64,000 nucleotides of DNA from Anaerolineae bacterium. Lineage in GTDB: Bacteria; Chloroflexota; Anaerolineae; Aggregatilineales; Phototrophicaceae. Shown piece after piece: positions 1 through 64,000 of the stretch. Made by a program: the position numbers and the translations under genes. Numbering within the stretch: the first letter of the stretch is position 1; each line of letters starts with the position of its first letter. The notes under the pieces were generated by a model. It searched no databases and had not been told where the DNA came from. It saw nothing but the letters and a program-made list of their open reading frames with translations. The DNA is taken from assembly GCA_022822305.1 (NCBI GenBank), contig JAJEBY010000016.1, positions 806,001-870,000 on the forward strand. Direction: 5' to 3'.

Positions 1-41
1 ACACCCGCGTGCAGATTGCGGATCTCCAATGTCGCTACCAT
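1..41 (-). CDS. sufC: Probable start of SufC (Fe-S cluster assembly ATPase), truncated by the window edge
   Basis: Reverse complement of 1-41 reads ATG GTA GCG ACA TTG GAG ATC CGC AAT CTG CAC GCG GGT = MVATLEIRNLHAG, resembling the SufC N-terminus; AGGAG lies upstream. Only about 13 codons are visible. Confidence 0.5.
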   Translation of the reverse strand, partial: MVATLEIRNLHAG

Positions 42-76
42 TAGCGCCACATCTCCTCTCCACAAAATTTAATTGT

Positions 77-97
77 GGTTAATCATGCGATTTAACC
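77..97. promoter_or_regulatory. Inverted repeat GGTTAA-N9-TTAACC between sufC and the DUF59 gene; candidate operator
   Basis: Perfect 6-bp arms GGTTAA (77-82) and TTAACC (92-97) just upstream of the sufC start. Confidence 0.35.
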
Positions 98-417
98 GAG
101 TCGAACTTATGGGCAGTATATCAGCGCCAATCTGTGCTGTCAATACACATGTCTACACGCATGGGCGGCGCTATTCGTGAGTGTCTGCCTCGGCAACTGT
201 ACTGGAAAAACTTCGGGGTGTATCGATAGAATTTCATCAGAAATGGCTAGTTCTACGCTGATTGACAGCCAAGCCTCGCTATACTATGCTAAGCCTGTTT
301 CAATGGAGATTCATGCAAGGGAATTTGATCAATCCGCTGACCGTTGAATCTCCAATTGCCCGAAATTGATTGGGGCAGACCAGGGAAGGTCAGAATATCG
401 ACAAAAGGGTGCGCAAT

Positions 418-723
418 ATGGAAGACACGATTGACAAGGAAGCCGGATTGTACGAGGCCTTGCGCAGCGTGATCGATCCGGAAATCGGCATGAATATCAT
501 CGAGTTAGGTTTGGTGCGCGGCGTCGACATTGAAGAAGAAAGCGCTCACGTCAACATGATCATGACGACGCCATTTTGCCCTTACGCGCCGCAGTTGTTG
601 GAGCAGACGCGCAGGACCACTCAGGACTTCCTGGGCGTGCCGACCACGATCGAGATGGGCATGGAGATGTGGGATCCGAGCATGATGGAAGAGGGCGCCG
701 CCAGCGACTGGGGTCTATTCTAG
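418..723 (+). CDS. DUF59/MIP18-family metal-sulfur cluster assembly protein
   Basis: MEDTIDKEAGLYEALRSVIDPEIGMNIIELGLVRGVDI...MTTPFCPYAPQLLEQTR; typical DUF59 motif (VxDPEIGxNIxELGLV) and conserved Cys. The ATG at 418 is preferred over the TTG at 370. Confidence 0.85.
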   Translation: MEDTIDKEAGLYEALRSVIDPEIGMNIIELGLVRGVDIEEESAHVNMIMTTPFCPYAPQLLEQTRRTTQDFLGVPTTIEMGMEMWDPSMMEEGAASDWGLF

Positions 724-808
724 CCGCGGTTGTTTCGCTCCCCCGATTGCGTCCCAAGCGCTAGCCAAGCATGAGCCGGGCGACAAGCTCCAATTCATAG
801 GGCAGGAA

Positions 809-2962
809 TTAGGGCCGATTGCGCTGGATCCACTGCAGCGGATCAATGTAGTGCGAGATAAGTTCATTGTAGTTGAGCTTGGGCCAGTTGCCTGGTCGCT
901 GCTCAAACATGGATGTGGGACTTAGGTCGAAGTGCAAATGAGGCACAAAGCGACCAAAGGCGTCGCTCACCTCGCATATGCGCTGACCTCGTGTTACCCG
1001 GTCCCCAACGCTGACGCGCATATTCTGCACGTGCGCGTATCGGCTGTAGATGATTTGCCCGGCCGGGATATACAAGGGATCGTGCCTGATCACAACCAAG
1101 TTACCCCAGACGCCTAATCTGGCAGCAAATGTGACGACGCCGCTGGCGACAGAATAAACGGCCATGCCCTTGTCCGCGAAGGGTCGACCGAAGTTCAAGT
1201 CGGCGCCGGTGTGATAGGCTTCGCTGGGTGTGCCGGTGAAGTACAACTTGGCGAAGGGAGTGGCATCACGCCAGCCGGGCGGCCAGACCTCTGAGCCGCG
1301 ACGTTGTTCGCTAGTGCCGACGGGCGAATCGTAGCCGTCCGCCACGTTGACGCCACCGATGACGCTGGGACGGCTTCCGTTTCCGCCGGGTGGCTGGCTC
1401 GGTTCATTTGCCGGACCCGCCGGCGAGTATCCGGGCGGCGTGGTGACGATGCGGCGAAAGCGCACGGCATCAAAAGCGATTTGCTTATCCGCCTCGCCGG
1501 TAACATCGTTGAGAAAAACGCGTCCGGCATTCTCCATCGTGCGATCGAGATCGAAAATGCCCAGCGATACCCAGGTATTGCGGTTGATGCTCTGGTTAAT
1601 GTCTAGCACGACTTCGGTGGTGGTGCCGACGATGCCGTGTACCTTGTAACGTGCGCGGGTTGAAGTTGCCTTTTGATTGGGAATGAAAGCGGCAATCTCG
1701 TATAGCCCCGACTGGGGCAAGTCTTTGCGCCACTCGGCCCAAACCTTGCTGGTGCGCAGTTCCGTATTCGTGTACAGATAGTCCCAGCCCCAGGTATTGG
1801 TACGCACGTTGAATTCCGGTTTGCCGGTATATGTTCCGCTCCGGAATCCCTCACCGGCAGGCTTAATCACCACCTCGTCGGTGAAATTCTCGATATTGCC
1901 AAGCGGCGCGTCCGCGGGAGAATCGGTCAGCTCGATACGCGTGTTGACGGCCGTCCATTGCGAGATGACGCCGTAGCGCCACCAACTGATGCCCTTGGCG
2001 CCATGTTTTTGAGTCGCCAGGGTATGCGCTTCGACCTGGTCCTGTACAACAGCGTCGCCCTGCAGCACGGGTATGATCGGCTTGCCATATCCTGCCCATA
2101 CATCATATGTAGACTGCAACGCCCCTTCGGGCGTGTTGCGGAAGGTACGCCAATAGGTCTGCGGGTGCACGCTATCGACAAAAGGACTCCACTGATCGGG
2201 GAAAATCGTGTGTTTGTGATAGGGGCGCGGATCGACGCTGATGCCAATGTGATAACGCGTTCCGAGACCTCTGCGCAACTTCAGCATGAAGGGCCGGACG
2301 GCGCTCTCTCCACCTTGCCAATAGTGGGCGTAGGGCTCGATATCGAGGATCAGCGATTGCACGCCCGGTCGACTGCAAGCTTCTATTATGATGGCGGTTT
2401 CGCCTTCGATATCGAGTCCATGAGGCACGCACCAGGCATGAAAATCCAGGCCGGCGTTTTGGCAGGCGGTCACCCATTGATCGATGCTGCTGGCGCCGGT
2501 TACCGCCATATCGGTGTTGTCAAAATCGCCCATCCAGCGGGCGCCGTCAGAAATCTTGACAAAGATCTGTTCGACGTTGCCAGCGCGGCTATTGATATTG
2601 GTCAGCAGCTGGGCCCTGGTATTCTCGGCGATGCCGCTGCCTTTCCAATGCCATAGCGCGACCTTGCCGTCGTAGGGTGTTGGTGGATGTGGCGATGGCG
2701 CCGCGCCGATCGCGGGGATGAACTCGATATACCCCGTGTATACCCAGCCGCGCACGCCGGCTTTTTCGATCCAGACCCAGTTGGTGGGTGTCTTGGTACT
2801 CGGATAATAGACCACCAGAGCGTTGTCCAGGAGGTCGCCGACGTCTTGATAACTAATGCCGGGACCGCGGCGGATGTTGCTGAATGCGGCGCTCGTGTTG
2901 GCTATGGCGACAACCGGACTGCCAGGCTGATCCGGCTTGGGTACGGAAGCGGAACTACTCAT
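809..2962 (-). CDS. Multidomain protein: SH3-like domain, glycosidase-like barrel, golvesin-C-like module, C-terminal M23 peptidase
   Basis: C-terminus has HTGADLNFGRP and HLHFDL (M23 metal/catalytic motifs); YEIAAFIPNQKATSTRARYKVHG...AFDAVRF resembles golvesin-C-like domains; N-terminal NIRRGPGISYQDVG...GWVYTGYIE is SH3-like. Confidence 0.75.
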   Translation of the reverse strand: MSSSASVPKPDQPGSPVVAIANTSAAFSNIRRGPGISYQDVGDLLDNALVVYYPSTKTPTNWVWIEKAGVRGWVYTGYIEFIPAIGAAPSPHPPTPYDGKVALWHWKGSGIAENTRAQLLTNINSRAGNVEQIFVKISDGARWMGDFDNTDMAVTGASSIDQWVTACQNAGLDFHAWCVPHGLDIEGETAIIIEACSRPGVQSLILDIEPYAHYWQGGESAVRPFMLKLRRGLGTRYHIGISVDPRPYHKHTIFPDQWSPFVDSVHPQTYWRTFRNTPEGALQSTYDVWAGYGKPIIPVLQGDAVVQDQVEAHTLATQKHGAKGISWWRYGVISQWTAVNTRIELTDSPADAPLGNIENFTDEVVIKPAGEGFRSGTYTGKPEFNVRTNTWGWDYLYTNTELRTSKVWAEWRKDLPQSGLYEIAAFIPNQKATSTRARYKVHGIVGTTTEVVLDINQSINRNTWVSLGIFDLDRTMENAGRVFLNDVTGEADKQIAFDAVRFRRIVTTPPGYSPAGPANEPSQPPGGNGSRPSVIGGVNVADGYDSPVGTSEQRRGSEVWPPGWRDATPFAKLYFTGTPSEAYHTGADLNFGRPFADKGMAVYSVASGVVTFAARLGVWGNLVVIRHDPLYIPAGQIIYSRYAHVQNMRVSVGDRVTRGQRICEVSDAFGRFVPHLHFDLSPTSMFEQRPGNWPKLNYNELISHYIDPLQWIQRNRP

Positions 2963-3244
2963 GAATTGCTCCTGCCAGCGTTGCTGCGGTTCAATGCTGC
3001 GAGCAGATGATTGACGCGGAACGCGCTGCGCATCCTACAACCTGCTCGCAAAGCCAGACTATCACGATTTTGCAAATGGGAGGCGCAAATTTAGACGCGA
3101 ACCTGGATGTGTGTATGGCGCCCGCGTACCATTGACGAGCCACGAACATTTGGCGCGACTTTTGGGTATCGCAATTTGTCTGGACGAAGCCGACTTTGCG
3201 TCTAAGCGCAGATTGAATCAGCGCGATCCACCGTTACCCGAGCG

Positions 3245-4348
3245 CTAAACTACAAAGTTTCCGTCCTTGTAGAAGAGCTCGCCGTCGACCCTGATCTCGG
3301 AGTCCACACGCATATCGCAGATCATATCCCAATGCACAGCGCTGACGTTCTGGCTGCCCGTTTCCGGATAACCCATGCCGATCGCCATATGCACGGTTCC
3401 GCCAATCTTCTCGTCATAGAGAATGCTGCCGGTAAATTTGTCGATGCCAAAGTTGGTACCGATGGCGAACTCCCCGATATAACGCGCGCCTTCGTCCGTG
3501 TTTAGCTGCGCATGCAGCAAGTCTTCGTTTTGTTCGGCGGAGGCGTCGACTACTTTGCCCGCTTCAAACTTGAGCTCGATTCCGCTGACGGCGCGACCGC
3601 TGACGATGGCGGGATAGGAAAAGCGCACCCAACCGTTGACGCTGTCTTCGACCGGGCCAGTGTAGATCTCGCCACTGGGCATGTTGCGGGTACCGTCGGC
3701 ATTCAGAAAATGTCGACCGACAACACTGAGCTCGAGATCTATGTGTGGACCGGAGAGCTTGATATTCTCTTTGCCCGCGAGGTAGTCCACTTTCTCTTGT
3801 TGCACGGCGCTGAGTTTACGCCACTCGGCAGCGGGATCCTCGCGATCACAGAAGCAGGCGCCATAGACGAAGTCTTCATACTCTTCGAAGCTCATTTTGG
3901 CTTCCTGGGCCGATGCCTGCGAGGGATATAGAGTGCCGACCCAGCGGAAATCATTGGTCGCGGAGCGCCGCAAGCGAGTCTGGAGAATGGGCGCCTGGGC
4001 GGCGCGATATTGCTGCAAACGCGCGGCATCAATAGATGTCATTGACCGCGTGTTGGTTTGCGCCGTGGCACGAATATAGACATCCGCCTCGTCGACGTAT
4101 CGCTGCATGAGCGGGTCTATCCAAGCAATCTGCTCGTCGCTGGCGTGGCGCAAGAGATAACGATGCATGTAGTCGTCGTCGACTAGCAGGCTCGGGTGCG
4201 CGCCGGCATCAATCACAGCCTCGTAAATGTCGCGCAGAATTGGCAAGGCGTCGACGTTGCCGAGAATGCCCACCCACTCGCCCGGCTGCACGTTTGTGGA
4301 ATAGCCGACTAGCAGCCCGGCGAGACGTTTGCGTCTGATATCACTCAT
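3245..4348 (-). CDS. Aminopeptidase, M29-like family
   Basis: 367 aa; ...NADGTRNMPSGEIYTGPVEDSVNG... and ...IGTNFGIDKFTGSILYDEKIGGTVHMAIGMGYPETGSQNVSAVHWDMICDMR resemble M29 aminopeptidases. Confidence 0.85.
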   Translation of the reverse strand: MSDIRRKRLAGLLVGYSTNVQPGEWVGILGNVDALPILRDIYEAVIDAGAHPSLLVDDDYMHRYLLRHASDEQIAWIDPLMQRYVDEADVYIRATAQTNTRSMTSIDAARLQQYRAAQAPILQTRLRRSATNDFRWVGTLYPSQASAQEAKMSFEEYEDFVYGACFCDREDPAAEWRKLSAVQQEKVDYLAGKENIKLSGPHIDLELSVVGRHFLNADGTRNMPSGEIYTGPVEDSVNGWVRFSYPAIVSGRAVSGIELKFEAGKVVDASAEQNEDLLHAQLNTDEGARYIGEFAIGTNFGIDKFTGSILYDEKIGGTVHMAIGMGYPETGSQNVSAVHWDMICDMRVDSEIRVDGELFYKDGNFVV

Positions 4349-4374
4349 AATCTGGCCTTCTCTCCCAGGCTGAC

Positions 4375-4887
4375 CTAGTTTTCGGCCAACTCGCGAGCCA
4401 CGGCAAGCGCGGCGTCGTAATCGACTTCGTTACCGATAATGGGCACGTATTCGGCATGCTTGACAACATTTTCGCCATCGAGAACAAACACGGCGCGTTG
4501 ACAAATGCGCCAGTCCGTATCGTGCACGCCGTAGTCGTCGGCAAATTTCATGTCGCGGTGGGTCGACAAAGTTTCCGTGTTGTCGATGCCTTCGCTGCCA
4601 CAGAATCGTCCCAGCGCGAAGGGCATATCGGCGCTGACCGTGAGCACTACAGCATTTTGCAGCGACGCGGCTTCCTGGTTGAAGCGCCTGGTTTGCGCGG
4701 AACAAACGCCGGTATCGATCGACGGGATGACGCTAATCACCTTGACTTGATTGCCATAATCCGCCAGGGACTTTGCGCTTAAGTCGTTCGCGATCAGACC
4801 AAAATCGGGGGCCGCTGATCCAACGCTCAACATATCGTGCTGTACATGATGCTCGTTTTCGCCGACCATCAAGCCTTTGCGTGCCAT
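4375..4887 (-). CDS. tpx: Thiol peroxidase (Tpx family peroxiredoxin)
   Basis: SVIPSIDTGVCSAQTRRFNQEA with peroxidatic Cys and GRFCGSEGI resolving Cys. Start trimmed to MARKGLMVGENEHH; RBS-like AGGAG upstream. Confidence 0.9.
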   Translation of the reverse strand: MARKGLMVGENEHHVQHDMLSVGSAAPDFGLIANDLSAKSLADYGNQVKVISVIPSIDTGVCSAQTRRFNQEAASLQNAVVLTVSADMPFALGRFCGSEGIDNTETLSTHRDMKFADDYGVHDTDWRICQRAVFVLDGENVVKHAEYVPIIGNEVDYDAALAVARELAEN

Positions 4888-5022
4888 GTGATTACTCCTC
4901 TTTTCCTCTAATGGGATGTTACGAGAATCTCGGTTATCATGAGAATTATAAGGGCAGAGCAATCTGTATCAAGGTAGTAACAAGGCAGCGAACTCGTTCA
5001 GCCGCAAATTGGGGGATAACAG

Positions 5023-5658
5023 ATGAACCGTAATCGAATCGTCATCGGGGTTTTGGCGATTGCAATCGTGATCGTCGGATTGGTAGTCTTCGAGCCTTGG
5101 ACATACTTCATCGTCAACGAAGTCGATGAGGCTTTTCCCGGTTTGTCCGCTGCGCAGCGCGACGCCGTGCGTGATATGCCCGAGGAAGAAAAGGACGCGC
5201 TCGTGGCAATGGCCAAGGACAATGCGGCAATGGCGGAACAGGTCGCTCTAGCGCAAACCGGCGCGGATGAGGTTGTGCCGCAAGATAAGCAGGCGATGCC
5301 GCCGGATATGCCGGATGAGCCACAAGTTGTCGCCAGCGGTTCGTTCATCGACATCGATCCGATTCACGGCGCGGTAGGCACAGCGACCATCTATCAGTTG
5401 CCGGATGGCAGCCACGTTCTGCGTTTTGAGGACTTCCGCTCCAAGAATGGTCCTGATCTGCACGTATATCTCTCAACGGAGACGCCGACGAGCACATTCG
5501 CCGGGTTGGGCCCGGATGAAGTTCACCTGGGCGCGCTCAAGGGCAATGTCGGCAATCAGAACTACGAGATTCCTGCCGATGTTGACGTGAGTCTTTACAA
5601 GAGCGCCGTCATCTATTGCCGACCATTCCACGTTGTCTTCAGTTCCGCGGCGTTCTGA
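5023..5658 (+). CDS. Membrane-anchored DM13-domain protein
   Basis: N-terminal hydrophobic helix, then GSFIDIDPIHGAVGTATIYQLPDGSHVLRFEDFRSKNGPDLHVYLS...KSAVIYCRPFHVVFSSAAF, a typical DM13 domain. Confidence 0.85.
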   Translation: MNRNRIVIGVLAIAIVIVGLVVFEPWTYFIVNEVDEAFPGLSAAQRDAVRDMPEEEKDALVAMAKDNAAMAEQVALAQTGADEVVPQDKQAMPPDMPDEPQVVASGSFIDIDPIHGAVGTATIYQLPDGSHVLRFEDFRSKNGPDLHVYLSTETPTSTFAGLGPDEVHLGALKGNVGNQNYEIPADVDVSLYKSAVIYCRPFHVVFSSAAF

Positions 5659-5686
5659 TTTGGTTTGGCGGCGCGGCTGGCTGCGG

Positions 5687-7288
5687 TCAGCCAAAGTCGC
5701 GATAACGCCACTCGCCGTCGACCATCGTGCCCAATACGTTGATTGCCGCCAGCTCGTCGGCGGGAATCGCGTGGACATCTTGATCCAGCACAATTAGGTC
5801 TGCCAGGTAGCCTTCGGCAAGTTTGCCCAGGCGATCTTCCATGCCCGCCGCATAGGCGGGTCCCTGGGTGAAGCCGAGCAATGATTCTTGCAGGCTTAGC
5901 CGCGCTTCCGGATGCCATCCGCCGGCCGGCAAGCCATCCCGCTGCCGGGTGACTGCCGCGTGAATGCCAAACCAGGGATTGAGGGGTTCCACTGGCGCAT
6001 CCGATCCAAATGCGATTCGGGCGCCCTGATCCAGCTGAATGCGCGGATTGTAGGCGTATGCGGTGCGATCGCCCCAATAGCGGTCGGCTGTTACCCGGTC
6101 GGACATGGCGTGGATGGGCTGCATGGACGCGATGACATCCAGCTGCGCAAGACGGCCAATATCCTGCGGATGGATGATCTGCACATGCTCGATGCGATGT
6201 CGACGGCTTGAGCGCGGTTCGTGGCGCGCCGCTTCTTCAGCGCGAACGCTCTCCAGAACATCCAGTACATCGTGTACAGCTTTGTCGCCGATGGCGTGAA
6301 CGCTGGTGGGCAATCCAAAGCTGCTCGCGCGGCTGGCATATTCGATCATCTCTTCTTTGTCCACGAGGGTCATGCCATAGTTGTCGGGTTCACCGGCGTA
6401 GGCTTCAAACATGAGCGCGGTCTTCGGACCAAGCGCGCCATCGGCGAACAGTTTCAAGGCGCCAATGCGTATCCAGTCATCGCCGAAACCGGTACGTATG
6501 CCCGAGTCAATTGCGGCATCCAGCCACCTCTGATTAATCTGTTTCAAAACACGCAGCTTCAGGTCACCGCGTTCACGCAAGATTTGCAGCGCGGCCAGGC
6601 ACGAGGGCTCGTCAAAGTCGTGGATCATAGTGAGGCCACACTTCAAAGCCAGCTCTTGCGCCGCAGTCATCATATCCGCCAGTTGTTCGCCGGACGGGTT
6701 TGGCATCGTGTCACGCACCAGATCGCTGGCGGTCTCTAACAGAATGCCGGTGGCTTCTCCGCTGGCGTCGCGCGCGATCTGTCCGCCTTCCGGATCGCTG
6801 GTCGACCCCGTTATGCCGGCCAACTGCAAGGCGCGCGAATTGACCCAACTCGCGTGACCGCTCTTGGCTTTGAGGATGACTGGATTATCAGGCGCCACTT
6901 GATCGAGATCCGATTTTGTCGGGAATGCGCGATCTTCCCATAGATCCTGCGCCCAGCCGTGGCCGGATATCCACTCGCCCGCGGCAGTCGTGTCTGCGCG
7001 CTGCTTGACGCGCTCAAGCGCGATCGCCTTGCTCGGCACTTCAAAGACGTCAACCGCGCTCAGCGATCTGGCTTGCGATTCCCAGTGCAGGTGGGCATCG
7101 GTCAACCCGGGCAGGATTGTTTTGCCGCCAAGATTGACCTCAGCGGTGTTTGCTGATGCGAGGCCGCGAATATTCGCATCCGAGCCGAGCGCTACTATGC
7201 GTCCATAACTGATGGCCAGCGCACTAACTTGCGGATGCGGCTCATCCAAAGTGTAGATTGAGCCATTGAACAATATAGTTTGAATCAT
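5687..7288 (-). CDS. Amidohydrolase family protein (YtcJ-like)
   Basis: 533 aa; ILPGLTDAHLHWE, GHGWAQDLW, RHRIEHVQIIHPQDI and FGSDAPVEPLNPW motifs. Confidence 0.9.
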   Translation of the reverse strand: MIQTILFNGSIYTLDEPHPQVSALAISYGRIVALGSDANIRGLASANTAEVNLGGKTILPGLTDAHLHWESQARSLSAVDVFEVPSKAIALERVKQRADTTAAGEWISGHGWAQDLWEDRAFPTKSDLDQVAPDNPVILKAKSGHASWVNSRALQLAGITGSTSDPEGGQIARDASGEATGILLETASDLVRDTMPNPSGEQLADMMTAAQELALKCGLTMIHDFDEPSCLAALQILRERGDLKLRVLKQINQRWLDAAIDSGIRTGFGDDWIRIGALKLFADGALGPKTALMFEAYAGEPDNYGMTLVDKEEMIEYASRASSFGLPTSVHAIGDKAVHDVLDVLESVRAEEAARHEPRSSRRHRIEHVQIIHPQDIGRLAQLDVIASMQPIHAMSDRVTADRYWGDRTAYAYNPRIQLDQGARIAFGSDAPVEPLNPWFGIHAAVTRQRDGLPAGGWHPEARLSLQESLLGFTQGPAYAAGMEDRLGKLAEGYLADLIVLDQDVHAIPADELAAINVLGTMVDGEWRYRDFG

Positions 7289-7302
7289 GTTCGTTTTCCT
7301 CT

Positions 7303-8178
7303 TTAGGCGCTTAGTTCGCGTTCAATTTCGGACAGCGTTGGCGCGCTCTCGACCCCGCTGCGCGTGACCGAATAGGCAGCCAATCGACCGGCAATCGGCA
7401 CGGCTCTGCGAAAATCATAATCGACCAGCGGCAGGAGCCCCAGCAGGCTAGCCGCGAAGACATCGCCGGCGCCGGTGAGATCAGTTGCCGCGACATCAAT
7501 GCTGTCATATTGCCAAGATTCGGCGCCGCGATAGTAGGCGCCGCCGTGGCGCCCGTTAGTGACTATCAGATGATTGCCGAATTGTCGAATCTCGTCGGTC
7601 AGTTGCGGATACTCGCGAATGTCTTCTTCGCTATAGACAATGATGTCGATGAGCCGAAGGGCGTCTTGATCAAACCAGCGCCGAAACTTAACCAAGCCAG
7701 CGTCGTCCCAGCGCCGCATCATACCCTGCAAGGTCAGCATGATCGTAGCGTCTTTGAATCGCTGCCCCATCTCCAATGGATCTAACTCAAAAGCCAGCGG
7801 GCCAAGATGCGCCAAAGGCGCGCTCATCCAGCCGGACGGGAAATAGTCGGCCGACAAGTATTTTGCAGTGGAACGCACAAATTGCTGGCGACCACTTTCG
7901 CTGTAGACATTTTCATAGGTTAGGGACGAATGCGCCGGCAGCAGGATCAGCTCGCCAAATGGAAGCAAGTCCCCGATCAGCGATTCATCATAAGCTGCGC
8001 TGGTCAGAATACCGACTTTGTGGCCCAGCGCGGCGTAAGTTGGCGCTGCATACGATACGGTTCCGCCGAGCATCTTCGCGCCGGGCGCCAGATCAACCGT
8101 CAAGTGACCCGCGACAAATACATCTATTGTAGAGTTCAATTGTCCGCACCTGGATAGTGAACAGAAAAAGGACGCCAT
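7303..8178 (-). CDS. PfkB-family carbohydrate kinase-like protein
   Basis: DVFVAGHLTVDLAPGAKMLGGTVSYAAPTYAALGHKVGILT and C-terminal DLTGAGDVFAASLLGLL (GAGD motif). The start may be internal. Confidence 0.8.
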   Translation of the reverse strand: MASFFCSLSRCGQLNSTIDVFVAGHLTVDLAPGAKMLGGTVSYAAPTYAALGHKVGILTSAAYDESLIGDLLPFGELILLPAHSSLTYENVYSESGRQQFVRSTAKYLSADYFPSGWMSAPLAHLGPLAFELDPLEMGQRFKDATIMLTLQGMMRRWDDAGLVKFRRWFDQDALRLIDIIVYSEEDIREYPQLTDEIRQFGNHLIVTNGRHGGAYYRGAESWQYDSIDVAATDLTGAGDVFAASLLGLLPLVDYDFRRAVPIAGRLAAYSVTRSGVESAPTLSEIERELSA

Positions 8179-8218
8179 ATCAGCGTCCCTATCATAGCGA
8201 ATATCCCTAACCGAAACT

Positions 8219-8959
8219 CTACCTGGGCACGATTGTGACTTTGCGCCCCCTGCCCTCGCCGATGCTACGTGTGGTTACATCCTCGCGTCCACGCAGCGTC
8301 AAATGCACGATTCGGCGCTCGTTGGCATGCATGGGTTCAAGCGTGATCGTACGTCCCTGCTGCACGGCCTGCTTCGCCATGCGATTTGCCAGTCCGCGCA
8401 GGCGATTGGAGCGGCCGGTTTTGTAGCCGCCGGCGTCGACGATGATGTTGGCGCGCCGCTGCAATCGTCGGCTGCAGATCAGACGCACGATATATTGCAG
8501 CGACGACAGCGTTTCGCCTCGTCTGCCAATCAGTTTGTTGACGCCATTGCCAGTGATATTGAGCATCCAATGCGGGTCTTCGCCATCGACCTGGTCATCG
8601 GTCAAGTGAACGCGAATTCGGCCATCAATCTGCATTTTCTCGAGCAATTCTTCCAGTACCTGTTTGCCGACCTGCGCGTCTTCGTCGAGTTCGTCTTCAG
8701 GAACATCTTTGAGGTTATCGTCGGAAAGGCTGCCCTGATCCATATCATGGTCGTTGTCCGACATGTCGGGATCGGGCGTTCTGCGCTTGCCAATAAGCAC
8801 CATGCGCACGCGCGCTTCTCTGGCGCCGAAGCCAAAGAGACCGGTATTCGGCTCTTCCAAGACCTCAACCATGACATCACCGGGCGATGCTTTAAGCTCG
8901 GCGAGACCTTTCTTGATGGCCGCATCAACTGAATTGGCGGTAACTTCAATCATTTCCAT
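8219..8959 (-). CDS. jag: Jag/KhpB-type RNA-binding protein (Jag_N, KH, R3H)
   Basis: MEMIEVTANSVDAAIKKGLAEL; GNGVNKLIGRRGETLSSLQYIVRLI (KH); LEPMHANERRIVHLTLRGREDVTTRSIGEGRGRKVTIVPR (R3H). Follows yidC. Confidence 0.92.
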   Translation of the reverse strand: MEMIEVTANSVDAAIKKGLAELKASPGDVMVEVLEEPNTGLFGFGAREARVRMVLIGKRRTPDPDMSDNDHDMDQGSLSDDNLKDVPEDELDEDAQVGKQVLEELLEKMQIDGRIRVHLTDDQVDGEDPHWMLNITGNGVNKLIGRRGETLSSLQYIVRLICSRRLQRRANIIVDAGGYKTGRSNRLRGLANRMAKQAVQQGRTITLEPMHANERRIVHLTLRGREDVTTRSIGEGRGRKVTIVPR

Positions 8960-8985
8960 AGTAACGTCCCTTGCAGCGCCGCGCG

Positions 8986-9906
8986 CTATCGCGAAGATGA
9001 CTTCTTGCGCGGTTTCTTCTTCTTGGTGCGGCGCGGTTTTTTCACCGGTTCTTCTTCGTCTTCAAACTCGACGTCCACAATCACATCATCTTGTTTCTTC
9101 TTGCCGAAAAGCCTGTCCAATACCTGGCGACCCTGCGGGCTGTACTGCACGATGCCGATCAGATTTGACGTGACAAAATAGATCGACAGCCCAACGGAAA
9201 ACGATAGCGAAAACGCGCCGAACATAATCGGCATAATCGTGGTCATGCTCTTGGTCATGGCTTGCGCCTGACCGCCCACATTGCCGCCATCGTCATCGTC
9301 GTCATCATCGTCATTCTTGGAACTGGTTTGCTTGGACATCGACATGCTGAATTTGGATTGCGCCCAGGTTGTGATAAGCACCAAGAGCGGCAGGGCCAAC
9401 GCGTAGGGCGGGTTGTCGGTTGGCGCCTTGGTTAGATCCATTTCCGGCAATAGCTGTACCAGCTGTGGAATCGGCGTCCAGAATCGTTGCAGCGGTATAA
9501 GGGCGTCCAGGCCGGGAATGAGCAGGCGTTCTGACAGATCTACCAGCTGAAACGGAGTCGCTGCCAAGGCGAAGAAGATCGCCTGATAGAGGCCAATGAG
9601 AATGGGAAACTGAACGACCAATGGCAGGCAGCCGCCGACCGGGTTGACTTTGTTTTCACGGTACAGCTTCATCTGCGCTTGCGAGAGCTTTTCTTTGTCG
9701 TTCTTATATTTCTCTTGCAGCTTTTTCAGTTGGGGCTGAACCTGCTGCATCTTGCGCTGAGATTCTTGTTGTTTGGCCAGCAAGGGATAAGTGAGAAGTC
9801 GAATGATTACGGTCAGCACAACGATCGCCAGAACGATATCCTGGTTCAGCAAAGCATACAACCAGGTCAACATCGTCACAAACGGGTTGAGAATTATGTC
9901 CCACAT
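8986..9906 (-). CDS. yidC: YidC/Oxa1-family membrane protein insertase
   Basis: LLTYPLLAKQQESQRKMQQVQPQLKKLQEKYKNDKEKLSQAQMKLYRENKVNPVGGCLPLVVQFPILIGLYQAI; genomic context. Confidence 0.95.
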   Translation of the reverse strand: MWDIILNPFVTMLTWLYALLNQDIVLAIVVLTVIIRLLTYPLLAKQQESQRKMQQVQPQLKKLQEKYKNDKEKLSQAQMKLYRENKVNPVGGCLPLVVQFPILIGLYQAIFFALAATPFQLVDLSERLLIPGLDALIPLQRFWTPIPQLVQLLPEMDLTKAPTDNPPYALALPLLVLITTWAQSKFSMSMSKQTSSKNDDDDDDDDGGNVGGQAQAMTKSMTTIMPIMFGAFSLSFSVGLSIYFVTSNLIGIVQYSPQGRQVLDRLFGKKKQDDVIVDVEFEDEEEPVKKPRRTKKKKPRKKSSSR

Positions 9907-9929
9907 GCGTTCAAGCTCCCGTCGACGGC

Positions 9930-11078
9930 TTAACGCCGATGAATCCAGGTCTGACGACCATCGACCCCAAACGCGATCAACAACTTGCCGGTATCGACGG
10001 AACTGACAATCAGCAAGGGCTCGTCAATATCCAGAGTTTCGCTGGGCTCCAACAGCAGCAAATCACCCAGCAATTCCGGCGCCCCCTCGATTTCGCGCGC
10101 GTTGATCAATTCGCCGTCGCGACTATCGAGCCAATAGACTTTGCCATCGCGAGCGGAGACCATGACGCGCTGTTCAAAATAAACTGGCCCGGCGCGGATG
10201 CCGCGCTCCGCCACTTGCACAGACCAAAGTTCCGCGAGATTGTTGTGACTGTCCAAGGCATGCACATAGCCGCTGAGATCAGCCAAATATACGACGCCGG
10301 TCTCATCTATGGCTGGCGCACCCCACACCCAGTTTTGAGTGTCATAAGTGTTTAGTATCACGCCGTCCAGCGAGATTTCGAAGAAGGCTCGGTTGAAGCT
10401 GCCTACATAAAGGCGGTCGTTGGCCAAGAGCGGCGTTGAAGCCACACTCCCGCCCAGGTCAACCTCCCAGATAAAGGCGCCAGAGTGCCGATCAATCGTG
10501 TACAAGGAGTGATTGACTGACGGAATGACAAGCATATCGCCAACGAGCAGCGGCTGCGCCCAAACGCCTGCGCTGGTGGGAAAAGTCCAGATCTCGCTGT
10601 AGTCCTGCTTTGAAATCGCGCTGACGCCGCCATTGAGCAGCGGAACGTAGATAATGTCGTCCGCCTCCAGCAGATTCGCAACGATCTGATCTTTGACCGG
10701 GTAGGCGCGGGATATCGTAGCGCCGATCGAATTCACTTTGAGCAGGTTGCCGTTGTAGTCGGCGATGAGCAGCGATTCTTCGTCGAGTCTGACAGGAACG
10801 CCATAAAACTGGGCGTTTTCATGCGCTGCGCCCGAAAATACCCAATTGCGCGGATTGTTTTCGCTATCGCGTATGGGCTGTCCCGAGCTGGGATCAATCA
10901 AGCGCGTCGCGACGCCATTGGAGGGATTGAGAATGGCGACCTGGTCATTGTACGCCAATGAAATGTGCTGCAGACCATTAAGCTCGATCAGTCCAATTGA
11001 CGGCCAACTGACACCCATGCGCGTGCCCACACATGATGAAAGCGTGGCCGCTAGCATGAATAGAAGGACGAACCTCAT
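9930..11078 (-). CDS. PQQ-like beta-propeller lipoprotein (BamB-like fold)
   Basis: Lipobox-like MRFVLLFMLAATLSSC; repeats such as SLYTIDRHSGAFIWEVDLGGSVASTPLLANDRLYVGSFNRAFF. Start set at MRFVLL; the upstream extension overlaps yidD. Confidence 0.75.
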   Translation of the reverse strand: MRFVLLFMLAATLSSCVGTRMGVSWPSIGLIELNGLQHISLAYNDQVAILNPSNGVATRLIDPSSGQPIRDSENNPRNWVFSGAAHENAQFYGVPVRLDEESLLIADYNGNLLKVNSIGATISRAYPVKDQIVANLLEADDIIYVPLLNGGVSAISKQDYSEIWTFPTSAGVWAQPLLVGDMLVIPSVNHSLYTIDRHSGAFIWEVDLGGSVASTPLLANDRLYVGSFNRAFFEISLDGVILNTYDTQNWVWGAPAIDETGVVYLADLSGYVHALDSHNNLAELWSVQVAERGIRAGPVYFEQRVMVSARDGKVYWLDSRDGELINAREIEGAPELLGDLLLLEPSETLDIDEPLLIVSSVDTGKLLIAFGVDGRQTWIHRR

Positions 11079-11101
11079 CTGCCGACTGGCAATTGTCGCT
11101 A

Positions 11102-11350
11102 TCAAAGGTCGCTCCTTGGCGGCACCGGATCGAATCCACCCGGATTCAAGGGATGACAACGAAATATCCTCTTCAATCCCATCCACGTTCCTTTGAACGG
11201 ACCATAGGTCTCAATCGCCTGATACGCGTAGATAGAACAGGTCGGCGTAAAACGACAGGCGTTCGGCAGCAAGGGCGATAATACCTTTTTGTATACTCGG
11301 ATTGAAGCCAAGAGAATCCGGCTAAGCACTTCGGACCCCATCCAGGACAC
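11102..11350 (-). CDS. yidD: Membrane protein insertion efficiency factor YidD
   Basis: ILLASIRVYKKVLSPLLPNACRFTPTCSIYAYQAIETYGPFKGTWMGLKRIFRCHPLNPGGFDPVP, a classic YidD signature. Confidence 0.95.
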   Translation of the reverse strand: MSWMGSEVLSRILLASIRVYKKVLSPLLPNACRFTPTCSIYAYQAIETYGPFKGTWMGLKRIFRCHPLNPGGFDPVPPRSDL

Positions 11351-11675
11351 GGGCCTCTATCAGCAGTTCAGTTAGTATACGGCGCGATGCTTCGAAAGGT
11401 TGCCCGATCAGCCGCGGACGACCGATGACCACAATGTCGAAGCCTTGACGCGCATACCTGTGCAATCGAGTCAATAGCGCTCTCAAGCGACGCTTAATTC
11501 GATTGCGCGCCACGGCGCCGCCCAGCGCTTTGCTGACGATAAATCCGTAGCGATTATGGCTACACGAGTTGGAGCGCACCGCAACCGAAAGCGCCGGATG
11601 ACGATACAGCTGGCCTTCTTGTCTCACGCGGGTAAAATCAGCGTCGCTACGAAGCCTCAAGGCGCGTTTCATCAA
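11322..11675 (-). CDS. rnpA: Ribonuclease P protein component
   Basis: LRSDADFTRVRQEG...NRYGFIVSKALGGAVARNRIKRRLRALLTRL. Start is TTG at 11675 or ATG at 11672. Confidence 0.93.
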   Translation of the reverse strand: MMKRALRLRSDADFTRVRQEGQLYRHPALSVAVRSNSCSHNRYGFIVSKALGGAVARNRIKRRLRALLTRLHRYARQGFDIVVIGRPRLIGQPFEASRRILTELLIEARVLDGVRSA

Positions 11676-11855
11676 TTATCCGGCGTTCCAATTGACTTTC
11701 TTGACGTGGACTGGCGTCACAGCGAGTAGATGCCGGCCCCGCCGGCGCCTCGCTTTGAGAACGCGCCGCCCGTTGCTGGTGCTCATGCGCTTGCGGAATC
11801 CATGCACGCGTTTGCGGCGACGCACCTTGGGCTGCCAGGTTCGTTTGGTAGACAT
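11676..11855 (-). CDS. rpmH: 50S ribosomal protein L34 (absent from the supplied ORF track)
   Basis: Reverse complement translates to [59 protein letters not shown]; stop at 11676-11678 abuts rnpA. Confidence 0.96.
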
Positions 11856-11898
11856 CGTTTGCGCCTTCGATTCTTAATCGTTCAAACCACAAGCGGTG

Positions 11899-11927
11899 AG
11901 TATAGTAGAGCATGAGATTCCGGTCAA
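11899..11927 (-). promoter_or_regulatory. Predicted sigma-70-type promoter of rpmH
   Basis: On the minus strand: TTGACC-N17-TATACT, upstream of the rpmH ATG. Confidence 0.7.
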
Positions 11928-12165
11928 CCGTTGCTTCCCAAAACATTCGCGATGCAGCGCTTTCACTTGCCTTTAAATGCGACCTGGCTGGATTGCCTTT
12001 GAGCCGGCAAGTTTGTTGGCTGGCTGCATGCCGCAGTTTCATTGAAGATTCCACCAAGTTGCGCTTGACGAATAGCGCTCAATTACAGTAGGATTTCTGG
12101 TGCATGCCTTTCAAAGAAGTGATTTCAGTTCCGTCACCATCAATCGTGCTGTCGATCGGAGGACT

Positions 12166-13749
12166 ATGACCCTGCTACCTGCGCAACACTGGGCTTACAG
12201 TTTCTCCATCGATGCCAACGAAATCGACAATATTACAAACCTCCTCCTAGATAAAGAAACACCACTATCCAGCGCGGAACTCGCCACAGAGATCATTCGG
12301 CGGCGCGAACTGGATTTGCAGCATCAGCTCGAGCGACAATACAAGGGTACCAAGCTATATCGGCCGTCCGGGCGATTTGAGGTTGGAGATCGTCTGACTT
12401 TCTCTACGATGGACTTTCGCACGGCGACTGTGGTCGACCTGCGCAACGGCAGAGGCAACGGGGAGTGCGGCTTCAAGGTCGCCACTGTGGAGTTCGATGG
12501 GCACAACGCATCTCACGCAAACGCACAACGTCAATTTGCGACGGCGTACGATGGCGCCCATCCCCTCAACGAATTGGAGGCCTCTGATCATCCGCGTTCC
12601 GCTGTCCGCGATTACGCTTTGGAAGACATCCTCAAAGATCCGAACGTGACAATCATTGAGCAGGTGAACGAGGCTCTCGAAAAGAATCCGGATTTGGTAC
12701 GCCTTGCTGGATCCTGGTTTGTTCGCGAGCTGATGCTGGATGTCGATATCGGCCACTTGCATCTGGCCGAAGCTGTACTAGACATGAACGACGGCGGCCC
12801 GGTATCGCCAAACGATATATTGCGGGAGATTGGTGGCTTGGGCGATGCGCCTGTACCGTTGCAAGTCTTTTCGTTAAATCATGCCATGAATCAGGACGAC
12901 AGGTTTGACGAGGTCGGGCCGGCTGGTCAAGTGTTGTGGCATTTGCGACGCCTGTTGCCGCGTATGGTACGGCAGGTACCCAAAATACTCCAATACCTGC
13001 CCGAGCCCTACGACCGCAGCTTGCTGGACCCGGAGATGCTGCAACTGGAATACGATTTGGACGATGAGCATTCGCCTATTGAGTCAACGCCGCCCGAGGA
13101 CGAAATCAGCTTGACTCTGATATTTCCTCACCGCCGCGTGGGCACTTTGCCGATCAATTCCGAGACGCGTTATCTATTCCCCGACGCCAAGACATCGCGC
13201 ATCGCCATCACGATGGTTGACGCCTTGGACAAAGAAGAATATCCCTGCTGGGTTGTTCACGAATTTCGTTATGTTTTCGGGCTTTCCGCCTTGTATCAGA
13301 AGCATCATCTTCCGGTAGGCGCTTACGTCTATCTTAACCGCACTGACGATCCCAGCCGATTTGAAATCGAGTTTGACAATTATCGTCCGCGAACCGAATG
13401 GATTCCGCTCGTCGAACGCACGGACAATGATCAGCTTCGTTTTCACAGCGCCAAACGCGCGATCGGCGCCGATTTCGACGACATGATCATTGTCGGTGTC
13501 CATAACCTGGTGGAAGTCGACAAGCTGGGCAGAGAGATGCAGAATCGCAAGGTGCCCATTGCGCATTTGCTGCGCAACCTGGTGATGGAGTTGAGTAAGC
13601 ACAATCCGCAGAAAACAGTTCACGGAAAGGTGCTCTACAGCAACTTGAATATCTTGCGGCGCTGCCCTCCTGGTCCGGTTTTCGCCACCTTGCTCTCGCA
13701 TCCGGACTTCGAATATGTCGGCGGGAACTATTGGAAGCTCAGTGACTGA
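12166..13749 (+). CDS. Hypothetical protein; possible winged-helix/HARE-HTH-like segments at both ends
   Basis: ATG at 12166 follows CGGAGGACT (RBS). N-terminal NLLLDKETPLSSAELATEIIRR and C-terminal LLSHPDFEYVGGNYWKL look wHTH-like. No confident family. Confidence 0.7.
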   Translation: MTLLPAQHWAYSFSIDANEIDNITNLLLDKETPLSSAELATEIIRRRELDLQHQLERQYKGTKLYRPSGRFEVGDRLTFSTMDFRTATVVDLRNGRGNGECGFKVATVEFDGHNASHANAQRQFATAYDGAHPLNELEASDHPRSAVRDYALEDILKDPNVTIIEQVNEALEKNPDLVRLAGSWFVRELMLDVDIGHLHLAEAVLDMNDGGPVSPNDILREIGGLGDAPVPLQVFSLNHAMNQDDRFDEVGPAGQVLWHLRRLLPRMVRQVPKILQYLPEPYDRSLLDPEMLQLEYDLDDEHSPIESTPPEDEISLTLIFPHRRVGTLPINSETRYLFPDAKTSRIAITMVDALDKEEYPCWVVHEFRYVFGLSALYQKHHLPVGAYVYLNRTDDPSRFEIEFDNYRPRTEWIPLVERTDNDQLRFHSAKRAIGADFDDMIIVGVHNLVEVDKLGREMQNRKVPIAHLLRNLVMELSKHNPQKTVHGKVLYSNLNILRRCPPGPVFATLLSHPDFEYVGGNYWKLSD

Positions 13750-13764
13750 CCGAAAGGAACTGGG

Positions 13765-14205
13765 ATGTCGCTTTACTACCTGATAAAACCAAGCGTAGAA
13801 ACCAAATTCTATATCGACTATGAATGGTGGGATAGCAGCCGCGACGATTTGCATGTATACCTGCTCACGCATTTGACCAACGAGCAGCGATCACGACTGG
13901 ACAATTGCGATCTGCATGAGGTGTTCGACTATATCGATCCGGTGACGGGAGAAGTCTTTCAGCTGGACCAACTGGACGTAGCGCTTAGAGAATCTTCCGG
14001 TCGAGACGACTTTATCACCGAACACATAGGCCTGATCGACAGCGTGTTTCGCGCCCTGTTGGTGAATGGCAACCGGCCATTGAATGCCTTGGAATTGTCC
14101 AAGATTACCGCGCGCGCTCCGGAAACGATCCTCAAAACTATCGGCGGCATGCGCGTATATCGTGGAATACGTCCGTATCACTTGAGCAGCGGCGCCAAGG
14201 CTTAA
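13765..14205 (+). CDS. Hypothetical protein with C-terminal HTH-like region
   Basis: RBS GAAAGGAA before the ATG; NGNRPLNALELSKITARAPETILKTIGGMRVYRGIRPYHLS looks like a wHTH. Confidence 0.65.
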   Translation: MSLYYLIKPSVETKFYIDYEWWDSSRDDLHVYLLTHLTNEQRSRLDNCDLHEVFDYIDPVTGEVFQLDQLDVALRESSGRDDFITEHIGLIDSVFRALLVNGNRPLNALELSKITARAPETILKTIGGMRVYRGIRPYHLSSGAKA

Positions 14206-14208
14206 CAT

Positions 14209-14631
14209 ATGGCGCGCATCATCAACACCAACAGTCCGGGTAAACGCCGCAACGCGCACATGCGAACGATTGCTGAACTGCTTCGACTGCTCAGCCAACA
14301 GCGTGATGTCAGCGCGACCACCAAAGACATGGTCGCCTCCATCGTGCTCAACCTGCGCGCCATTTCCGGGACGGTGGAAGAATCCGTCGTGGCCTGGGAA
14401 AAGCGCGGATACTGGAAGAAGGCCGACGACTTTCAGCAGAAGTGGTGGTGGTGCGAGCTGATGGCGCCGTCAATCGAAGCGCTGATACGCGAAGAAGATT
14501 GGGATCAACTCCCCGCCGCGCTCGCGAAGCTCTTCCCGCATTGCGCTGACATAAATGTGAGCAAGATGACGCGCAAACCGGATGCCTGGCTCGGCAGCTA
14601 TGCAAAGTTGATGAACGAAAAAGTCGATTGA
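14209..14631 (+). CDS. Hypothetical protein
   Basis: Starts 3 nt after the preceding gene ends; AELLRLLSQQRDVSATTKDMVASIVLNLRAISGTVEESVVAWEKRGYWKKADDFQQKWWWCE. Confidence 0.65.
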   Translation: MARIINTNSPGKRRNAHMRTIAELLRLLSQQRDVSATTKDMVASIVLNLRAISGTVEESVVAWEKRGYWKKADDFQQKWWWCELMAPSIEALIREEDWDQLPAALAKLFPHCADINVSKMTRKPDAWLGSYAKLMNEKVD

Positions 14632-14836
14632 AGCCGGTAGCTTGCGATATCGTCCCCTCCGCCGTTGCGCATCCAGGACCGATCAAGCATCTTGATTCCG
14701 ATACACGGCGGCCGCCGGCGCAATATGGCGCTATCAACGCCGGTTTATGGGCAATCTATACAGCGCCTTGTATACTCTGTATAATGTTTCCAACGAACTT
14801 TCTCCGTTTCTGCCCAAGCGACCTCACTAATCGACC

Positions 14837-15187
14837 GTGGAAGAAGAAGCGATTGAGAGCGGCAAATCGATTGCCGAATTGCGAATCGAGCGCCTGACCT
14901 GGTTTGGCTTGGTAGCGGCGCTCATTGTCGATGGAATTCTGCCGGCCTGGCTGTCACTGCACAACGCCTTACTGCCATTCGTCGCCGGTGTCGTCCTAAT
15001 CGTGTCCGGAGTCTATCAATACCGCCAGCAATGGCGCGTCAACTTCTCGACCTGGGTGGCCGGAACTTTGATGCTGGTGATGTCAGCTTTTGGCATTTTG
15101 GAGCGACCGGATCTGGATATGTCATTTGTCGTCATCGTTCTCGTCGCCGTTGTCATCGCGATCGGCATCTTCACCGGCGAGACGTGA
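14837..15187 (+). CDS. Small multi-pass membrane protein of unknown function (GTG start)
   Basis: 116 aa with about four hydrophobic segments (LVAALIVDGILPAWLSL, LLPFVAGVVLIVSGV, WVAGTLMLVMSAFGIL, MSFVVIVLVAVVIAIGIF). Confidence 0.6.
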   Translation: MEEEAIESGKSIAELRIERLTWFGLVAALIVDGILPAWLSLHNALLPFVAGVVLIVSGVYQYRQQWRVNFSTWVAGTLMLVMSAFGILERPDLDMSFVVIVLVAVVIAIGIFTGET

Positions 15188-15221
15188 GCGGCGATCAAAT
15201 CTCTATTTGGGATATCACTCG

Positions 15222-16871
15222 ATGTTGAATCGAACCAGGACGCAAGACATTTCAGTTGAAGAAATCCGAAAACTGGCGCTGCCCTTGAGTACGCACATTG
15301 TATCTGGCGAGGGTTTGCTGGATCGGTCCGTGACCTGGACCACCGTCATTCATCCGGAAGACGATATCAGCTCCAAGGTCATTCAGAAGCGCGAGCTGAT
15401 ATTGATCGCGCCAGTCAATAATCCGCCTAAAGCCCACGGAGATACCGAAATCATACAATGGTGCGCGGAGCGAGACGTATCCGCTGTCGTCTTTTGTTCG
15501 CCGGTCAGCCCGGCTGGATTGGCCGAAGCCAAGGCGTGCAGCCTGCCGGTTCTCAGCTTGAAACGAGATACGCGAATCCGGGAAGTCGAGCGCACCATCA
15601 TTAGTTTGCTGGTAAATCGCAAGGGGCAAGTCGAGCGCCGAGGCACGCAAATCTATCGCCAGCTGACGCAGATTTCGTCGCGCAACGAAGGCATGGACGA
15701 GCTAATCGCTTCGATGGCTCGCCTAACCAAGAAGGCGGTCATCGTACATGACAAGCGGCTCCATCCGCTGTCCCACAAGATCCAGCCGGAAATCGCCGGT
15801 ATCTGGGACGATATCGAGTACTTTCTCAAGAAGCAGGATAATTTACCCGTCGAGCTGCACGATAGACACCGAGTAGTGGAGGTCGATCCTCCGGTCCTGA
15901 TGCAGTCGTTGCCCATAGCGGGATTGGCGCGGCTGGTGGCGCCAATCATCACCAATAATGTGGGACGCGGATATCTGTCGATCATTGGGCGGGATAGCGA
16001 CCTTGACGAAATTGACCAGTTGGTCTGTGAGCACGGCGCGGCGGCCTGCGCGCTGGAAATGGCGAAGCAGAAAGCGGTCAACGAAACGGAAAAACGGTTG
16101 CGCGGCACATTTCTTGATCGACTGCTGCTCGGCGATGTCAGCCAACAAGAGGCCATTCGCCAAGGGGAACGCTTCGGCCACGATATGACACAGACTCATG
16201 TGGCCTTTGTGCTGTCGTGGCGCGGAGACAATCGACATTCGCTGCGCCGGTTAGAGACCATCGTCAACACCATAATCTCTGGCCGTCAGACATCTGCGCT
16301 GGTTTGGACTCGTGAAAACGAGGGCGAAGTAGTGGTCTTCCACGCGACAGACCAGGCAGACCCTATCGATCACAGTATGGAGCTATCCAACGCCTTCAGC
16401 GGCGAGGTCAAGCGACGATTCCCACAGTCTCGCGTGGCTATTGGCTTGGGACAAGTCGCGCGAGATATCAATGGTTGGCGCAGCAGCTATCGGGATGCTG
16501 TGCAGGCAATGGAGCTGGCGGAGAGGCTTCAGACTGATTTGCCGCTCTTCATCGGCGACCTTGGCGTATACCAGCTGATTCTCAGCCTGACGGACAAGGA
16601 CAAACTCAGCGACTTCTGCGAAGACAGCCTGGGCCCGCTAATGGACTACGACATGCGCCAAAACGCCGATTTGATCAAGACCCTGGAGGCGTTCTTCAAT
16701 TGTCACGGAAATCTATCGCAGACGGCGGAGACCCTTATTGTTCATCGAAACACACTGCTGTATCGAATGAACCGCATAAACGAGATCGCAGGCATTGACC
16801 TGAATCGACCGGAAACCCGCCTCGCGATGCACCTGGCCCTCACCATTCGCCGTCTGTTGGCGCTAAGTTAG
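15222..16871 (+). CDS. PucR-family transcriptional regulator
   Basis: C-terminal LEAFFNCHGNLSQTAETLIVHRNTLLYRMNRINEIAGIDLNRPETRLAMHLAL is a PucR-type HTH. Start at MLNRTRTQD (ATG 15222). Confidence 0.88.
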   Translation: MLNRTRTQDISVEEIRKLALPLSTHIVSGEGLLDRSVTWTTVIHPEDDISSKVIQKRELILIAPVNNPPKAHGDTEIIQWCAERDVSAVVFCSPVSPAGLAEAKACSLPVLSLKRDTRIREVERTIISLLVNRKGQVERRGTQIYRQLTQISSRNEGMDELIASMARLTKKAVIVHDKRLHPLSHKIQPEIAGIWDDIEYFLKKQDNLPVELHDRHRVVEVDPPVLMQSLPIAGLARLVAPIITNNVGRGYLSIIGRDSDLDEIDQLVCEHGAAACALEMAKQKAVNETEKRLRGTFLDRLLLGDVSQQEAIRQGERFGHDMTQTHVAFVLSWRGDNRHSLRRLETIVNTIISGRQTSALVWTRENEGEVVVFHATDQADPIDHSMELSNAFSGEVKRRFPQSRVAIGLGQVARDINGWRSSYRDAVQAMELAERLQTDLPLFIGDLGVYQLILSLTDKDKLSDFCEDSLGPLMDYDMRQNADLIKTLEAFFNCHGNLSQTAETLIVHRNTLLYRMNRINEIAGIDLNRPETRLAMHLALTIRRLLALS

Positions 16872-16974
16872 ATGGTCGCCTGCATTAGTGACTGCATTAT
16901 TTCATGTAGCGGATGGACCGGCGCAAGTGCCGCCGCAGGAGACCGTGAGCATCAAACTGAGTGAATATCGAGTG

Positions 16975-17028
16975 CCTTGTATAAGTTGCACAAGGGCATG
17001 GATGATATATCCATTGCTTTTGGGCAAT
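16975..17028. promoter_or_regulatory. Three consecutive inverted repeats upstream of gltB; candidate operators
   Basis: CCTTGT-N9-ACAAGG (16975-16995), ATGGAT-N5-ATCCAT (16998-17014), ATTGC-N6-GCAAT (17013-17028), all with perfect arms. Confidence 0.45.
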
Positions 17029-17050
17029 AGAGCGAGATGAGACATGAGAC

Positions 17051-17126
17051 TATAATAAAGAGGCTGCGCTCTTTGCGAACAGATATCGCATGGTTGGTAA
17101 GGCAATCGAAGGTTTCGTGCAGCCTC
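17051..17126 (+). promoter_or_regulatory. gltB leader: -10 element plus riboswitch-like multibranched RNA fold
   Basis: TATAAT at 17051-17056; outer stem GAGGCTGC (17060-17067)/GCAGCCTC (17119-17126); inner GCGA/TCGC, GGTTG/CAATC, GAA/TTC; competing AAAGAG-GCTGCG-CTCTTT (17057-17074). Confidence 0.45.
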
Positions 17127-17174
17127 GAAAACGGTAAACTTGACAGTAGCGCATTCCTTAAGACCAGGGGATTC

Positions 17175-20100
17175 ATGATGCGACATGAAAATCATCTGAG
17201 CCACGAAGATACTTTCGCCGATCTCCATCCACTGGACAAGGACCATCGCGACGCCTGCGCGCTCATTTGCTCCGTGCGTAAAGGCGGACAAGCGACGCAT
17301 GGCAATGTCAAGCGCACGATAGAAGCGCTGACACGCATGGGCCATCGAACCGGATACATCAACGGTGAAGGCGATGGCGTCGGCGTCTTGACAGATATTC
17401 CGCGTCAGCTGTGGACAAAATGGCTGGCGGAAGCGGGATTGCGCGCATCCTTGGCCACCGATCGCAATTTCTGGGTCGCGCATGTGATGGTGCCGGCGGA
17501 CGATCGCGCGCGCGCTCAGAACATCATTGACCAGATCTGCCGACAGATCAGCGAAGTTGGTTTGCATATTCTCATTGATCGCGGCGGCCGCGTTTATCGG
17601 CAAGTATTGGGACCAAATGCCGAAAAGAACGAACCGGTATTTTGGCAGATCGCCGGCATCAACGGTCAGGTGCCGTCAGACAAGCTGGAAGCGACGCTCT
17701 TTGATTTGCAGGTTCAACTCGAGAGCGAATTGGGTGTGCACTTCCCGTCATTTTCATCACATAGCGTTGTGTACAAGGTGCAGGGCACAATCGAAATTTT
17801 GCGGCGCTACTATCCGGAGTTGCGCGACCCCGATTACGCCTCCGCCATCACCATGGGGCACGCGCGCTATAGCACCAACACCAACCCGATCTTTGAACGC
17901 GCGCAGCCTTTCTGCCTGATTGGCCATAATGGCGAGTTCAATACCATTTCCCGATTCCGCCTGGAATCCGAGATGCTCAAGATTCCCATGGTGGAAAACG
18001 GCTCGGATTCGCAGGATGTCGACAGGACGATTTACGCCCTTTGCATGCATTATGGTCTGGATTTGATCGAGGCGATGGAACACGTATTTCCGCCCTTCGA
18101 GCATGACCTCGTTCAGCACGCGCCGGAAATCCACGATATGTATGCGGAGATGCGTCAGGCTTTCGGGCCATTCGCACAAGGACCCGCGGCCGTGGCTTCG
18201 CGTTTCGGCAATCTTGCTGTATTCAGCGTCGATGCGCTAGGGCTGCGTCCGCTCTGGTTCGGCGAAACGGAAAAAGAATACTTCGTGTCGTCTGAGCGCG
18301 GCGTTTACCCGCTGGATTCAATGTCCGTCAGCCCCAAGCCAATGGCGCCGGGCGAGAAGATTGCCCTCGAGATAATCAACGGTCATTCGATCAAGGTTTA
18401 CGATTATCCGGCGATTCAGCAATACGTTTACAACAAGTATCGCGAGCGCAATCCCCTAAGCCCGACTGGGGGCAATATCTGGGTGTCCGGAAATGAGCAG
18501 GTGATTTCTCCGCCGCCGGGGAGTTATCCATTGCCACCCACCGAAGACGACGGCCGTCAACTGCAGGCCGAGAGCGCGCCCGTGGCCGTCTTGCAGAAAG
18601 CGCCCGAGCCTCGCAAAACGGCGACCAAGCTGCCGTGGTCGGATTCCCCAATCAAGGTGAATGCGGCTGTGATGGCTGGATTCGGCTGGGAACGCTACCA
18701 CGTGGAGATCGTCAATTCGCTCTCCGAAAACGGCAAGGAACCGATCGGCAGTCTTGGCTGGGACGGTCCTTTGGCGGCGCTAAGCAATCAACGGGTCAAT
18801 TTGGCGGATTACTTCAAGGAAACCATCGCGGTTGTCACTAATCCGTCGATTGATCGCGAGCGCGAACAAGCGCAGTTTTCGTCGCAAGCATTGATTGGCA
18901 CTCGACCGGAAATCGCCGTCGGCCGCGACGACAGCGGTACGTTGATTCGTCTGGAAGTCCCGCTGCTGCTGGAAGCCGTTCCAGGATTTGAAGACATCGA
19001 GGTGATTCGCAATATCGCCGCCAAATACGGCACGTTGATGATTGATGATCTGGCCGAGGTGTTTGCGGACAAAGTCAGTTTCATGTCAATGGGCTTTACC
19101 AGCGACACCACGATCGACCAGGCGCTGGAAGACTTGCAACGCCGCGCGGTAGAAGACGTTCTGGCCGGCACACAGTGCATCATCCTTGACGACAACAAAG
19201 TAGCGATGGGTGAAGAATTGTTCATCGATCCGCTATTGGCCGTTGCCGCGGTGGACAAGGCCTTGCGACAAGCGGATCATACGCCGAATCTTCGTCGTCG
19301 CGTGGGATTGATTGTGCGCTCTGGCGCCTTGCGCGATCTGCATGACCTGGCCTTGTGCATCAGCTTGGGCGCAAACGCGATTCTGCCCTATGCTATGTAC
19401 GCGGTAGGTCTGGGTCTGGCGCCGCGCGGCGGCAAAACCGTGCTCACCGACGAGCTGGTGAATACGGGTCTGGGCAATACCTTGAGAGCGATTCACGGTG
19501 GATTGCAGAAGATCACCTCGACGATTGGCTGCCATGAATTGCGCGGATACGGACACAGTTTTGGCTCGATCGGCTTGTCCAAGAATATCGCCGGTTTGCT
19601 GGGGACGCCGAATTACTTCGGTTCGACCGGTCGCGGTCTGACCTGGACGACGTTGCAAAATGACGCCGAAGAACGCGCGCAAGAATTCCGAGGCGAGGTT
19701 CGCGCGCGCTTGAAGAATCCGGAACGGTTCTATCCCAAGATGTGGAAGAAGGCAGAAGCCGTCGCTCACGGTGAGTTGGAATTCGATGAATACACCGAAA
19801 CCTTGCTCAATCTCGAGAACAAGATGCCGGTTTCAATTCGACATATCCTGGGACTCAAGGAATCGCCGACGCCGGTAAGCTCGGACTCGGTCGATATTAG
19901 CATAAAGGGTTACGACCTGCCCGTGCTGATCAGCGCCATGTCATTTGGATCGCAGGGCGAGTTGGCCTATCGCTCATATGCTGAAGCTGCGCATCGGCTG
20001 AACATCATCTGTATGAATGGCGAAGGCGGTGAAATCCACGACCTGCTGGGGAAGAACCCGAGGAATCGTGGCCAGCAAGTCGCCTCCGGGCGTTTTGGCG

Positions 20101-21881
20101 TTAACATCGGGTTCCTCAACGGCGCCGATTATATCGAAATCAAGATCGGCCAAGGCGCGAAACCGGGGGAAGGCGGGCACCTGCCTGGATATAAAGTCAC
20201 CGAACAGATCGCGGCAGTCCGGAGTACGACACCGGGAATCGGTTTGATATCGCCGAGCAACAATCACGATCTGTATTCGATTGAAGATCTGGCGCAGTTG
20301 ATTGACGAATTGAAGACCGCCAATCCGCACGCCAAAGTTTCGGTGAAGCTGCCGGTTGTGCCGGGGATCGGCATCATCGCCGTTGGCGTCGCCAAAGCCG
20401 GTGCCGACATCATCACCATCACTGGCTACACCGGCAGCACTGGCGCGGCGCGCGCGCACGCCCTGCGCCATGTGGGGCTGCCCGCCGAAATCGGCGTTTG
20501 GCTGGCGCATCGTCATCTCATCGACAGTGGATTGCGAGATGATGTCGAAATCTGGGTGGACGGCGGCATGAAGAGCGGACGCGATGTCATCAAGATGGTT
20601 TGCCTCGGCGCCAATCGCGCAGGATTCGCCACCATGGCGATGGTAGCGGTCGGCTGCACGATTTGCCGCGGCTGTCACGATGGCACCTGCCATGTTGGCA
20701 TCACCACGCACGTCAAGACCAGGGAAGAAGCCGAAAAACGCGATTTCAAGGCCTTCCGTCCATTTGAGGAACGCGGATCCGCCGACTACATCGTCCACAT
20801 GTTTGACGCTTTGGGCGACGATATTCGCAAGTGGTTGGCGAAGATGGGGATCAGCAATCTCCAGGATATTGTTGGGCGGGCCGATCTGTTGTATCAGCAA
20901 TCGCATCAGGATCGCATTGATTTGAAACACTTGTTGCGCCCGGTGCCGTGCGTTCAGAAGAATAGAGCACAACCCGGCGGACGACGGGTCACGCGTCCGC
21001 GCAATACCGTCAGCAAGCAAATCACGGATATCGTCACCGAATATGTCAGCAGAGGCGAATTTGAACTCACCTACGATGACGAGCAGGTGATGGCGATGGA
21101 TCGCGCTTTGGGCACCCATCTTGCCGGCGCGATCAAGCGCAATGCCGTGCCCCAAGGCGATCGAATCCGTGGCGTCAACCTGAGTTTCAGCAATTCGGCG
21201 ATACCCGGAAATGGTTTGGCGGCATTCCTTGACGATCCGGTTAATGTGTTGGTCGAAGGCGGCGCCCAGGATGGCGTGGGCAAATGCGCTGTCAGCGGAA
21301 AGATCTCCATATTGAAGGGACTGAATCACAACGGTCGTCGGCTTGACGGTTCCGTGGGCAAGAGCTTTGCCTATGGCGCGCAAGGGGGCATGTTCATCGT
21401 GCAGGGGAACGCCGATACCCGCGCCTGCATCCGTATGAGCGGCGCGGATGTTGTCTTCGGCGGTGAAGTCACCGAACCGTTGCAGGATAGCTTGGGCGGA
21501 ATCGGCGCGCGAGCCAACCTCAAGGGTTACGCATTCGAATACATGACATCGGGACGCGCGCTGGTGCTGGGAGATCCGGGCCCCTGGATGTGCGCGGGCA
21601 TGACCGGAGGCGTGGTATACCAGCGCATACAGCCAGAGATGGGTCTTACCATCGACGCGATCCGAAAGCGCGTCGCTGCCGGTTCAGTTGTGAAGATACA
21701 GCCGCTTGACGACGAAGGTCAAAATGATATACGCGAGTTGCTCAACACCTACATTCGCACGCTGGAGGAAAACCATCAGTCCCAAGCCGCGGAACCGCTC
21801 TACGCGCTGCTAAAGCGACCGGCCGAACACTTTATCAAGATCTCGCCGCCAGACGCGCACAGAATTGTCAACGAGAGTTAG
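17175..21881 (+). CDS. gltB: Glutamate synthase large subunit
   Basis: Class II amidotransferase start (DACALICSVRKGG), FMN/FeS region (GCTICRGCHDGTCHVGITTHV) and GXGXG domain (VEGGAQDGVGKCAVSGKI...GAQGGMFIVQGNADTR). Start at MMRHENH is preferred because the promoter-like leader precedes it. Confidence 0.92.
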   Translation: MMRHENHLSHEDTFADLHPLDKDHRDACALICSVRKGGQATHGNVKRTIEALTRMGHRTGYINGEGDGVGVLTDIPRQLWTKWLAEAGLRASLATDRNFWVAHVMVPADDRARAQNIIDQICRQISEVGLHILIDRGGRVYRQVLGPNAEKNEPVFWQIAGINGQVPSDKLEATLFDLQVQLESELGVHFPSFSSHSVVYKVQGTIEILRRYYPELRDPDYASAITMGHARYSTNTNPIFERAQPFCLIGHNGEFNTISRFRLESEMLKIPMVENGSDSQDVDRTIYALCMHYGLDLIEAMEHVFPPFEHDLVQHAPEIHDMYAEMRQAFGPFAQGPAAVASRFGNLAVFSVDALGLRPLWFGETEKEYFVSSERGVYPLDSMSVSPKPMAPGEKIALEIINGHSIKVYDYPAIQQYVYNKYRERNPLSPTGGNIWVSGNEQVISPPPGSYPLPPTEDDGRQLQAESAPVAVLQKAPEPRKTATKLPWSDSPIKVNAAVMAGFGWERYHVEIVNSLSENGKEPIGSLGWDGPLAALSNQRVNLADYFKETIAVVTNPSIDREREQAQFSSQALIGTRPEIAVGRDDSGTLIRLEVPLLLEAVPGFEDIEVIRNIAAKYGTLMIDDLAEVFADKVSFMSMGFTSDTTIDQALEDLQRRAVEDVLAGTQCIILDDNKVAMGEELFIDPLLAVAAVDKALRQADHTPNLRRRVGLIVRSGALRDLHDLALCISLGANAILPYAMYAVGLGLAPRGGKTVLTDELVNTGLGNTLRAIHGGLQKITSTIGCHELRGYGHSFGSIGLSKNIAGLLGTPNYFGSTGRGLTWTTLQNDAEERAQEFRGEVRARLKNPERFYPKMWKKAEAVAHGELEFDEYTETLLNLENKMPVSIRHILGLKESPTPVSSDSVDISIKGYDLPVLISAMSFGSQGELAYRSYAEAAHRLNIICMNGEGGEIHDLLGKNPRNRGQQVASGRFGVNIGFLNGADYIEIKIGQGAKPGEGGHLPGYKVTEQIAAVRSTTPGIGLISPSNNHDLYSIEDLAQLIDELKTANPHAKVSVKLPVVPGIGIIAVGVAKAGADIITITGYTGSTGAARAHALRHVGLPAEIGVWLAHRHLIDSGLRDDVEIWVDGGMKSGRDVIKMVCLGANRAGFATMAMVAVGCTICRGCHDGTCHVGITTHVKTREEAEKRDFKAFRPFEERGSADYIVHMFDALGDDIRKWLAKMGISNLQDIVGRADLLYQQSHQDRIDLKHLLRPVPCVQKNRAQPGGRRVTRPRNTVSKQITDIVTEYVSRGEFELTYDDEQVMAMDRALGTHLAGAIKRNAVPQGDRIRGVNLSFSNSAIPGNGLAAFLDDPVNVLVEGGAQDGVGKCAVSGKISILKGLNHNGRRLDGSVGKSFAYGAQGGMFIVQGNADTRACIRMSGADVVFGGEVTEPLQDSLGGIGARANLKGYAFEYMTSGRALVLGDPGPWMCAGMTGGVVYQRIQPEMGLTIDAIRKRVAAGSVVKIQPLDDEGQNDIRELLNTYIRTLEENHQSQAAEPLYALLKRPAEHFIKISPPDAHRIVNES

Positions 21882-21909
21882 TTGCTGGACTGACGCAGAA
21901 GACGACACA

Positions 21910-23565
21910 TCATACGGTCGCGGCCTCGCTGGGGATGGTCGCGAGCACCCGCTGCGTCTTTAGGGCCAGGTGCAGAATCAGTCGATTATCAGCGTCGTCG
22001 AGATCAAGCTCAGTCAGCTCGGCGATACGATCGAGCCGGTATACAAGCGTATTGCGGTGCACGTCCAGCTGCTGCGCGGCCTTCGCCAGATTGCCATTCG
22101 CCTCGAAGAATCCGTTTAGCGTACGCACCAAATCGCTTTGCTTGCGAATATCGTGTTCCACCAGCGGACCTAAGGCATCGACATAAAACTGATGCAGTTT
22201 GTCCAGATTGCGTTCCTTCAAAGCCAACAGCAGTTGAAAGAGTTTCAAGTCACCGTAATAGGTTGTGCTATTCCGGTCACTGAGTTCGTAGGCGATTCCC
22301 ACGGCGTCCTTGGCCTCGCGATAGGCTTCTCGCAGAGAGGACAAACCTGTCGCCGGTCGACTTATGCCAGCGGCAACCAGGCCATCGGGCGATCGCGCGG
22401 CCAACTGATCGCGCAAACCTTCCACAATCGAACGCGTCCGCGCCAGAGCGGAGGCGTCATCCGGATCAAGCGGGTACAAGGCGACAACAACATCGACGTA
22501 CTGGCCTATCGCTCCATTAAGCTGCCGCCGCGACATATCGTCGCGAACGAGTGAAATGAGCGATTCCAGTGGCAAGGTTTGTCCGGTCTCGTTCACTGCC
22601 CGAAACAAGGAAACGACATACTTGTCACTTCCTTCAAAACCCGCTTGCTGCGCCCTTGTCCGCAGCAAGTCCTCGTCCGCGGGCGTACCGCTAAGCCACA
22701 TTTGAATCCAATCGCCGCGCGCCTGCTCGACTGCCGAGGCAATGGCGCGATTCTTCGCCATTTCCATGGCGCAGACGTCCGCGCCATAAGCGAGCACCAA
22801 GCGATCGAATTCGTCCAATTCTGCTTGCCGCTCGACCAGCGACAGAAAGCCGGCGATGCGTTTTTCGACCTTGAGAACGGTGGTGTATCCCAGCGGACTC
22901 TTCGCAATCACGCCCTGCGGCATGGGCTGCTGCTGCGCTAGCCATTCCTGGAAGTCCGCGTAATGAACAGTCCGCAGCAGATTACGACCGTTATGATTTC
23001 GGCGGCTAATCTGAGCGTATGCTTGCGCCATCATTTCGCCCGCTTCATCATGGACCACGATCGTTTTGCCGGTGGCGCGCGCGATGACTTGCAGCATGCT
23101 GCTCAGATCTCTATTTTCCGCCGCCAAACGCGTAAGCTGCCTTTGGATCTCCATTGCTCGCTCGGTCAAGCGCGCGGATTGATTGAGGAGCAGAGCATTC
23201 ACCGCGCGTTCGACGGTCGTAAGGCTGGTATCGATTGGAACGGAAACCACCACCGTACCGCATTCGAGAGCGGCGTCCTTGGCCTGCTGGCTGATTTCGC
23301 CGGTGGCCAGCACGGCATTGACGCCGATATCCGCTAGCAATCGAATGACATCCGCCAAACGCAATCGACTGTCAAAGCTGCGCAGCACATCCATCGACAC
23401 CAGCGCAAGCTCGCCGCCATAGATATCGGGCAGCGCCGGCGGCTGCGCCCGGATAGTAACCGACCAGTTGATTTGAGATTCGGGATCTCCGGCTACGACA
23501 GTAGCGCCTAAAGGAAGAGAATAACGCAGCAGCGATTGAATAGAAGCAGTAATCTTATCTGACAT
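21910..23565 (-). CDS. PucR-family transcriptional regulator, convergent with gltB
   Basis: C-terminal LNGFFEANGNLAKAAQQLDVHRNTLVYRLDRIAELTELDLDDADNRLILHLAL. Start at MSDKITA (23565). Confidence 0.88.
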   Translation of the reverse strand: MSDKITASIQSLLRYSLPLGATVVAGDPESQINWSVTIRAQPPALPDIYGGELALVSMDVLRSFDSRLRLADVIRLLADIGVNAVLATGEISQQAKDAALECGTVVVSVPIDTSLTTVERAVNALLLNQSARLTERAMEIQRQLTRLAAENRDLSSMLQVIARATGKTIVVHDEAGEMMAQAYAQISRRNHNGRNLLRTVHYADFQEWLAQQQPMPQGVIAKSPLGYTTVLKVEKRIAGFLSLVERQAELDEFDRLVLAYGADVCAMEMAKNRAIASAVEQARGDWIQMWLSGTPADEDLLRTRAQQAGFEGSDKYVVSLFRAVNETGQTLPLESLISLVRDDMSRRQLNGAIGQYVDVVVALYPLDPDDASALARTRSIVEGLRDQLAARSPDGLVAAGISRPATGLSSLREAYREAKDAVGIAYELSDRNSTTYYGDLKLFQLLLALKERNLDKLHQFYVDALGPLVEHDIRKQSDLVRTLNGFFEANGNLAKAAQQLDVHRNTLVYRLDRIAELTELDLDDADNRLILHLALKTQRVLATIPSEAATV

Positions 23566-23684
23566 GTACAATGTCCTGGATATTCGAACGCATAAGAACA
23601 AGCCGAGTAAGGAGAATATTAGCAGAAACGACGAATTCAAGATAAGAAATTGTATGTTACTCACAAAATGATAGCAAATTATAA

Positions 23685-23722
23685 GCAAAAATATAGGGCG
23701 AACGAGTGCAACTCATTCGCCC
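23685..23722 (-). terminator. Intrinsic terminator of ileS
   Basis: Minus strand: GGGCGAATGAGT-TGC-ACTCGTTCGCCC hairpin followed by TATATTTTTGC, about 30 nt past the ileS stop. Confidence 0.8.
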
Positions 23723-23751
23723 ACAGGCTAGCTTTAGTCATTTCTACCAAA

Positions 23752-26700
23752 CTATGTCGCTCGCCTAACCCCGACACTAATCGTTTCGCCGCGGATATCG
23801 ATGTCGTTGCTCACGAAATCGTCAGTGATTATGTCGAAGCGCAGATCGTCCGCGAGAGTTTCCCGGCTGATATAGCCGCCGAACAATTGCATCACGGCGT
23901 CAACGGCGTCTGACGCATCGCAATATACAATCTCGATCCGGTCATCCAGATTGAAATCGGCGACTTTGCGCAGGTTTTGAATCCGGCGCACGAGTTCACG
24001 AGCCAGCCCCTCTTCTAGCAAATCGGATGACAGGCTGGTATCCAGTACGACCATATAGCCGCCGTCTTCAATCGCGCCGGCGGGAGTCTCGACCGAGACC
24101 TTGACTTCGCATTCTTCGTTGAGGATCTCAAAGGCCTTGCCATTCAATTCGAGCGCAATATTTTCGCCCGCCAGCAGCTGCTCGGCAAATGGGCGAACGA
24201 AGTCTTGTTCGCCATCGCGCAACGCCGCTTGAATGGCTTTGAAATCTCTCCCGAATTTGCGGCCCAGGAATCGCGGCAGCGGATTCAATGCGTAAACCGT
24301 GGTGGCCGAGAGCTTGTCCGCTTCGTCCGCGCCCATGACATCCAATGACTTCAGGTTGAGCTCGGACAAGATTAAGGGCTTGTACCGCTCGAGAATCGCT
24401 GATTCCGCGATATCCCGGAGCGCAAACTGAGCGCCGGCCAAGGGCTGCCGGACACCGATCTGCGCAGCATTGCGGGCCGCCAAACCAAGCCTGACCAATC
24501 GCTGCACCAGCGCCATTTCTTCGGTCAGCGCGTCATCCAGGAGCGCAGCATCGCAAGCCGGCCATGACGACAGGTGAACGCTCTCGGCGTTAGCGCTGTC
24601 TTGTTCGGCGACTAGATTGCGATAGATTTCTTCGCTCAAGAAGGGCATGGCCGGCGCGAGCAACTGCGCGAGGGTCGTCAGCACTTCATAGAGCGTCGCG
24701 TAGGCAGCCTGTTTGCTGTCATCAATGTCGCTTTTCCAGAAGCGCTCGCGGCTCAACCGCACGTACCAATTGCTAAGGCGCTCGACAAAGTCCTCGATCG
24801 GTCGCGTGGCGTTGGTCGCATCGTAGTTCTCGTAGGCCTCGGTGACCGTTCCGACTAGTTTGTGCAGTTCCGCCAAGAGCCAGCGATCCAGCAACTCCCG
24901 TTCCTCGGGCGGAGGCGCCGTTTGCGCCGGCGACCAGTCATCGATGTTGGCGTAGGTGACGAAGAAGCTGTAGGTATTCCACAACGTCGACCAGAACTTC
25001 TTGATAACGTCATTGACCAAGTCTTGCGAAAAGCGCCGCGGCTCACCCGGCGGGCCCGATGTATACGCCTGCCAGCGAAAGGCGTCGGCGCCGGAAAGTT
25101 CCAGGACATCCCAGGGATCGATCACGTTGCCTTTGCTGGTCGACATTTTCTGGCCGTTTTCGTCCAACATATGCCCAAGAGAGATCACATTCTTGAAGGC
25201 GACAGTCTCAAACAACATGGCCGCGATGGCGTGCAAGCTGTAAAACCAGCCGCGCGTCTGGTCGACGGCTTCGCAAATGTAATCGGCAGGATGCTGCTCC
25301 TCCAGCAAATCTCGGTTTTTCTGCGGAAAAGCCCATTGCGCTACTTGCATGGCGCCGCTATCGAACCAGACATCGATCACCTCTGGCACGCGCCGCATGA
25401 CGCCGCCCTTGCCGCTGGGGTTTTCGAATGTGACGTCATCCACATAGGGCCGGTGCAAATCCAACTCGCTCAAGTCGTCGCCCGCAAGTTCGCTAAGCTC
25501 GTCGATGCTGCCGACGCAGATCATGTCTCCAGTGTCTTCGTCAACCCAGACCGGCAGCGGCGTCCCCCAATAGCGTTCCCGACCCAAAGACCACTCTTTC
25601 AGGTCTTCGAGCCAGTTGCCGAAGCGCCCGTCTTTCAGATGATCCGGCACCCAGTTGATGGTCTGATTCAGATCGATCATCTGCTGCTTGTACTCGAGGG
25701 TGTTGATGAACCAGGTCTCGCGCGCAAAATACATCAGCGGCGCATCGTCGCGCCAGTTATGCGGATACGAGTGTTCGTAGCGCTCGTGACGATACATCAG
25801 GCCGCGCTCGGTCAAATCGCTGATGATCTCGTCGTCAGCATCTTTGAACCACAAGCCGCGAAAGTTCGTGCAGGCGTCGACAAAGCAGCCGCTCTCGTCC
25901 ACGGTGATCAGCACGGGCAGGTCATGTTTTCGCCCAGTCTCGAGATCATCGACGCCATAGGCGGGCGCCGTGTGCACAATACCGGTGCCGTCCGCCGTGC
26001 TGACGTAATCCGCCGGCACCACATAGGCGTAGTCTTGCTCGACCGGCAAAAAGGCATAAAGCGGGAGGTAGCGCCATCCCAGCAAATCCGCGCCTTTCAG
26101 CCGCGCAACGATCTTGTAATCAATATCCTGGTTCAGCACCTCATCCATCAGGTCCGCCGCCAGAATCAGCTGTTCTACGCCTTCGCCGTCAGCCGTTGGA
26201 CCTTCGACTTGCACGTAGTCCACGTCTTCGCCGACGGCCAGCGCCGCATTGGCTGGCAGCGTCCAAGGCGTTGTCGTCCACGCCAGCAGATAGACGCCCG
26301 GTTTGTCTTTCACGGGAAAGCGCACATACACGCTGGGATCGACAATGGTTTTGTATCCCAGCGACACCTCGTGGCTGCTGAGCGGCGTTCCCGATGTCGG
26401 GCTGTAGGGAACCACTTTGTAGCCGCGGTAGAGCAGCCCTTTGTCCCAAAATTGTTTCAGGATCCACCAGACGCTTTCGATGTACTCATTGGAAAAAGTG
26501 ACGTAAGCATCATCGAGGTTCACCCAGAAGGCGATGCGATCGGTGAACTTCTCCCATTCGGTGATGTGACGAAACACGGTCGAACGGCACTTCTCGTTGA
26601 ATTCGGCGACGCCGTAGGCTTCGATCTGACTCTTGTCGTCGAATCCAAGTTCCTTTTCGACTGCGATTTCAACAGGCAACCCATGCGTATCCCATCCGCC

Positions 26701-26955
26701 CCGGCGCAGGCAATAATAGCCATTCATCACCTTGTAGCGCGGGAACATATCTTTGAAGGCGCGGGCAAGCACATGATGGCTGGCTGGCTTGCCATTGGCC
26801 GTAGGCGGACCTTCATAAAACACGTAGCGCGGGGCATCTTCACGGCCCTCGGTCGTGCGTTCAAATATGCGATTGAAGCGCCAGAAATCGAGCTGCCTCA
26901 TTTCCAGCCGATTGATGACGTCGCTATTGACTTTCGAATTCACTGCTCTAAACAT
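23752..26955 (-). CDS. ileS: Isoleucyl-tRNA synthetase with altered HxGH signature
   Basis: 1067 aa; FYEGPPTANGKPASHHVLARAFKDMFPRYKVM, GGWDTHGLPVEIAVEKELG, DVWFDSGAMQVAQWAFP, QKMSTSKGNVIDPWD. Confidence 0.95.
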   Translation of the reverse strand: MFRAVNSKVNSDVINRLEMRQLDFWRFNRIFERTTEGREDAPRYVFYEGPPTANGKPASHHVLARAFKDMFPRYKVMNGYYCLRRGGWDTHGLPVEIAVEKELGFDDKSQIEAYGVAEFNEKCRSTVFRHITEWEKFTDRIAFWVNLDDAYVTFSNEYIESVWWILKQFWDKGLLYRGYKVVPYSPTSGTPLSSHEVSLGYKTIVDPSVYVRFPVKDKPGVYLLAWTTTPWTLPANAALAVGEDVDYVQVEGPTADGEGVEQLILAADLMDEVLNQDIDYKIVARLKGADLLGWRYLPLYAFLPVEQDYAYVVPADYVSTADGTGIVHTAPAYGVDDLETGRKHDLPVLITVDESGCFVDACTNFRGLWFKDADDEIISDLTERGLMYRHERYEHSYPHNWRDDAPLMYFARETWFINTLEYKQQMIDLNQTINWVPDHLKDGRFGNWLEDLKEWSLGRERYWGTPLPVWVDEDTGDMICVGSIDELSELAGDDLSELDLHRPYVDDVTFENPSGKGGVMRRVPEVIDVWFDSGAMQVAQWAFPQKNRDLLEEQHPADYICEAVDQTRGWFYSLHAIAAMLFETVAFKNVISLGHMLDENGQKMSTSKGNVIDPWDVLELSGADAFRWQAYTSGPPGEPRRFSQDLVNDVIKKFWSTLWNTYSFFVTYANIDDWSPAQTAPPPEERELLDRWLLAELHKLVGTVTEAYENYDATNATRPIEDFVERLSNWYVRLSRERFWKSDIDDSKQAAYATLYEVLTTLAQLLAPAMPFLSEEIYRNLVAEQDSANAESVHLSSWPACDAALLDDALTEEMALVQRLVRLGLAARNAAQIGVRQPLAGAQFALRDIAESAILERYKPLILSELNLKSLDVMGADEADKLSATTVYALNPLPRFLGRKFGRDFKAIQAALRDGEQDFVRPFAEQLLAGENIALELNGKAFEILNEECEVKVSVETPAGAIEDGGYMVVLDTSLSSDLLEEGLARELVRRIQNLRKVADFNLDDRIEIVYCDASDAVDAVMQLFGGYISRETLADDLRFDIITDDFVSNDIDIRGETISVGVRRAT

Positions 26956-26979
26956 GCGGTCTCATCTCTCCCAGTTATT

Positions 26980-27031
26980 GATACGAATCGGCAAAGCCTT
27001 GAATCGGAGCATTCCGCTCCATATTCGCATC
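26980..27031 (-). promoter_or_regulatory. Branched stem-loop in the ileS leader
   Basis: GATACGAAT (26980-26988) pairs with ATTCGCATC (27023-27031) with one G-U; enclosed hairpin GGAGC-ATTCC-GCTCC (27006-27020). Confidence 0.4.
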
Positions 27032-27192
27032 AACATGGCAATGACCCGCGGTGCGTGCAGCTTGCGCGGCGACACCACGTATCCACCTCCTCAACAGCTA
27101 GGAAATCCGGAGAAATTATGGCGTATGTCAACCTATTGCGAAAGGGTTAAATGGAGCGCAGGCGGTGGCCGCGTATCGCGAAACCTGCGAAT

Positions 27193-27999
27193 CTAAGCGC
27201 TTGGGACTCGCGGCTGCATCCGCACTACAAGCTCGCCGAGTTTCCTGCCGTAGGGCGTCCCGGCGTATTTCGCCGCTTCGTCTTGCCAGAGTGACAAATG
27301 GCGCGCAAGTTCCGGCGCTGGAGGAGGATCGCACAGTCCCGCCATAGATTGGCAAATCTTGGCCAGCGCGACTTTCTCAGGTTCATCGGATTGTCCCGCG
27401 CAGAATCGGGAAAAGTGCTCCATTGCCAAACCCGGCTCGCCATTCATGAATCGTGCCAGCCCGATGTCGAAATGCGCTAGCGCCGGCGCGCCGCTTGCCA
27501 GCGCTTGCTCCAATTCGTCTGCTGCCGCGCCGAACCTCCCAGCCACGAGATACAGCTTGCCGGCGGCGTAGAGCGCGTAGTGATAATCAGGTTTCAGTTG
27601 CAGCGCGCGCTGCAGCGTCCGCTGACTCAGCTCGAGCTCGCCCAGATGTCGATACGTATTGCCGAGCAGCACAAGCGCGTCGACGGATGCCCGGCCGGAT
27701 TCGGGGATTTGCTCCAGGATTCTGCGAGCGGAAACATAGTCCGCTGCTACAAAATGCCGCTGCGCCTGATGGTAGGGCGAGATCGCCCGGCGATTGCCCC
27801 AGAAGAAGATCAGCTGCACAGTCAGCAGCAAGCCAAAGGCGCCAAAACGGGCGGGCAGCAGAAGATCCCTAGGGCCATCAATTCCCAGCCAGAACAACAG
27901 CAGCAGCAAGGTTATGGCGATTCCCAAGGAGAGTTTGGAAGCTGGATCCCAGGCGTGGAATCGCTGACGCCAATCGCGAAAGAAGTAGCGAAAAATCAT
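27193..27999 (-). CDS. Membrane-anchored TPR protein
   Basis: N-terminal hydrophobic helices, then TPR units (VLLGNTYRHLGELELSQRTLQRALQLKPDYHYALYAAGKLYLVAGRF). Confidence 0.75.
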   Translation of the reverse strand: MIFRYFFRDWRQRFHAWDPASKLSLGIAITLLLLLFWLGIDGPRDLLLPARFGAFGLLLTVQLIFFWGNRRAISPYHQAQRHFVAADYVSARRILEQIPESGRASVDALVLLGNTYRHLGELELSQRTLQRALQLKPDYHYALYAAGKLYLVAGRFGAAADELEQALASGAPALAHFDIGLARFMNGEPGLAMEHFSRFCAGQSDEPEKVALAKICQSMAGLCDPPPAPELARHLSLWQDEAAKYAGTPYGRKLGELVVRMQPRVPSA

Positions 28000-28883
28000 T
28001 TCTGAAGTTGCGTCTTCATTTCGCTTTCGGCGATGGCTTGCTCGATTTGCTCGATTTCATAGTTCAGCAGGCTGCCGTAAGCGGTACCCTCCAGTGCCCT
28101 GAGGGTCGATTTCCAGGCATCCAGTCCGTGACTGGTGGTGATCATGCGCTCGGTAGCGGCGGCCGCCTGCTCTCGCTCGCCAGTCTTTGAAAAGTGCCGC
28201 GACAGATAATAGTTCACGCGCACGCTGTACATGGATGGCATGGAGTAAAGCGCCGCGTGTTTGAAGGATTCGATAGCCGAAGCATGTTCACCCGCCAGCT
28301 GCTGTACAAATCCGAGTTCCGCCCAAATGATTGGCTGGTCCGGCGAGATTTGAGCGGCGGTTTGCAAGGCGATGGCCGCTTCGCCGTAGCTCGCCTGCAT
28401 TCGATAGCCATTGGCCAAGGTCATATAAGCGCCGGCGTTGCCTGGGAACATCTGCACCGCGCGATCGGCCGTTTCTTGGGCTTTCGCCAACTGGCCGTTG
28501 TAGGCGTAGGCGCTGGTCAACAGCATGAGCAAATCCGGCGTGATCTTGCCGCCAGCCAGCACACGCTCCATCAATTGGATCGCTTGAGGAAATTGCAGCT
28601 TTTGCATCAACCGATAGGCTTCTCCATAGCCGGCGCCATATTGACGCGATTGGCGAGCCAACAAGATGCCGACCAGGAGGAAACCCAGCAGGATCATTGA
28701 TGCCGAAAGGCATAAGCCTGCCAGCGACAGTTGCGCGACTGGCGACAAATAGGGATCAAGCGGCTGGGTCATCCCGTCCGCGAATTCGATGACCACGCCC
28801 AGAACAAAAACGACCAAACCCAGCGCGGCCAAACCCACCGAAATGAATACCGCGATCCAGGCGATCAAGCGGCGCAGCGACAT
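27996..28883 (-). CDS. Membrane-anchored TPR protein
   Basis: Two N-terminal TM segments; LLTSAYAYNGQLAKAQETADRAVQMFPGNAGAYMTLANGYRMQASYGEAAIALQTAAQISPDQP. Overlaps neighbours by 1-4 nt. Confidence 0.75.
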   Translation of the reverse strand: MSLRRLIAWIAVFISVGLAALGLVVFVLGVVIEFADGMTQPLDPYLSPVAQLSLAGLCLSASMILLGFLLVGILLARQSRQYGAGYGEAYRLMQKLQFPQAIQLMERVLAGGKITPDLLMLLTSAYAYNGQLAKAQETADRAVQMFPGNAGAYMTLANGYRMQASYGEAAIALQTAAQISPDQPIIWAELGFVQQLAGEHASAIESFKHAALYSMPSMYSVRVNYYLSRHFSKTGEREQAAAATERMITTSHGLDAWKSTLRALEGTAYGSLLNYEIEQIEQAIAESEMKTQLQK

Positions 28884-29884
28884 CAGAGCGCCTCCGCCAT
28901 CAATGCGGAAAGCTGTTTCTCGCCGCCTAACAAGGCGCGGGCGAGTTCGATATCATCTTGCAGCACTTCACGCAGGGCCGCCGCCTCGTCCGCGCGCATG
29001 ATCACCTGCCACTCTTCCAGTCCAGCTTTCTCCCGCTTGATGGCCTCAAGCGCTTCCTGCGCTTTGATCTCGTCACCCAGTCTCGCGTTGGCGCGGAGCA
29101 GATACAACTGCACCAGCAATCGGTGACGAGAATCTGGTATCTTCGACTCCAAGGCAGACTGCAGGTGCCGCACCGCGTTTGCGCTGTCTCCCAGGCGATC
29201 TTCAATCATGCCAAGGTTGTAGGCGGCCACCCACTCGTCCGGAGCCAATTCGTAAGCCTTTTGCGCCGCCTCAAGCGCTTGCTCAAAGTTGCGGGCCTGC
29301 AACTCGACTTCCGCCAATCCATTATATGCCACTGCCTGTTGATCGTCCAATTCGATCATGCGGCGGTAATCGCGCCGGGCCAAATGCAAGTTGCCGGCCA
29401 GGCGATGCAGCTCGGCGCGAAAGCGATAATGCTCGGCAAGGTCCGGCTGTTGCTTGATCTGGGCATTCATCTCGCTGATGGCGTTTGCATGATCTCCCTT
29501 GCGCATGGCTTTGATCGCGCGTCGGTAGTGCCTGGACGCGCCGCCACTATTGAAGACAAAGATGCCGGCTACGATCCAGCCGATGCCGGCGCCGACGAAC
29601 AATCCAGTCAAATGCGGAAACACTAGCGATGCGATGAATATTGCAAGGACGGCGGGCACAATTATCGCCAGCCAACGCAATCGTTCTTCGCGCGGCAATC
29701 GCCCAAGAATCAGGTACGCCGCGCCGACAATGAAGACAAGCAGCAAGATCGTCTGCGCGGTGGTTGCCCAAGCCTGATCCGCGATGAAGCCCAATGCCAA
29801 ACTGGCCAGACCCGTGATTCCCAACAAAGCCAAGAATGCCTTGAAGCGTCGAGGACCCAAGAATATCTGAAAGCGCCCGATCAT
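28883..29884 (-). CDS. Membrane-anchored TPR protein
   Basis: Several N-terminal TM segments followed by TPR units (AVAYNGLAEVELQARNFEQALEAAQKAYELAPDEWVAAYNLGMIEDRLGD). Confidence 0.78.
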   Translation of the reverse strand: MIGRFQIFLGPRRFKAFLALLGITGLASLALGFIADQAWATTAQTILLLVFIVGAAYLILGRLPREERLRWLAIIVPAVLAIFIASLVFPHLTGLFVGAGIGWIVAGIFVFNSGGASRHYRRAIKAMRKGDHANAISEMNAQIKQQPDLAEHYRFRAELHRLAGNLHLARRDYRRMIELDDQQAVAYNGLAEVELQARNFEQALEAAQKAYELAPDEWVAAYNLGMIEDRLGDSANAVRHLQSALESKIPDSRHRLLVQLYLLRANARLGDEIKAQEALEAIKREKAGLEEWQVIMRADEAAALREVLQDDIELARALLGGEKQLSALMAEAL

Positions 29885-29923
29885 GAAGCCGTCTCGCCAG
29901 TCTGAGCTTGAAAAAATGCTAGT

Positions 29924-30628
29924 TTAGTTACGATGCGCATAATCTCTGATTGACACAATAAATTCATCTCGTTTATACGAATTGACGCGTTTGACCACAA
30001 TGTTGTTTTGGTCCACCCAATAAGACACGGCTTTATCGTGATAGCGATAGCGTCTGGCCCTCAGCGCCTTCCCGCCTAATGAGATACACTCTTCGCCCAA
30101 GGATTCTACCGGCGATATGATCTCGCGCGTTACCCCGGGGAACAGCTGCGCGTGCTCGAACATGGGCACAAAGACCTTAACCGGCGATTCAAAATACCTT
30201 GCCAGCGCCCCGAGAACGCTCCCGCGCAAGGCCAATAGGGGGATGTCGACCAAGCCGTCCGTGGCGAATTCGCGCTCAAGATATCGACGATCCCCGCCAT
30301 TCATCGCGTATCCGACTTGCAGCGTGTCCTCTTCAATCTGATACGTGGCGGCAAGCGTCTTGATTCCGCCGGGGGAATCGCGACTCTCATAGCGGATGTC
30401 AATTCGCATCAACTGATCGTCGGCGCCCAGCAGCGCCTCGGCCAATATCGACTTGCCTTCTTCCGCCCAGGCGTCCAGATCGATACGGACAAACCGGCTC
30501 TGGTCGCCAAGTTCGTGGATGGTCCACGATTCACGCTTTTGCAGCGTTTCGCCATTCTTGAGAAAACTGTAGCGGCCGCTGGCCAGGAATCTTTCGTGCG
30601 CTTGCACGACATGCAAGTAGCGCATCAA
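29924..30628 (-). CDS. Hypothetical protein
   Basis: 234 aa; 4-nt overlap with the upstream alaX-like gene supports translation. Confidence 0.6.
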   Translation of the reverse strand: MMRYLHVVQAHERFLASGRYSFLKNGETLQKRESWTIHELGDQSRFVRIDLDAWAEEGKSILAEALLGADDQLMRIDIRYESRDSPGGIKTLAATYQIEEDTLQVGYAMNGGDRRYLEREFATDGLVDIPLLALRGSVLGALARYFESPVKVFVPMFEHAQLFPGVTREIISPVESLGEECISLGGKALRARRYRYHDKAVSYWVDQNNIVVKRVNSYKRDEFIVSIRDYAHRN

Positions 30629-31332
30629 TCACCGATTTCCACATATAGACGTTTGTTGATCCCGCCCTTGCTCTTGTATTTGCTGATGCGGATTGAGCCC
30701 ACCTCGCGTGTATTGGCCACGTGAGTGCCACCATCGGCCTGTAAATCCAAGCCAACAATTTCGACAGTGCGCACTTCGGTGATGCCTTCGGGCAAGAGGT
30801 TTATCTTGGTCCGAATGAGATCGGGGATTTGAAATGCCACGTCGCGCGGCACGATCGCTATCTTGACATCACGAGCGGCGTCGACTTCCTGATTGATTTT
30901 CTTTTCGATCTCAACGACCACTTCCGGCGCCAACCTCTCGAACTCGAAATCCATGCGACCCGAAAGAATATCCATGTTGCCGCCGGTCACGCTGGCCTGA
31001 TAGTCCCGCCAAATGACGCCGCAAAGCACATGCATCGCGGTGTGCGTTCGCATGATCTTGTAACGCCGCTCCCAGTCAATTTCCCCGGCAACACGACTGC
31101 CAAGCGCCGGCAAGTCGCCGTCAATGATATGCCAGTCGCCGCGCGCGACTTTCTTGATTTGATACGCATTGCCGTCCGAGCGGAGTATGCCGGTATCGCA
31201 CAGCTGGCCGCCACCACCGGGATAGAAGGCCGTGCAATCCAACTGAATGCCGTTCTTTTCGTGATCGAGCGCAGTCACCTCCGCAGTGAATTCTCGCAGA
31301 TAACTATCCCGCAGATACAGCTTAGCCGTCAT
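30625..31332 (-). CDS. alaX: Alanyl-tRNA editing protein (AlaX family)
   Basis: TAFYPGGGGQLCDTGIL, MRTHTAMHVLCGVI (HxxxH), GLDLQADGGTHVANTREVGSI. Confidence 0.9.
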   Translation of the reverse strand: MTAKLYLRDSYLREFTAEVTALDHEKNGIQLDCTAFYPGGGGQLCDTGILRSDGNAYQIKKVARGDWHIIDGDLPALGSRVAGEIDWERRYKIMRTHTAMHVLCGVIWRDYQASVTGGNMDILSGRMDFEFERLAPEVVVEIEKKINQEVDAARDVKIAIVPRDVAFQIPDLIRTKINLLPEGITEVRTVEIVGLDLQADGGTHVANTREVGSIRISKYKSKGGINKRLYVEIGD

Positions 31333-31811
31333 CGGTCTTCTCCCGCCAGCTCCGCGCGCATGCGCAGCATTGTGGTCGTCGCGCCGAATGAACGCCAGAA
31401 CGCAATCGCCTCGGCATTGTTCGCGCTAACATGCCATTCGAAGTGTCTCACGTCTTGTGATCGAAACCAGATCATCATGCGTTCAATCAGCTTTCGCCCC
31501 CAGCCATGCCGACGATAATTTGATGAGACAAAAATATCGGCAAGCAGACCGCTGCGAAACGGTTCGAATACGTCAGTGGTAATGTCGGCAATCATTGCCA
31601 AGGCGTAGGCAATAATCTGGCGATCGATTTCCGCCACAAGCACATGCGTCAATGGATCTGCCAGCCACTGTTCAATTCGTCCCGCGTACATTTTTGCGCC
31701 CGCTGGATTGGGCCGGAACATTTGCGGATCAAAGGCCCGATGGTATTGCACCATTTCCAGCCACAGCTCGCCGATTGAGTCACAGTCTTCAAAGCCGGCC
31801 AATCGAATCAT
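31329..31811 (-). CDS. GNAT-family N-acetyltransferase
   Basis: MIRLAGFEDCDSIGELW...LLADIFVSSNYRRHGWGRKLIERMMIWFRSQDVRHFEWHVSANNAEAIAFWRSFGA. Confidence 0.85.
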   Translation of the reverse strand: MIRLAGFEDCDSIGELWLEMVQYHRAFDPQMFRPNPAGAKMYAGRIEQWLADPLTHVLVAEIDRQIIAYALAMIADITTDVFEPFRSGLLADIFVSSNYRRHGWGRKLIERMMIWFRSQDVRHFEWHVSANNAEAIAFWRSFGATTTMLRMRAELAGEDR

Positions 31812-32275
31812 ACATTTAACCAGTGCTGGACGAATCGATGCCGCCCGCCTTGAGCGCGCCAAAAGGCCGTCTCCACGGGATAATGCGCGGGCACGTCTAC
31901 CGTCAAGACATGGATTTCTCTTGAGCGCAGCCAGTCTCGCGCTCGCTTCAATAGGGCGCTGCCCAAACCCGAATGAGACTGGTGCAAATCGAGCGCCATA
32001 TCCTGCACGCTTCCTACCCGATTTGGATCTTGACCCGGGATTCCCGCAACCACGGATACCGTCAAATATCCCGCAAATGCCGTATCTGCAAATGCCACAA
32101 GGAACGCGGTCTGCTCATCAATGAGCCAAGTCCTTGCGCGGGCTAACCAAACTGCGCGGCTGTCCGGCGCCGGTCGGCAATGGCGATCTGTCAGTTGGAG
32201 CATAGCCAGCCGATCTTGCCAAAGCGACGCCGCTTGCGGGAGATCCTCTTCGACTGCCTGGCGAACAACGATCAT
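31808..32275 (-). CDS. GNAT-family N-acetyltransferase
   Basis: MIVVRQAVEEDLPQAASLW...VQDMALDLHQSHSGLGSALLKRARDWLRSREIHVLTVDVPAHYPVETAFWRAQGG. Start uncertain (32275 or 32308). Confidence 0.78.
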   Translation of the reverse strand: MIVVRQAVEEDLPQAASLWQDRLAMLQLTDRHCRPAPDSRAVWLARARTWLIDEQTAFLVAFADTAFAGYLTVSVVAGIPGQDPNRVGSVQDMALDLHQSHSGLGSALLKRARDWLRSREIHVLTVDVPAHYPVETAFWRAQGGRHRFVQHWLNV

Positions 32276-32482
32276 TTGAGATTCATACGCCCAAATCACG
32301 AGTAGCATATCATCGGCAAAATCCACAGACAAGCCAAGATGCGGCATCAGGGGCGCTCGGTGCTGAACGGCTTGAACATGGCAATTGTAGCGAACTGCAA
32401 AAAATGCAGTAGAATATTGGATACGCTGCCTATTGATCGCGGCGCGAGCCGATTGCGGCTTTCGTCGAAGAAAGGAAATCCC

Positions 32483-32827
32483 ATGTCCACGGAAGCATCG
32501 GACCAACGCATAGGAAAGGCATGGCGCATGCACCGGGAGGGAAACAATCCCGGCGCCATCGACATGTTTCAGCAGGCCATCCAATCCGACCCAGAGAGTA
32601 TCGACGCGCTTTACGGACTTGGTCTTGCACTGAAGGCCGCCGGCGACGTAAGCGCTGCCAAGGATGCCTTTAGTTCGGCGCTGGAGCACTTGCAGGAATC
32701 AAGCGCTGCGGAAGCCGCGGCGCTCTCCCAGGAACATCATAGCGAGACCAATCTCGGCGACCGCTATATTATGTTAAACAGGATGTTGAGTCAGCGAATT
32801 GAAGAGCTCGGCGGCGCCAGCTCCTGA
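32483..32827 (+). CDS. TPR-containing protein
   Basis: MSTEASDQRIGKAWRMHREGNNPGAIDMFQQAIQSDPESIDALYGLGLALKAAGDVSAAKDAFSSAL; RBS AAAGGA upstream. Confidence 0.75.
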   Translation: MSTEASDQRIGKAWRMHREGNNPGAIDMFQQAIQSDPESIDALYGLGLALKAAGDVSAAKDAFSSALEHLQESSAAEAAALSQEHHSETNLGDRYIMLNRMLSQRIEELGGASS

Positions 32828-32964
32828 ACCACGTCGTCGGCATTCGGAAGCGATCAATCCGCGAGCGAAAGCGAAACCCCGTCGCGCAGACGTTATGCAT
32901 GGCGGCAGAACGCGCTCGTGCCTCCGCCCGTCTCTCGCAGCGCCAACATGATCGAAAGTCACTG

Positions 32965-33528
32965 ATGTCTTTGCGCGTCATTGGGGGCAGCGCTCGCGGC
33001 GCCAAGCTCAAAGCCGTACCGGGCGATAGCACTCGGCCGATCATGGACCGGGTCAAAGAAGCCCTATTCAACATTATTGGTCAAGACATCTATCAGGCTT
33101 GTTTCCTCGATCTTTATGCCGGGACCGGCAGCGTCGGCATTGAAGCGCTCAGCCGCGGCGCCGAACACGTCTGGTTTGTTGATACGAGTCGCGCTGCCAT
33201 AAAGACTGTTCGCGACAATCTTGGCCGGACGAATCTCGACGAAAGCGCAACGGTTCTGCAGCGCAATGCGCTCGAAATTCTGCGGCGTCCGCCACAGCAG
33301 GCTTTCAGGTTCATCTTCGTGGCGCCGCCACAGTATCAGGAATTGTGGTGGGAAACGTTACGCGCGTTAGATAACAACGCAGATTGGCATGCGACCGGCT
33401 GTGAGGTGATCGTGCAGGTAGACCCGCGTGAATATGACAGCGAGCGGCAGTTGCGGCATTTGACCCTGACGGACCAGCGCAGATACGGCAATACCCTGCT
33501 GCTATTTTACGCATTCGAGCATCAGTGA
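32965..33528 (+). CDS. rsmD: RsmD-family 16S rRNA (guanine-N2)-methyltransferase, altered motif IV
   Basis: MSLRVIGGSARGAKLKAVPGDSTRPIMDRVKEALFNIIGQDIYQACFLDLYAGTGSVGIEALSRGA. Confidence 0.88.
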   Translation: MSLRVIGGSARGAKLKAVPGDSTRPIMDRVKEALFNIIGQDIYQACFLDLYAGTGSVGIEALSRGAEHVWFVDTSRAAIKTVRDNLGRTNLDESATVLQRNALEILRRPPQQAFRFIFVAPPQYQELWWETLRALDNNADWHATGCEVIVQVDPREYDSERQLRHLTLTDQRRYGNTLLLFYAFEHQ

Positions 33529-33561
33529 GCGAATGCGGATGTCGATTGGCAAGCGCGGCAA

Positions 33562-35040
33562 CTAGGTCATTGTGTCGTAGACTTGCGCGACGAACGCGCG
33601 CGCCTCCGCCTCGGTAGTTACCGTGTCGGTCGCCTGCTCCTCCCGCAACGCCGTCAGCAGTTGTCCGATGATAGGTCCGCGATTGATGTTCAGCTGGGCC
33701 ATGATGTCATCGCCGTTCAAAAGCAGTTCGGGATAAACGAGGCTATTGCGGAAACTGAACCAGGCGTCCAGCAAGATGGTCGTGTTTTCTACGAAACGCA
33801 GCCACCTGCGCTGATTCAGCTCAATGCCATGCTCGCTCAGGTAGACGGCTGCACTGAGCAAGGCGGTATCGATGCCGGATTCGCCAAGCTGAAACCAGAA
33901 GCGATGCCGCTCCAAGGCTGACCACTCGACCCTGTCATCGACGCGGTGAGCATTGTCGACCATCGCGAACAAAAGTTTCTCTTCCTCGTGGCTAAGGCGC
34001 AGCTGCCGTGCGACCACCACCACGATCGACTCAGAGCCTTCCCGGCGATCGTGGCTCGCGTTGCCATGGCCAAATTGATGCAATAGCGCCCCAAGAATCA
34101 TCAATTCACCGCGCCGCCGGCCATTGCCGTAGATTCGGGTGATGTGTTGCTGCAACTGCGGACGAAATCTATCCAATTGCATGATCAGTGTGCCAAAGTC
34201 GAAGGCGGCGGCTGTGTTGTCGCTTCGCTTCCCGCTGATGGCCGTCAGTAATGTGCTCATGCGCTCAACGGCCTGCATGCCGCTATCGGAGGCAATGCGA
34301 CTCGATTCTTGAGAAACCGGCGCTCTGGAAATCGAGCCTAGCCCGGGCACAACGGTATTGAGCAAGTCAAGATGTTTCAATACGCGCAACGCTCGAGCCG
34401 AGTCTTCGAGCGCCAGCAGCTTGAAGAATTCGTCGCGCAATCGCTCTGGCGATGTCGAGCGCATGCCTGGGCCGTGACTGCGAATCTGAGTCAAGGCGTC
34501 CGGATGAATCTTCAGTCCTAACTGCGCGCTTTGTCTGATCGCCCGCAAGGCGCGGAGCGGATCGGAAGCGATGGCGTCGCCCGAGCATAGACGGAGTACT
34601 TTGTCGCGCAGATCAGCGGCGCCTCCCAATGGGTCCAGCAGAAGGGCTAAATCACCGCGCACGTCAACCGCCATGGCATTAAAGGTGAAATCGCGATCGC
34701 GCAGATCGTCCTCCAGCGTCGCGCCGCGAAAGCGGGCGAAATCCACCAGAATTGTCTTGGAGTCGCGTTCCACAAAAACTCGCGCTACGCCGCGTTCCCG
34801 ATCCATTATGTACAAGTCAGCGTTCAGCCAGTCCGCCGATTGTCGCGCGATTTTCAGCGCATCGCCGTCTACCGCGATATCCACATCGGTAGTTTCAACG
34901 CGAAGGTAGGCGTCACGCACAGAGCCGCCGACAAGATATAGCGGGAGCTTCGGCGCCCTGCTTCGATACAACTCCTGCAGTTCGCGCACAAATGCCGGCC
35001 AGACCAGCAGCGGCGGAGCGTTATTCATCAAGGAGGGCAT
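33562..35040 (-). CDS. CCA tRNA nucleotidyltransferase / poly(A) polymerase family protein
   Basis: LYLVGGSVRDAYLRVETTDVDIAVDGDALKIARQ, FTFNAMAVDVRGDLALLLDPLGGAADLRDKVLR, LRALRAIRQSAQLGLKI. Confidence 0.9.
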   Translation of the reverse strand: MPSLMNNAPPLLVWPAFVRELQELYRSRAPKLPLYLVGGSVRDAYLRVETTDVDIAVDGDALKIARQSADWLNADLYIMDRERGVARVFVERDSKTILVDFARFRGATLEDDLRDRDFTFNAMAVDVRGDLALLLDPLGGAADLRDKVLRLCSGDAIASDPLRALRAIRQSAQLGLKIHPDALTQIRSHGPGMRSTSPERLRDEFFKLLALEDSARALRVLKHLDLLNTVVPGLGSISRAPVSQESSRIASDSGMQAVERMSTLLTAISGKRSDNTAAAFDFGTLIMQLDRFRPQLQQHITRIYGNGRRRGELMILGALLHQFGHGNASHDRREGSESIVVVVARQLRLSHEEEKLLFAMVDNAHRVDDRVEWSALERHRFWFQLGESGIDTALLSAAVYLSEHGIELNQRRWLRFVENTTILLDAWFSFRNSLVYPELLLNGDDIMAQLNINRGPIIGQLLTALREEQATDTVTTEAEARAFVAQVYDTMT

Positions 35041-35584
35041 CCGGTCTCACGACGCCGACAAAGGGCAGATTGCGAAACCGCTCGTCCAGATCGAGTCCGT
35101 AACCGAAGACGAATTTGTTCTCGATATCGAAGCCGATGTAATCCACCTCTAATTCGATTTCCCGGCGAGACTGCTTGTTCAACAGCGCGCACAATTTCAA
35201 GCTGGCCGGCTCGCGATTGCGCAGCGTCTTGAGCACAAAGCCCAGCGTATGGCCGCTGTCAATGATATCCTCAACTACCAGTACGTGTTTCCCGCGAACA
35301 TCCGTCTGCAGATCCATATCGATGCGAACCGATCCCGAACTATGACGCGCGCCGACGCCGTAACTGCTCGCCGCCATGAAATCGATCATGTGCGGCACGT
35401 CCAGATGGCGAGACAGATCCGTCAAGAACATCACCCCGCCCTTCAATATGCAAAGCAGCAGCAAGTCAGGGCAGTCAGCGTAGTCTTCGCTGAGCTGTTT
35501 GCCGAGTTCAGCGATACGCGCCTGGAGCCGGTCTTCGTCGATCAGAATCTCGTCAAGATAGTGCTCGTAGGTCTGGACCTTCAC
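35021..35584 (-). CDS. hpt: Hypoxanthine phosphoribosyltransferase
   Basis: LLLLCILKGGVMFLTDLSRHL, SSYGVGARHSSGSVRIDMDLQTDVRGKHVLVVEDIIDSGHTL. Confidence 0.93.
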   Translation of the reverse strand: MKVQTYEHYLDEILIDEDRLQARIAELGKQLSEDYADCPDLLLLCILKGGVMFLTDLSRHLDVPHMIDFMAASSYGVGARHSSGSVRIDMDLQTDVRGKHVLVVEDIIDSGHTLGFVLKTLRNREPASLKLCALLNKQSRREIELEVDYIGFDIENKFVFGYGLDLDERFRNLPFVGVVRPDALLDE

Positions 35585-35599
35585 CGGCGCACCCTTTCA

Positions 35600-38500
35600 C
35601 TATGTCGCGGATTGGCCGATGGCCGCGTAATGCGACTGCAAACTGCGAACCGCAAGCGGTTGTTCTCGCAAGCGACGGATACCCTGCACGCAAGCCGCCG
35701 CAGCGCTCATCGTGGTGATAATCGGTATGCTCAAGGCGTAGGCGCTGCTGCGGATCTCGACGCCATCGCTATGAGCCTGGCTTCCCAAAGGCGTATTGAT
35801 GATCAGATTAATTCGGCCCTCTCGCATCAGATCGATAATGCTTGGCACGCCTTGAGACAGCTTCTTTACCCGTTGATTCCGGATTCCCAAGCCATCCAGC
35901 CAGTCGGACGTGCCATCGGTAGCGACGAAGTCGAAACCGAAGCGGCTCAGGTCACGGGCGATCTTGCCGGCCGCGGCTTTATCAAAATCATTGACGCTGA
36001 TGAATACCGTGCCGCTGCTGGGGAGGGACGTGCCGGCGGCAATCTGTGACTTGACGAAGGCGTGCCCGAAGTTTGAGGCATGGCCCATGACTTCGCCCGT
36101 AGAACGCATTTCCGGTCCCAAGCGCGTATCAACGCCCGGGAACTTCTGAAACGGGAAGACAGCTTCTTTGATGAAGAATCGTTCAATCAGCGGTTCGGCA
36201 AGGAAACCGATATCTCGTAGCGTTTGGCCGGCGGCAATCCGAGCGCCATAGCTCGCCAGCGGATGACCGGTCGCCTTGCTGATGAATGGCACGGTGCGGC
36301 TCGCCCTCGGATTCACCTCAAGTACAAATACTTCATCGTCCTTGATGGCGAATTGAATGTTGAACAAGCCCTTGATTTGCATTGCCCTGCCGATTCTCCG
36401 CGTGTAGTCCCGAATAATATCGAGATGAAAGTAGCTGATTCTGTAGGGCGGCACCACGCTTGCGGAATCGCCGCTGTGCACGCCGGCCTGTTCGATATGC
36501 TGCATGATACCGCCGACGGTCACGTCTTCGCCATCAGCCAAGGCATCTACATCGACTTCATATGCATCATCGAGAAACTGATCAATCAAGACCGGATGCT
36601 CGCCCCAGACAACATGGTCATCCAGCCATTCCAAGAGCTGCGCCTCATCAAAGACGATGGCCATGCCTCGCCCACCGAGTACGTAACTGGGACGCACCAG
36701 CACCGGGTACCCAATCAGCTTTGCCGCCGATGACGCCTCGCTCCGCTCCAGGATGGTGGCGCCGACAGGCTGGGCAATCTTGAGCTCGCGCATCAAGTTG
36801 TTGAAGCGCTCTCGGTCTTCGGCCAGATCAATGGTATCGACTGAGGTGCCCCAAATCGGGGCGCCAAGCGCCTCCAGCTCGCGAGCGATGTTCAATGGCG
36901 TTTGACCGCCAAACTGAACGAGAATACCTTCGGGCGCCTCGCGGTCGACGATGTTCATCACATCTTCGGCGGTTAGCGGCTCAAAATATAAGCGATCGGC
37001 GGTGTCATAATCGGTGCTGACAGTCTCGGGATTGCAATTGACCATGATCGTCTCAAATCCCATTTTCTTGAGCGCGAAACAAGCATGGACACAACAGTAA
37101 TCGAACTCAACGCCTTGGCCGATACGATTCGGTCCGCCGCCTAAGATCATCACTTTGCGATTGTCAGTCGGTTTGGATTCGTCGCCCGTCTCGTAGGTCG
37201 AATACAGATAAGGCGTATGCGCTTCAAATTCTGCGGCGCAGGTATCCACTCGATAGAAGTGCGCGGTGACGCCCAACGACTTTCGATGCAGTCTGACGGT
37301 CCTTTCGTCTTGGCGCACAAGCTTGGCGACATAAGCGTCGCTGAATCCAAACCGCTTGAGTTTCAGCCAATCGGACTTGTCGAGGTCATCGATACACAAG
37401 TCTTTGTCCACCACGGAACGATGGATGGTCATTAGGCCCTGCATCTGTTGCACAAACCAGGGATCGAAGTGCGTGCGCTTGACGATCTCTTCGGGCGAGA
37501 CGCCGTCGCCGATGAGCGACGCCACTTGAAAGAGCCGCTGCGCCGTAGGCACGGTCAAGACTTCCGGTGACAGTGTGTCGGTGGTTTGGCTGCCAAAACC
37601 GTCAATGCCGATGTCGAGCGATCGGACAGCCTTTTGCAGCGCTTCGGGGAAGGTGCGGCCGATTCCCATGACTTCGCCAACAGCCTTCATTTGCGGACCC
37701 AAAACGGGATCTGCGCCCGCGAACTTCTTGAAGTCCCAGCGCGGTATCTTGACGACGACGTAATCGAGCGACGGTTCGAAGCTCGCAGGCGTTTGGCGCG
37801 TAATGTCGTTCGGAATTTCATCCAAGGTGTAGCCGACCGCGAGCAGCGCGGCAATCTTGGCTATGGGAAATCCGGTGGCCTTGCTGGCCAACGCCGAGGA
37901 GCGCGATACGCGCGGATTCATCTCGATCACGTAGACGTCGCCATCGTCAGGATTAATGGCGTATTGCACGTTGGCGCCGCCGGTGGTGATACCGACCCGA
38001 TCGAAGATTTGACGGGACATGTTGCGCAGCCGCTGCATTTCCTTGTCGGTGAGTGTCTGCGCCGGCGCGATGGTAATGCTGTCGCCGGTGTGCACGCCCA
38101 TGGGATCGAGATTCTCGATGGAACAGACGACGACAAAGTTGCCAGCCGCATCGCGCATCAATTCCAGCTCGTATTCTTTCCAGCCCAGCAAACTCCGGTC
38201 AACCAGCACCTGCCCTACCGGGCTCTGGTGAATGCCATTTGCCGCCACTTCGCGCAATTCTTCCGCGTCATAGGCGACGCCTCCGCCCGCCCCTCCTAAG
38301 GTGAACGAGGGGCGAATGAGGATGGGGTAACCTATCTCGTCCGCGAATCTGAGCGCATCGTCGACTTTATCTACGACTTTGCTATCCGGCACATGCAAGC
38401 CGATCTCGCGCATGGTGTCATTGAATAGCTGTCGGTCTTCCGCCAGCAGAATGCTGGTCAGCGTGGCGCCGATCAACTCAACGCCGTGGCGCGCCAGGGC

Positions 38501-38818
38501 GCCCGATTCCTGCAATTGCACGGCGAGGTTTAGCGCGGTCTGGCCGCCGACTGTGGGCAAGACGGCATCTGGTTTTTCTTCCTCAATGATTTTTTCGCAA
38601 ATCTCGTGTGTCAAGGGCTCGATATAGGTAGCATCGGCGAATTCAGGGTCTGTCATGATGGTGGCCGGATTCGAATTCACCAGCACGACCCGGAAACCCT
38701 GCTGTTTCAAGGCTTTACAGGCTTGCACGCCGCTGTAGTCGAACTCACAAGCTTGACCGATGACTATTGGACCTGACCCAATAATCATGATCGTTTCGAT
38801 GTCTGTGCGCTTCGGCAT
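35600..38818 (-). CDS. carB: Carbamoyl-phosphate synthase large subunit
   Basis: 1072 aa; [37 protein letters not shown]...[25 protein letters not shown]. Confidence 0.97.
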
Positions 38819-38863
38819 ATCAGGATTTCCAGCCGCTTAGGTACGTGCCCGACGAAATCATAT

Positions 38864-39985
<1,122 letters not shown>

Positions 39986-39999
39986 CGGTGTCCTCGATC

Positions 40000-41232
40000 T
40001 TAAGAGCGATAATCGCCGTTGATACTGATGTAATCGTGACTGATATCGCAGGTCCAGATGATGGCTCTGCCGTCTCCCATACCACAATCCAGCGTGAAGC
40101 TGATCGAAGGCGCGGCCATGATCGCCGCCGCATCATCTTCCAGATAATCGGTGGGTGTGCCGCTGCGGAAGATCAAAAGACCGGGCTCAGATTCCGAAAC
40201 TGATTCTCCGGATTCTACCCAGAGCGATGATCGATCGGGATCAAAAGGCGCGTTTGCGCGTCCGGCGGCGGCCACAATTCGTCCCCAATTGGCGTCGCTG
40301 CCATAGAATGCGGACTTGGTCAGGACCGACGCGCCAATCGTTTGACCGATGCGTTCGGCTGCCGCTTCGGATTCGGCGTTGGTGATGTTTAAGGTGACGA
40401 ACTTGGTGACGCCTTCTCCATCTCGCACCACGGCCTGCGCCAAATGCTGCGCGAGCATATCCAAGGCCCGTTGAATCTGCGATAAGCCATGATCATCTGC
40501 GATATCGACGCCGCTCGCGCCGTTGCTCAGCAAGAAGACCGTATCATTTGTGCTGGTATCGCCGTCGACGACGATTCGATTATAGCTATGCCGCGTGGCT
40601 GCGTTGAGCGCCCGCTGAACATCCGGCTGCGCCAGCTTGGCATCGGTCACGATGACGCTCAGCATGGTCGCCATATTGGGCGCGATCATGCCCGCGCCTT
40701 TGACCACGCCGGCAAGCGTATAGGTCCCCTGCGTCGACTCCACCGTGACTGAAGCCAACTTCGGACGCGTGTCGGTAGTCATCATAGCGGCCGCCGCCTC
40801 GCGCCAATGATTGCCGAGCGCGTCACCGGCTAATTCAGCGCCGCGCCGTATCTTGTCCATGGGCAGGTGCGTGCCGATGACACCAGTCGACATGACCAGT
40901 ACTTGCTCCGGCGCCACGCCGAGCCGCGCTGCCACATTATCCGCCATCGCGCGCGCATTGGTCAATCCTTCCGCGCCGGTACAAGCGTTGGCGCTGATTG
41001 TGTTAATGGCCACGGCACGGATGCGCTGCGCGTCTCGCTGCAGGCGCTCCATGCCCAATAACACCGGCGCCGCTTTGACCATGTTGCGCGTGAACACGCC
41101 GGCCGTCGCGCAGTCGCTTTCGCTGGCGATCAAGGCGAAATCCAGCGCGCCGTCTTTCTTCAGTCCAGCGTGAACGCCGGCGGCTTGGAAACCCTCTACG
41201 GATGCGACATTAGGATTCAGCTTGATCATCAA
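40000..41232 (-). CDS. argJ: Bifunctional ornithine acetyltransferase / N-acetylglutamate synthase
   Basis: GVFTRNMVKAAPVLLG, MSTGVIGTHLPMDKI, KGAGMIAPNMATMLSVIVTDA, SAFYGSDANWGRIVAAAGRA. Confidence 0.95.
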   Translation of the reverse strand: MMIKLNPNVASVEGFQAAGVHAGLKKDGALDFALIASESDCATAGVFTRNMVKAAPVLLGMERLQRDAQRIRAVAINTISANACTGAEGLTNARAMADNVAARLGVAPEQVLVMSTGVIGTHLPMDKIRRGAELAGDALGNHWREAAAAMMTTDTRPKLASVTVESTQGTYTLAGVVKGAGMIAPNMATMLSVIVTDAKLAQPDVQRALNAATRHSYNRIVVDGDTSTNDTVFLLSNGASGVDIADDHGLSQIQRALDMLAQHLAQAVVRDGEGVTKFVTLNITNAESEAAAERIGQTIGASVLTKSAFYGSDANWGRIVAAAGRANAPFDPDRSSLWVESGESVSESEPGLLIFRSGTPTDYLEDDAAAIMAAPSISFTLDCGMGDGRAIIWTCDISHDYISINGDYRS

Positions 41233-42418
41233 TGCCCTCCAGGATGGAAGTCAGTTTCTCGACCAACTCGTCGACATGCTTCTTTTCGATGATCAGCGGC
41301 GGGATAAATCTAATCACGTTGCTTCCGGAACTTGCCAGCAGCAATCCATGCTCATAACCTTGGTTCACGATGCCTGCCGGCGGTATGTCCAGTTCGATGC
41401 CGGCGATCAAACCACGACCCCGCACATCGGTGATGTGAGGACTATTGATCTCGGACAAGCGCTCCAGCAGATAGTCGCCAACTTCTTTGACATGCTCCAT
41501 GAAGCCGTCGCTGATGACGCGATTGATCACCACTTCCGCGGCGCGCATGACGACGGCGCCGCCCGAAAATGTGGAACCGTGATCGCCCGGGCTCATGGCG
41601 CTGCCGACTTCCTCGTTCGTCAAAACTGCGCCAACGGGCAGACCGCCAGCCAGCGGCTTCGCCAGGGTCATGATATCCGGCGTCACACCGCTGAACGAAT
41701 ATGCCCAAAGCTCTCCGGTGCGGCCCATGCCGCACTGAATTTCATCGAAGATCAAAGCCGCTTGATGTTGATCGCAGAGCTGCCGCAAGGCCTGCAAAAA
41801 CTCCGCCGTCGCGATATTGATGCCGCCTTCACCCTGAATTGGCTCGACGATGACAGCCACCGTTTCGTCGTCGATGATCTCCGAGGCGCTTTCGATACTG
41901 TTGAATTCTCCAACGACCGCGCCGGGCACCATCGGTCTGAAGGGGATTTGGTACTTTTCCTTCGGCGTGATGGCCAGCGCTCCCATCGTCCGGCCGTGGA
42001 AGGCATCGCTGAAACTCACCACCTTGGTCTTGTGAGTCAACTCTTTGTTGTAGGCCAGCTTGCGGGCGAATTTCAACGCGCCTTCATTGGCTTCGGCGCC
42101 GCTATTGCAGAAGTAGACTTTCTCCGCGAACGAAATGCTGCAGAGCAGTTCAGCTAACTCGGCCAGCGCTTGCGTATGGTAAAGACCGCTGACATGGATC
42201 AATCCCGTGTCCATTTGCTGACCGACTGCCGCGTTCAGCTCTTGATCGCCATAGCCCAGGGCATTGACCGCAATTCCAGCGACCCAATCGGTATACGCCC
42301 GGCCCTCGGTATCGTAGAGCGTTACGCCTTCGCCGCGCGCGAGCACGAAATCCGGGCGAGCCGCCACCGGCACACTATAGTTTCGGTCTTTTTCAATTGC
42401 ATCAGCTTGAATCGTCAT
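41210..42418 (-). CDS. argD: Acetylornithine aminotransferase
   Basis: ALGYGDQELNAAV, FCNSGAEANEGALKFARK, LIFDEIQCGMGRTGELWAY, DIMTLAKPLAGGLPVGAVL; arg context. Confidence 0.93.
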   Translation of the reverse strand: MTIQADAIEKDRNYSVPVAARPDFVLARGEGVTLYDTEGRAYTDWVAGIAVNALGYGDQELNAAVGQQMDTGLIHVSGLYHTQALAELAELLCSISFAEKVYFCNSGAEANEGALKFARKLAYNKELTHKTKVVSFSDAFHGRTMGALAITPKEKYQIPFRPMVPGAVVGEFNSIESASEIIDDETVAVIVEPIQGEGGINIATAEFLQALRQLCDQHQAALIFDEIQCGMGRTGELWAYSFSGVTPDIMTLAKPLAGGLPVGAVLTNEEVGSAMSPGDHGSTFSGGAVVMRAAEVVINRVISDGFMEHVKEVGDYLLERLSEINSPHITDVRGRGLIAGIELDIPPAGIVNQGYEHGLLLASSGSNVIRFIPPLIIEKKHVDELVEKLTSILEGIDDQAES

Positions 42419-42447
42419 CTTTTCCCTCTGCTTTCAACATTTGCGCC

Positions 42448-43197
42448 CTAATGAATGAATGTGGTGCCGCCATCGCTTGCCCAGCCCTTAAGGTCCGTGA
42501 TGGTTACTCGCGGTACGCCCGCCAATAGCACTTCTAACGCCGATTCGACCTTTGGGATCATGCCGCCATGAATCACGCCGCTCGCAATCAGATGCCTCGC
42601 GTCCAACGCGGTCAACAGCTCGACCGGCTTGTCATCGACCAAAACACCGGCAACGTTTGAAATGAAAACGACATTGTCGGCTTCAATCGCCGTTGCCAAC
42701 GCGCCAGCCACAGGATCGGCATTGAGGTTGAAATTGCTGCATCGGCCCAGGCTGACTGGAGCGACTACCGGCGTAATATCAAGGTCAAGGACTGCCGTCA
42801 ATACTTCCGGACGCACCGATTCTACCGCGCCTGTGAAACACATATCGACATCGGGATGCTGCAACTTTCGCGCGCGCACCAAGCCTCGATCGACGCCGGA
42901 AAGCCCTTGCGCGTCCACACCAGCTTGCACGAGCTGCCGCACTACGCGTTTGTTCACGCTTCCGCACAAGACCATCTCTACCAATGCCAAAGACTCGGCA
43001 TCCGTTACACGAAGTCCGTCCACATAACGCGGCTCGATATGCAGCTTTTCTTGCAGTCGAGAAATCTCTTTGCCGCCACCATGGACGATCACAATCCGCT
43101 CGTCACGATCGGCGACCACGCGCGCAAATCGCCCTAACAACTCTGCGTCATCCAGATAGTGACCGGATATTTTAACAACTGAGATTGGCGCAGCCAC
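42448..43197 (-). CDS. argB: Acetylglutamate kinase family protein (GTG start)
   Basis: KISGHYLDD, IVIVHGGGKEISRLQEKL, SNVAGVL, SGVIHGGMIPKVESALEVLLAGVPRVTI; TAGTG overlap with argC. Confidence 0.92.
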   Translation of the reverse strand: MAAPISVVKISGHYLDDAELLGRFARVVADRDERIVIVHGGGKEISRLQEKLHIEPRYVDGLRVTDAESLALVEMVLCGSVNKRVVRQLVQAGVDAQGLSGVDRGLVRARKLQHPDVDMCFTGAVESVRPEVLTAVLDLDITPVVAPVSLGRCSNFNLNADPVAGALATAIEADNVVFISNVAGVLVDDKPVELLTALDARHLIASGVIHGGMIPKVESALEVLLAGVPRVTITDLKGWASDGGTTFIH

Positions 43198-44198
43198 TAG
43201 ATCAAACCCAGCGTTTCCTCTATACCGAACATCAGATTCATATTTTGCAGCGCCTGGCTCGACGCGCCCTTGCGCAGGTTATCCGTTACGCTGGTGACAT
43301 GAACGTATCGCTCCAAGATCGGCGTGACGCTAATGACACATTTGTTGGTTTTTACGGCGTGCTTGAGACTGGCCTGCTCGCTCAATGGCAGGACATCGAC
43401 CAATGGCTCATTATCGTACACTTCGCTGTAGACGTCATGTACCTGATCACTGCTAACGTTGTCATCCAATGTGAGATAAATGCTCGACATAAGCCCACGA
43501 TCCACGGGCAGAAGATGGGGACAAAATATAACCGGACCGACGCGGTCATCGATTTTGCGCAACTCCTGTTCCATCTCTCCAATATGTCGGTGCGAGCGCC
43601 CAACCTTGTACGGCAAAAGGTTGCCATAAACCTCGGCGAAATGTGTGGTGATAGAAGGTTTGCGCCCAGCGCCGGTGACACCTGATTTCGCGTCAACGAC
43701 AATTGGAACGTCCGGCTTGATCACGCGCTGCCGCAGCAACGGGAACAATCCAAGCAGCGTCGTTGTGGGATAGCAGCCCGGCGTCGCCACCGCATCAGCA
43801 TGCGCGATCTCTGCGCGATTGATTTCCGGAAGTCCATACGGCGCTGCCAACAGTTCTGGATGCGGATGCGCGCTGTCATAATCGGCGCTGTAGGCTTCGG
43901 CGCTATCGAGCCTCAGATCAGCCGACAAGTCAACCACCTTGATCCCGGCATCGAGCCCGCGCTTGGCCACCCGCGCCGAAGCCGTATGCGGCAGCGCGAG
44001 AAATATGACGTCTACGTTGGCCAGCGACGCCTTATCGGGCGCCACAAATCGCAGCGACGTCCCGGGTACAGGTTGTCCTTCATAAGCGCTCGATGTCGCG
44101 AAAACCAATTCTACGCCGGGGTGGCCGCTCAGCAACTCGACGAGGTCGAGACCCGCGTAGCCCGACCCGCCGAAGATTCCGGCACGAATCACCGCCAT
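43197..44198 (-). CDS. argC: N-acetyl-gamma-glutamyl-phosphate reductase
   Basis: MAVIRAGIFGGSGYAGLDLVELLSGHPGVEL, VATPGCYPTTTLLGLFPLL, CPHLLPVDRGLMSSIYL; RBS AAGGAGGG upstream. Confidence 0.95.
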   Translation of the reverse strand: MAVIRAGIFGGSGYAGLDLVELLSGHPGVELVFATSSAYEGQPVPGTSLRFVAPDKASLANVDVIFLALPHTASARVAKRGLDAGIKVVDLSADLRLDSAEAYSADYDSAHPHPELLAAPYGLPEINRAEIAHADAVATPGCYPTTTLLGLFPLLRQRVIKPDVPIVVDAKSGVTGAGRKPSITTHFAEVYGNLLPYKVGRSHRHIGEMEQELRKIDDRVGPVIFCPHLLPVDRGLMSSIYLTLDDNVSSDQVHDVYSEVYDNEPLVDVLPLSEQASLKHAVKTNKCVISVTPILERYVHVTSVTDNLRKGASSQALQNMNLMFGIEETLGLI

Positions 44199-44211
44199 CA
44201 ATACCCTCCTT

Positions 44212-44250
44212 ACAAACAAAAAACCCTGACCATTTTCTTGAGATCAGGGT
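44212..44250 (-). terminator. Intrinsic-terminator-like hairpin (possible attenuator) just upstream of the argC RBS
   Basis: Minus strand: ACCCTGA-N14-TCAGGGT followed by TTTTTGTTTGT, then AAGGAGGG and the argC ATG. Confidence 0.6.
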
Positions 44251-44695
44251 GTAAACGACGGTTTTGCGGAAAATGTATCATTCCAAAGCGAAACAGACCA
44301 CGCTGAACTCGTTTTGCGGATGAGCTGGCCTACGCCTGCACTGCACAACCTGCGCTGTAGTCAGTTTCAAAGTCACGCTTCCTCACTGCGGATACTTGGT
44401 GAATTCTAAATGAAAAGCATCAATCCCGTCAAGAAATGGGCGCAACCTTATGCACTTTTCCGTTTTCCTTGTGCAAGTTGCACCATGTCCGGTAGAGTTT
44501 TCACGGCCCATGTATTCTGTCCGCTATTGGCGCCTCCGCGCTTGTCGGTCAATGGCCAAGCCATGATGCTGACTTGTCCAAGCTTTCCCGATTGTGAATG
44601 TCCGATTTCCGACCGCAATCGAGGTGAGCACGGACCCATCCAGTCGTAAATGGTAGGCGCCGGACATTCTCGATAAATAATGCGGTAGCAAAAAC

Positions 44696-44724
44696 TTGAC
44701 AACTAATCAAATTGGCGTTAAATT
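44696..44724 (+). promoter_or_regulatory. Near-consensus sigma-70-type promoter upstream of rpoD
   Basis: TTGACA (44696-44701), 17-nt spacer, TAAATT (44719-44724). Confidence 0.75.
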
Positions 44725-45039
44725 GCTATATTGGCATTAGGGAGGCGCACCCGGAAGGTGTGCGTCTGACTTTATGTGGGTTAGTTTGGGTACTAACGCA
44801 GTGGTGAGAGAAATCTCATTCTCACCGTGTAATAGCAATCGTGAAGCCGGCAACCAAAGGATTCAAGTGTGCAAGTGACCGGCAAGAACCTCGAATGCTG
44901 ATGTATCATTATAGTAGAGAAGGACGCTGCGTCAGATTTCGTTCGCGACCGGCTGGCATGACGTCAAAATATTTCCTTGTTGCGTGATCTGTTATTTTGG
45001 TCGGTGCGATCAAAACACGGTAAGTAGAAAGGCGTTTCC

Positions 45040-46326
45040 GTGGTTGCAGTTTTGGAAAATGTTACGAATTTGACACAGCGCGAAGAAATTCGGAAGCAGC
45101 TCGTCGAACGAGCGAATAAGCAGGGCTTTGTCACCTACAACGACATCCTGGAGCTATTGCCCGATGTCGAAGGCGATGTGGCGCTGCTCGATGACCTGAT
45201 GGACAGCTTGCTGGAAGCAGGCATTGATGTTGTACCGTCCACCAGCAAGACTTCGGAAACGGAGACCAAGGAAAGCAAGCCGGACCAAGCGCCCCTGGCC
45301 GCCGAAAGCGACGAGGACGACGCTGAAGAGCGTGATGCGCTCCTGGCGGTGCTAAAGAAGGATCTGACCACTGATGCCGGCTACCAGGCTGCGCTCGATA
45401 CGGACGATGTTGTCGGGCTGTATCTGAAAGAGGCTGGCCGTGTTCCCTTGCTGACCGCGCAAGAGGAAGTGATGTTGGCGAAACGCATGGAAGCCGCGGT
45501 ATTCGCGAGCGCGCATTTGGAAGACGCCTTGGATGGTCGAGCCGATGAATTGACCTGGAGCGAAGAGCAAGAACTGCGCGGCGTAGTGATGGACGGCGAA
45601 AAGGCGCAGGAGCACCTCATTCGCGCTAACGCCCGCTTGGTGATCAGCGTCGCCAAGAAATACATCGGACGCGGCGTGCCCTTCCTTGATCTGATTCAAG
45701 AAGGAAATATCGGCTTGATTCGGGCGACCAACAAGTTCGAATACCAGCGCGGTCATAAATTCAGCACCTACGCCACCTGGTGGATTCGTCAAGCCGTAAG
45801 TCGCGCCGTCGCCGACCAGGGACGAACGATCCGTGTCCCGGTCCACATGGGCGATCAGCTCAATCGGATGCGCCGCGTGCAGTTGCAGCTCCTGCAGGAG
45901 CTGGGGCGGGAGCCCAAGATTGATGAGTTGGCGCGCGGCATGGAAACCACGTCGGATAAGGTGGAGAATCTGCTGGAGATTTCGCGGCGTCCGGTCAGCC
46001 TGGAAACGCCGATCGATGACGATGGGGATTCTACCTTTGGCGATTTCGTTGAAGATGTCAACAGTCCCGCGCCTTCTGATGAAGTAGCTACGCACCTCTT
46101 GCACGTGCAGCTGCAGCAGGCCCTGGACAAGCTGCCACCCAGAGAAGCGCAAATTCTGCGGCTTCGTTACGGTCTGGCCGATGGACGCGTGTATACGCTG
46201 GAAGAAGTGGGCCAGACAATCGGCGTCACGCGCGAACGTGTGCGCCAGTTGGAAGCGCAAGCGCTCAATCGTCTGCGCCAGTCGTCCGCGCATGTGATTC
46301 TGAAGGATTACCTCTACGAGGTATAG
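45040..46326 (+). CDS. rpoD: Primary RNA polymerase sigma factor (sigma-70/RpoD type)
   Basis: [63 protein letters not shown] and C-terminal [23 protein letters not shown] start. Confidence 0.95.
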
Positions 46327-46366
46327 CAGCGTCTGCGCTATCTCCGAAAATGCCGTATACTACTGC

Positions 46367-46406
46367 ATGACCCCGATTCGATACGTTGATAGGGGTCATT
46401 GTTTTG
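46367..46406 (+). terminator. Intrinsic terminator after rpoD
   Basis: ATGACCCC (46367-46374)-N17-GGGGTCAT (46392-46399) followed by TGTTTTG. Confidence 0.75.
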
Positions 46407-46462
46407 TGGCGGAATTGACGCCCGGAGCGCTGGGTTCGGCAATAGTTGGAGTATGCGCATAA

Positions 46463-47026
46463 ATGGTTCATCCGGCATTCGATCCTTCTCAAATCGTGAT
46501 CCGTGACGGTATGCAGGCCGATATACCTTATTGTATGGCGCTCCAAAGCGAATACGTAACGGAGCACGTTTGGCAAATGACCGTGCGGGAAGAGGCAGGT
46601 GATACTCATATCAGCTGTCGCCGTCAACGACTGCCGCGGCCGCTGGAAGCGAGACATGAAACACATCCCCGCCATTTGGAATTGGCGATTTATCATCGCC
46701 ATTGCTTCGTTGTTGTGCAGGAGAGCGCCACAAACAGATTATTGGGATTTGTCTCGATGCGCGTGGACGAGACTTGTCAGATTGCATATCTCCAAGATCT
46801 TGTCGTCGACATGCCCTTCCGCCGTCGAAGCCTCGGCTCGCGCATGGTAAATGTGGCGCGGCTCTGGGCGCAAGAACACCAATTGCGACAGATCATGTTT
46901 GAAATTGCCACCGTTAACTACCCGTGCATCCAGTTTGCGCAGTCCATGGGATTCGCGTTTTGCGGCTTTAACGACCGCCATTTTGCCAGCCGTGAGATCG
47001 CGGTCTTCTTCAGCGTTTCTGTCTAG
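46463..47026 (+). CDS. GNAT-family N-acetyltransferase
   Basis: IVIRDGMQADIPYCMALQ...AYLQDLVVDMPFRRRSLGSRMVNVARLWAQEHQLRQIMFEIATVNYPCIQFAQSMGFAFCGF. Confidence 0.8.
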   Translation: MVHPAFDPSQIVIRDGMQADIPYCMALQSEYVTEHVWQMTVREEAGDTHISCRRQRLPRPLEARHETHPRHLELAIYHRHCFVVVQESATNRLLGFVSMRVDETCQIAYLQDLVVDMPFRRRSLGSRMVNVARLWAQEHQLRQIMFEIATVNYPCIQFAQSMGFAFCGFNDRHFASREIAVFFSVSV

Positions 47027-47092
47027 CAAACATCCGCATTTCAGAATCTTGATAAACTTGATGTTGAATGTATTTTCCATTGGGGACAGATC

Positions 47093-49018
47093 TTGGACCT
47101 GGCGACGACAGCATTGCTCACTGTAAACGAGACGCTGACGGCATCCAACGCGATCATCGCCGTTTCGTTGTTGTTATTCAACCTGACGCGCAATCTTAAC
47201 AACCGCGTCGCCAAGACGTCGGCGGTTGTGCTGGCCTGTGTCACGGTGGCCTACGTCGCCGACGCCTTTATCTCGCTCGGTCCGGATAGCGTCACTCACC
47301 AGACTGCCGCGCGATTGCAGTGGATAGGCATCGCATTTATTCCCGCGGCCATGTATCACCTTTCCGACTCTCTGCTGGCAACAACAGGCCTGCCGTCGCG
47401 CGGACGCCGCAAGCGGGCGATCCGAATCCTCTATCTGGTCGGCGCCGGATTCCTGTTGACGGCTGCGTTCGGCGATGCGCTCTTCCAATTCGTGATTCAT
47501 GACAGCCAGGTTAGCAGTCAAGCCGGTTCTGTGTTCGCGGTGTATCTCGCTTACTTCGTGATTGCCAATGGATTCGCTTTCTACAATGTACAGAGAGCCC
47601 GCCGGCGTTGCTTAACCGACAGCACCGAACGTCGCATGCGTTATCTACAAATTGCGATTCTTACGCCCGCGCTCGGAATCTTCCCCTATTCAGTATTGCT
47701 CAATCCGGGCGACGAATTCTCTGTATTTGGGCTGTTGGTCATTAACACGGCCAACGTCATCATCATATTGATGCTGTTTTTCTTGTCATATCCGCTCTAC
47801 TTTTTTGGCTCGGATATCCCGGACCGTTTGGTCAAAAAGCAGTTGCTGGACTTTCTGCTGCGCGGTCCCGCCACTGGGCTGATTGCGCTGGGGGTGGTGA
47901 ATTTTACGGCGCAAGCGACGCGGATACTGGGGCTGCCGGGCGAAGCGTTCACACCACCGGCGGTGGTCGCCGCAGTCTTGCTTTGGCAATGGTTTGTTTC
48001 GCTTGTGCTTCCCTATCTTGAACTCTTCTTCATCTATCGCGACGAAGACGACGCGCAGATCACCAAATTGCAGTCGCTTAGCGAACGCGTGCTAACCCAA
48101 GGCGATTTAACGCAGCTCATTGCCGCCACTACAGCATCGATCTGTGACCATTTGCGCATCGATACGGCGTTTCTTGTGCGACTGGAAAACGGCGGATGTG
48201 AATTCCTCTGCAGTATCGGCTCAATCAAATTCACGGAAGAAGATCTTGCCGATGATGACGGATTCGCCGCGGCAATCGCGAATCTGACTTCCAATGGAAT
48301 CAACCGCGGACTCGCTAGCTGGAACGAATTCACCGTCATCCCACTGTTGAGCAAACCAGGGGCGGCAGCCGAATCATCCGCCGCTATTACAGCGGCACTG
48401 GGCCTGCTAAGGCCTGGCGAGCAATTGCACGAGGAATTGCAGTCCCCGGACAGCATCGCGCGAATGTATCTGGATCGGATTGAGACTAGCCTCGAAGACA
48501 TGACGCTGCAAGTCGAAATATACGGTTTGTTGGAGGGTTTGCTGCCTCAATTCCAGATGACGCGATCGCGCGCCGGGCAATTGGAATATCGGCAAATGCG
48601 GGTGAGCGATTATCGATTTAGCGCCCTGCCCGATCGCAACGAAGTGTTCGAACAAGTGCGCGCCGCGCTTCGGCATTATTGGGGCGGCTCTGGCATCACG
48701 CAAAGCAACCTGATTAATTTGAGGGTCGTTCAGAGCCGCATGATTCGCGATCAAGACACCGCCATTAACGCCTTGCGCAAGGTCTTGGAGGACTGCATCG
48801 CCACCTTGAAGCCAGAAGGCGACAGAAAACTGGCCAGTCCCGAATGGACGCTGTACAACATTTTACAGTTGCGCTTTCTCGAACGGAGAAAGGTGAGAGA
48901 TGTCGCGCGCCGCCTTAGCATGAGCGAAGCCGACCTGTATCGGAAGCAGCGCGTCGCCATACTTGCCGTTACCGATCTCATCTTGCAACGCGAAAGTGAC
49001 GACCGCTTTTCGAGCTAA
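47093..49018 (+). CDS. Membrane sensor protein: 7TM histidine-kinase-N-terminal-like region, GAF-like middle, HTH-like C-terminus
   Basis: Seven or more hydrophobic helices in the N-terminal third; C-terminal LQLRFLERRKVRDVARRLSMSEADLYRKQRVAILAVTDLIL. No H-box or HATPase motif seen. TTG start assumed. Confidence 0.65.
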   Translation: MDLATTALLTVNETLTASNAIIAVSLLLFNLTRNLNNRVAKTSAVVLACVTVAYVADAFISLGPDSVTHQTAARLQWIGIAFIPAAMYHLSDSLLATTGLPSRGRRKRAIRILYLVGAGFLLTAAFGDALFQFVIHDSQVSSQAGSVFAVYLAYFVIANGFAFYNVQRARRRCLTDSTERRMRYLQIAILTPALGIFPYSVLLNPGDEFSVFGLLVINTANVIIILMLFFLSYPLYFFGSDIPDRLVKKQLLDFLLRGPATGLIALGVVNFTAQATRILGLPGEAFTPPAVVAAVLLWQWFVSLVLPYLELFFIYRDEDDAQITKLQSLSERVLTQGDLTQLIAATTASICDHLRIDTAFLVRLENGGCEFLCSIGSIKFTEEDLADDDGFAAAIANLTSNGINRGLASWNEFTVIPLLSKPGAAAESSAAITAALGLLRPGEQLHEELQSPDSIARMYLDRIETSLEDMTLQVEIYGLLEGLLPQFQMTRSRAGQLEYRQMRVSDYRFSALPDRNEVFEQVRAALRHYWGGSGITQSNLINLRVVQSRMIRDQDTAINALRKVLEDCIATLKPEGDRKLASPEWTLYNILQLRFLERRKVRDVARRLSMSEADLYRKQRVAILAVTDLILQRESDDRFSS

Positions 49019-49176
49019 CGGCTTTAGGCGCCCACCGGCGATCTCGTCCCGACCGCTTTGCAATTGCCTTCCCGCGCCCTCGGATTTCGATGGCGTATTA
49101 CTCGCCGAATTGCGCTGCGAGAATCGCCATTTGTGCTAGTCTAAATGGCAATGTTCAACTGAGGCAATCCGGCGCC

Positions 49177-51729
49177 ATGTTGCAGCATCCAAACGAAACT
49201 GAAATCAGCGAGCCAGTTGACGAGCAATTGAGCGACGTGATCCCGGCACGGGCGGAAGACGTCATCAAGCCGCTCGATTCAGATGCGCAGGAATTCGACT
49301 TTTGGGAAGACCTGAAAGACAGCTTGCCGCCGTGGCTCGACGAAGTAATCGGCTTTGCCTTATTTGTCTTCGGCATACTTTCATTCATCTCGCTCTACTT
49401 TCCCTCCGAGGCTATGGTGGCGGTGGCTTGGTCGGATATTCTGATCAACCTGTTTGGCGACGGCAGCGTGTTTGTGGCCGGCGCCCTGTTCGCATTTGGC
49501 GTGCTGCTGTGGTTGCCGAAAATCGGCATTCGCCTGCGCTTTACGGCTACGGGATTACTGGCGCTGGAAATCGCCTTCCTGTCGGCGCTGGCTATCCTGC
49601 ATTTGAGCAACAGTGATATAGAATTGCGCGCCCTGGCGCGCGCCGGTCAAGGCGGCGGATTGGTCGGATGGGGTTTGAGCTATCCCTTCTATCTTGTCAT
49701 CGGTCGGCAGGCGGCGTTGGCGCTGTTCATGTCGATAACTGCGGTGGCAACGATAGTGGTCGTTGGACTGAAACGACGACATATTGTGGGCGCGCTAGAA
49801 AGCGCCAATCGCTCCCTGCAGGCGTATAGCAGGCAGGCAATACAGCCGAGGCAGGAACTCGCTGAGAAACAGACGTTGCGACTGTATACGCAGCTGGCGT
49901 CTTCAACCGCATATCGTACGCGGATCATGCGTATTCGCCCCCATCCTGAGAACATTCCGGACGAGATCCGTCAAAGGCGTCAGGTACATGACAAATCCAA
50001 GGTGCAGCCTGTTCAGGCGCCGAGCGCGTCTGGCGCGCAAGCGCAAGAGGAAATGGTAGCGCCAAAGATTGCCGAAGCTTCAGAAACAGCGACGGACCCG
50101 ATTCATGGCTCGCCAGTTGATGCAACTGAGACATCGTCGGTTAACGGGCACAGCAAAAGCGAACCCACGCTTCCGGACGCTACGGCGAAGCGTGAGACGA
50201 TCCCGCATGATCATCCGCAGCCTGGCGATGCCCTTGGATTGCCGACAACGGATCTCTTGAAGGCAACAGAACTCTTGATGCCGGAAGAAGAAGAAATCAG
50301 CCACAATGTGGCGCTAATTGAGAACACGCTGCTGGAATTCGATATCGAGATCAATGTGGTAGACGTGCAAGTGGGGCCAACCGTGACGCGTTATGCCCTC
50401 CAACCGCACAAGGCAGACGGCAGCGAACGCATCCGCATGAGCAAAATCGCATCGTATTCGCGTGATTTGTCGTTGGCGCTCGCGGCCAAACGACTGCGCA
50501 TGGAGACTCCCGTGCCGGGGACCAATTACATGGGTATCGAAGTGCCCAACAAGCGTCCCGGCATTGTGTCGCTGCGAAATGTCATGGAAAGCTCCGCATA
50601 CATGGAGCAACGCGAACGGTCGGAATCCCCGCTGCTGATTCCATTGGGCCGCGACGTCGCGGGAAAACCGGTAGCGTTTGACTTGGCGCAAATGCCGCAC
50701 TTGCTCATCGCGGGCACAACCGGCTCGGGAAAATCCGTTTGCATGGCTGCCCTTGCGTCGTCTCTGCTCATGCAATGCGCGCCCAGTCGCCTGCGCATCA
50801 TCATGTTGGATCCCAAAATGGTCGAGCTTACGCGCTTCAAAGGGATACCGCATCTCTTGGGACCGGTCGAAACAGACCACCAGCGTATCATCGGCGTCTT
50901 GCGCTGGTGCACGCGCGAAATGGATCGACGATACAAACTGCTGGAGAATCAATCCGTACGCCACATAGACGCCTACAACACGCGGCAGTTGGCGAATGGC
51001 GTCGTTGGAAAGACCCTGCCCTACCTGGTGATTATGATCGACGAAATCGGCGATTTGATGACGAGCAATCCTGAGGAGACTGAAACTTCAATCGCGCGTT
51101 TGGCGCAGATGGCGCGCGCCGTCGGCATGCATCTGGTAGTGGCCACGCAAAGACCGAGCGTTGATGTGATAACCGGGCTCATCAAAGCGAATTTTCCGTC
51201 ACGCATCGCCTTTTCAGTCGCCTCGGGCACCGATTCCCGCGTGATTCTCGACAAGACCGGCGCAGAGCACCTGCTGGGTAAGGGAGACATGCTCTTCCTC
51301 GGCGCGGAAGCCGCCGGGCCTGTGCGCGTTCAAGGCTGCTACGTGACCGAGGATGAAGTGCGCGCGGTGGTACAGCATTGGCAGGCATGGCAGAAAGCCC
51401 AGATTGACGCGGGTCTGCGCGCGCCAAAGCGCTCCGCCCCGTGGGAACTCGGGCTGGAGCGACGCAAGCTAGTCGCTGATACCGATCCGATGTTGGAAGA
51501 CGTCATTGCGCTTGTGGCGAACTCGCAGGAGATATCGGCCTCGCTGATCCAGCGAAAACTGGGACTGGGCTATCCGCGCGCGGCCCGCATCATGGATTTG
51601 CTGGAAGATCTGGGGGTAGTCGGCGAAGTTGTGCCGGGCGGTCGCTCTCGACGGATCATTATTCCGCAGGGCGAAGACCCCTTCAACTACATCATGGAGC
51701 GCCACAAGAAGAGCCAACTCGAGTCTTGA
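49177..51729 (+). CDS. ftsK: FtsK/SpoIIIE-family DNA translocase
   Basis: N-terminal TM helices; HLLIAGTTGSGKSVCMAALASSLL; PYLVIMIDEIGDLMTSNPEETETSIARLAQMARAVGMHLVVATQRPSVDVITGLIKANFPSRIAF; C-terminal gamma-like domain. Start uncertain. Confidence 0.92.
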   Translation: MLQHPNETEISEPVDEQLSDVIPARAEDVIKPLDSDAQEFDFWEDLKDSLPPWLDEVIGFALFVFGILSFISLYFPSEAMVAVAWSDILINLFGDGSVFVAGALFAFGVLLWLPKIGIRLRFTATGLLALEIAFLSALAILHLSNSDIELRALARAGQGGGLVGWGLSYPFYLVIGRQAALALFMSITAVATIVVVGLKRRHIVGALESANRSLQAYSRQAIQPRQELAEKQTLRLYTQLASSTAYRTRIMRIRPHPENIPDEIRQRRQVHDKSKVQPVQAPSASGAQAQEEMVAPKIAEASETATDPIHGSPVDATETSSVNGHSKSEPTLPDATAKRETIPHDHPQPGDALGLPTTDLLKATELLMPEEEEISHNVALIENTLLEFDIEINVVDVQVGPTVTRYALQPHKADGSERIRMSKIASYSRDLSLALAAKRLRMETPVPGTNYMGIEVPNKRPGIVSLRNVMESSAYMEQRERSESPLLIPLGRDVAGKPVAFDLAQMPHLLIAGTTGSGKSVCMAALASSLLMQCAPSRLRIIMLDPKMVELTRFKGIPHLLGPVETDHQRIIGVLRWCTREMDRRYKLLENQSVRHIDAYNTRQLANGVVGKTLPYLVIMIDEIGDLMTSNPEETETSIARLAQMARAVGMHLVVATQRPSVDVITGLIKANFPSRIAFSVASGTDSRVILDKTGAEHLLGKGDMLFLGAEAAGPVRVQGCYVTEDEVRAVVQHWQAWQKAQIDAGLRAPKRSAPWELGLERRKLVADTDPMLEDVIALVANSQEISASLIQRKLGLGYPRAARIMDLLEDLGVVGEVVPGGRSRRIIIPQGEDPFNYIMERHKKSQLES

Positions 51730-52033
51730 GCCTGTAGGAATTCCCGGGAGTCGACGTTGTTGGCGCGCCCATAAGGCTTGTCCGATGAGTCATCACGCTT
51801 GCGCGCGAGTCCACCTCACCCCCCGGCCCCCACTCCGAAGCATCAGAGAAGGGGAGCTAGCGTCACTGAGTCTCGCTAGTATTGACCAATCATGAACGCT
51901 ACAAGTCGTCAGAAATCCCAAGATTCTTCAATGCGAAAGAAGCATCCCCATTGATTTGACGGGAATGCGGGGGTAGACCAAAGCCGGGCGCGTATTTGCT
52001 AGTTTTCGGGCAAGCGCCACAGCGGCCGATTGT

Positions 52034-52723
52034 TCACATGAGCTGCTGTTGATTGGGGGAGGCGACGGGAAAGATGACGGTGGGGTTATCGTTGATCGGT
52101 TTGTTGACTTGCGTTGAGACCTCAAAGTATCGCAGCTTGTCCGAATCGCATCCGACAGCCATCGGTTTCCATTCCTCTGGCTTCAGTTCATCCGGCGACA
52201 GCCAGAGCTTGTAGTCCTCCGGCTCGATCATGACCGTCATACGATGATGAATGGGGCTGATCGCGTCGTTGGCTTCCCTTGTCAAGATCGCGCAGGTGCT
52301 CAGCCAGGATCCGTCCGGTTTTTTCCAATTCTCCCAGAGACCGGCAAAGGCGAAGACCTCTCGATCTGTTCGCTTAATGTACATCGGCACTTTCTTGCCA
52401 TCGCGCTTCGTCCACTCATAATAGCCATCGGCGGGAATCAAGCAGCGTCGACGCTTGAATGCAGTGCGAAACGAGGGCTTCTCGGCAACCGTCTCTGAGC
52501 GCGCGTTGATCATTCGGTTGCCGATTGCCGGATCTTTGGCCCAAGACGGCACCAATCCCCATTTCACGAAGGTCAGCGCCGTTGGATCCCTATTTGTGAT
52601 GACTGGCACCATTTGCGATGGAGCGATATTGTAGCGCGGCTGTTCCCAGCCTGAGACATCATCCAGGTCAAATGCCAACTGAATGGATTCAGCATCGGCA
52701 GTCAGCGTGTAGCGACCGCACAT
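52034..52723 (-). CDS. SRAP-domain protein (HMCES/YedK-like)
   Basis: MCGRYTLTADAESIQLAF, RYNIAPSQMVPVI, MINARSETVAEKPSFRTAFKRRRCLIPADGYYEW, HHRMTVMI. Confidence 0.94.
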   Translation of the reverse strand: MCGRYTLTADAESIQLAFDLDDVSGWEQPRYNIAPSQMVPVITNRDPTALTFVKWGLVPSWAKDPAIGNRMINARSETVAEKPSFRTAFKRRRCLIPADGYYEWTKRDGKKVPMYIKRTDREVFAFAGLWENWKKPDGSWLSTCAILTREANDAISPIHHRMTVMIEPEDYKLWLSPDELKPEEWKPMAVGCDSDKLRYFEVSTQVNKPINDNPTVIFPVASPNQQQLM

Positions 52724-52727
52724 AGCT

Positions 52728-52994
52728 CTACTTCTTGCCGGGCTTTTTTGGTTTGCCCAATTCAGCCACCTGTCGTATCACGCCAAGAACGGCCAGCAGA
52801 ACCGCCAGGAGCTGCCCGGTAGAGATCGAGCGCGCAGCGCCGGTATCGCCATCGTCATGTTCTTCCGCGGCTCGGGAATACAGATAGCTGGCGATCAAAC
52901 CGCAAATGGCGCCCAATCCGATGCCCAGCATCAGATTGCGCGACCGCTGCTCTGATGGGCTTTGTGAGTTTGCAACAGAATCGGACTCGGTCAT
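52728..52994 (-). CDS. Small membrane protein of unknown function
   Basis: 88 aa; hydrophobic LMLGIGLGAICGLIASYLYSRA; overlaps the upstream ORF by 4 nt. Confidence 0.55.
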   Translation of the reverse strand: MTESDSVANSQSPSEQRSRNLMLGIGLGAICGLIASYLYSRAAEEHDDGDTGAARSISTGQLLAVLLAVLGVIRQVAELGKPKKPGKK

Positions 52995-53455
52995 CCCAGA
53001 TCCTCGTCGTGCGTTTCATCCGCTAGTGTATCAAATGTACGCAGCAATTGTCGAATCGGCGCAAAAGCGACCGCCGCTTCCAAGACACGCTCGTCGATGC
53101 GACCCAGCCATTTGTCGGCGCTGCCTTCCAAAGCCGCTGTCCAGGCTTCGAGCCGGCGCAATGGCGAAGCGGTCGCCCGCTGCCAGCGGCTCATCAGCGC
53201 GACAAGGACCATGGACAAGATAACCAGCGGGAAGAGACAGACCGCCGCCGGACAGAGCACGAGCAAGGTCAACACCGAGTTGGAGAGCACCGATACTTGC
53301 ACCGGCGATTGCAATGACAGGGCGAAGCCGAGATAAGCGAAACCGATACCCAATACCAATACAAACGGAAACAGGGCAATTCGGCGGAAGCGCCCTCTCG
53401 TAGCGCGGTCCAATTGCGCGCCTTGCTGCTCACGCAGTCGCTCGTCGGCATTCAT
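52991..53455 (-). CDS. Membrane protein of unknown function
   Basis: Start at MNADERLREQQ; two TM segments (IALFPFVLVLGIGFAYLGFAL, VLTLLVLCPAAVCLFPLVILSMVLVALM). Confidence 0.55.
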   Translation of the reverse strand: MNADERLREQQGAQLDRATRGRFRRIALFPFVLVLGIGFAYLGFALSLQSPVQVSVLSNSVLTLLVLCPAAVCLFPLVILSMVLVALMSRWQRATASPLRRLEAWTAALEGSADKWLGRIDERVLEAAVAFAPIRQLLRTFDTLADETHDEDLG

Positions 53456-53548
53456 AATGGCGGTGCATTCACCTTCTCGGATTTGCGCTCGTTGCGTACA
53501 ATATTCTACCTGTACGCGGACGGCTAATCCATAAGAATACCGAAAGCA

Positions 53549-54211
53549 ATGACTCACGTCTCTCCAGTTGTACAGCGCTTGCGCATCACTTTTGGAAAAT
53601 CAGGGCCGCTGAAATACACCAGCAACCTCGATATGGCCAAGATATGGGAACGGGTTTTGCGCCGCGCCGGGCTGCCTATCCTGTATACGCGTGGATTCAA
53701 TACCCGCCCGCGGATTCAGCTGGCGATGCCGCTGCCCCTGGGCATCACCAGCGAATGCGAGATTCTGGATATCGCTCTGCGCGAATCAATCGAGATCGAC
53801 GCGGCAATGCTGACCGCTAGTCTGCTGCGTGTCGCGCCGCACGGCCTTTCGATTCACGCTATTGACGATGTGGACTTGCGCGAAGGTACGGTACAATCGC
53901 GCATCATCAGCGCCGAGTATCGCATTCATTTTGTTGATCCGCTTGAAGCGGGCGTCTTGCAAGAGCGCATCGCCGACATTCTCCTGCGCAAAACCATAGT
54001 GGTAGAAAAAGTCCGGAAACGCAAGCGCAGCGTGATGGACCTGCGACCGCTTATCATCGGGCTGCGCATCGACGAGACGGGCGACTTGATCGCGCATTTA
54101 TCCGTCGGCGAGCGCGGGAACATGCGTCCCGATCAGCTCATTGAGGCAATGGGGCTGGCGGACTATCATCATCACGCGCATCGATTCAAGCTGCACTTGC
54201 TGCCGAAATAA
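53549..54211 (+). CDS. DUF2344 / TIGR03936-type radical-SAM-associated protein
   Basis: QRLRITFGKSGPLKYTSNLDMAKIWERVLRRAGLPILYTRGFNTRPRIQLAMPLPLGITSECEILDIAL. Confidence 0.88.
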   Translation: MTHVSPVVQRLRITFGKSGPLKYTSNLDMAKIWERVLRRAGLPILYTRGFNTRPRIQLAMPLPLGITSECEILDIALRESIEIDAAMLTASLLRVAPHGLSIHAIDDVDLREGTVQSRIISAEYRIHFVDPLEAGVLQERIADILLRKTIVVEKVRKRKRSVMDLRPLIIGLRIDETGDLIAHLSVGERGNMRPDQLIEAMGLADYHHHAHRFKLHLLPK

Positions 54212-54285
54212 GGCGTTTTGCAGATCTTGCGACCGTCTCTAAATGCCGCTGGGCGCTCTATGCTAGAATTGCGCTTTCAAGCTGA

Positions 54286-55209
54286 GTGGAAATGCCAATG
54301 CACAAACATCTCAATGTCAATCCGGAAGTCAAGCGGGCGCTGGACGACAGACGGCCTGTCGTCGCTCTGGAATCGACTTTGATTACACACGGTCTGCCGT
54401 ATCCAACCAATATAGACATTGCGCTGCAAATGGAGTCCGCGGTCCGAGAATCAGGAGCGGTTCCGGCGACGATGGCCGTGCTCGACGGCGCCGTCACTGT
54501 GGGTATGACAGAAGATCAGATTCGAGATTTGGCGGAGCGACCGGCCGGGACGGTGCGAAAATGCAGCCGGCGCGATCTGCCTATCGCTATCGCCAATCGG
54601 GAATATGGCGCCACTACCGTGGCCGCTACCATGATTGTTGCGAATATGGTCGGGATAAACGTGTTTGCAACGGGAGGCATCGGCGGCGTGCATCGAGGAC
54701 AGCCTCACGATGTCTCGGCCGATCTCATCGAGTTGGGACGAACGCCTGTCGCCGTCGTGTGCTCTGGGCCGAAGTCTATTCTTGATTTGGCGCTGACCTT
54801 GGAGGTGTTGGAAACACAAGGCGTGCCGGTTCTAGGATTCCGTACCGATGTCTTGCCCTCCTTCTATTCGAGCCACACCGATCTGCAACTTGATCAGCGA
54901 ATTGACTCCACCGTTGAAGCGGCCCGCATCATCGCCGCAGCAAGGTCAATCGGCGCGCAGCACGGGGTTCTAATCAACGCGCCCGTGCCAGAGGAACATG
55001 CGCTCGACATTGGGATTGCCGAAGCAGCTATCGAACAAGCCACTGCTGAAGCGGAAGAGGCAGGCATATCCGGCAAAGATATCACGCCCTTTGTGTTGGA
55101 GCGCGTGAGCAAACTGACGGACGGCAAGTCGCGGGTGGCCAACACTGCCCTGTTGATCAACAATGCGCGCATTGCCGGCAAAATAGCCGCGGATTTATGC
55201 CAACTTTGA
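54286..55209 (+). CDS. psuG: Pseudouridine-5'-phosphate glycosidase
   Basis: VALESTLITHGLPYPTNIDIALQMESAVRESGAVPATMAVLDGAVTVGMT...VFATGGIGGVHRG...DVSADLIELGRTPVAVVCSGPKSILDL. Confidence 0.95.
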   Translation: MEMPMHKHLNVNPEVKRALDDRRPVVALESTLITHGLPYPTNIDIALQMESAVRESGAVPATMAVLDGAVTVGMTEDQIRDLAERPAGTVRKCSRRDLPIAIANREYGATTVAATMIVANMVGINVFATGGIGGVHRGQPHDVSADLIELGRTPVAVVCSGPKSILDLALTLEVLETQGVPVLGFRTDVLPSFYSSHTDLQLDQRIDSTVEAARIIAAARSIGAQHGVLINAPVPEEHALDIGIAEAAIEQATAEAEEAGISGKDITPFVLERVSKLTDGKSRVANTALLINNARIAGKIAADLCQL

Positions 55210-55337
55210 CCTGGACATCGGTTCGAGTCCTCAAATGCAAGGTCGAAGCTAAACCGACGCTTAGCGTTCCCGAAGACAAGCTAACAATTCATATCGCCTG
55301 ATGAAGCGCGTTTGTCTTGCGTCCGCGCGCAGACAAA

Positions 55338-56429
55338 CTATTGCGCAGGTATGATCTGCCAGATTTCCAAGCCTCTGTCACAGCCGATGATGAGACTCGC
55401 GCCATCCCCGCTAAGACTTACCTTGTCGGGGATTCGTCCGCATTCGCGATAAGGCCCGAGATCAAGTCGCTGACCGCTGAAGGCAACCCAAGCGTAGACG
55501 TGCGGTTTGAAGTCGACATTGACCATTATGATTGCGGACGCATCGTGGGTTAGCAGCAGGTACTGAGCATATTTACCCCCTAGGTCAGCAACGACGCGGT
55601 TTTCACCCGAAGACAAATCGAGCAGATTCAAGCGCTCTGACCTCGGATCAATCCAGGCGAACTGATTGCCGTTCAGCGAGCCGGCTACGGCAGGACCATC
55701 AACGAGCGCGTACTGGTCCTTTGCAAATGCCCCACTTGAATTCACTAATCTGTACACAGTCAAGTTGCCGTCGCTCAACGACGATAAAATCACATGGGGG
55801 AACGGCACTCTGCCGACGCGTACGGCCGGGGCGTTGCTCTCCAAAGTCGGCATAGCGACCCGGCTATCAAACGTCAGCATCTCCCCATCGGATGACATCT
55901 GATAGCGCAGAAAGACCGGCTCGCCTTCAGAATCAATAGCTTCGACTATGATTTCGTTTCGCTCGCTATCGCCAAATAGCGCGAGGTATTCATTCGCCTG
56001 GCCCAGCTGATGCCGATTGATGTAGGCGTGCCGCTCATGACGGAACAGAACCACCGGTATATCGCCAAGGTACATGGCGTCCAAAACTGCGATGACATCA
56101 TCAGGCGACGTTTCCATAAAGTGAATCTCGCGAACGGCTTCCGGGTCCCAGACGCGATAGACTCGCATATCTCGGTCGAGAATCACGAACTCGCTCGCGC
56201 TTTTGTCAGTCGCGAACCAACCAACTTCGAATTCGCCGTCCAGGTCGGCGTAGTCGATTTGCCGCGCCGGACCGAGCCGACTTATGTTTTGAGCGGAAAT
56301 CACGGGCGCCTTGTCCTGCGCGACGATCGACAAGGTCGAGCACATCAGGAGCAATATGGGCAGCGCCAGCGTGAGCGCCGTCGTCGCTATACAGGAGATT
56401 TGGCTTGCGATATAATCTTGCATATGCAT
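55338..56429 (-). CDS. Hypothetical secreted beta-propeller-like protein
   Basis: N-terminal hydrophobic signal-like segment ending LLLMCSTLS; repeated ...NQFAWIDPRSERLNLLDLSSGENRVVADLGGKYAQYLLLTHDASAIIMV. Start at MHMQDY. Confidence 0.6.
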   Translation of the reverse strand: MHMQDYIASQISCIATTALTLALPILLLMCSTLSIVAQDKAPVISAQNISRLGPARQIDYADLDGEFEVGWFATDKSASEFVILDRDMRVYRVWDPEAVREIHFMETSPDDVIAVLDAMYLGDIPVVLFRHERHAYINRHQLGQANEYLALFGDSERNEIIVEAIDSEGEPVFLRYQMSSDGEMLTFDSRVAMPTLESNAPAVRVGRVPFPHVILSSLSDGNLTVYRLVNSSGAFAKDQYALVDGPAVAGSLNGNQFAWIDPRSERLNLLDLSSGENRVVADLGGKYAQYLLLTHDASAIIMVNVDFKPHVYAWVAFSGQRLDLGPYRECGRIPDKVSLSGDGASLIIGCDRGLEIWQIIPAQ

Positions 56430-56463
56430 TTTGAGACGCACGCTATCCACGGGAGCATGAGCA

Positions 56464-58386
56464 ATGTCGCTTCAGTCCATTGAGGCTAGATTGGAACGTT
56501 GCCTCCTACAAGTGGAAAAACCCGGGCGCTATGTCGGCGGCGAGTACAACAGCGTCGTCAAGGATTGGGACAGCATCGACATCAAAGTCGCCCTGGCCTT
56601 CCCGGACATTTACGATTTGGGCATGTCCAATTTGGGCATAATGAATCTCTACAACCAAATCAACCTGCAGAACAATATGCTGGCGGAGCGCGTGTTTTCG
56701 CCCTGGCTTGATATGGAAAGCATCATGCGCCAGCAGGATATTCCGCTGTATGCTCTGGAAAGCAAGCGGCCGGTCAGCGAATTTGACTTGCTCGGCATCA
56801 GTCTGCCCTACGAGCAACTCTATACAAACGCCTTAAACTTGATTGATTTGGCCGGAATGCCCATACTCAGCCGCGATCGCGACGAACGCTATCCCTTGGT
56901 CATCGCGGGCGGGCACGCCTGCTTTAATCCCGAGCCGATGGCAGATTTCATTGATGCTTTTGTCATTGGCGAAGGTGAGGAGATCATTGTCGAAATCGCC
57001 GCCAAGATCGGGGAAACGCGCGGCCTTCCCCGGCATGAGCAGTTGCGAGAAATCGCCAAGATTCAAGGCATGTACGTGCCGCAATTCTACGATGTTGAAT
57101 ATCACGACGACGGCACTGTGCGTTCGATCACGCCGAACGAGCCAAATCTGCCCGAGCGCATTCTTAAGCGGATTGTGATTACCCTGCCCCAGCCCTTCAC
57201 CAAGTTTATAGTGCCCAACATCGATACTGTGCATAATCGCGCGCCAATCGAGATCATGCGCGGCTGTACGCGCGGCTGCCGCTTTTGTCACGCCGGCATG
57301 GTCACGCGACCGGTCAGAGAACGTCCCGTCGACGAGATTATGGCGGCGATTGACGAAATCGTTCAGTACACCGGTTTTGAAGAGATCAGCCTGCTCAGTT
57401 TGTCTTCGTCCGATTATGTTTGGGTCGAAGAATTGGCCGAAGCGGTCAACGAAGCGTATGGCGATGCCGGCTTGAGCCTGAGCTTGCCCAGCTTGCGCAT
57501 TGAAAGCGCCAGCGCTGACTTGCTCGAAAAAATCGGCGGGACGCGACGCAGCGGCTTCACCTTCGCGCCGGAAGCGGCCACCGAAAAAATGCGCGACCTG
57601 ATCAACAAATATGTGCCCGATGATCAAGTCATTCAAACCGCCAAAGAGGTATATTCGCGCGGCTGGCGAACGATCAAATTTTATTTCATGATCGGCCACC
57701 CTGAAGAAACCCTGGATGATGTGCAAGCGATCATTGATCTTTGCATGAGGACATTGCGCGAGGGCACCAAAATCCTGGGCAAGAAGGCGACCTTGAACGT
57801 GGGCGTCAGCACTTTCATCCCCAAGCCGCACACGCCTTTCCAGTGGGTGCCGCAGGACACGCGCGAGCAAGTTGAAGAAAAGCAGGCGTTGCTGAAGCGA
57901 CAGATGCGGCGCGGCGGCATGCACTTGCGCTGGAACGATATTGACGGCTCGGAATTCGAAGGCTGGCTCAGTCGCGGCGATCGACGATTGGGCCGCGTGA
58001 TACGCCGCGCTTGGGAATCGGGCTGCAAGTTTGATGCCTGGCAAGATCAGCACAAACACGGCGCGTGGCTGCAGGCCTTCGACGATTGCAACCTCATTCC
58101 GGATTTCTACAATTATCGCGAGCGCGATCTCGATGAAGTCTTCCCTTGGGAGCACATTGATGTCGGCATACACAAGAAGTTTCTCAAACAAGACTATCGG
58201 ATGAGCATACGGCGGGAAACGCGCGTCGACTGCCGAGACAAATGCTTCGCCTGCGGCATACTGCCCAAGTTCGCCAAAGAGCGATCGACGACTGAAGACA
58301 TGGCTTGGGAGTGCCCGCCCGTCACACCGATAAGCGAACGTCGAAAAGCGAAGCCGATTGCGATTCCGCTCAGTTCCATCGGCTAA
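56464..58386 (+). CDS. B12-binding radical SAM protein (TIGR03960-like)
   Basis: IMRGCTRGCRFCHAGMVTRPVRERPVDEI (CxxxCxxC); N-terminal VALAFPDIYDLGMSNLGIMNLYNQIN; C-terminal RVDCRDKCFACGILPKF. Confidence 0.92.
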   Translation: MSLQSIEARLERCLLQVEKPGRYVGGEYNSVVKDWDSIDIKVALAFPDIYDLGMSNLGIMNLYNQINLQNNMLAERVFSPWLDMESIMRQQDIPLYALESKRPVSEFDLLGISLPYEQLYTNALNLIDLAGMPILSRDRDERYPLVIAGGHACFNPEPMADFIDAFVIGEGEEIIVEIAAKIGETRGLPRHEQLREIAKIQGMYVPQFYDVEYHDDGTVRSITPNEPNLPERILKRIVITLPQPFTKFIVPNIDTVHNRAPIEIMRGCTRGCRFCHAGMVTRPVRERPVDEIMAAIDEIVQYTGFEEISLLSLSSSDYVWVEELAEAVNEAYGDAGLSLSLPSLRIESASADLLEKIGGTRRSGFTFAPEAATEKMRDLINKYVPDDQVIQTAKEVYSRGWRTIKFYFMIGHPEETLDDVQAIIDLCMRTLREGTKILGKKATLNVGVSTFIPKPHTPFQWVPQDTREQVEEKQALLKRQMRRGGMHLRWNDIDGSEFEGWLSRGDRRLGRVIRRAWESGCKFDAWQDQHKHGAWLQAFDDCNLIPDFYNYRERDLDEVFPWEHIDVGIHKKFLKQDYRMSIRRETRVDCRDKCFACGILPKFAKERSTTEDMAWECPPVTPISERRKAKPIAIPLSSIG

Positions 58387-58392
58387 GACTAC

Positions 58393-59190
58393 GTGGATCA
58401 AAGCGACAGAATCTCAATAAATGGCATCGATATACATCAAGCGGTGATCGGCGCCGGCCAGCCCGTCTTGATGGTCCACGGCTGGGGCGCGGATATCGGA
58501 TTGCTACAGCCATTGGCGCGACAACTGGCCGCATTAAACTATCGGATCTACATGTTTGACTTGCCAGGATTCGGCGAAAGCGCGCCGCCTCCCGAGCCGT
58601 TTTCGATCTTCGATTACGCCGACTTTTGCCGTGCATTCCTTAACTATCACGATTTGGACGCTGTGCGCTACTTCGGGCATTCCCTGGGCGGACGCCTCGG
58701 CTTGATACTGGCTTCAGATCACGCCCAGCGCATTCTCAGCATGGTCCTCTCCAACAGCGCCGGCATTCGCGCTTCGCTGCCCGCGTCGGCGCGCTTGAGG
58801 CAAGAGATATACAAAATGGCGCGTAGCGGCCTGCTGAATCTGGGCGCGACGCAAACCGCTGAGCGACTGCGGCAACGCTACAGTCGACGATACGCTTCCG
58901 CCGATTATCGAGCTGCCGCGCCGGTGATGCGCCAGACGCTTGTCAAGGTTGTCAATCAAGACCTGCTGCATAAGGCGCGGCAGGTCGCCGTTCCGACTGT
59001 TCTGGTTTGGGGAGACAAAGACGAAGATACGCCGCTTTGGATGGGGGAGAAGCTCGAACAAACGATACCCGACGCGGCGCTCATCGTGTTTGAAGGCGCC
59101 GGACACTACGCTTATCTCGACTTTCCGCAAAAGACGGCATCGATAATGCATGCGCTTTTCAATGCTGAAAATGCCGACGCTGAAGCATAG
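58393..59190 (+). CDS. Alpha/beta hydrolase
   Basis: VLMVHGWGADIGLLQPLARQLAAL, VRYFGHSLGGRLGLILASDH (GHSLG), GAGHYAYLDFPQ; GTG start. Confidence 0.88.
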   Translation: MDQSDRISINGIDIHQAVIGAGQPVLMVHGWGADIGLLQPLARQLAALNYRIYMFDLPGFGESAPPPEPFSIFDYADFCRAFLNYHDLDAVRYFGHSLGGRLGLILASDHAQRILSMVLSNSAGIRASLPASARLRQEIYKMARSGLLNLGATQTAERLRQRYSRRYASADYRAAAPVMRQTLVKVVNQDLLHKARQVAVPTVLVWGDKDEDTPLWMGEKLEQTIPDAALIVFEGAGHYAYLDFPQKTASIMHALFNAENADAEA

Positions 59191-59259
59191 ACATCCGAAA
59201 ACACTGCCGTCATCCGCGCATCTGCCTATAATTCATTCGCAAGAGCAAAGGATATTTGC

Positions 59260-60903
59260 GTGCGGGATAGTCTGCTGGCGGGGATAGCCATAGCCTGGTT
59301 GTTGGGAACGTGGTTGCGCGTCTATCGACAGGCGCGCTATTACCAAATTGAAGAGTACATGAGCCGCCGTTACCTGGCCTGGGTGAGACGAAATCCCAGC
59401 GAATGGCTGCCGCGCCGTCCGCTGCTGGCATGGTTCGCCGGCGTGGCGCTGGTCATACTTCTGCAATCAATTGACGGCGGCTTGACGGTAGCAATTGCCA
59501 TATTGTCAACGCTTCTGGCCTGCTATCCGCCTAAAGCGCGCGAAATCAAGAAGCCACTTGTTCGCACCGGACGAATGAAACGAATACTCGTCGCAGCTGC
59601 GGCCGTCAGTACCGTTGCGATGCTGTTCGCGATAGTCTTCTCCTCCTCCGCTCTTGACGCTCGTGACGCCATCGCCGAGATATTGACGCTCAGCACATTG
59701 GGCATGCTACTGTTTCTGCTGGCGCCGCTATGGTTGACGTTGGGAAACCTGCTGCTGCAGCCTTATGAAGCGTTCATGCGCCGGTTATTCTTGAAACGGG
59801 CGCGCGACGTGCTGTCTCAAGTGCGGCCCAAGATTATCGGCATAACGGGCAGTTACGGGAAGACCACCACCAAAGTCTTCTTGCGCGACCTGCTCAATCT
59901 GCGCTATCGCAGCTACGCCACGCCCAAAAGCTACAACACCTTGATGGGCATTTCGCTGGCGATCAATAGCGATCTGGCAGACGACTTCCGCACCGAATAC
60001 TTGATAAGCGAAATGGGCGCCTATGTGCCCGGCGAGATCGAGCGCATATGCGAATTGACTCCACCCGATATCGCTATCGTGACCGAAATAGGACCGCAGC
60101 ACCTCGAGCGCTTCGGAACACTCGAAAACACCAAACGCGCCAAATATGAAATTGTTAGAAACTTGCGGCCAGATGGCGTCGCCGTTTTCAATTGGGACAA
60201 CCAGTACATTCGCGAAATGGTCGCCGCCGGCTACCCCGAGACCTGCCTGACGGTCAGCCGCAATTTGGATATCGACACTGCGCAACAGGAAGACGTTACC
60301 TGGATCGCGAGCGAACTGACAGAAGACCTTGCCGGCCTCCGCTTTGTCGCGACTCATGTTCCCAGCGGCGAACAAGCGAATATCAGCACAGCGATTTCCG
60401 GCGAACACAATGTCACCAACTTGCTCTTGTGCATCGCCGTGGCCTATCACGAGGGCATCCCACTGCGCGATATCGCGCTGAGAATCGGCAGCTTGCAGCC
60501 CGCCGAGAGTCGTCTTGTCCGCCAAGTCACTGCGGCCGGCATCACCATTATCAACGACGCCTACAGCGCCAACCCAGTGGGCATCACTAGCGCGCTTAAG
60601 GTGCTCGGCATGCACGTTGACGGCAAACGATTGCTAATTACGCCGGGCATGATCGAGCTGGGCGAGTTGCAGGATCAAGAGAATTACAAGCTGGGGCTGC
60701 TGGCTGCCGCGCACGCGACCGATGTCATTTTGATCGGACGCGAGCAGACCAAGTCAATACATCAGGCGCTTCACTCAGAACGCTTTGACATGAGTCGAGT
60801 GACAGTAGCTGAAACGCTGGCGGAAGCTGTCATCTGGTATCAACAGCACCTGGTCGCGGGCGACGCGGTACTCTTCCTCAACGACCTGCCAGATACGTAT
60901 TAG
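59260..60903 (+). CDS. MurF-like Mur ligase with N-terminal membrane region
   Basis: IIGITGSYGKTTTKVFLRDLL (P-loop), SEMGAYVPGEIERICELTPPDIAIVTEIGPQHLERFG, INDAYSANPVGITSALKVL; several hydrophobic N-terminal segments. Confidence 0.85.
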   Translation: MRDSLLAGIAIAWLLGTWLRVYRQARYYQIEEYMSRRYLAWVRRNPSEWLPRRPLLAWFAGVALVILLQSIDGGLTVAIAILSTLLACYPPKAREIKKPLVRTGRMKRILVAAAAVSTVAMLFAIVFSSSALDARDAIAEILTLSTLGMLLFLLAPLWLTLGNLLLQPYEAFMRRLFLKRARDVLSQVRPKIIGITGSYGKTTTKVFLRDLLNLRYRSYATPKSYNTLMGISLAINSDLADDFRTEYLISEMGAYVPGEIERICELTPPDIAIVTEIGPQHLERFGTLENTKRAKYEIVRNLRPDGVAVFNWDNQYIREMVAAGYPETCLTVSRNLDIDTAQQEDVTWIASELTEDLAGLRFVATHVPSGEQANISTAISGEHNVTNLLLCIAVAYHEGIPLRDIALRIGSLQPAESRLVRQVTAAGITIINDAYSANPVGITSALKVLGMHVDGKRLLITPGMIELGELQDQENYKLGLLAAAHATDVILIGREQTKSIHQALHSERFDMSRVTVAETLAEAVIWYQQHLVAGDAVLFLNDLPDTY

Positions 60904-60996
60904 GCGAGTCAATCCAGCGCCATGAACACTCATTGACATGCCAAATCTTTGTCTGCATAGTAATGTGCCAAGTTTCGCAAATGCAGGATAGCGACT

Positions 60997-62187
60997 ATGA
61001 GCAATCGCCGCCGAACCGTCGTAGCAGTAGCTTTCGGGGGACGCAGCGTCGAACACGATGTATCGATCGTGACCGGCCACCAGATCATGCGTGCGTTTCC
61101 CAATGATCGTTACGAAGTAGTCCCCATATATATTTCCCGCGAGGGCAAGTGGTTCACAGGCGCGCCACTGCAGGAGCTTGACGCGTTTGCGGATGAAAAC
61201 ACACTGGCGCGCGATGGCGTCGTACCCTGTGTTTTGTCGCCGGATACGCGCCATCACGGGCTGATTCTGAATCCCTTGGCCGGTCGCTTTCAAATGAGCC
61301 AGATCAAGCGCTTGGATGTCGTATTCCCCGCGCTGCACGGCTCCCACGGTGAAGATGGCAGCTTGCAAGGCTTGTTGGAGCTTGCCGACGTGCCTTACGT
61401 GGGAGTCGCGACCCTCGGCTCGGCGCTGACCAACGACAAGATCATGACCAAGCAAGTGCTTCGCCAGGCCGGCATACCGGTTCTGGAAGATTGCGGCTTC
61501 TCGCGTGAAAGCTGGCTGAACGATCCAGATGCCATATTGGAAGAAATTCGCGAGCGATTCGGCTTTCCGCTTTTCATTAAACCGGCGACGCTCGGTTCCA
61601 GCATTGGCATCGGGCGAGCGGATTCGGAATCGATGTTGCAGTCGAGTATCGATATCGCCGCCAACTTTGATCGTCGAATCCTGGTGGAGCCGGCGGTCGT
61701 CAACGGAATCGAAATCAATTGCGCGGTCCTTGGCATCGGCGCTTCCTACCAAGCATCAACTTTGGAGCAGCCGGTATCCTGGGATGCATTTCTCTCATAC
61801 GAGGACAAGTACCTCCGTGGTGAAGAAGGCATGAAGAGCGCGGAGCGGCTGATTCCGGCGCCGATCGACGAAGCGCTGGCGCGACGCATCCAGCAATTCA
61901 GCATCGATGCGTTTCGGGCCGTGGACGGTCGCGGCATCGCTCGCTTAGACTTCCTGGTACGACCGGATTCTGACGAGATTTATCTCAACGAAATCAACAC
62001 CATGCCCGGTTCGCTGGCGTTTTATCTGTGGCGAGAAGACGGCATGTCCGCTGCCCAGCTCGTCGAGCAACTGGTGCAATACGCGCGCGACGCCCACGCT
62101 GAAAAGCGCCGCAACATCTACGACTATAGGACAAATTTGGTCGCTGTAGCCAGCCAGCGCGGAATCAAAGGCAGCAAGCGAAAATAG
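60997..62187 (+). CDS. ddl: D-alanine--D-alanine ligase
   Basis: VVAVAFGGRSVEHDVSIVTG, VVFPALHGSHGEDGSLQGLLELADVPYVG, FIKPATLGSSIGIGRADS, DEIYLNEINTMPGSLAFYLW. Confidence 0.95.
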   Translation: MSNRRRTVVAVAFGGRSVEHDVSIVTGHQIMRAFPNDRYEVVPIYISREGKWFTGAPLQELDAFADENTLARDGVVPCVLSPDTRHHGLILNPLAGRFQMSQIKRLDVVFPALHGSHGEDGSLQGLLELADVPYVGVATLGSALTNDKIMTKQVLRQAGIPVLEDCGFSRESWLNDPDAILEEIRERFGFPLFIKPATLGSSIGIGRADSESMLQSSIDIAANFDRRILVEPAVVNGIEINCAVLGIGASYQASTLEQPVSWDAFLSYEDKYLRGEEGMKSAERLIPAPIDEALARRIQQFSIDAFRAVDGRGIARLDFLVRPDSDEIYLNEINTMPGSLAFYLWREDGMSAAQLVEQLVQYARDAHAEKRRNIYDYRTNLVAVASQRGIKGSKRK

Positions 62188-62387
62188 CCGCTTTGAGACC
62201 GGCGGACTGCGGCGGCTCATTTTGAATCCGCCAGCCTGCCCCCGCGCTTGGCATCAATAGGGCATGACCATGCGCATGCGCGCGCGACCGTCGGCATCGT
62301 TACTGGCGGCTCGTTTCGGCTTGTCGGACACTCGCGGTATGTTATGATTACGACGTCTGGATCTGCGAGCGTATTGACCAGGTCATT

Positions 62388-64000
62388 GTGCCATACACAT
62401 CAAACGACAGGCGACCGCCACGCCCGGCGGATGTTGGGCGCTCAATTTGGGGCGGGGCGCCGCTGCTGCCTATCCCGGAACGAATTCTGGACGGAATTCC
62501 CGGTTTCATTGCCTGGCTCGTGCTGCTGTTATCGATCGCGAGCGCCGTCGCGTTTCCCCAGACTTTGATGTTGGCCGCCGCTTTTGTCGCGCTTTACTCG
62601 GCACTGCGTTTTCTGTTTGCCGGGATGGCAAACGGCATGGGCATTCGCAAGATCAGGCATTGGGAATCGATCGACTGGTATCAGAAGTACCTCCACGACA
62701 ATCATCTGGCAGGCGTAGACTGGCGCGACGTGCATCATTTGGTCATCATTCCCAATTACAATGAATCCACAGAAATCCTCATTCGCACGCTGGAGCAGTT
62801 GAGCGTCCAACGTGACGCCCAAACGCAGATGTCGGTCATCCTGGCGATGGAAGAAGTCGAATCCAATAGCGCAAGCAAGGGACAGATGCTGCAGCGCCGC
62901 TTCGCCAAACACTTCGCCAATTTCTACTATACGGTTCACCCGCGGGGCTTAATCGGTGAAATGCAATGCAAATCCGCCAACCTGGCTTGGGCGGTCAATT
63001 GGTATTTCGAACGTGTCGTGAGAAGGCGCGACCTGGATATAGACAATATAGTCGTCACCACCATGGATGCCGATACGCGCTGGCACGACAATCATTTTGC
63101 CGCGCTAACCTATCATTTTGCCATCAGCAAAGATCGACACCGGACCTTCTGGCAGGCGCCGATCCGCTATCACGGCAATATCTGGCAGGTTAATCCACTG
63201 ATGCGCATCATCAACACCTACGCCACGGCCTTTGAGATGGCATATCTGGCCGCGCCTTGGTGGATGGCCATGCCCATGTCTTCTTATTCGCTTAGCTTGA
63301 CCTTGCTCGAACAAAGCGGCAACTGGGATACCGATGTGATTGCGGATGAATGGCACATGTTAATCAAGGCGTATTTCGCCACCGATGGCAAGGTGTCGCT
63401 GCAGCATATCTTTTTGCCCTTCCTGGCTGATTCGACCACGGGCGCGAACATCTTTCAATCCATACGGAATCGCTATACCCAGACCCTGCGTCACGCCTGG
63501 GGCAGCAAAGAAGTCGGCTATATGCTGGCTAAATTGATTGAAAACCCGCATGTCGTTTCCTTTAACTCGCTAAAGCTGCTTTTGCGCATCGCTCACGATA
63601 TTTTGCTCGCCGGGGCTGGCTGGGTCATCTTGACGGTTGGTTCGCAACTGCCGGTGATGTTTCATCCAGAAATCGCGCCAATCAAGATAGAACAGCTGAT
63701 CGCGCACTCGGACAAGCTTGGATACTTCGTCGACGGGATGACCAACAGCCATCCGGCCTGGAGCCTGCTGGCAATCTCCGGCTTGACCATGATTGTTCTA
63801 GTCATAGTCTTTCAGATTCAGGATTATAATATCCGGCCGCCGCGTCAGACGCCGTACACCTTCGGCGAGAGCCTGCAGGAGCTGCTCAGCATCCCCTTCA
63901 TGGTAATCTTGACCCTGTTTGTGGTCGCGCTCCCGACCTTGGTGGCGCAGACGCGATTGCTGCTGGGAATCCCGCTGCAGTTCATCGTCACCGATAAATC
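62388..64000 (+). CDS. Membrane glycosyltransferase, family-2-like; truncated by the window edge and absent from the ORF track
   Basis: Frame from GTG 62388 read through about 63550 with no stop (VPYTSNDRRPPRPADVG...HHLVIIPNYNESTEILIRTLEQLS...VVTTMDADTRWHDNHFAAL...GNWDTDVIADEWHMLIKAYF); it appears to continue to the window end. Confidence 0.8.
   Translation, partial: MPYTSNDRRPPRPADVGRSIWGGAPLLPIPERILDGIPGFIAWLVLLLSIASAVAFPQTLMLAAAFVALYSALRFLFAGMANGMGIRKIRHWESIDWYQKYLHDNHLAGVDWRDVHHLVIIPNYNESTEILIRTLEQLSVQRDAQTQMSVILAMEEVESNSASKGQMLQRRFAKHFANFYYTVHPRGLIGEMQCKSANLAWAVNWYFERVVRRRDLDIDNIVVTTMDADTRWHDNHFAALTYHFAISKDRHRTFWQAPIRYHGNIWQVNPLMRIINTYATAFEMAYLAAPWWMAMPMSSYSLSLTLLEQSGNWDTDVIADEWHMLIKAYFATDGKVSLQHIFLPFLADSTTGANIFQSIRNRYTQTLRHAWGSKEVGYMLAKLIENPHVVSFNSLKLLLRIAHDILLAGAGWVILTVGSQLPVMFHPEIAPIKIEQLIAHSDKLGYFVDGMTNSHPAWSLLAISGLTMIVLVIVFQIQDYNIRPPRQTPYTFGESLQELLSIPFMVILTLFVVALPTLVAQTRLLLGIPLQFIVTDK

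What the first reader, a model, noticed from the sequence alone, without database searches (positions are those of the whole stretch)
26773..26784. IleRS with A-S-H-H replacing the class I HxGH signature
Residues 58-61 of ileS read A-S-H-H (codons GCC AGC CAT CAT) in PPTANGKP-ASHH-VLARAFKD, where class I synthetases have HxGH (e.g. PPTANGLPHVGH). The flanking sequence is intact, so this is not a frameshift. From memory, some bacterial IleRS2 enzymes carry a swapped GxHH motif linked to mupirocin hyper-resistance. This looks like a related AxHH version with Ala in the first position. KMSTS replaces KMSKS. This could be intrinsic pseudomonic-acid resistance and an unusual catalytic solution.
Basis: partly seen in the sequence, partly recalled or inferred. 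Interest (0 to 1): 0.78.

Follow-up and report, generated by a model that had tools for sequence, protein, structure and literature searches.

The report
Isoleucyl-tRNA synthetase with altered catalytic motifs
This is the only isoleucine-charging enzyme found in a Chloroflexota bacterium; its first signature motif (A-S-H-H) is a known natural variant linked to strong resistance to the antibiotic mupirocin, but here the second signature motif has also lost a key lysine, which is rare and not described in the papers searched.

Summary
In detail: ileS (26955..23752, minus strand, 1067 aa) reads ASHH at residues 58-61 and KMSTS at 603-607. It is not a sequencing error: six other genomes of the genus carry both, and dN/dS is about 0.05. 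It is the only IleRS found in its genome.

AXHH is part of the described "G/AXHH" motif of type 2 IleRS. Deinococcus radiodurans IleRS2 is naturally ALHH, with a mupirocin Ki of 6.6 mM (PMC10485003). Ser or Thr at position X is not in that paper's list of residues, but is common in the relatives examined here.

What is less ordinary is the second change. KMSTS replaces the second lysine of KMSKS, the residue whose backbone faces mupirocin's carboxylate in solved structures. Within the genus all 7 ASHH genes are KMSTS; all 26 others checked are GSHH with KMSKS. KMSTS also turned up in three other IleRS2 lineages, one with Ala at position 1, so a general Ala-Thr coupling is not shown.

Best reading: a functional, housekeeping, probably mupirocin-hyper-resistant IleRS2 whose two class I signature motifs are both altered. 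Kinetics and Ki are untested.

The parts
23752..26955 (-). ileS, type 2 isoleucyl-tRNA synthetase, 1067 aa, the only IleRS found in the genome
   Evidence: NCBIfam TIGR00392 929.8 bits (cut-off 621.4), Pfam tRNA-synt_1 + Anticodon_1 + DUF5915; best solved relatives are IleRS2 (1ile, 8c8u-8c9d); one copy
26773..26784 (-). [quoted passage not shown] His60 is the third-position His expected to replace the first His of HXGH
   Evidence: in the AlphaFold model it lies at the start of helix 59-77
25135..25149 (-). KMSTS (residues 603-607), second class I signature motif with the second Lys replaced by Thr (Thr606, 25138-25140)
   Evidence: aligns with Lys593 of P. megaterium IleRS2
26533..26580 (-). 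Residues 126-141: three of the eight changes fixed in the ASHH clade (N126T, L137F, T141I), in or just after the model helix 116-140, which corresponds to helix alpha-2
   Evidence: alignment to PmIleRS2 with offset 4
26248..26277 (-). Editing-domain Thr-rich segment TTTPWTLPAN (residues 227-236), intact
   Evidence: Thr227-229 and Asn236 invariant in 31 IleRS2
25945..25974 (-). Editing-domain segment HTAPAYGVDD (residues 328-337), intact
   Evidence: His328 and Asp337 invariant in 31 IleRS2

Best explanation
This is the housekeeping type 2 IleRS of a Chloroflexota bacterium. In its G/AXHH-type motif the third-position His60 takes over the transition-state role of the missing first His, Ala58 fills the small position, and His60 blocks mupirocin, so the enzyme should be mupirocin hyper-resistant. 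On the branch leading to this clade an ancestral GSHH/KMSKS enzyme became ASHH/KMSTS. The second KMSKS lysine, which in class I enzymes helps hold the ATP phosphates, is gone. Activity is presumably kept by the first lysine (Lys603), the neighbouring Lys608 and/or a bound K+ ion, as reported for human TyrRS (KMSSS). Shown: sequence, sole IleRS copy, purifying selection, IleRS2 membership, intact editing site, linkage of the two changes within the genus. Inferred: catalytic activity, hyper-resistance, the compensation.
For: Sequence. Sole IleRS in this genome; one IleRS in each ASHH relative. dN/dS 0.04-0.07 within the ASHH clade. IleRS2 by NCBIfam, PDB sequence search and fold; the top Foldseek hits are PmIleRS2 wild type and mutants, including its hyper-resistant HIGH-motif mutant; model pLDDT 89.5. 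The published G/AXHH mechanism and the measured ALHH enzyme, Ki 6.6 mM, kcat 45.5/s. All 7 ASHH genes are KMSTS and all 26 other genus IleRS are GSHH/KMSKS. 2 of 8 clade-fixed substitutions fall in the 9 motif residues, hypergeometric P = 0.0017. Thr606 aligns with PmIleRS2 Lys593, whose backbone NH lies near mupirocin's carboxylate. Precedent for losing the second lysine: human TyrRS KMSSS, with K+ replacing it (Austin and First 2002, known here by title only), and human TrpRS KMSAS.
Against: No activity or Ki is known for any ASHH/KMSTS enzyme. Outside the genus KMSTS also occurs with GSHH (G475, G563) and GVHH (G316), and ASHH occurs with KMSKS (Conexibacter), so the two changes are not obligately coupled. 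No mupirocin-type antibiotic is shown in the habitat, so selection by antibiotic is speculation. The model has no ligand and its coordinates were not inspected.
Confidence: 0.85

Rival explanations
1. The two changes are an adaptive pair: K606T is itself a second resistance step. Removing the second lysine from the loop that faces mupirocin's carboxylate weakens binding further, and Ala58 plus the alpha-2 changes compensate catalysis.
For: Complete linkage within the genus; an independent ASHH+KMSTS pair in a Solirubrobacterales MAG (L073); clade-fixed changes also at residues 126, 137 and 141 in or beside alpha-2, towards which the HXGH tip shifts when mupirocin binds.
Against: Only four independent origins of Thr, two with Ala; the independent-pairs test has no power. 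The mupirocin contact is through the backbone NH, which Thr also has. The parent GSHH state should already be hyper-resistant.
Confidence: 0.2
2. KMSTS is near-neutral drift: in IleRS2 with the HH motif the second lysine is less critical and is occasionally lost.
For: Four separate origins, all on XXHH backgrounds, with GS, GV and AS first halves.
Against: Thr is otherwise very rare: 2 of 400 Chloroflexota genomes and three IleRS genes in 151 Solirubrobacterales genomes. The residue is Lys in 85 of 91 aligned outgroup IleRS. Strong purifying selection on the gene.
Confidence: 0.35
3. A degenerate or moonlighting IleRS paralogue, with the real enzyme elsewhere.
For: Two catalytic motifs altered at once.
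Against: No other IleRS in this genome or in the six ASHH relatives; dN/dS about 0.05; editing residues intact.
Confidence: 0.03
4. Sequencing or assembly error at the motif.
For: None found.
Against: Seven genomes with different synonymous codons.
Confidence: 0.005

Closest known systems
Deinococcus radiodurans IleRS2 (ALHH), PMC10485003
   Same: Type 2 IleRS with Ala at position 1 and His at position 3 of the signature motif; natural, active, mupirocin Ki 6.6 mM
   Different: X is Leu there and Ser here; its KMSKS sequence was not checked here, so the second change could not be compared
G/AXHH IleRS2 group (86 of 379 sequences in PMC10485003; S. griseus IleRS2)
   Different: The paper lists X as Ile/Val/Leu/Met/Tyr; here Ser, and Ser/Thr/Ala are common in the Chloroflexota and Solirubrobacterales examined
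Human cytosolic TyrRS (KMSSS) and TrpRS (KMSAS)
   Same: Class I synthetases that naturally lack the second KMSKS lysine; K+ is reported to substitute in TyrRS (Austin and First 2002)
   Different: Different enzymes, not IleRS2 with a swapped signature motif
AgnB2, self-immunity LeuRS of Agrobacterium radiobacter K84 (KQSKS), PMC5059758
   Same: An antibiotic-resistant class I synthetase with an altered KMSKS loop
   Different: It alters the Met and keeps both lysines; TM84, not mupirocin; a second copy for self-protection
MupA / MupB
   Same: Mupirocin-resistant type 2 IleRS; this protein scores 831 and 818 bits
   Different: Far below their cut-off of 1900 bits; those are acquired resistance genes, this is the chromosomal housekeeping gene

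Membership tests
Type 2 isoleucyl-tRNA synthetase (IleRS2) | IleRS by curated profile | tested here: met
   TIGR00392 929.8 bits vs cut-off 621.4
Type 2 isoleucyl-tRNA synthetase (IleRS2) | Closer to IleRS2 than to IleRS1 in sequence and fold, including the C-terminal domain | tested here: met
   T. thermophilus and P. megaterium IleRS2 at about 900-930 bits, IleRS1 at 382 bits or less; Foldseek ranks PmIleRS2 full length first
G/AXHH mupirocin-hyper-resistant IleRS2 | Gly/Ala at position 1, His at positions 3 and 4 of the motif | tested here: met
   ASHH; published definition
G/AXHH mupirocin-hyper-resistant IleRS2 | X among Ile/Val/Leu/Met/Tyr, as listed in the paper | tested here: not met
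   Ser59. The list describes that paper's sample and is not a tested requirement; GSHH/GTHH/ATHH are widespread
G/AXHH mupirocin-hyper-resistant IleRS2 | mM-range mupirocin Ki with retained activation activity | not testable with these tools
   needs enzyme kinetics
Class I aminoacyl-tRNA synthetase | Intact KMSKS | tested here: not met
   KMSTS; second Lys replaced by Thr. Other true class I enzymes also lack it, so this does not exclude membership
MupA/MupB acquired resistance IleRS | Score above curated cut-off | tested here: not met
   831 and 818 bits vs 1900

The most novel reading that the evidence does not exclude
A functional sole IleRS in which both class I signature motifs have lost a principal catalytic residue at the same time (first His moved to position 3, second Lys replaced by Thr), changed together as one active-site remodelling that also involves helix alpha-2, with a cation or a neighbouring lysine replacing the second Lys.
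Probability: 0.3. Interest if true: 0.55.

Novelty: new variant of a known kind. Interest (0 to 1): 0.33.

Why it matters
The headline (AXHH) is published. What remains is a natural test case of how far the class I active site can be altered: a set of close relatives (about 80% identical) that differ in both signature motifs, GSHH/KMSKS against ASHH/KMSTS. They would allow the roles of the first His and the second Lys in IleRS2, and the contribution of the KMSKS loop to mupirocin binding, to be separated with few substitutions.

Tried and rejected
Sequencing error: rejected (seven genomes). Second ileS: none found. General coupling of Ala at position 1 with Thr in KMSTS: looked strong after the first loci, then weakened when KMSTS was found with GSHH (G475, G563) and GVHH (G316), and ASHH with KMSKS in Conexibacter; the independent-pairs test has too few pairs to decide. 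A T-box leader or other RNA upstream of ileS: no Rfam match at E up to 1. Antibiotic biosynthesis next to ileS: the neighbours examined are a PucR-type regulator, TPR proteins, an AlaX-like editing protein and housekeeping genes. A literature search for KMSTS returned no paper. Organism name: not given by the tools; relatives in L074, L082, L094, L095 and L099 are titled Chloroflexi or Chloroflexota bacterium and L092 Anaerolineae bacterium; isolate prefixes such as RHO and COS suggest sponge metagenomes (inference, cf. PMC8163846).

Full report
Observation. The gene at 26955..23752 on the minus strand encodes a 1067-residue IleRS. Residues 58-61 are A-S-H-H at 26784..26773 (codons GCC AGC CAT CAT) and residues 603-607 are K-M-S-T-S at 25149..25135. 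The frame is open. NCBIfam gives ileS at 929.8 bits (cut-off 621.4) and Pfam the synthetase core, anticodon and DUF5915 domains. In the whole genome (3.67 Mb, 94.3% complete) the only other matches are 27-30% identical pieces of a ValRS-like gene.

It is type 2 IleRS. The best solved relatives by sequence are T. thermophilus IleRS (931 bits) and P. megaterium IleRS2 (900-913 bits), with IleRS1 at 382 bits or less. An AlphaFold model (31-sequence alignment, mean pLDDT 89.5, pTM 0.77) matches PmIleRS2 first, including the hyper-resistant motif mutant 8c8w. In the model the motif lies at the start of helix 59-77 and KMSTS in the loop after strand 587-592. The residues Thr227-229, Asn236, His328 and Asp337, which correspond to known editing-site positions (own knowledge of E. 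coli IleRS), are invariant in 31 homologues.

What is already known. Brkic et al. 2023 (PMC10485003) reported that some IleRS2 carry G/AXHH in place of HXGH, with Gly or rarely Ala first, and that this causes up to 1000-fold higher mupirocin Ki. Their D. radiodurans enzyme is naturally ALHH, with Ki 6.6 mM and normal activity. In IleRS2 the motif is shifted so that the third His reaches the position of the first, and it clashes with mupirocin. The paper lists X as Ile, Val, Leu, Met or Tyr; Ser and Thr are common here. Of 139 Solirubrobacterales genomes with an XXHH motif most read GSHH, and GSHH, GTHH and ATHH are frequent in Chloroflexota.

How the motif is distributed. A scan of 84,980 species genomes for PPTANGxP-A-[S/T-like]-HH found 38 stretches: Dormibacterota-type Chloroflexi with ATHH, a cluster of Chloroflexi with ASHH, a few Solirubrobacterales and one Parcubacteria MAG. 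On a 104-row tree built without the motif columns, Ala at position 1 needs four changes, so the Gly-to-Ala change recurs.

The second motif. Within the window's genus (34 genomes, 33 with the gene detected) the 7 ASHH genes are exactly the 7 with KMSTS; the other 26 are GSHH with KMSKS. The clade has 99% SH-aLRT support. Eight substitutions are fixed in it against at least 90% of the other genus sequences: G58A, N126T, L137F, T141I, V362C, C592S, K606T, D737E. Two fall in the nine motif residues (hypergeometric P = 0.0017), and three lie in or just after helix 116-140, the counterpart of helix alpha-2, towards which the HXGH tip shifts when mupirocin binds to PmIleRS2. Thr606 aligns with PmIleRS2 Lys593, the second KMSKS lysine; the equivalent Lys597 of IleRS1 donates a backbone hydrogen bond to mupirocin's carboxylate. 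In LeuRS the second lysine contacts the adenylate-analogue phosphate.

KMSTS is rare but not unique. The pattern matched 2 of 400 Chloroflexota genomes (this one and G316, a GVHH enzyme) and 4 of 151 Solirubrobacterales genomes, of which three are IleRS (G460 ASHH, G475 and G563 GSHH) and one is on a contig without the IleRS motif. A wider sample of 347 genomes of the same phylum as G460 added none. Thr at this position needs four changes on the tree; two coincide with Ala. This does not establish coupling. All cases found are on XXHH backgrounds, but the number of canonical IleRS sampled is too small to conclude from that. No paper in the library contains KMSTS; human TyrRS (KMSSS) and TrpRS (KMSAS) are precedents for losing this lysine, and K+ is reported to replace it in TyrRS (title of Austin and First 2002, cited in PMC7927068).

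Function. dN/dS is 0.04-0.07 between ASHH-clade genes and 0.05 between the window and L004 (the latter with near-saturated synonymous sites). With no second IleRS in any of the seven genomes, the enzyme must charge tRNA-Ile. I conclude that it is an active housekeeping IleRS2, probably mupirocin hyper-resistant through His60 (inference from the published group), with an additional, unexplained change in the second signature motif. Whether that change is adaptive or neutral is open.

Verdict. The double-motif form is a new variant of a known kind and of moderate interest.

Noticed in passing
L064-L100 and L125-L144 (Dormibacterota-type Chloroflexi IleRS2): Most of these ATHH (or GTHH) enzymes have lost the Met of KMSKS: KASKS, KQSKS or KSSKS, with both lysines kept. 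The M-to-Q form matches the AgnB2 self-immunity LeuRS (KQSKS, PMC5059758).
   Followed up: partly
L121 (ORF 191-3592 +) and L122; genomes G047 and G041, same order as the window: A divergent IleRS (35% identical, TIGR00392 694 bits) with GLHH, PITANNPM instead of PPTANGxP, and PMHKS instead of KMSKS (first lysine lost); no other IleRS was found in those genomes.
   Followed up: partly
L063 and L137 (Dormibacterota-type contig DMCH01000047.1): The IleRS reading frame carrying the ATHH motif appears broken in this contig (the frame with the motif ends after 324 residues); possibly a frameshift in the assembly.
   Followed up: no
window 30625-31332 (-): AlaX-like alanyl-tRNA editing protein (tRNA_SAD domain) a few kb upstream of ileS, so two translation-fidelity genes lie near each other.
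   Followed up: partly
window 27193-29884 (-): Three consecutive TPR proteins with hydrophobic N-terminal parts directly upstream of ileS, function unknown.
   Followed up: partly
G020 (same genus): Genome reported 90% complete in which no IleRS was found, only a ValRS-like match; most likely a gap in the assembly.
   Followed up: no
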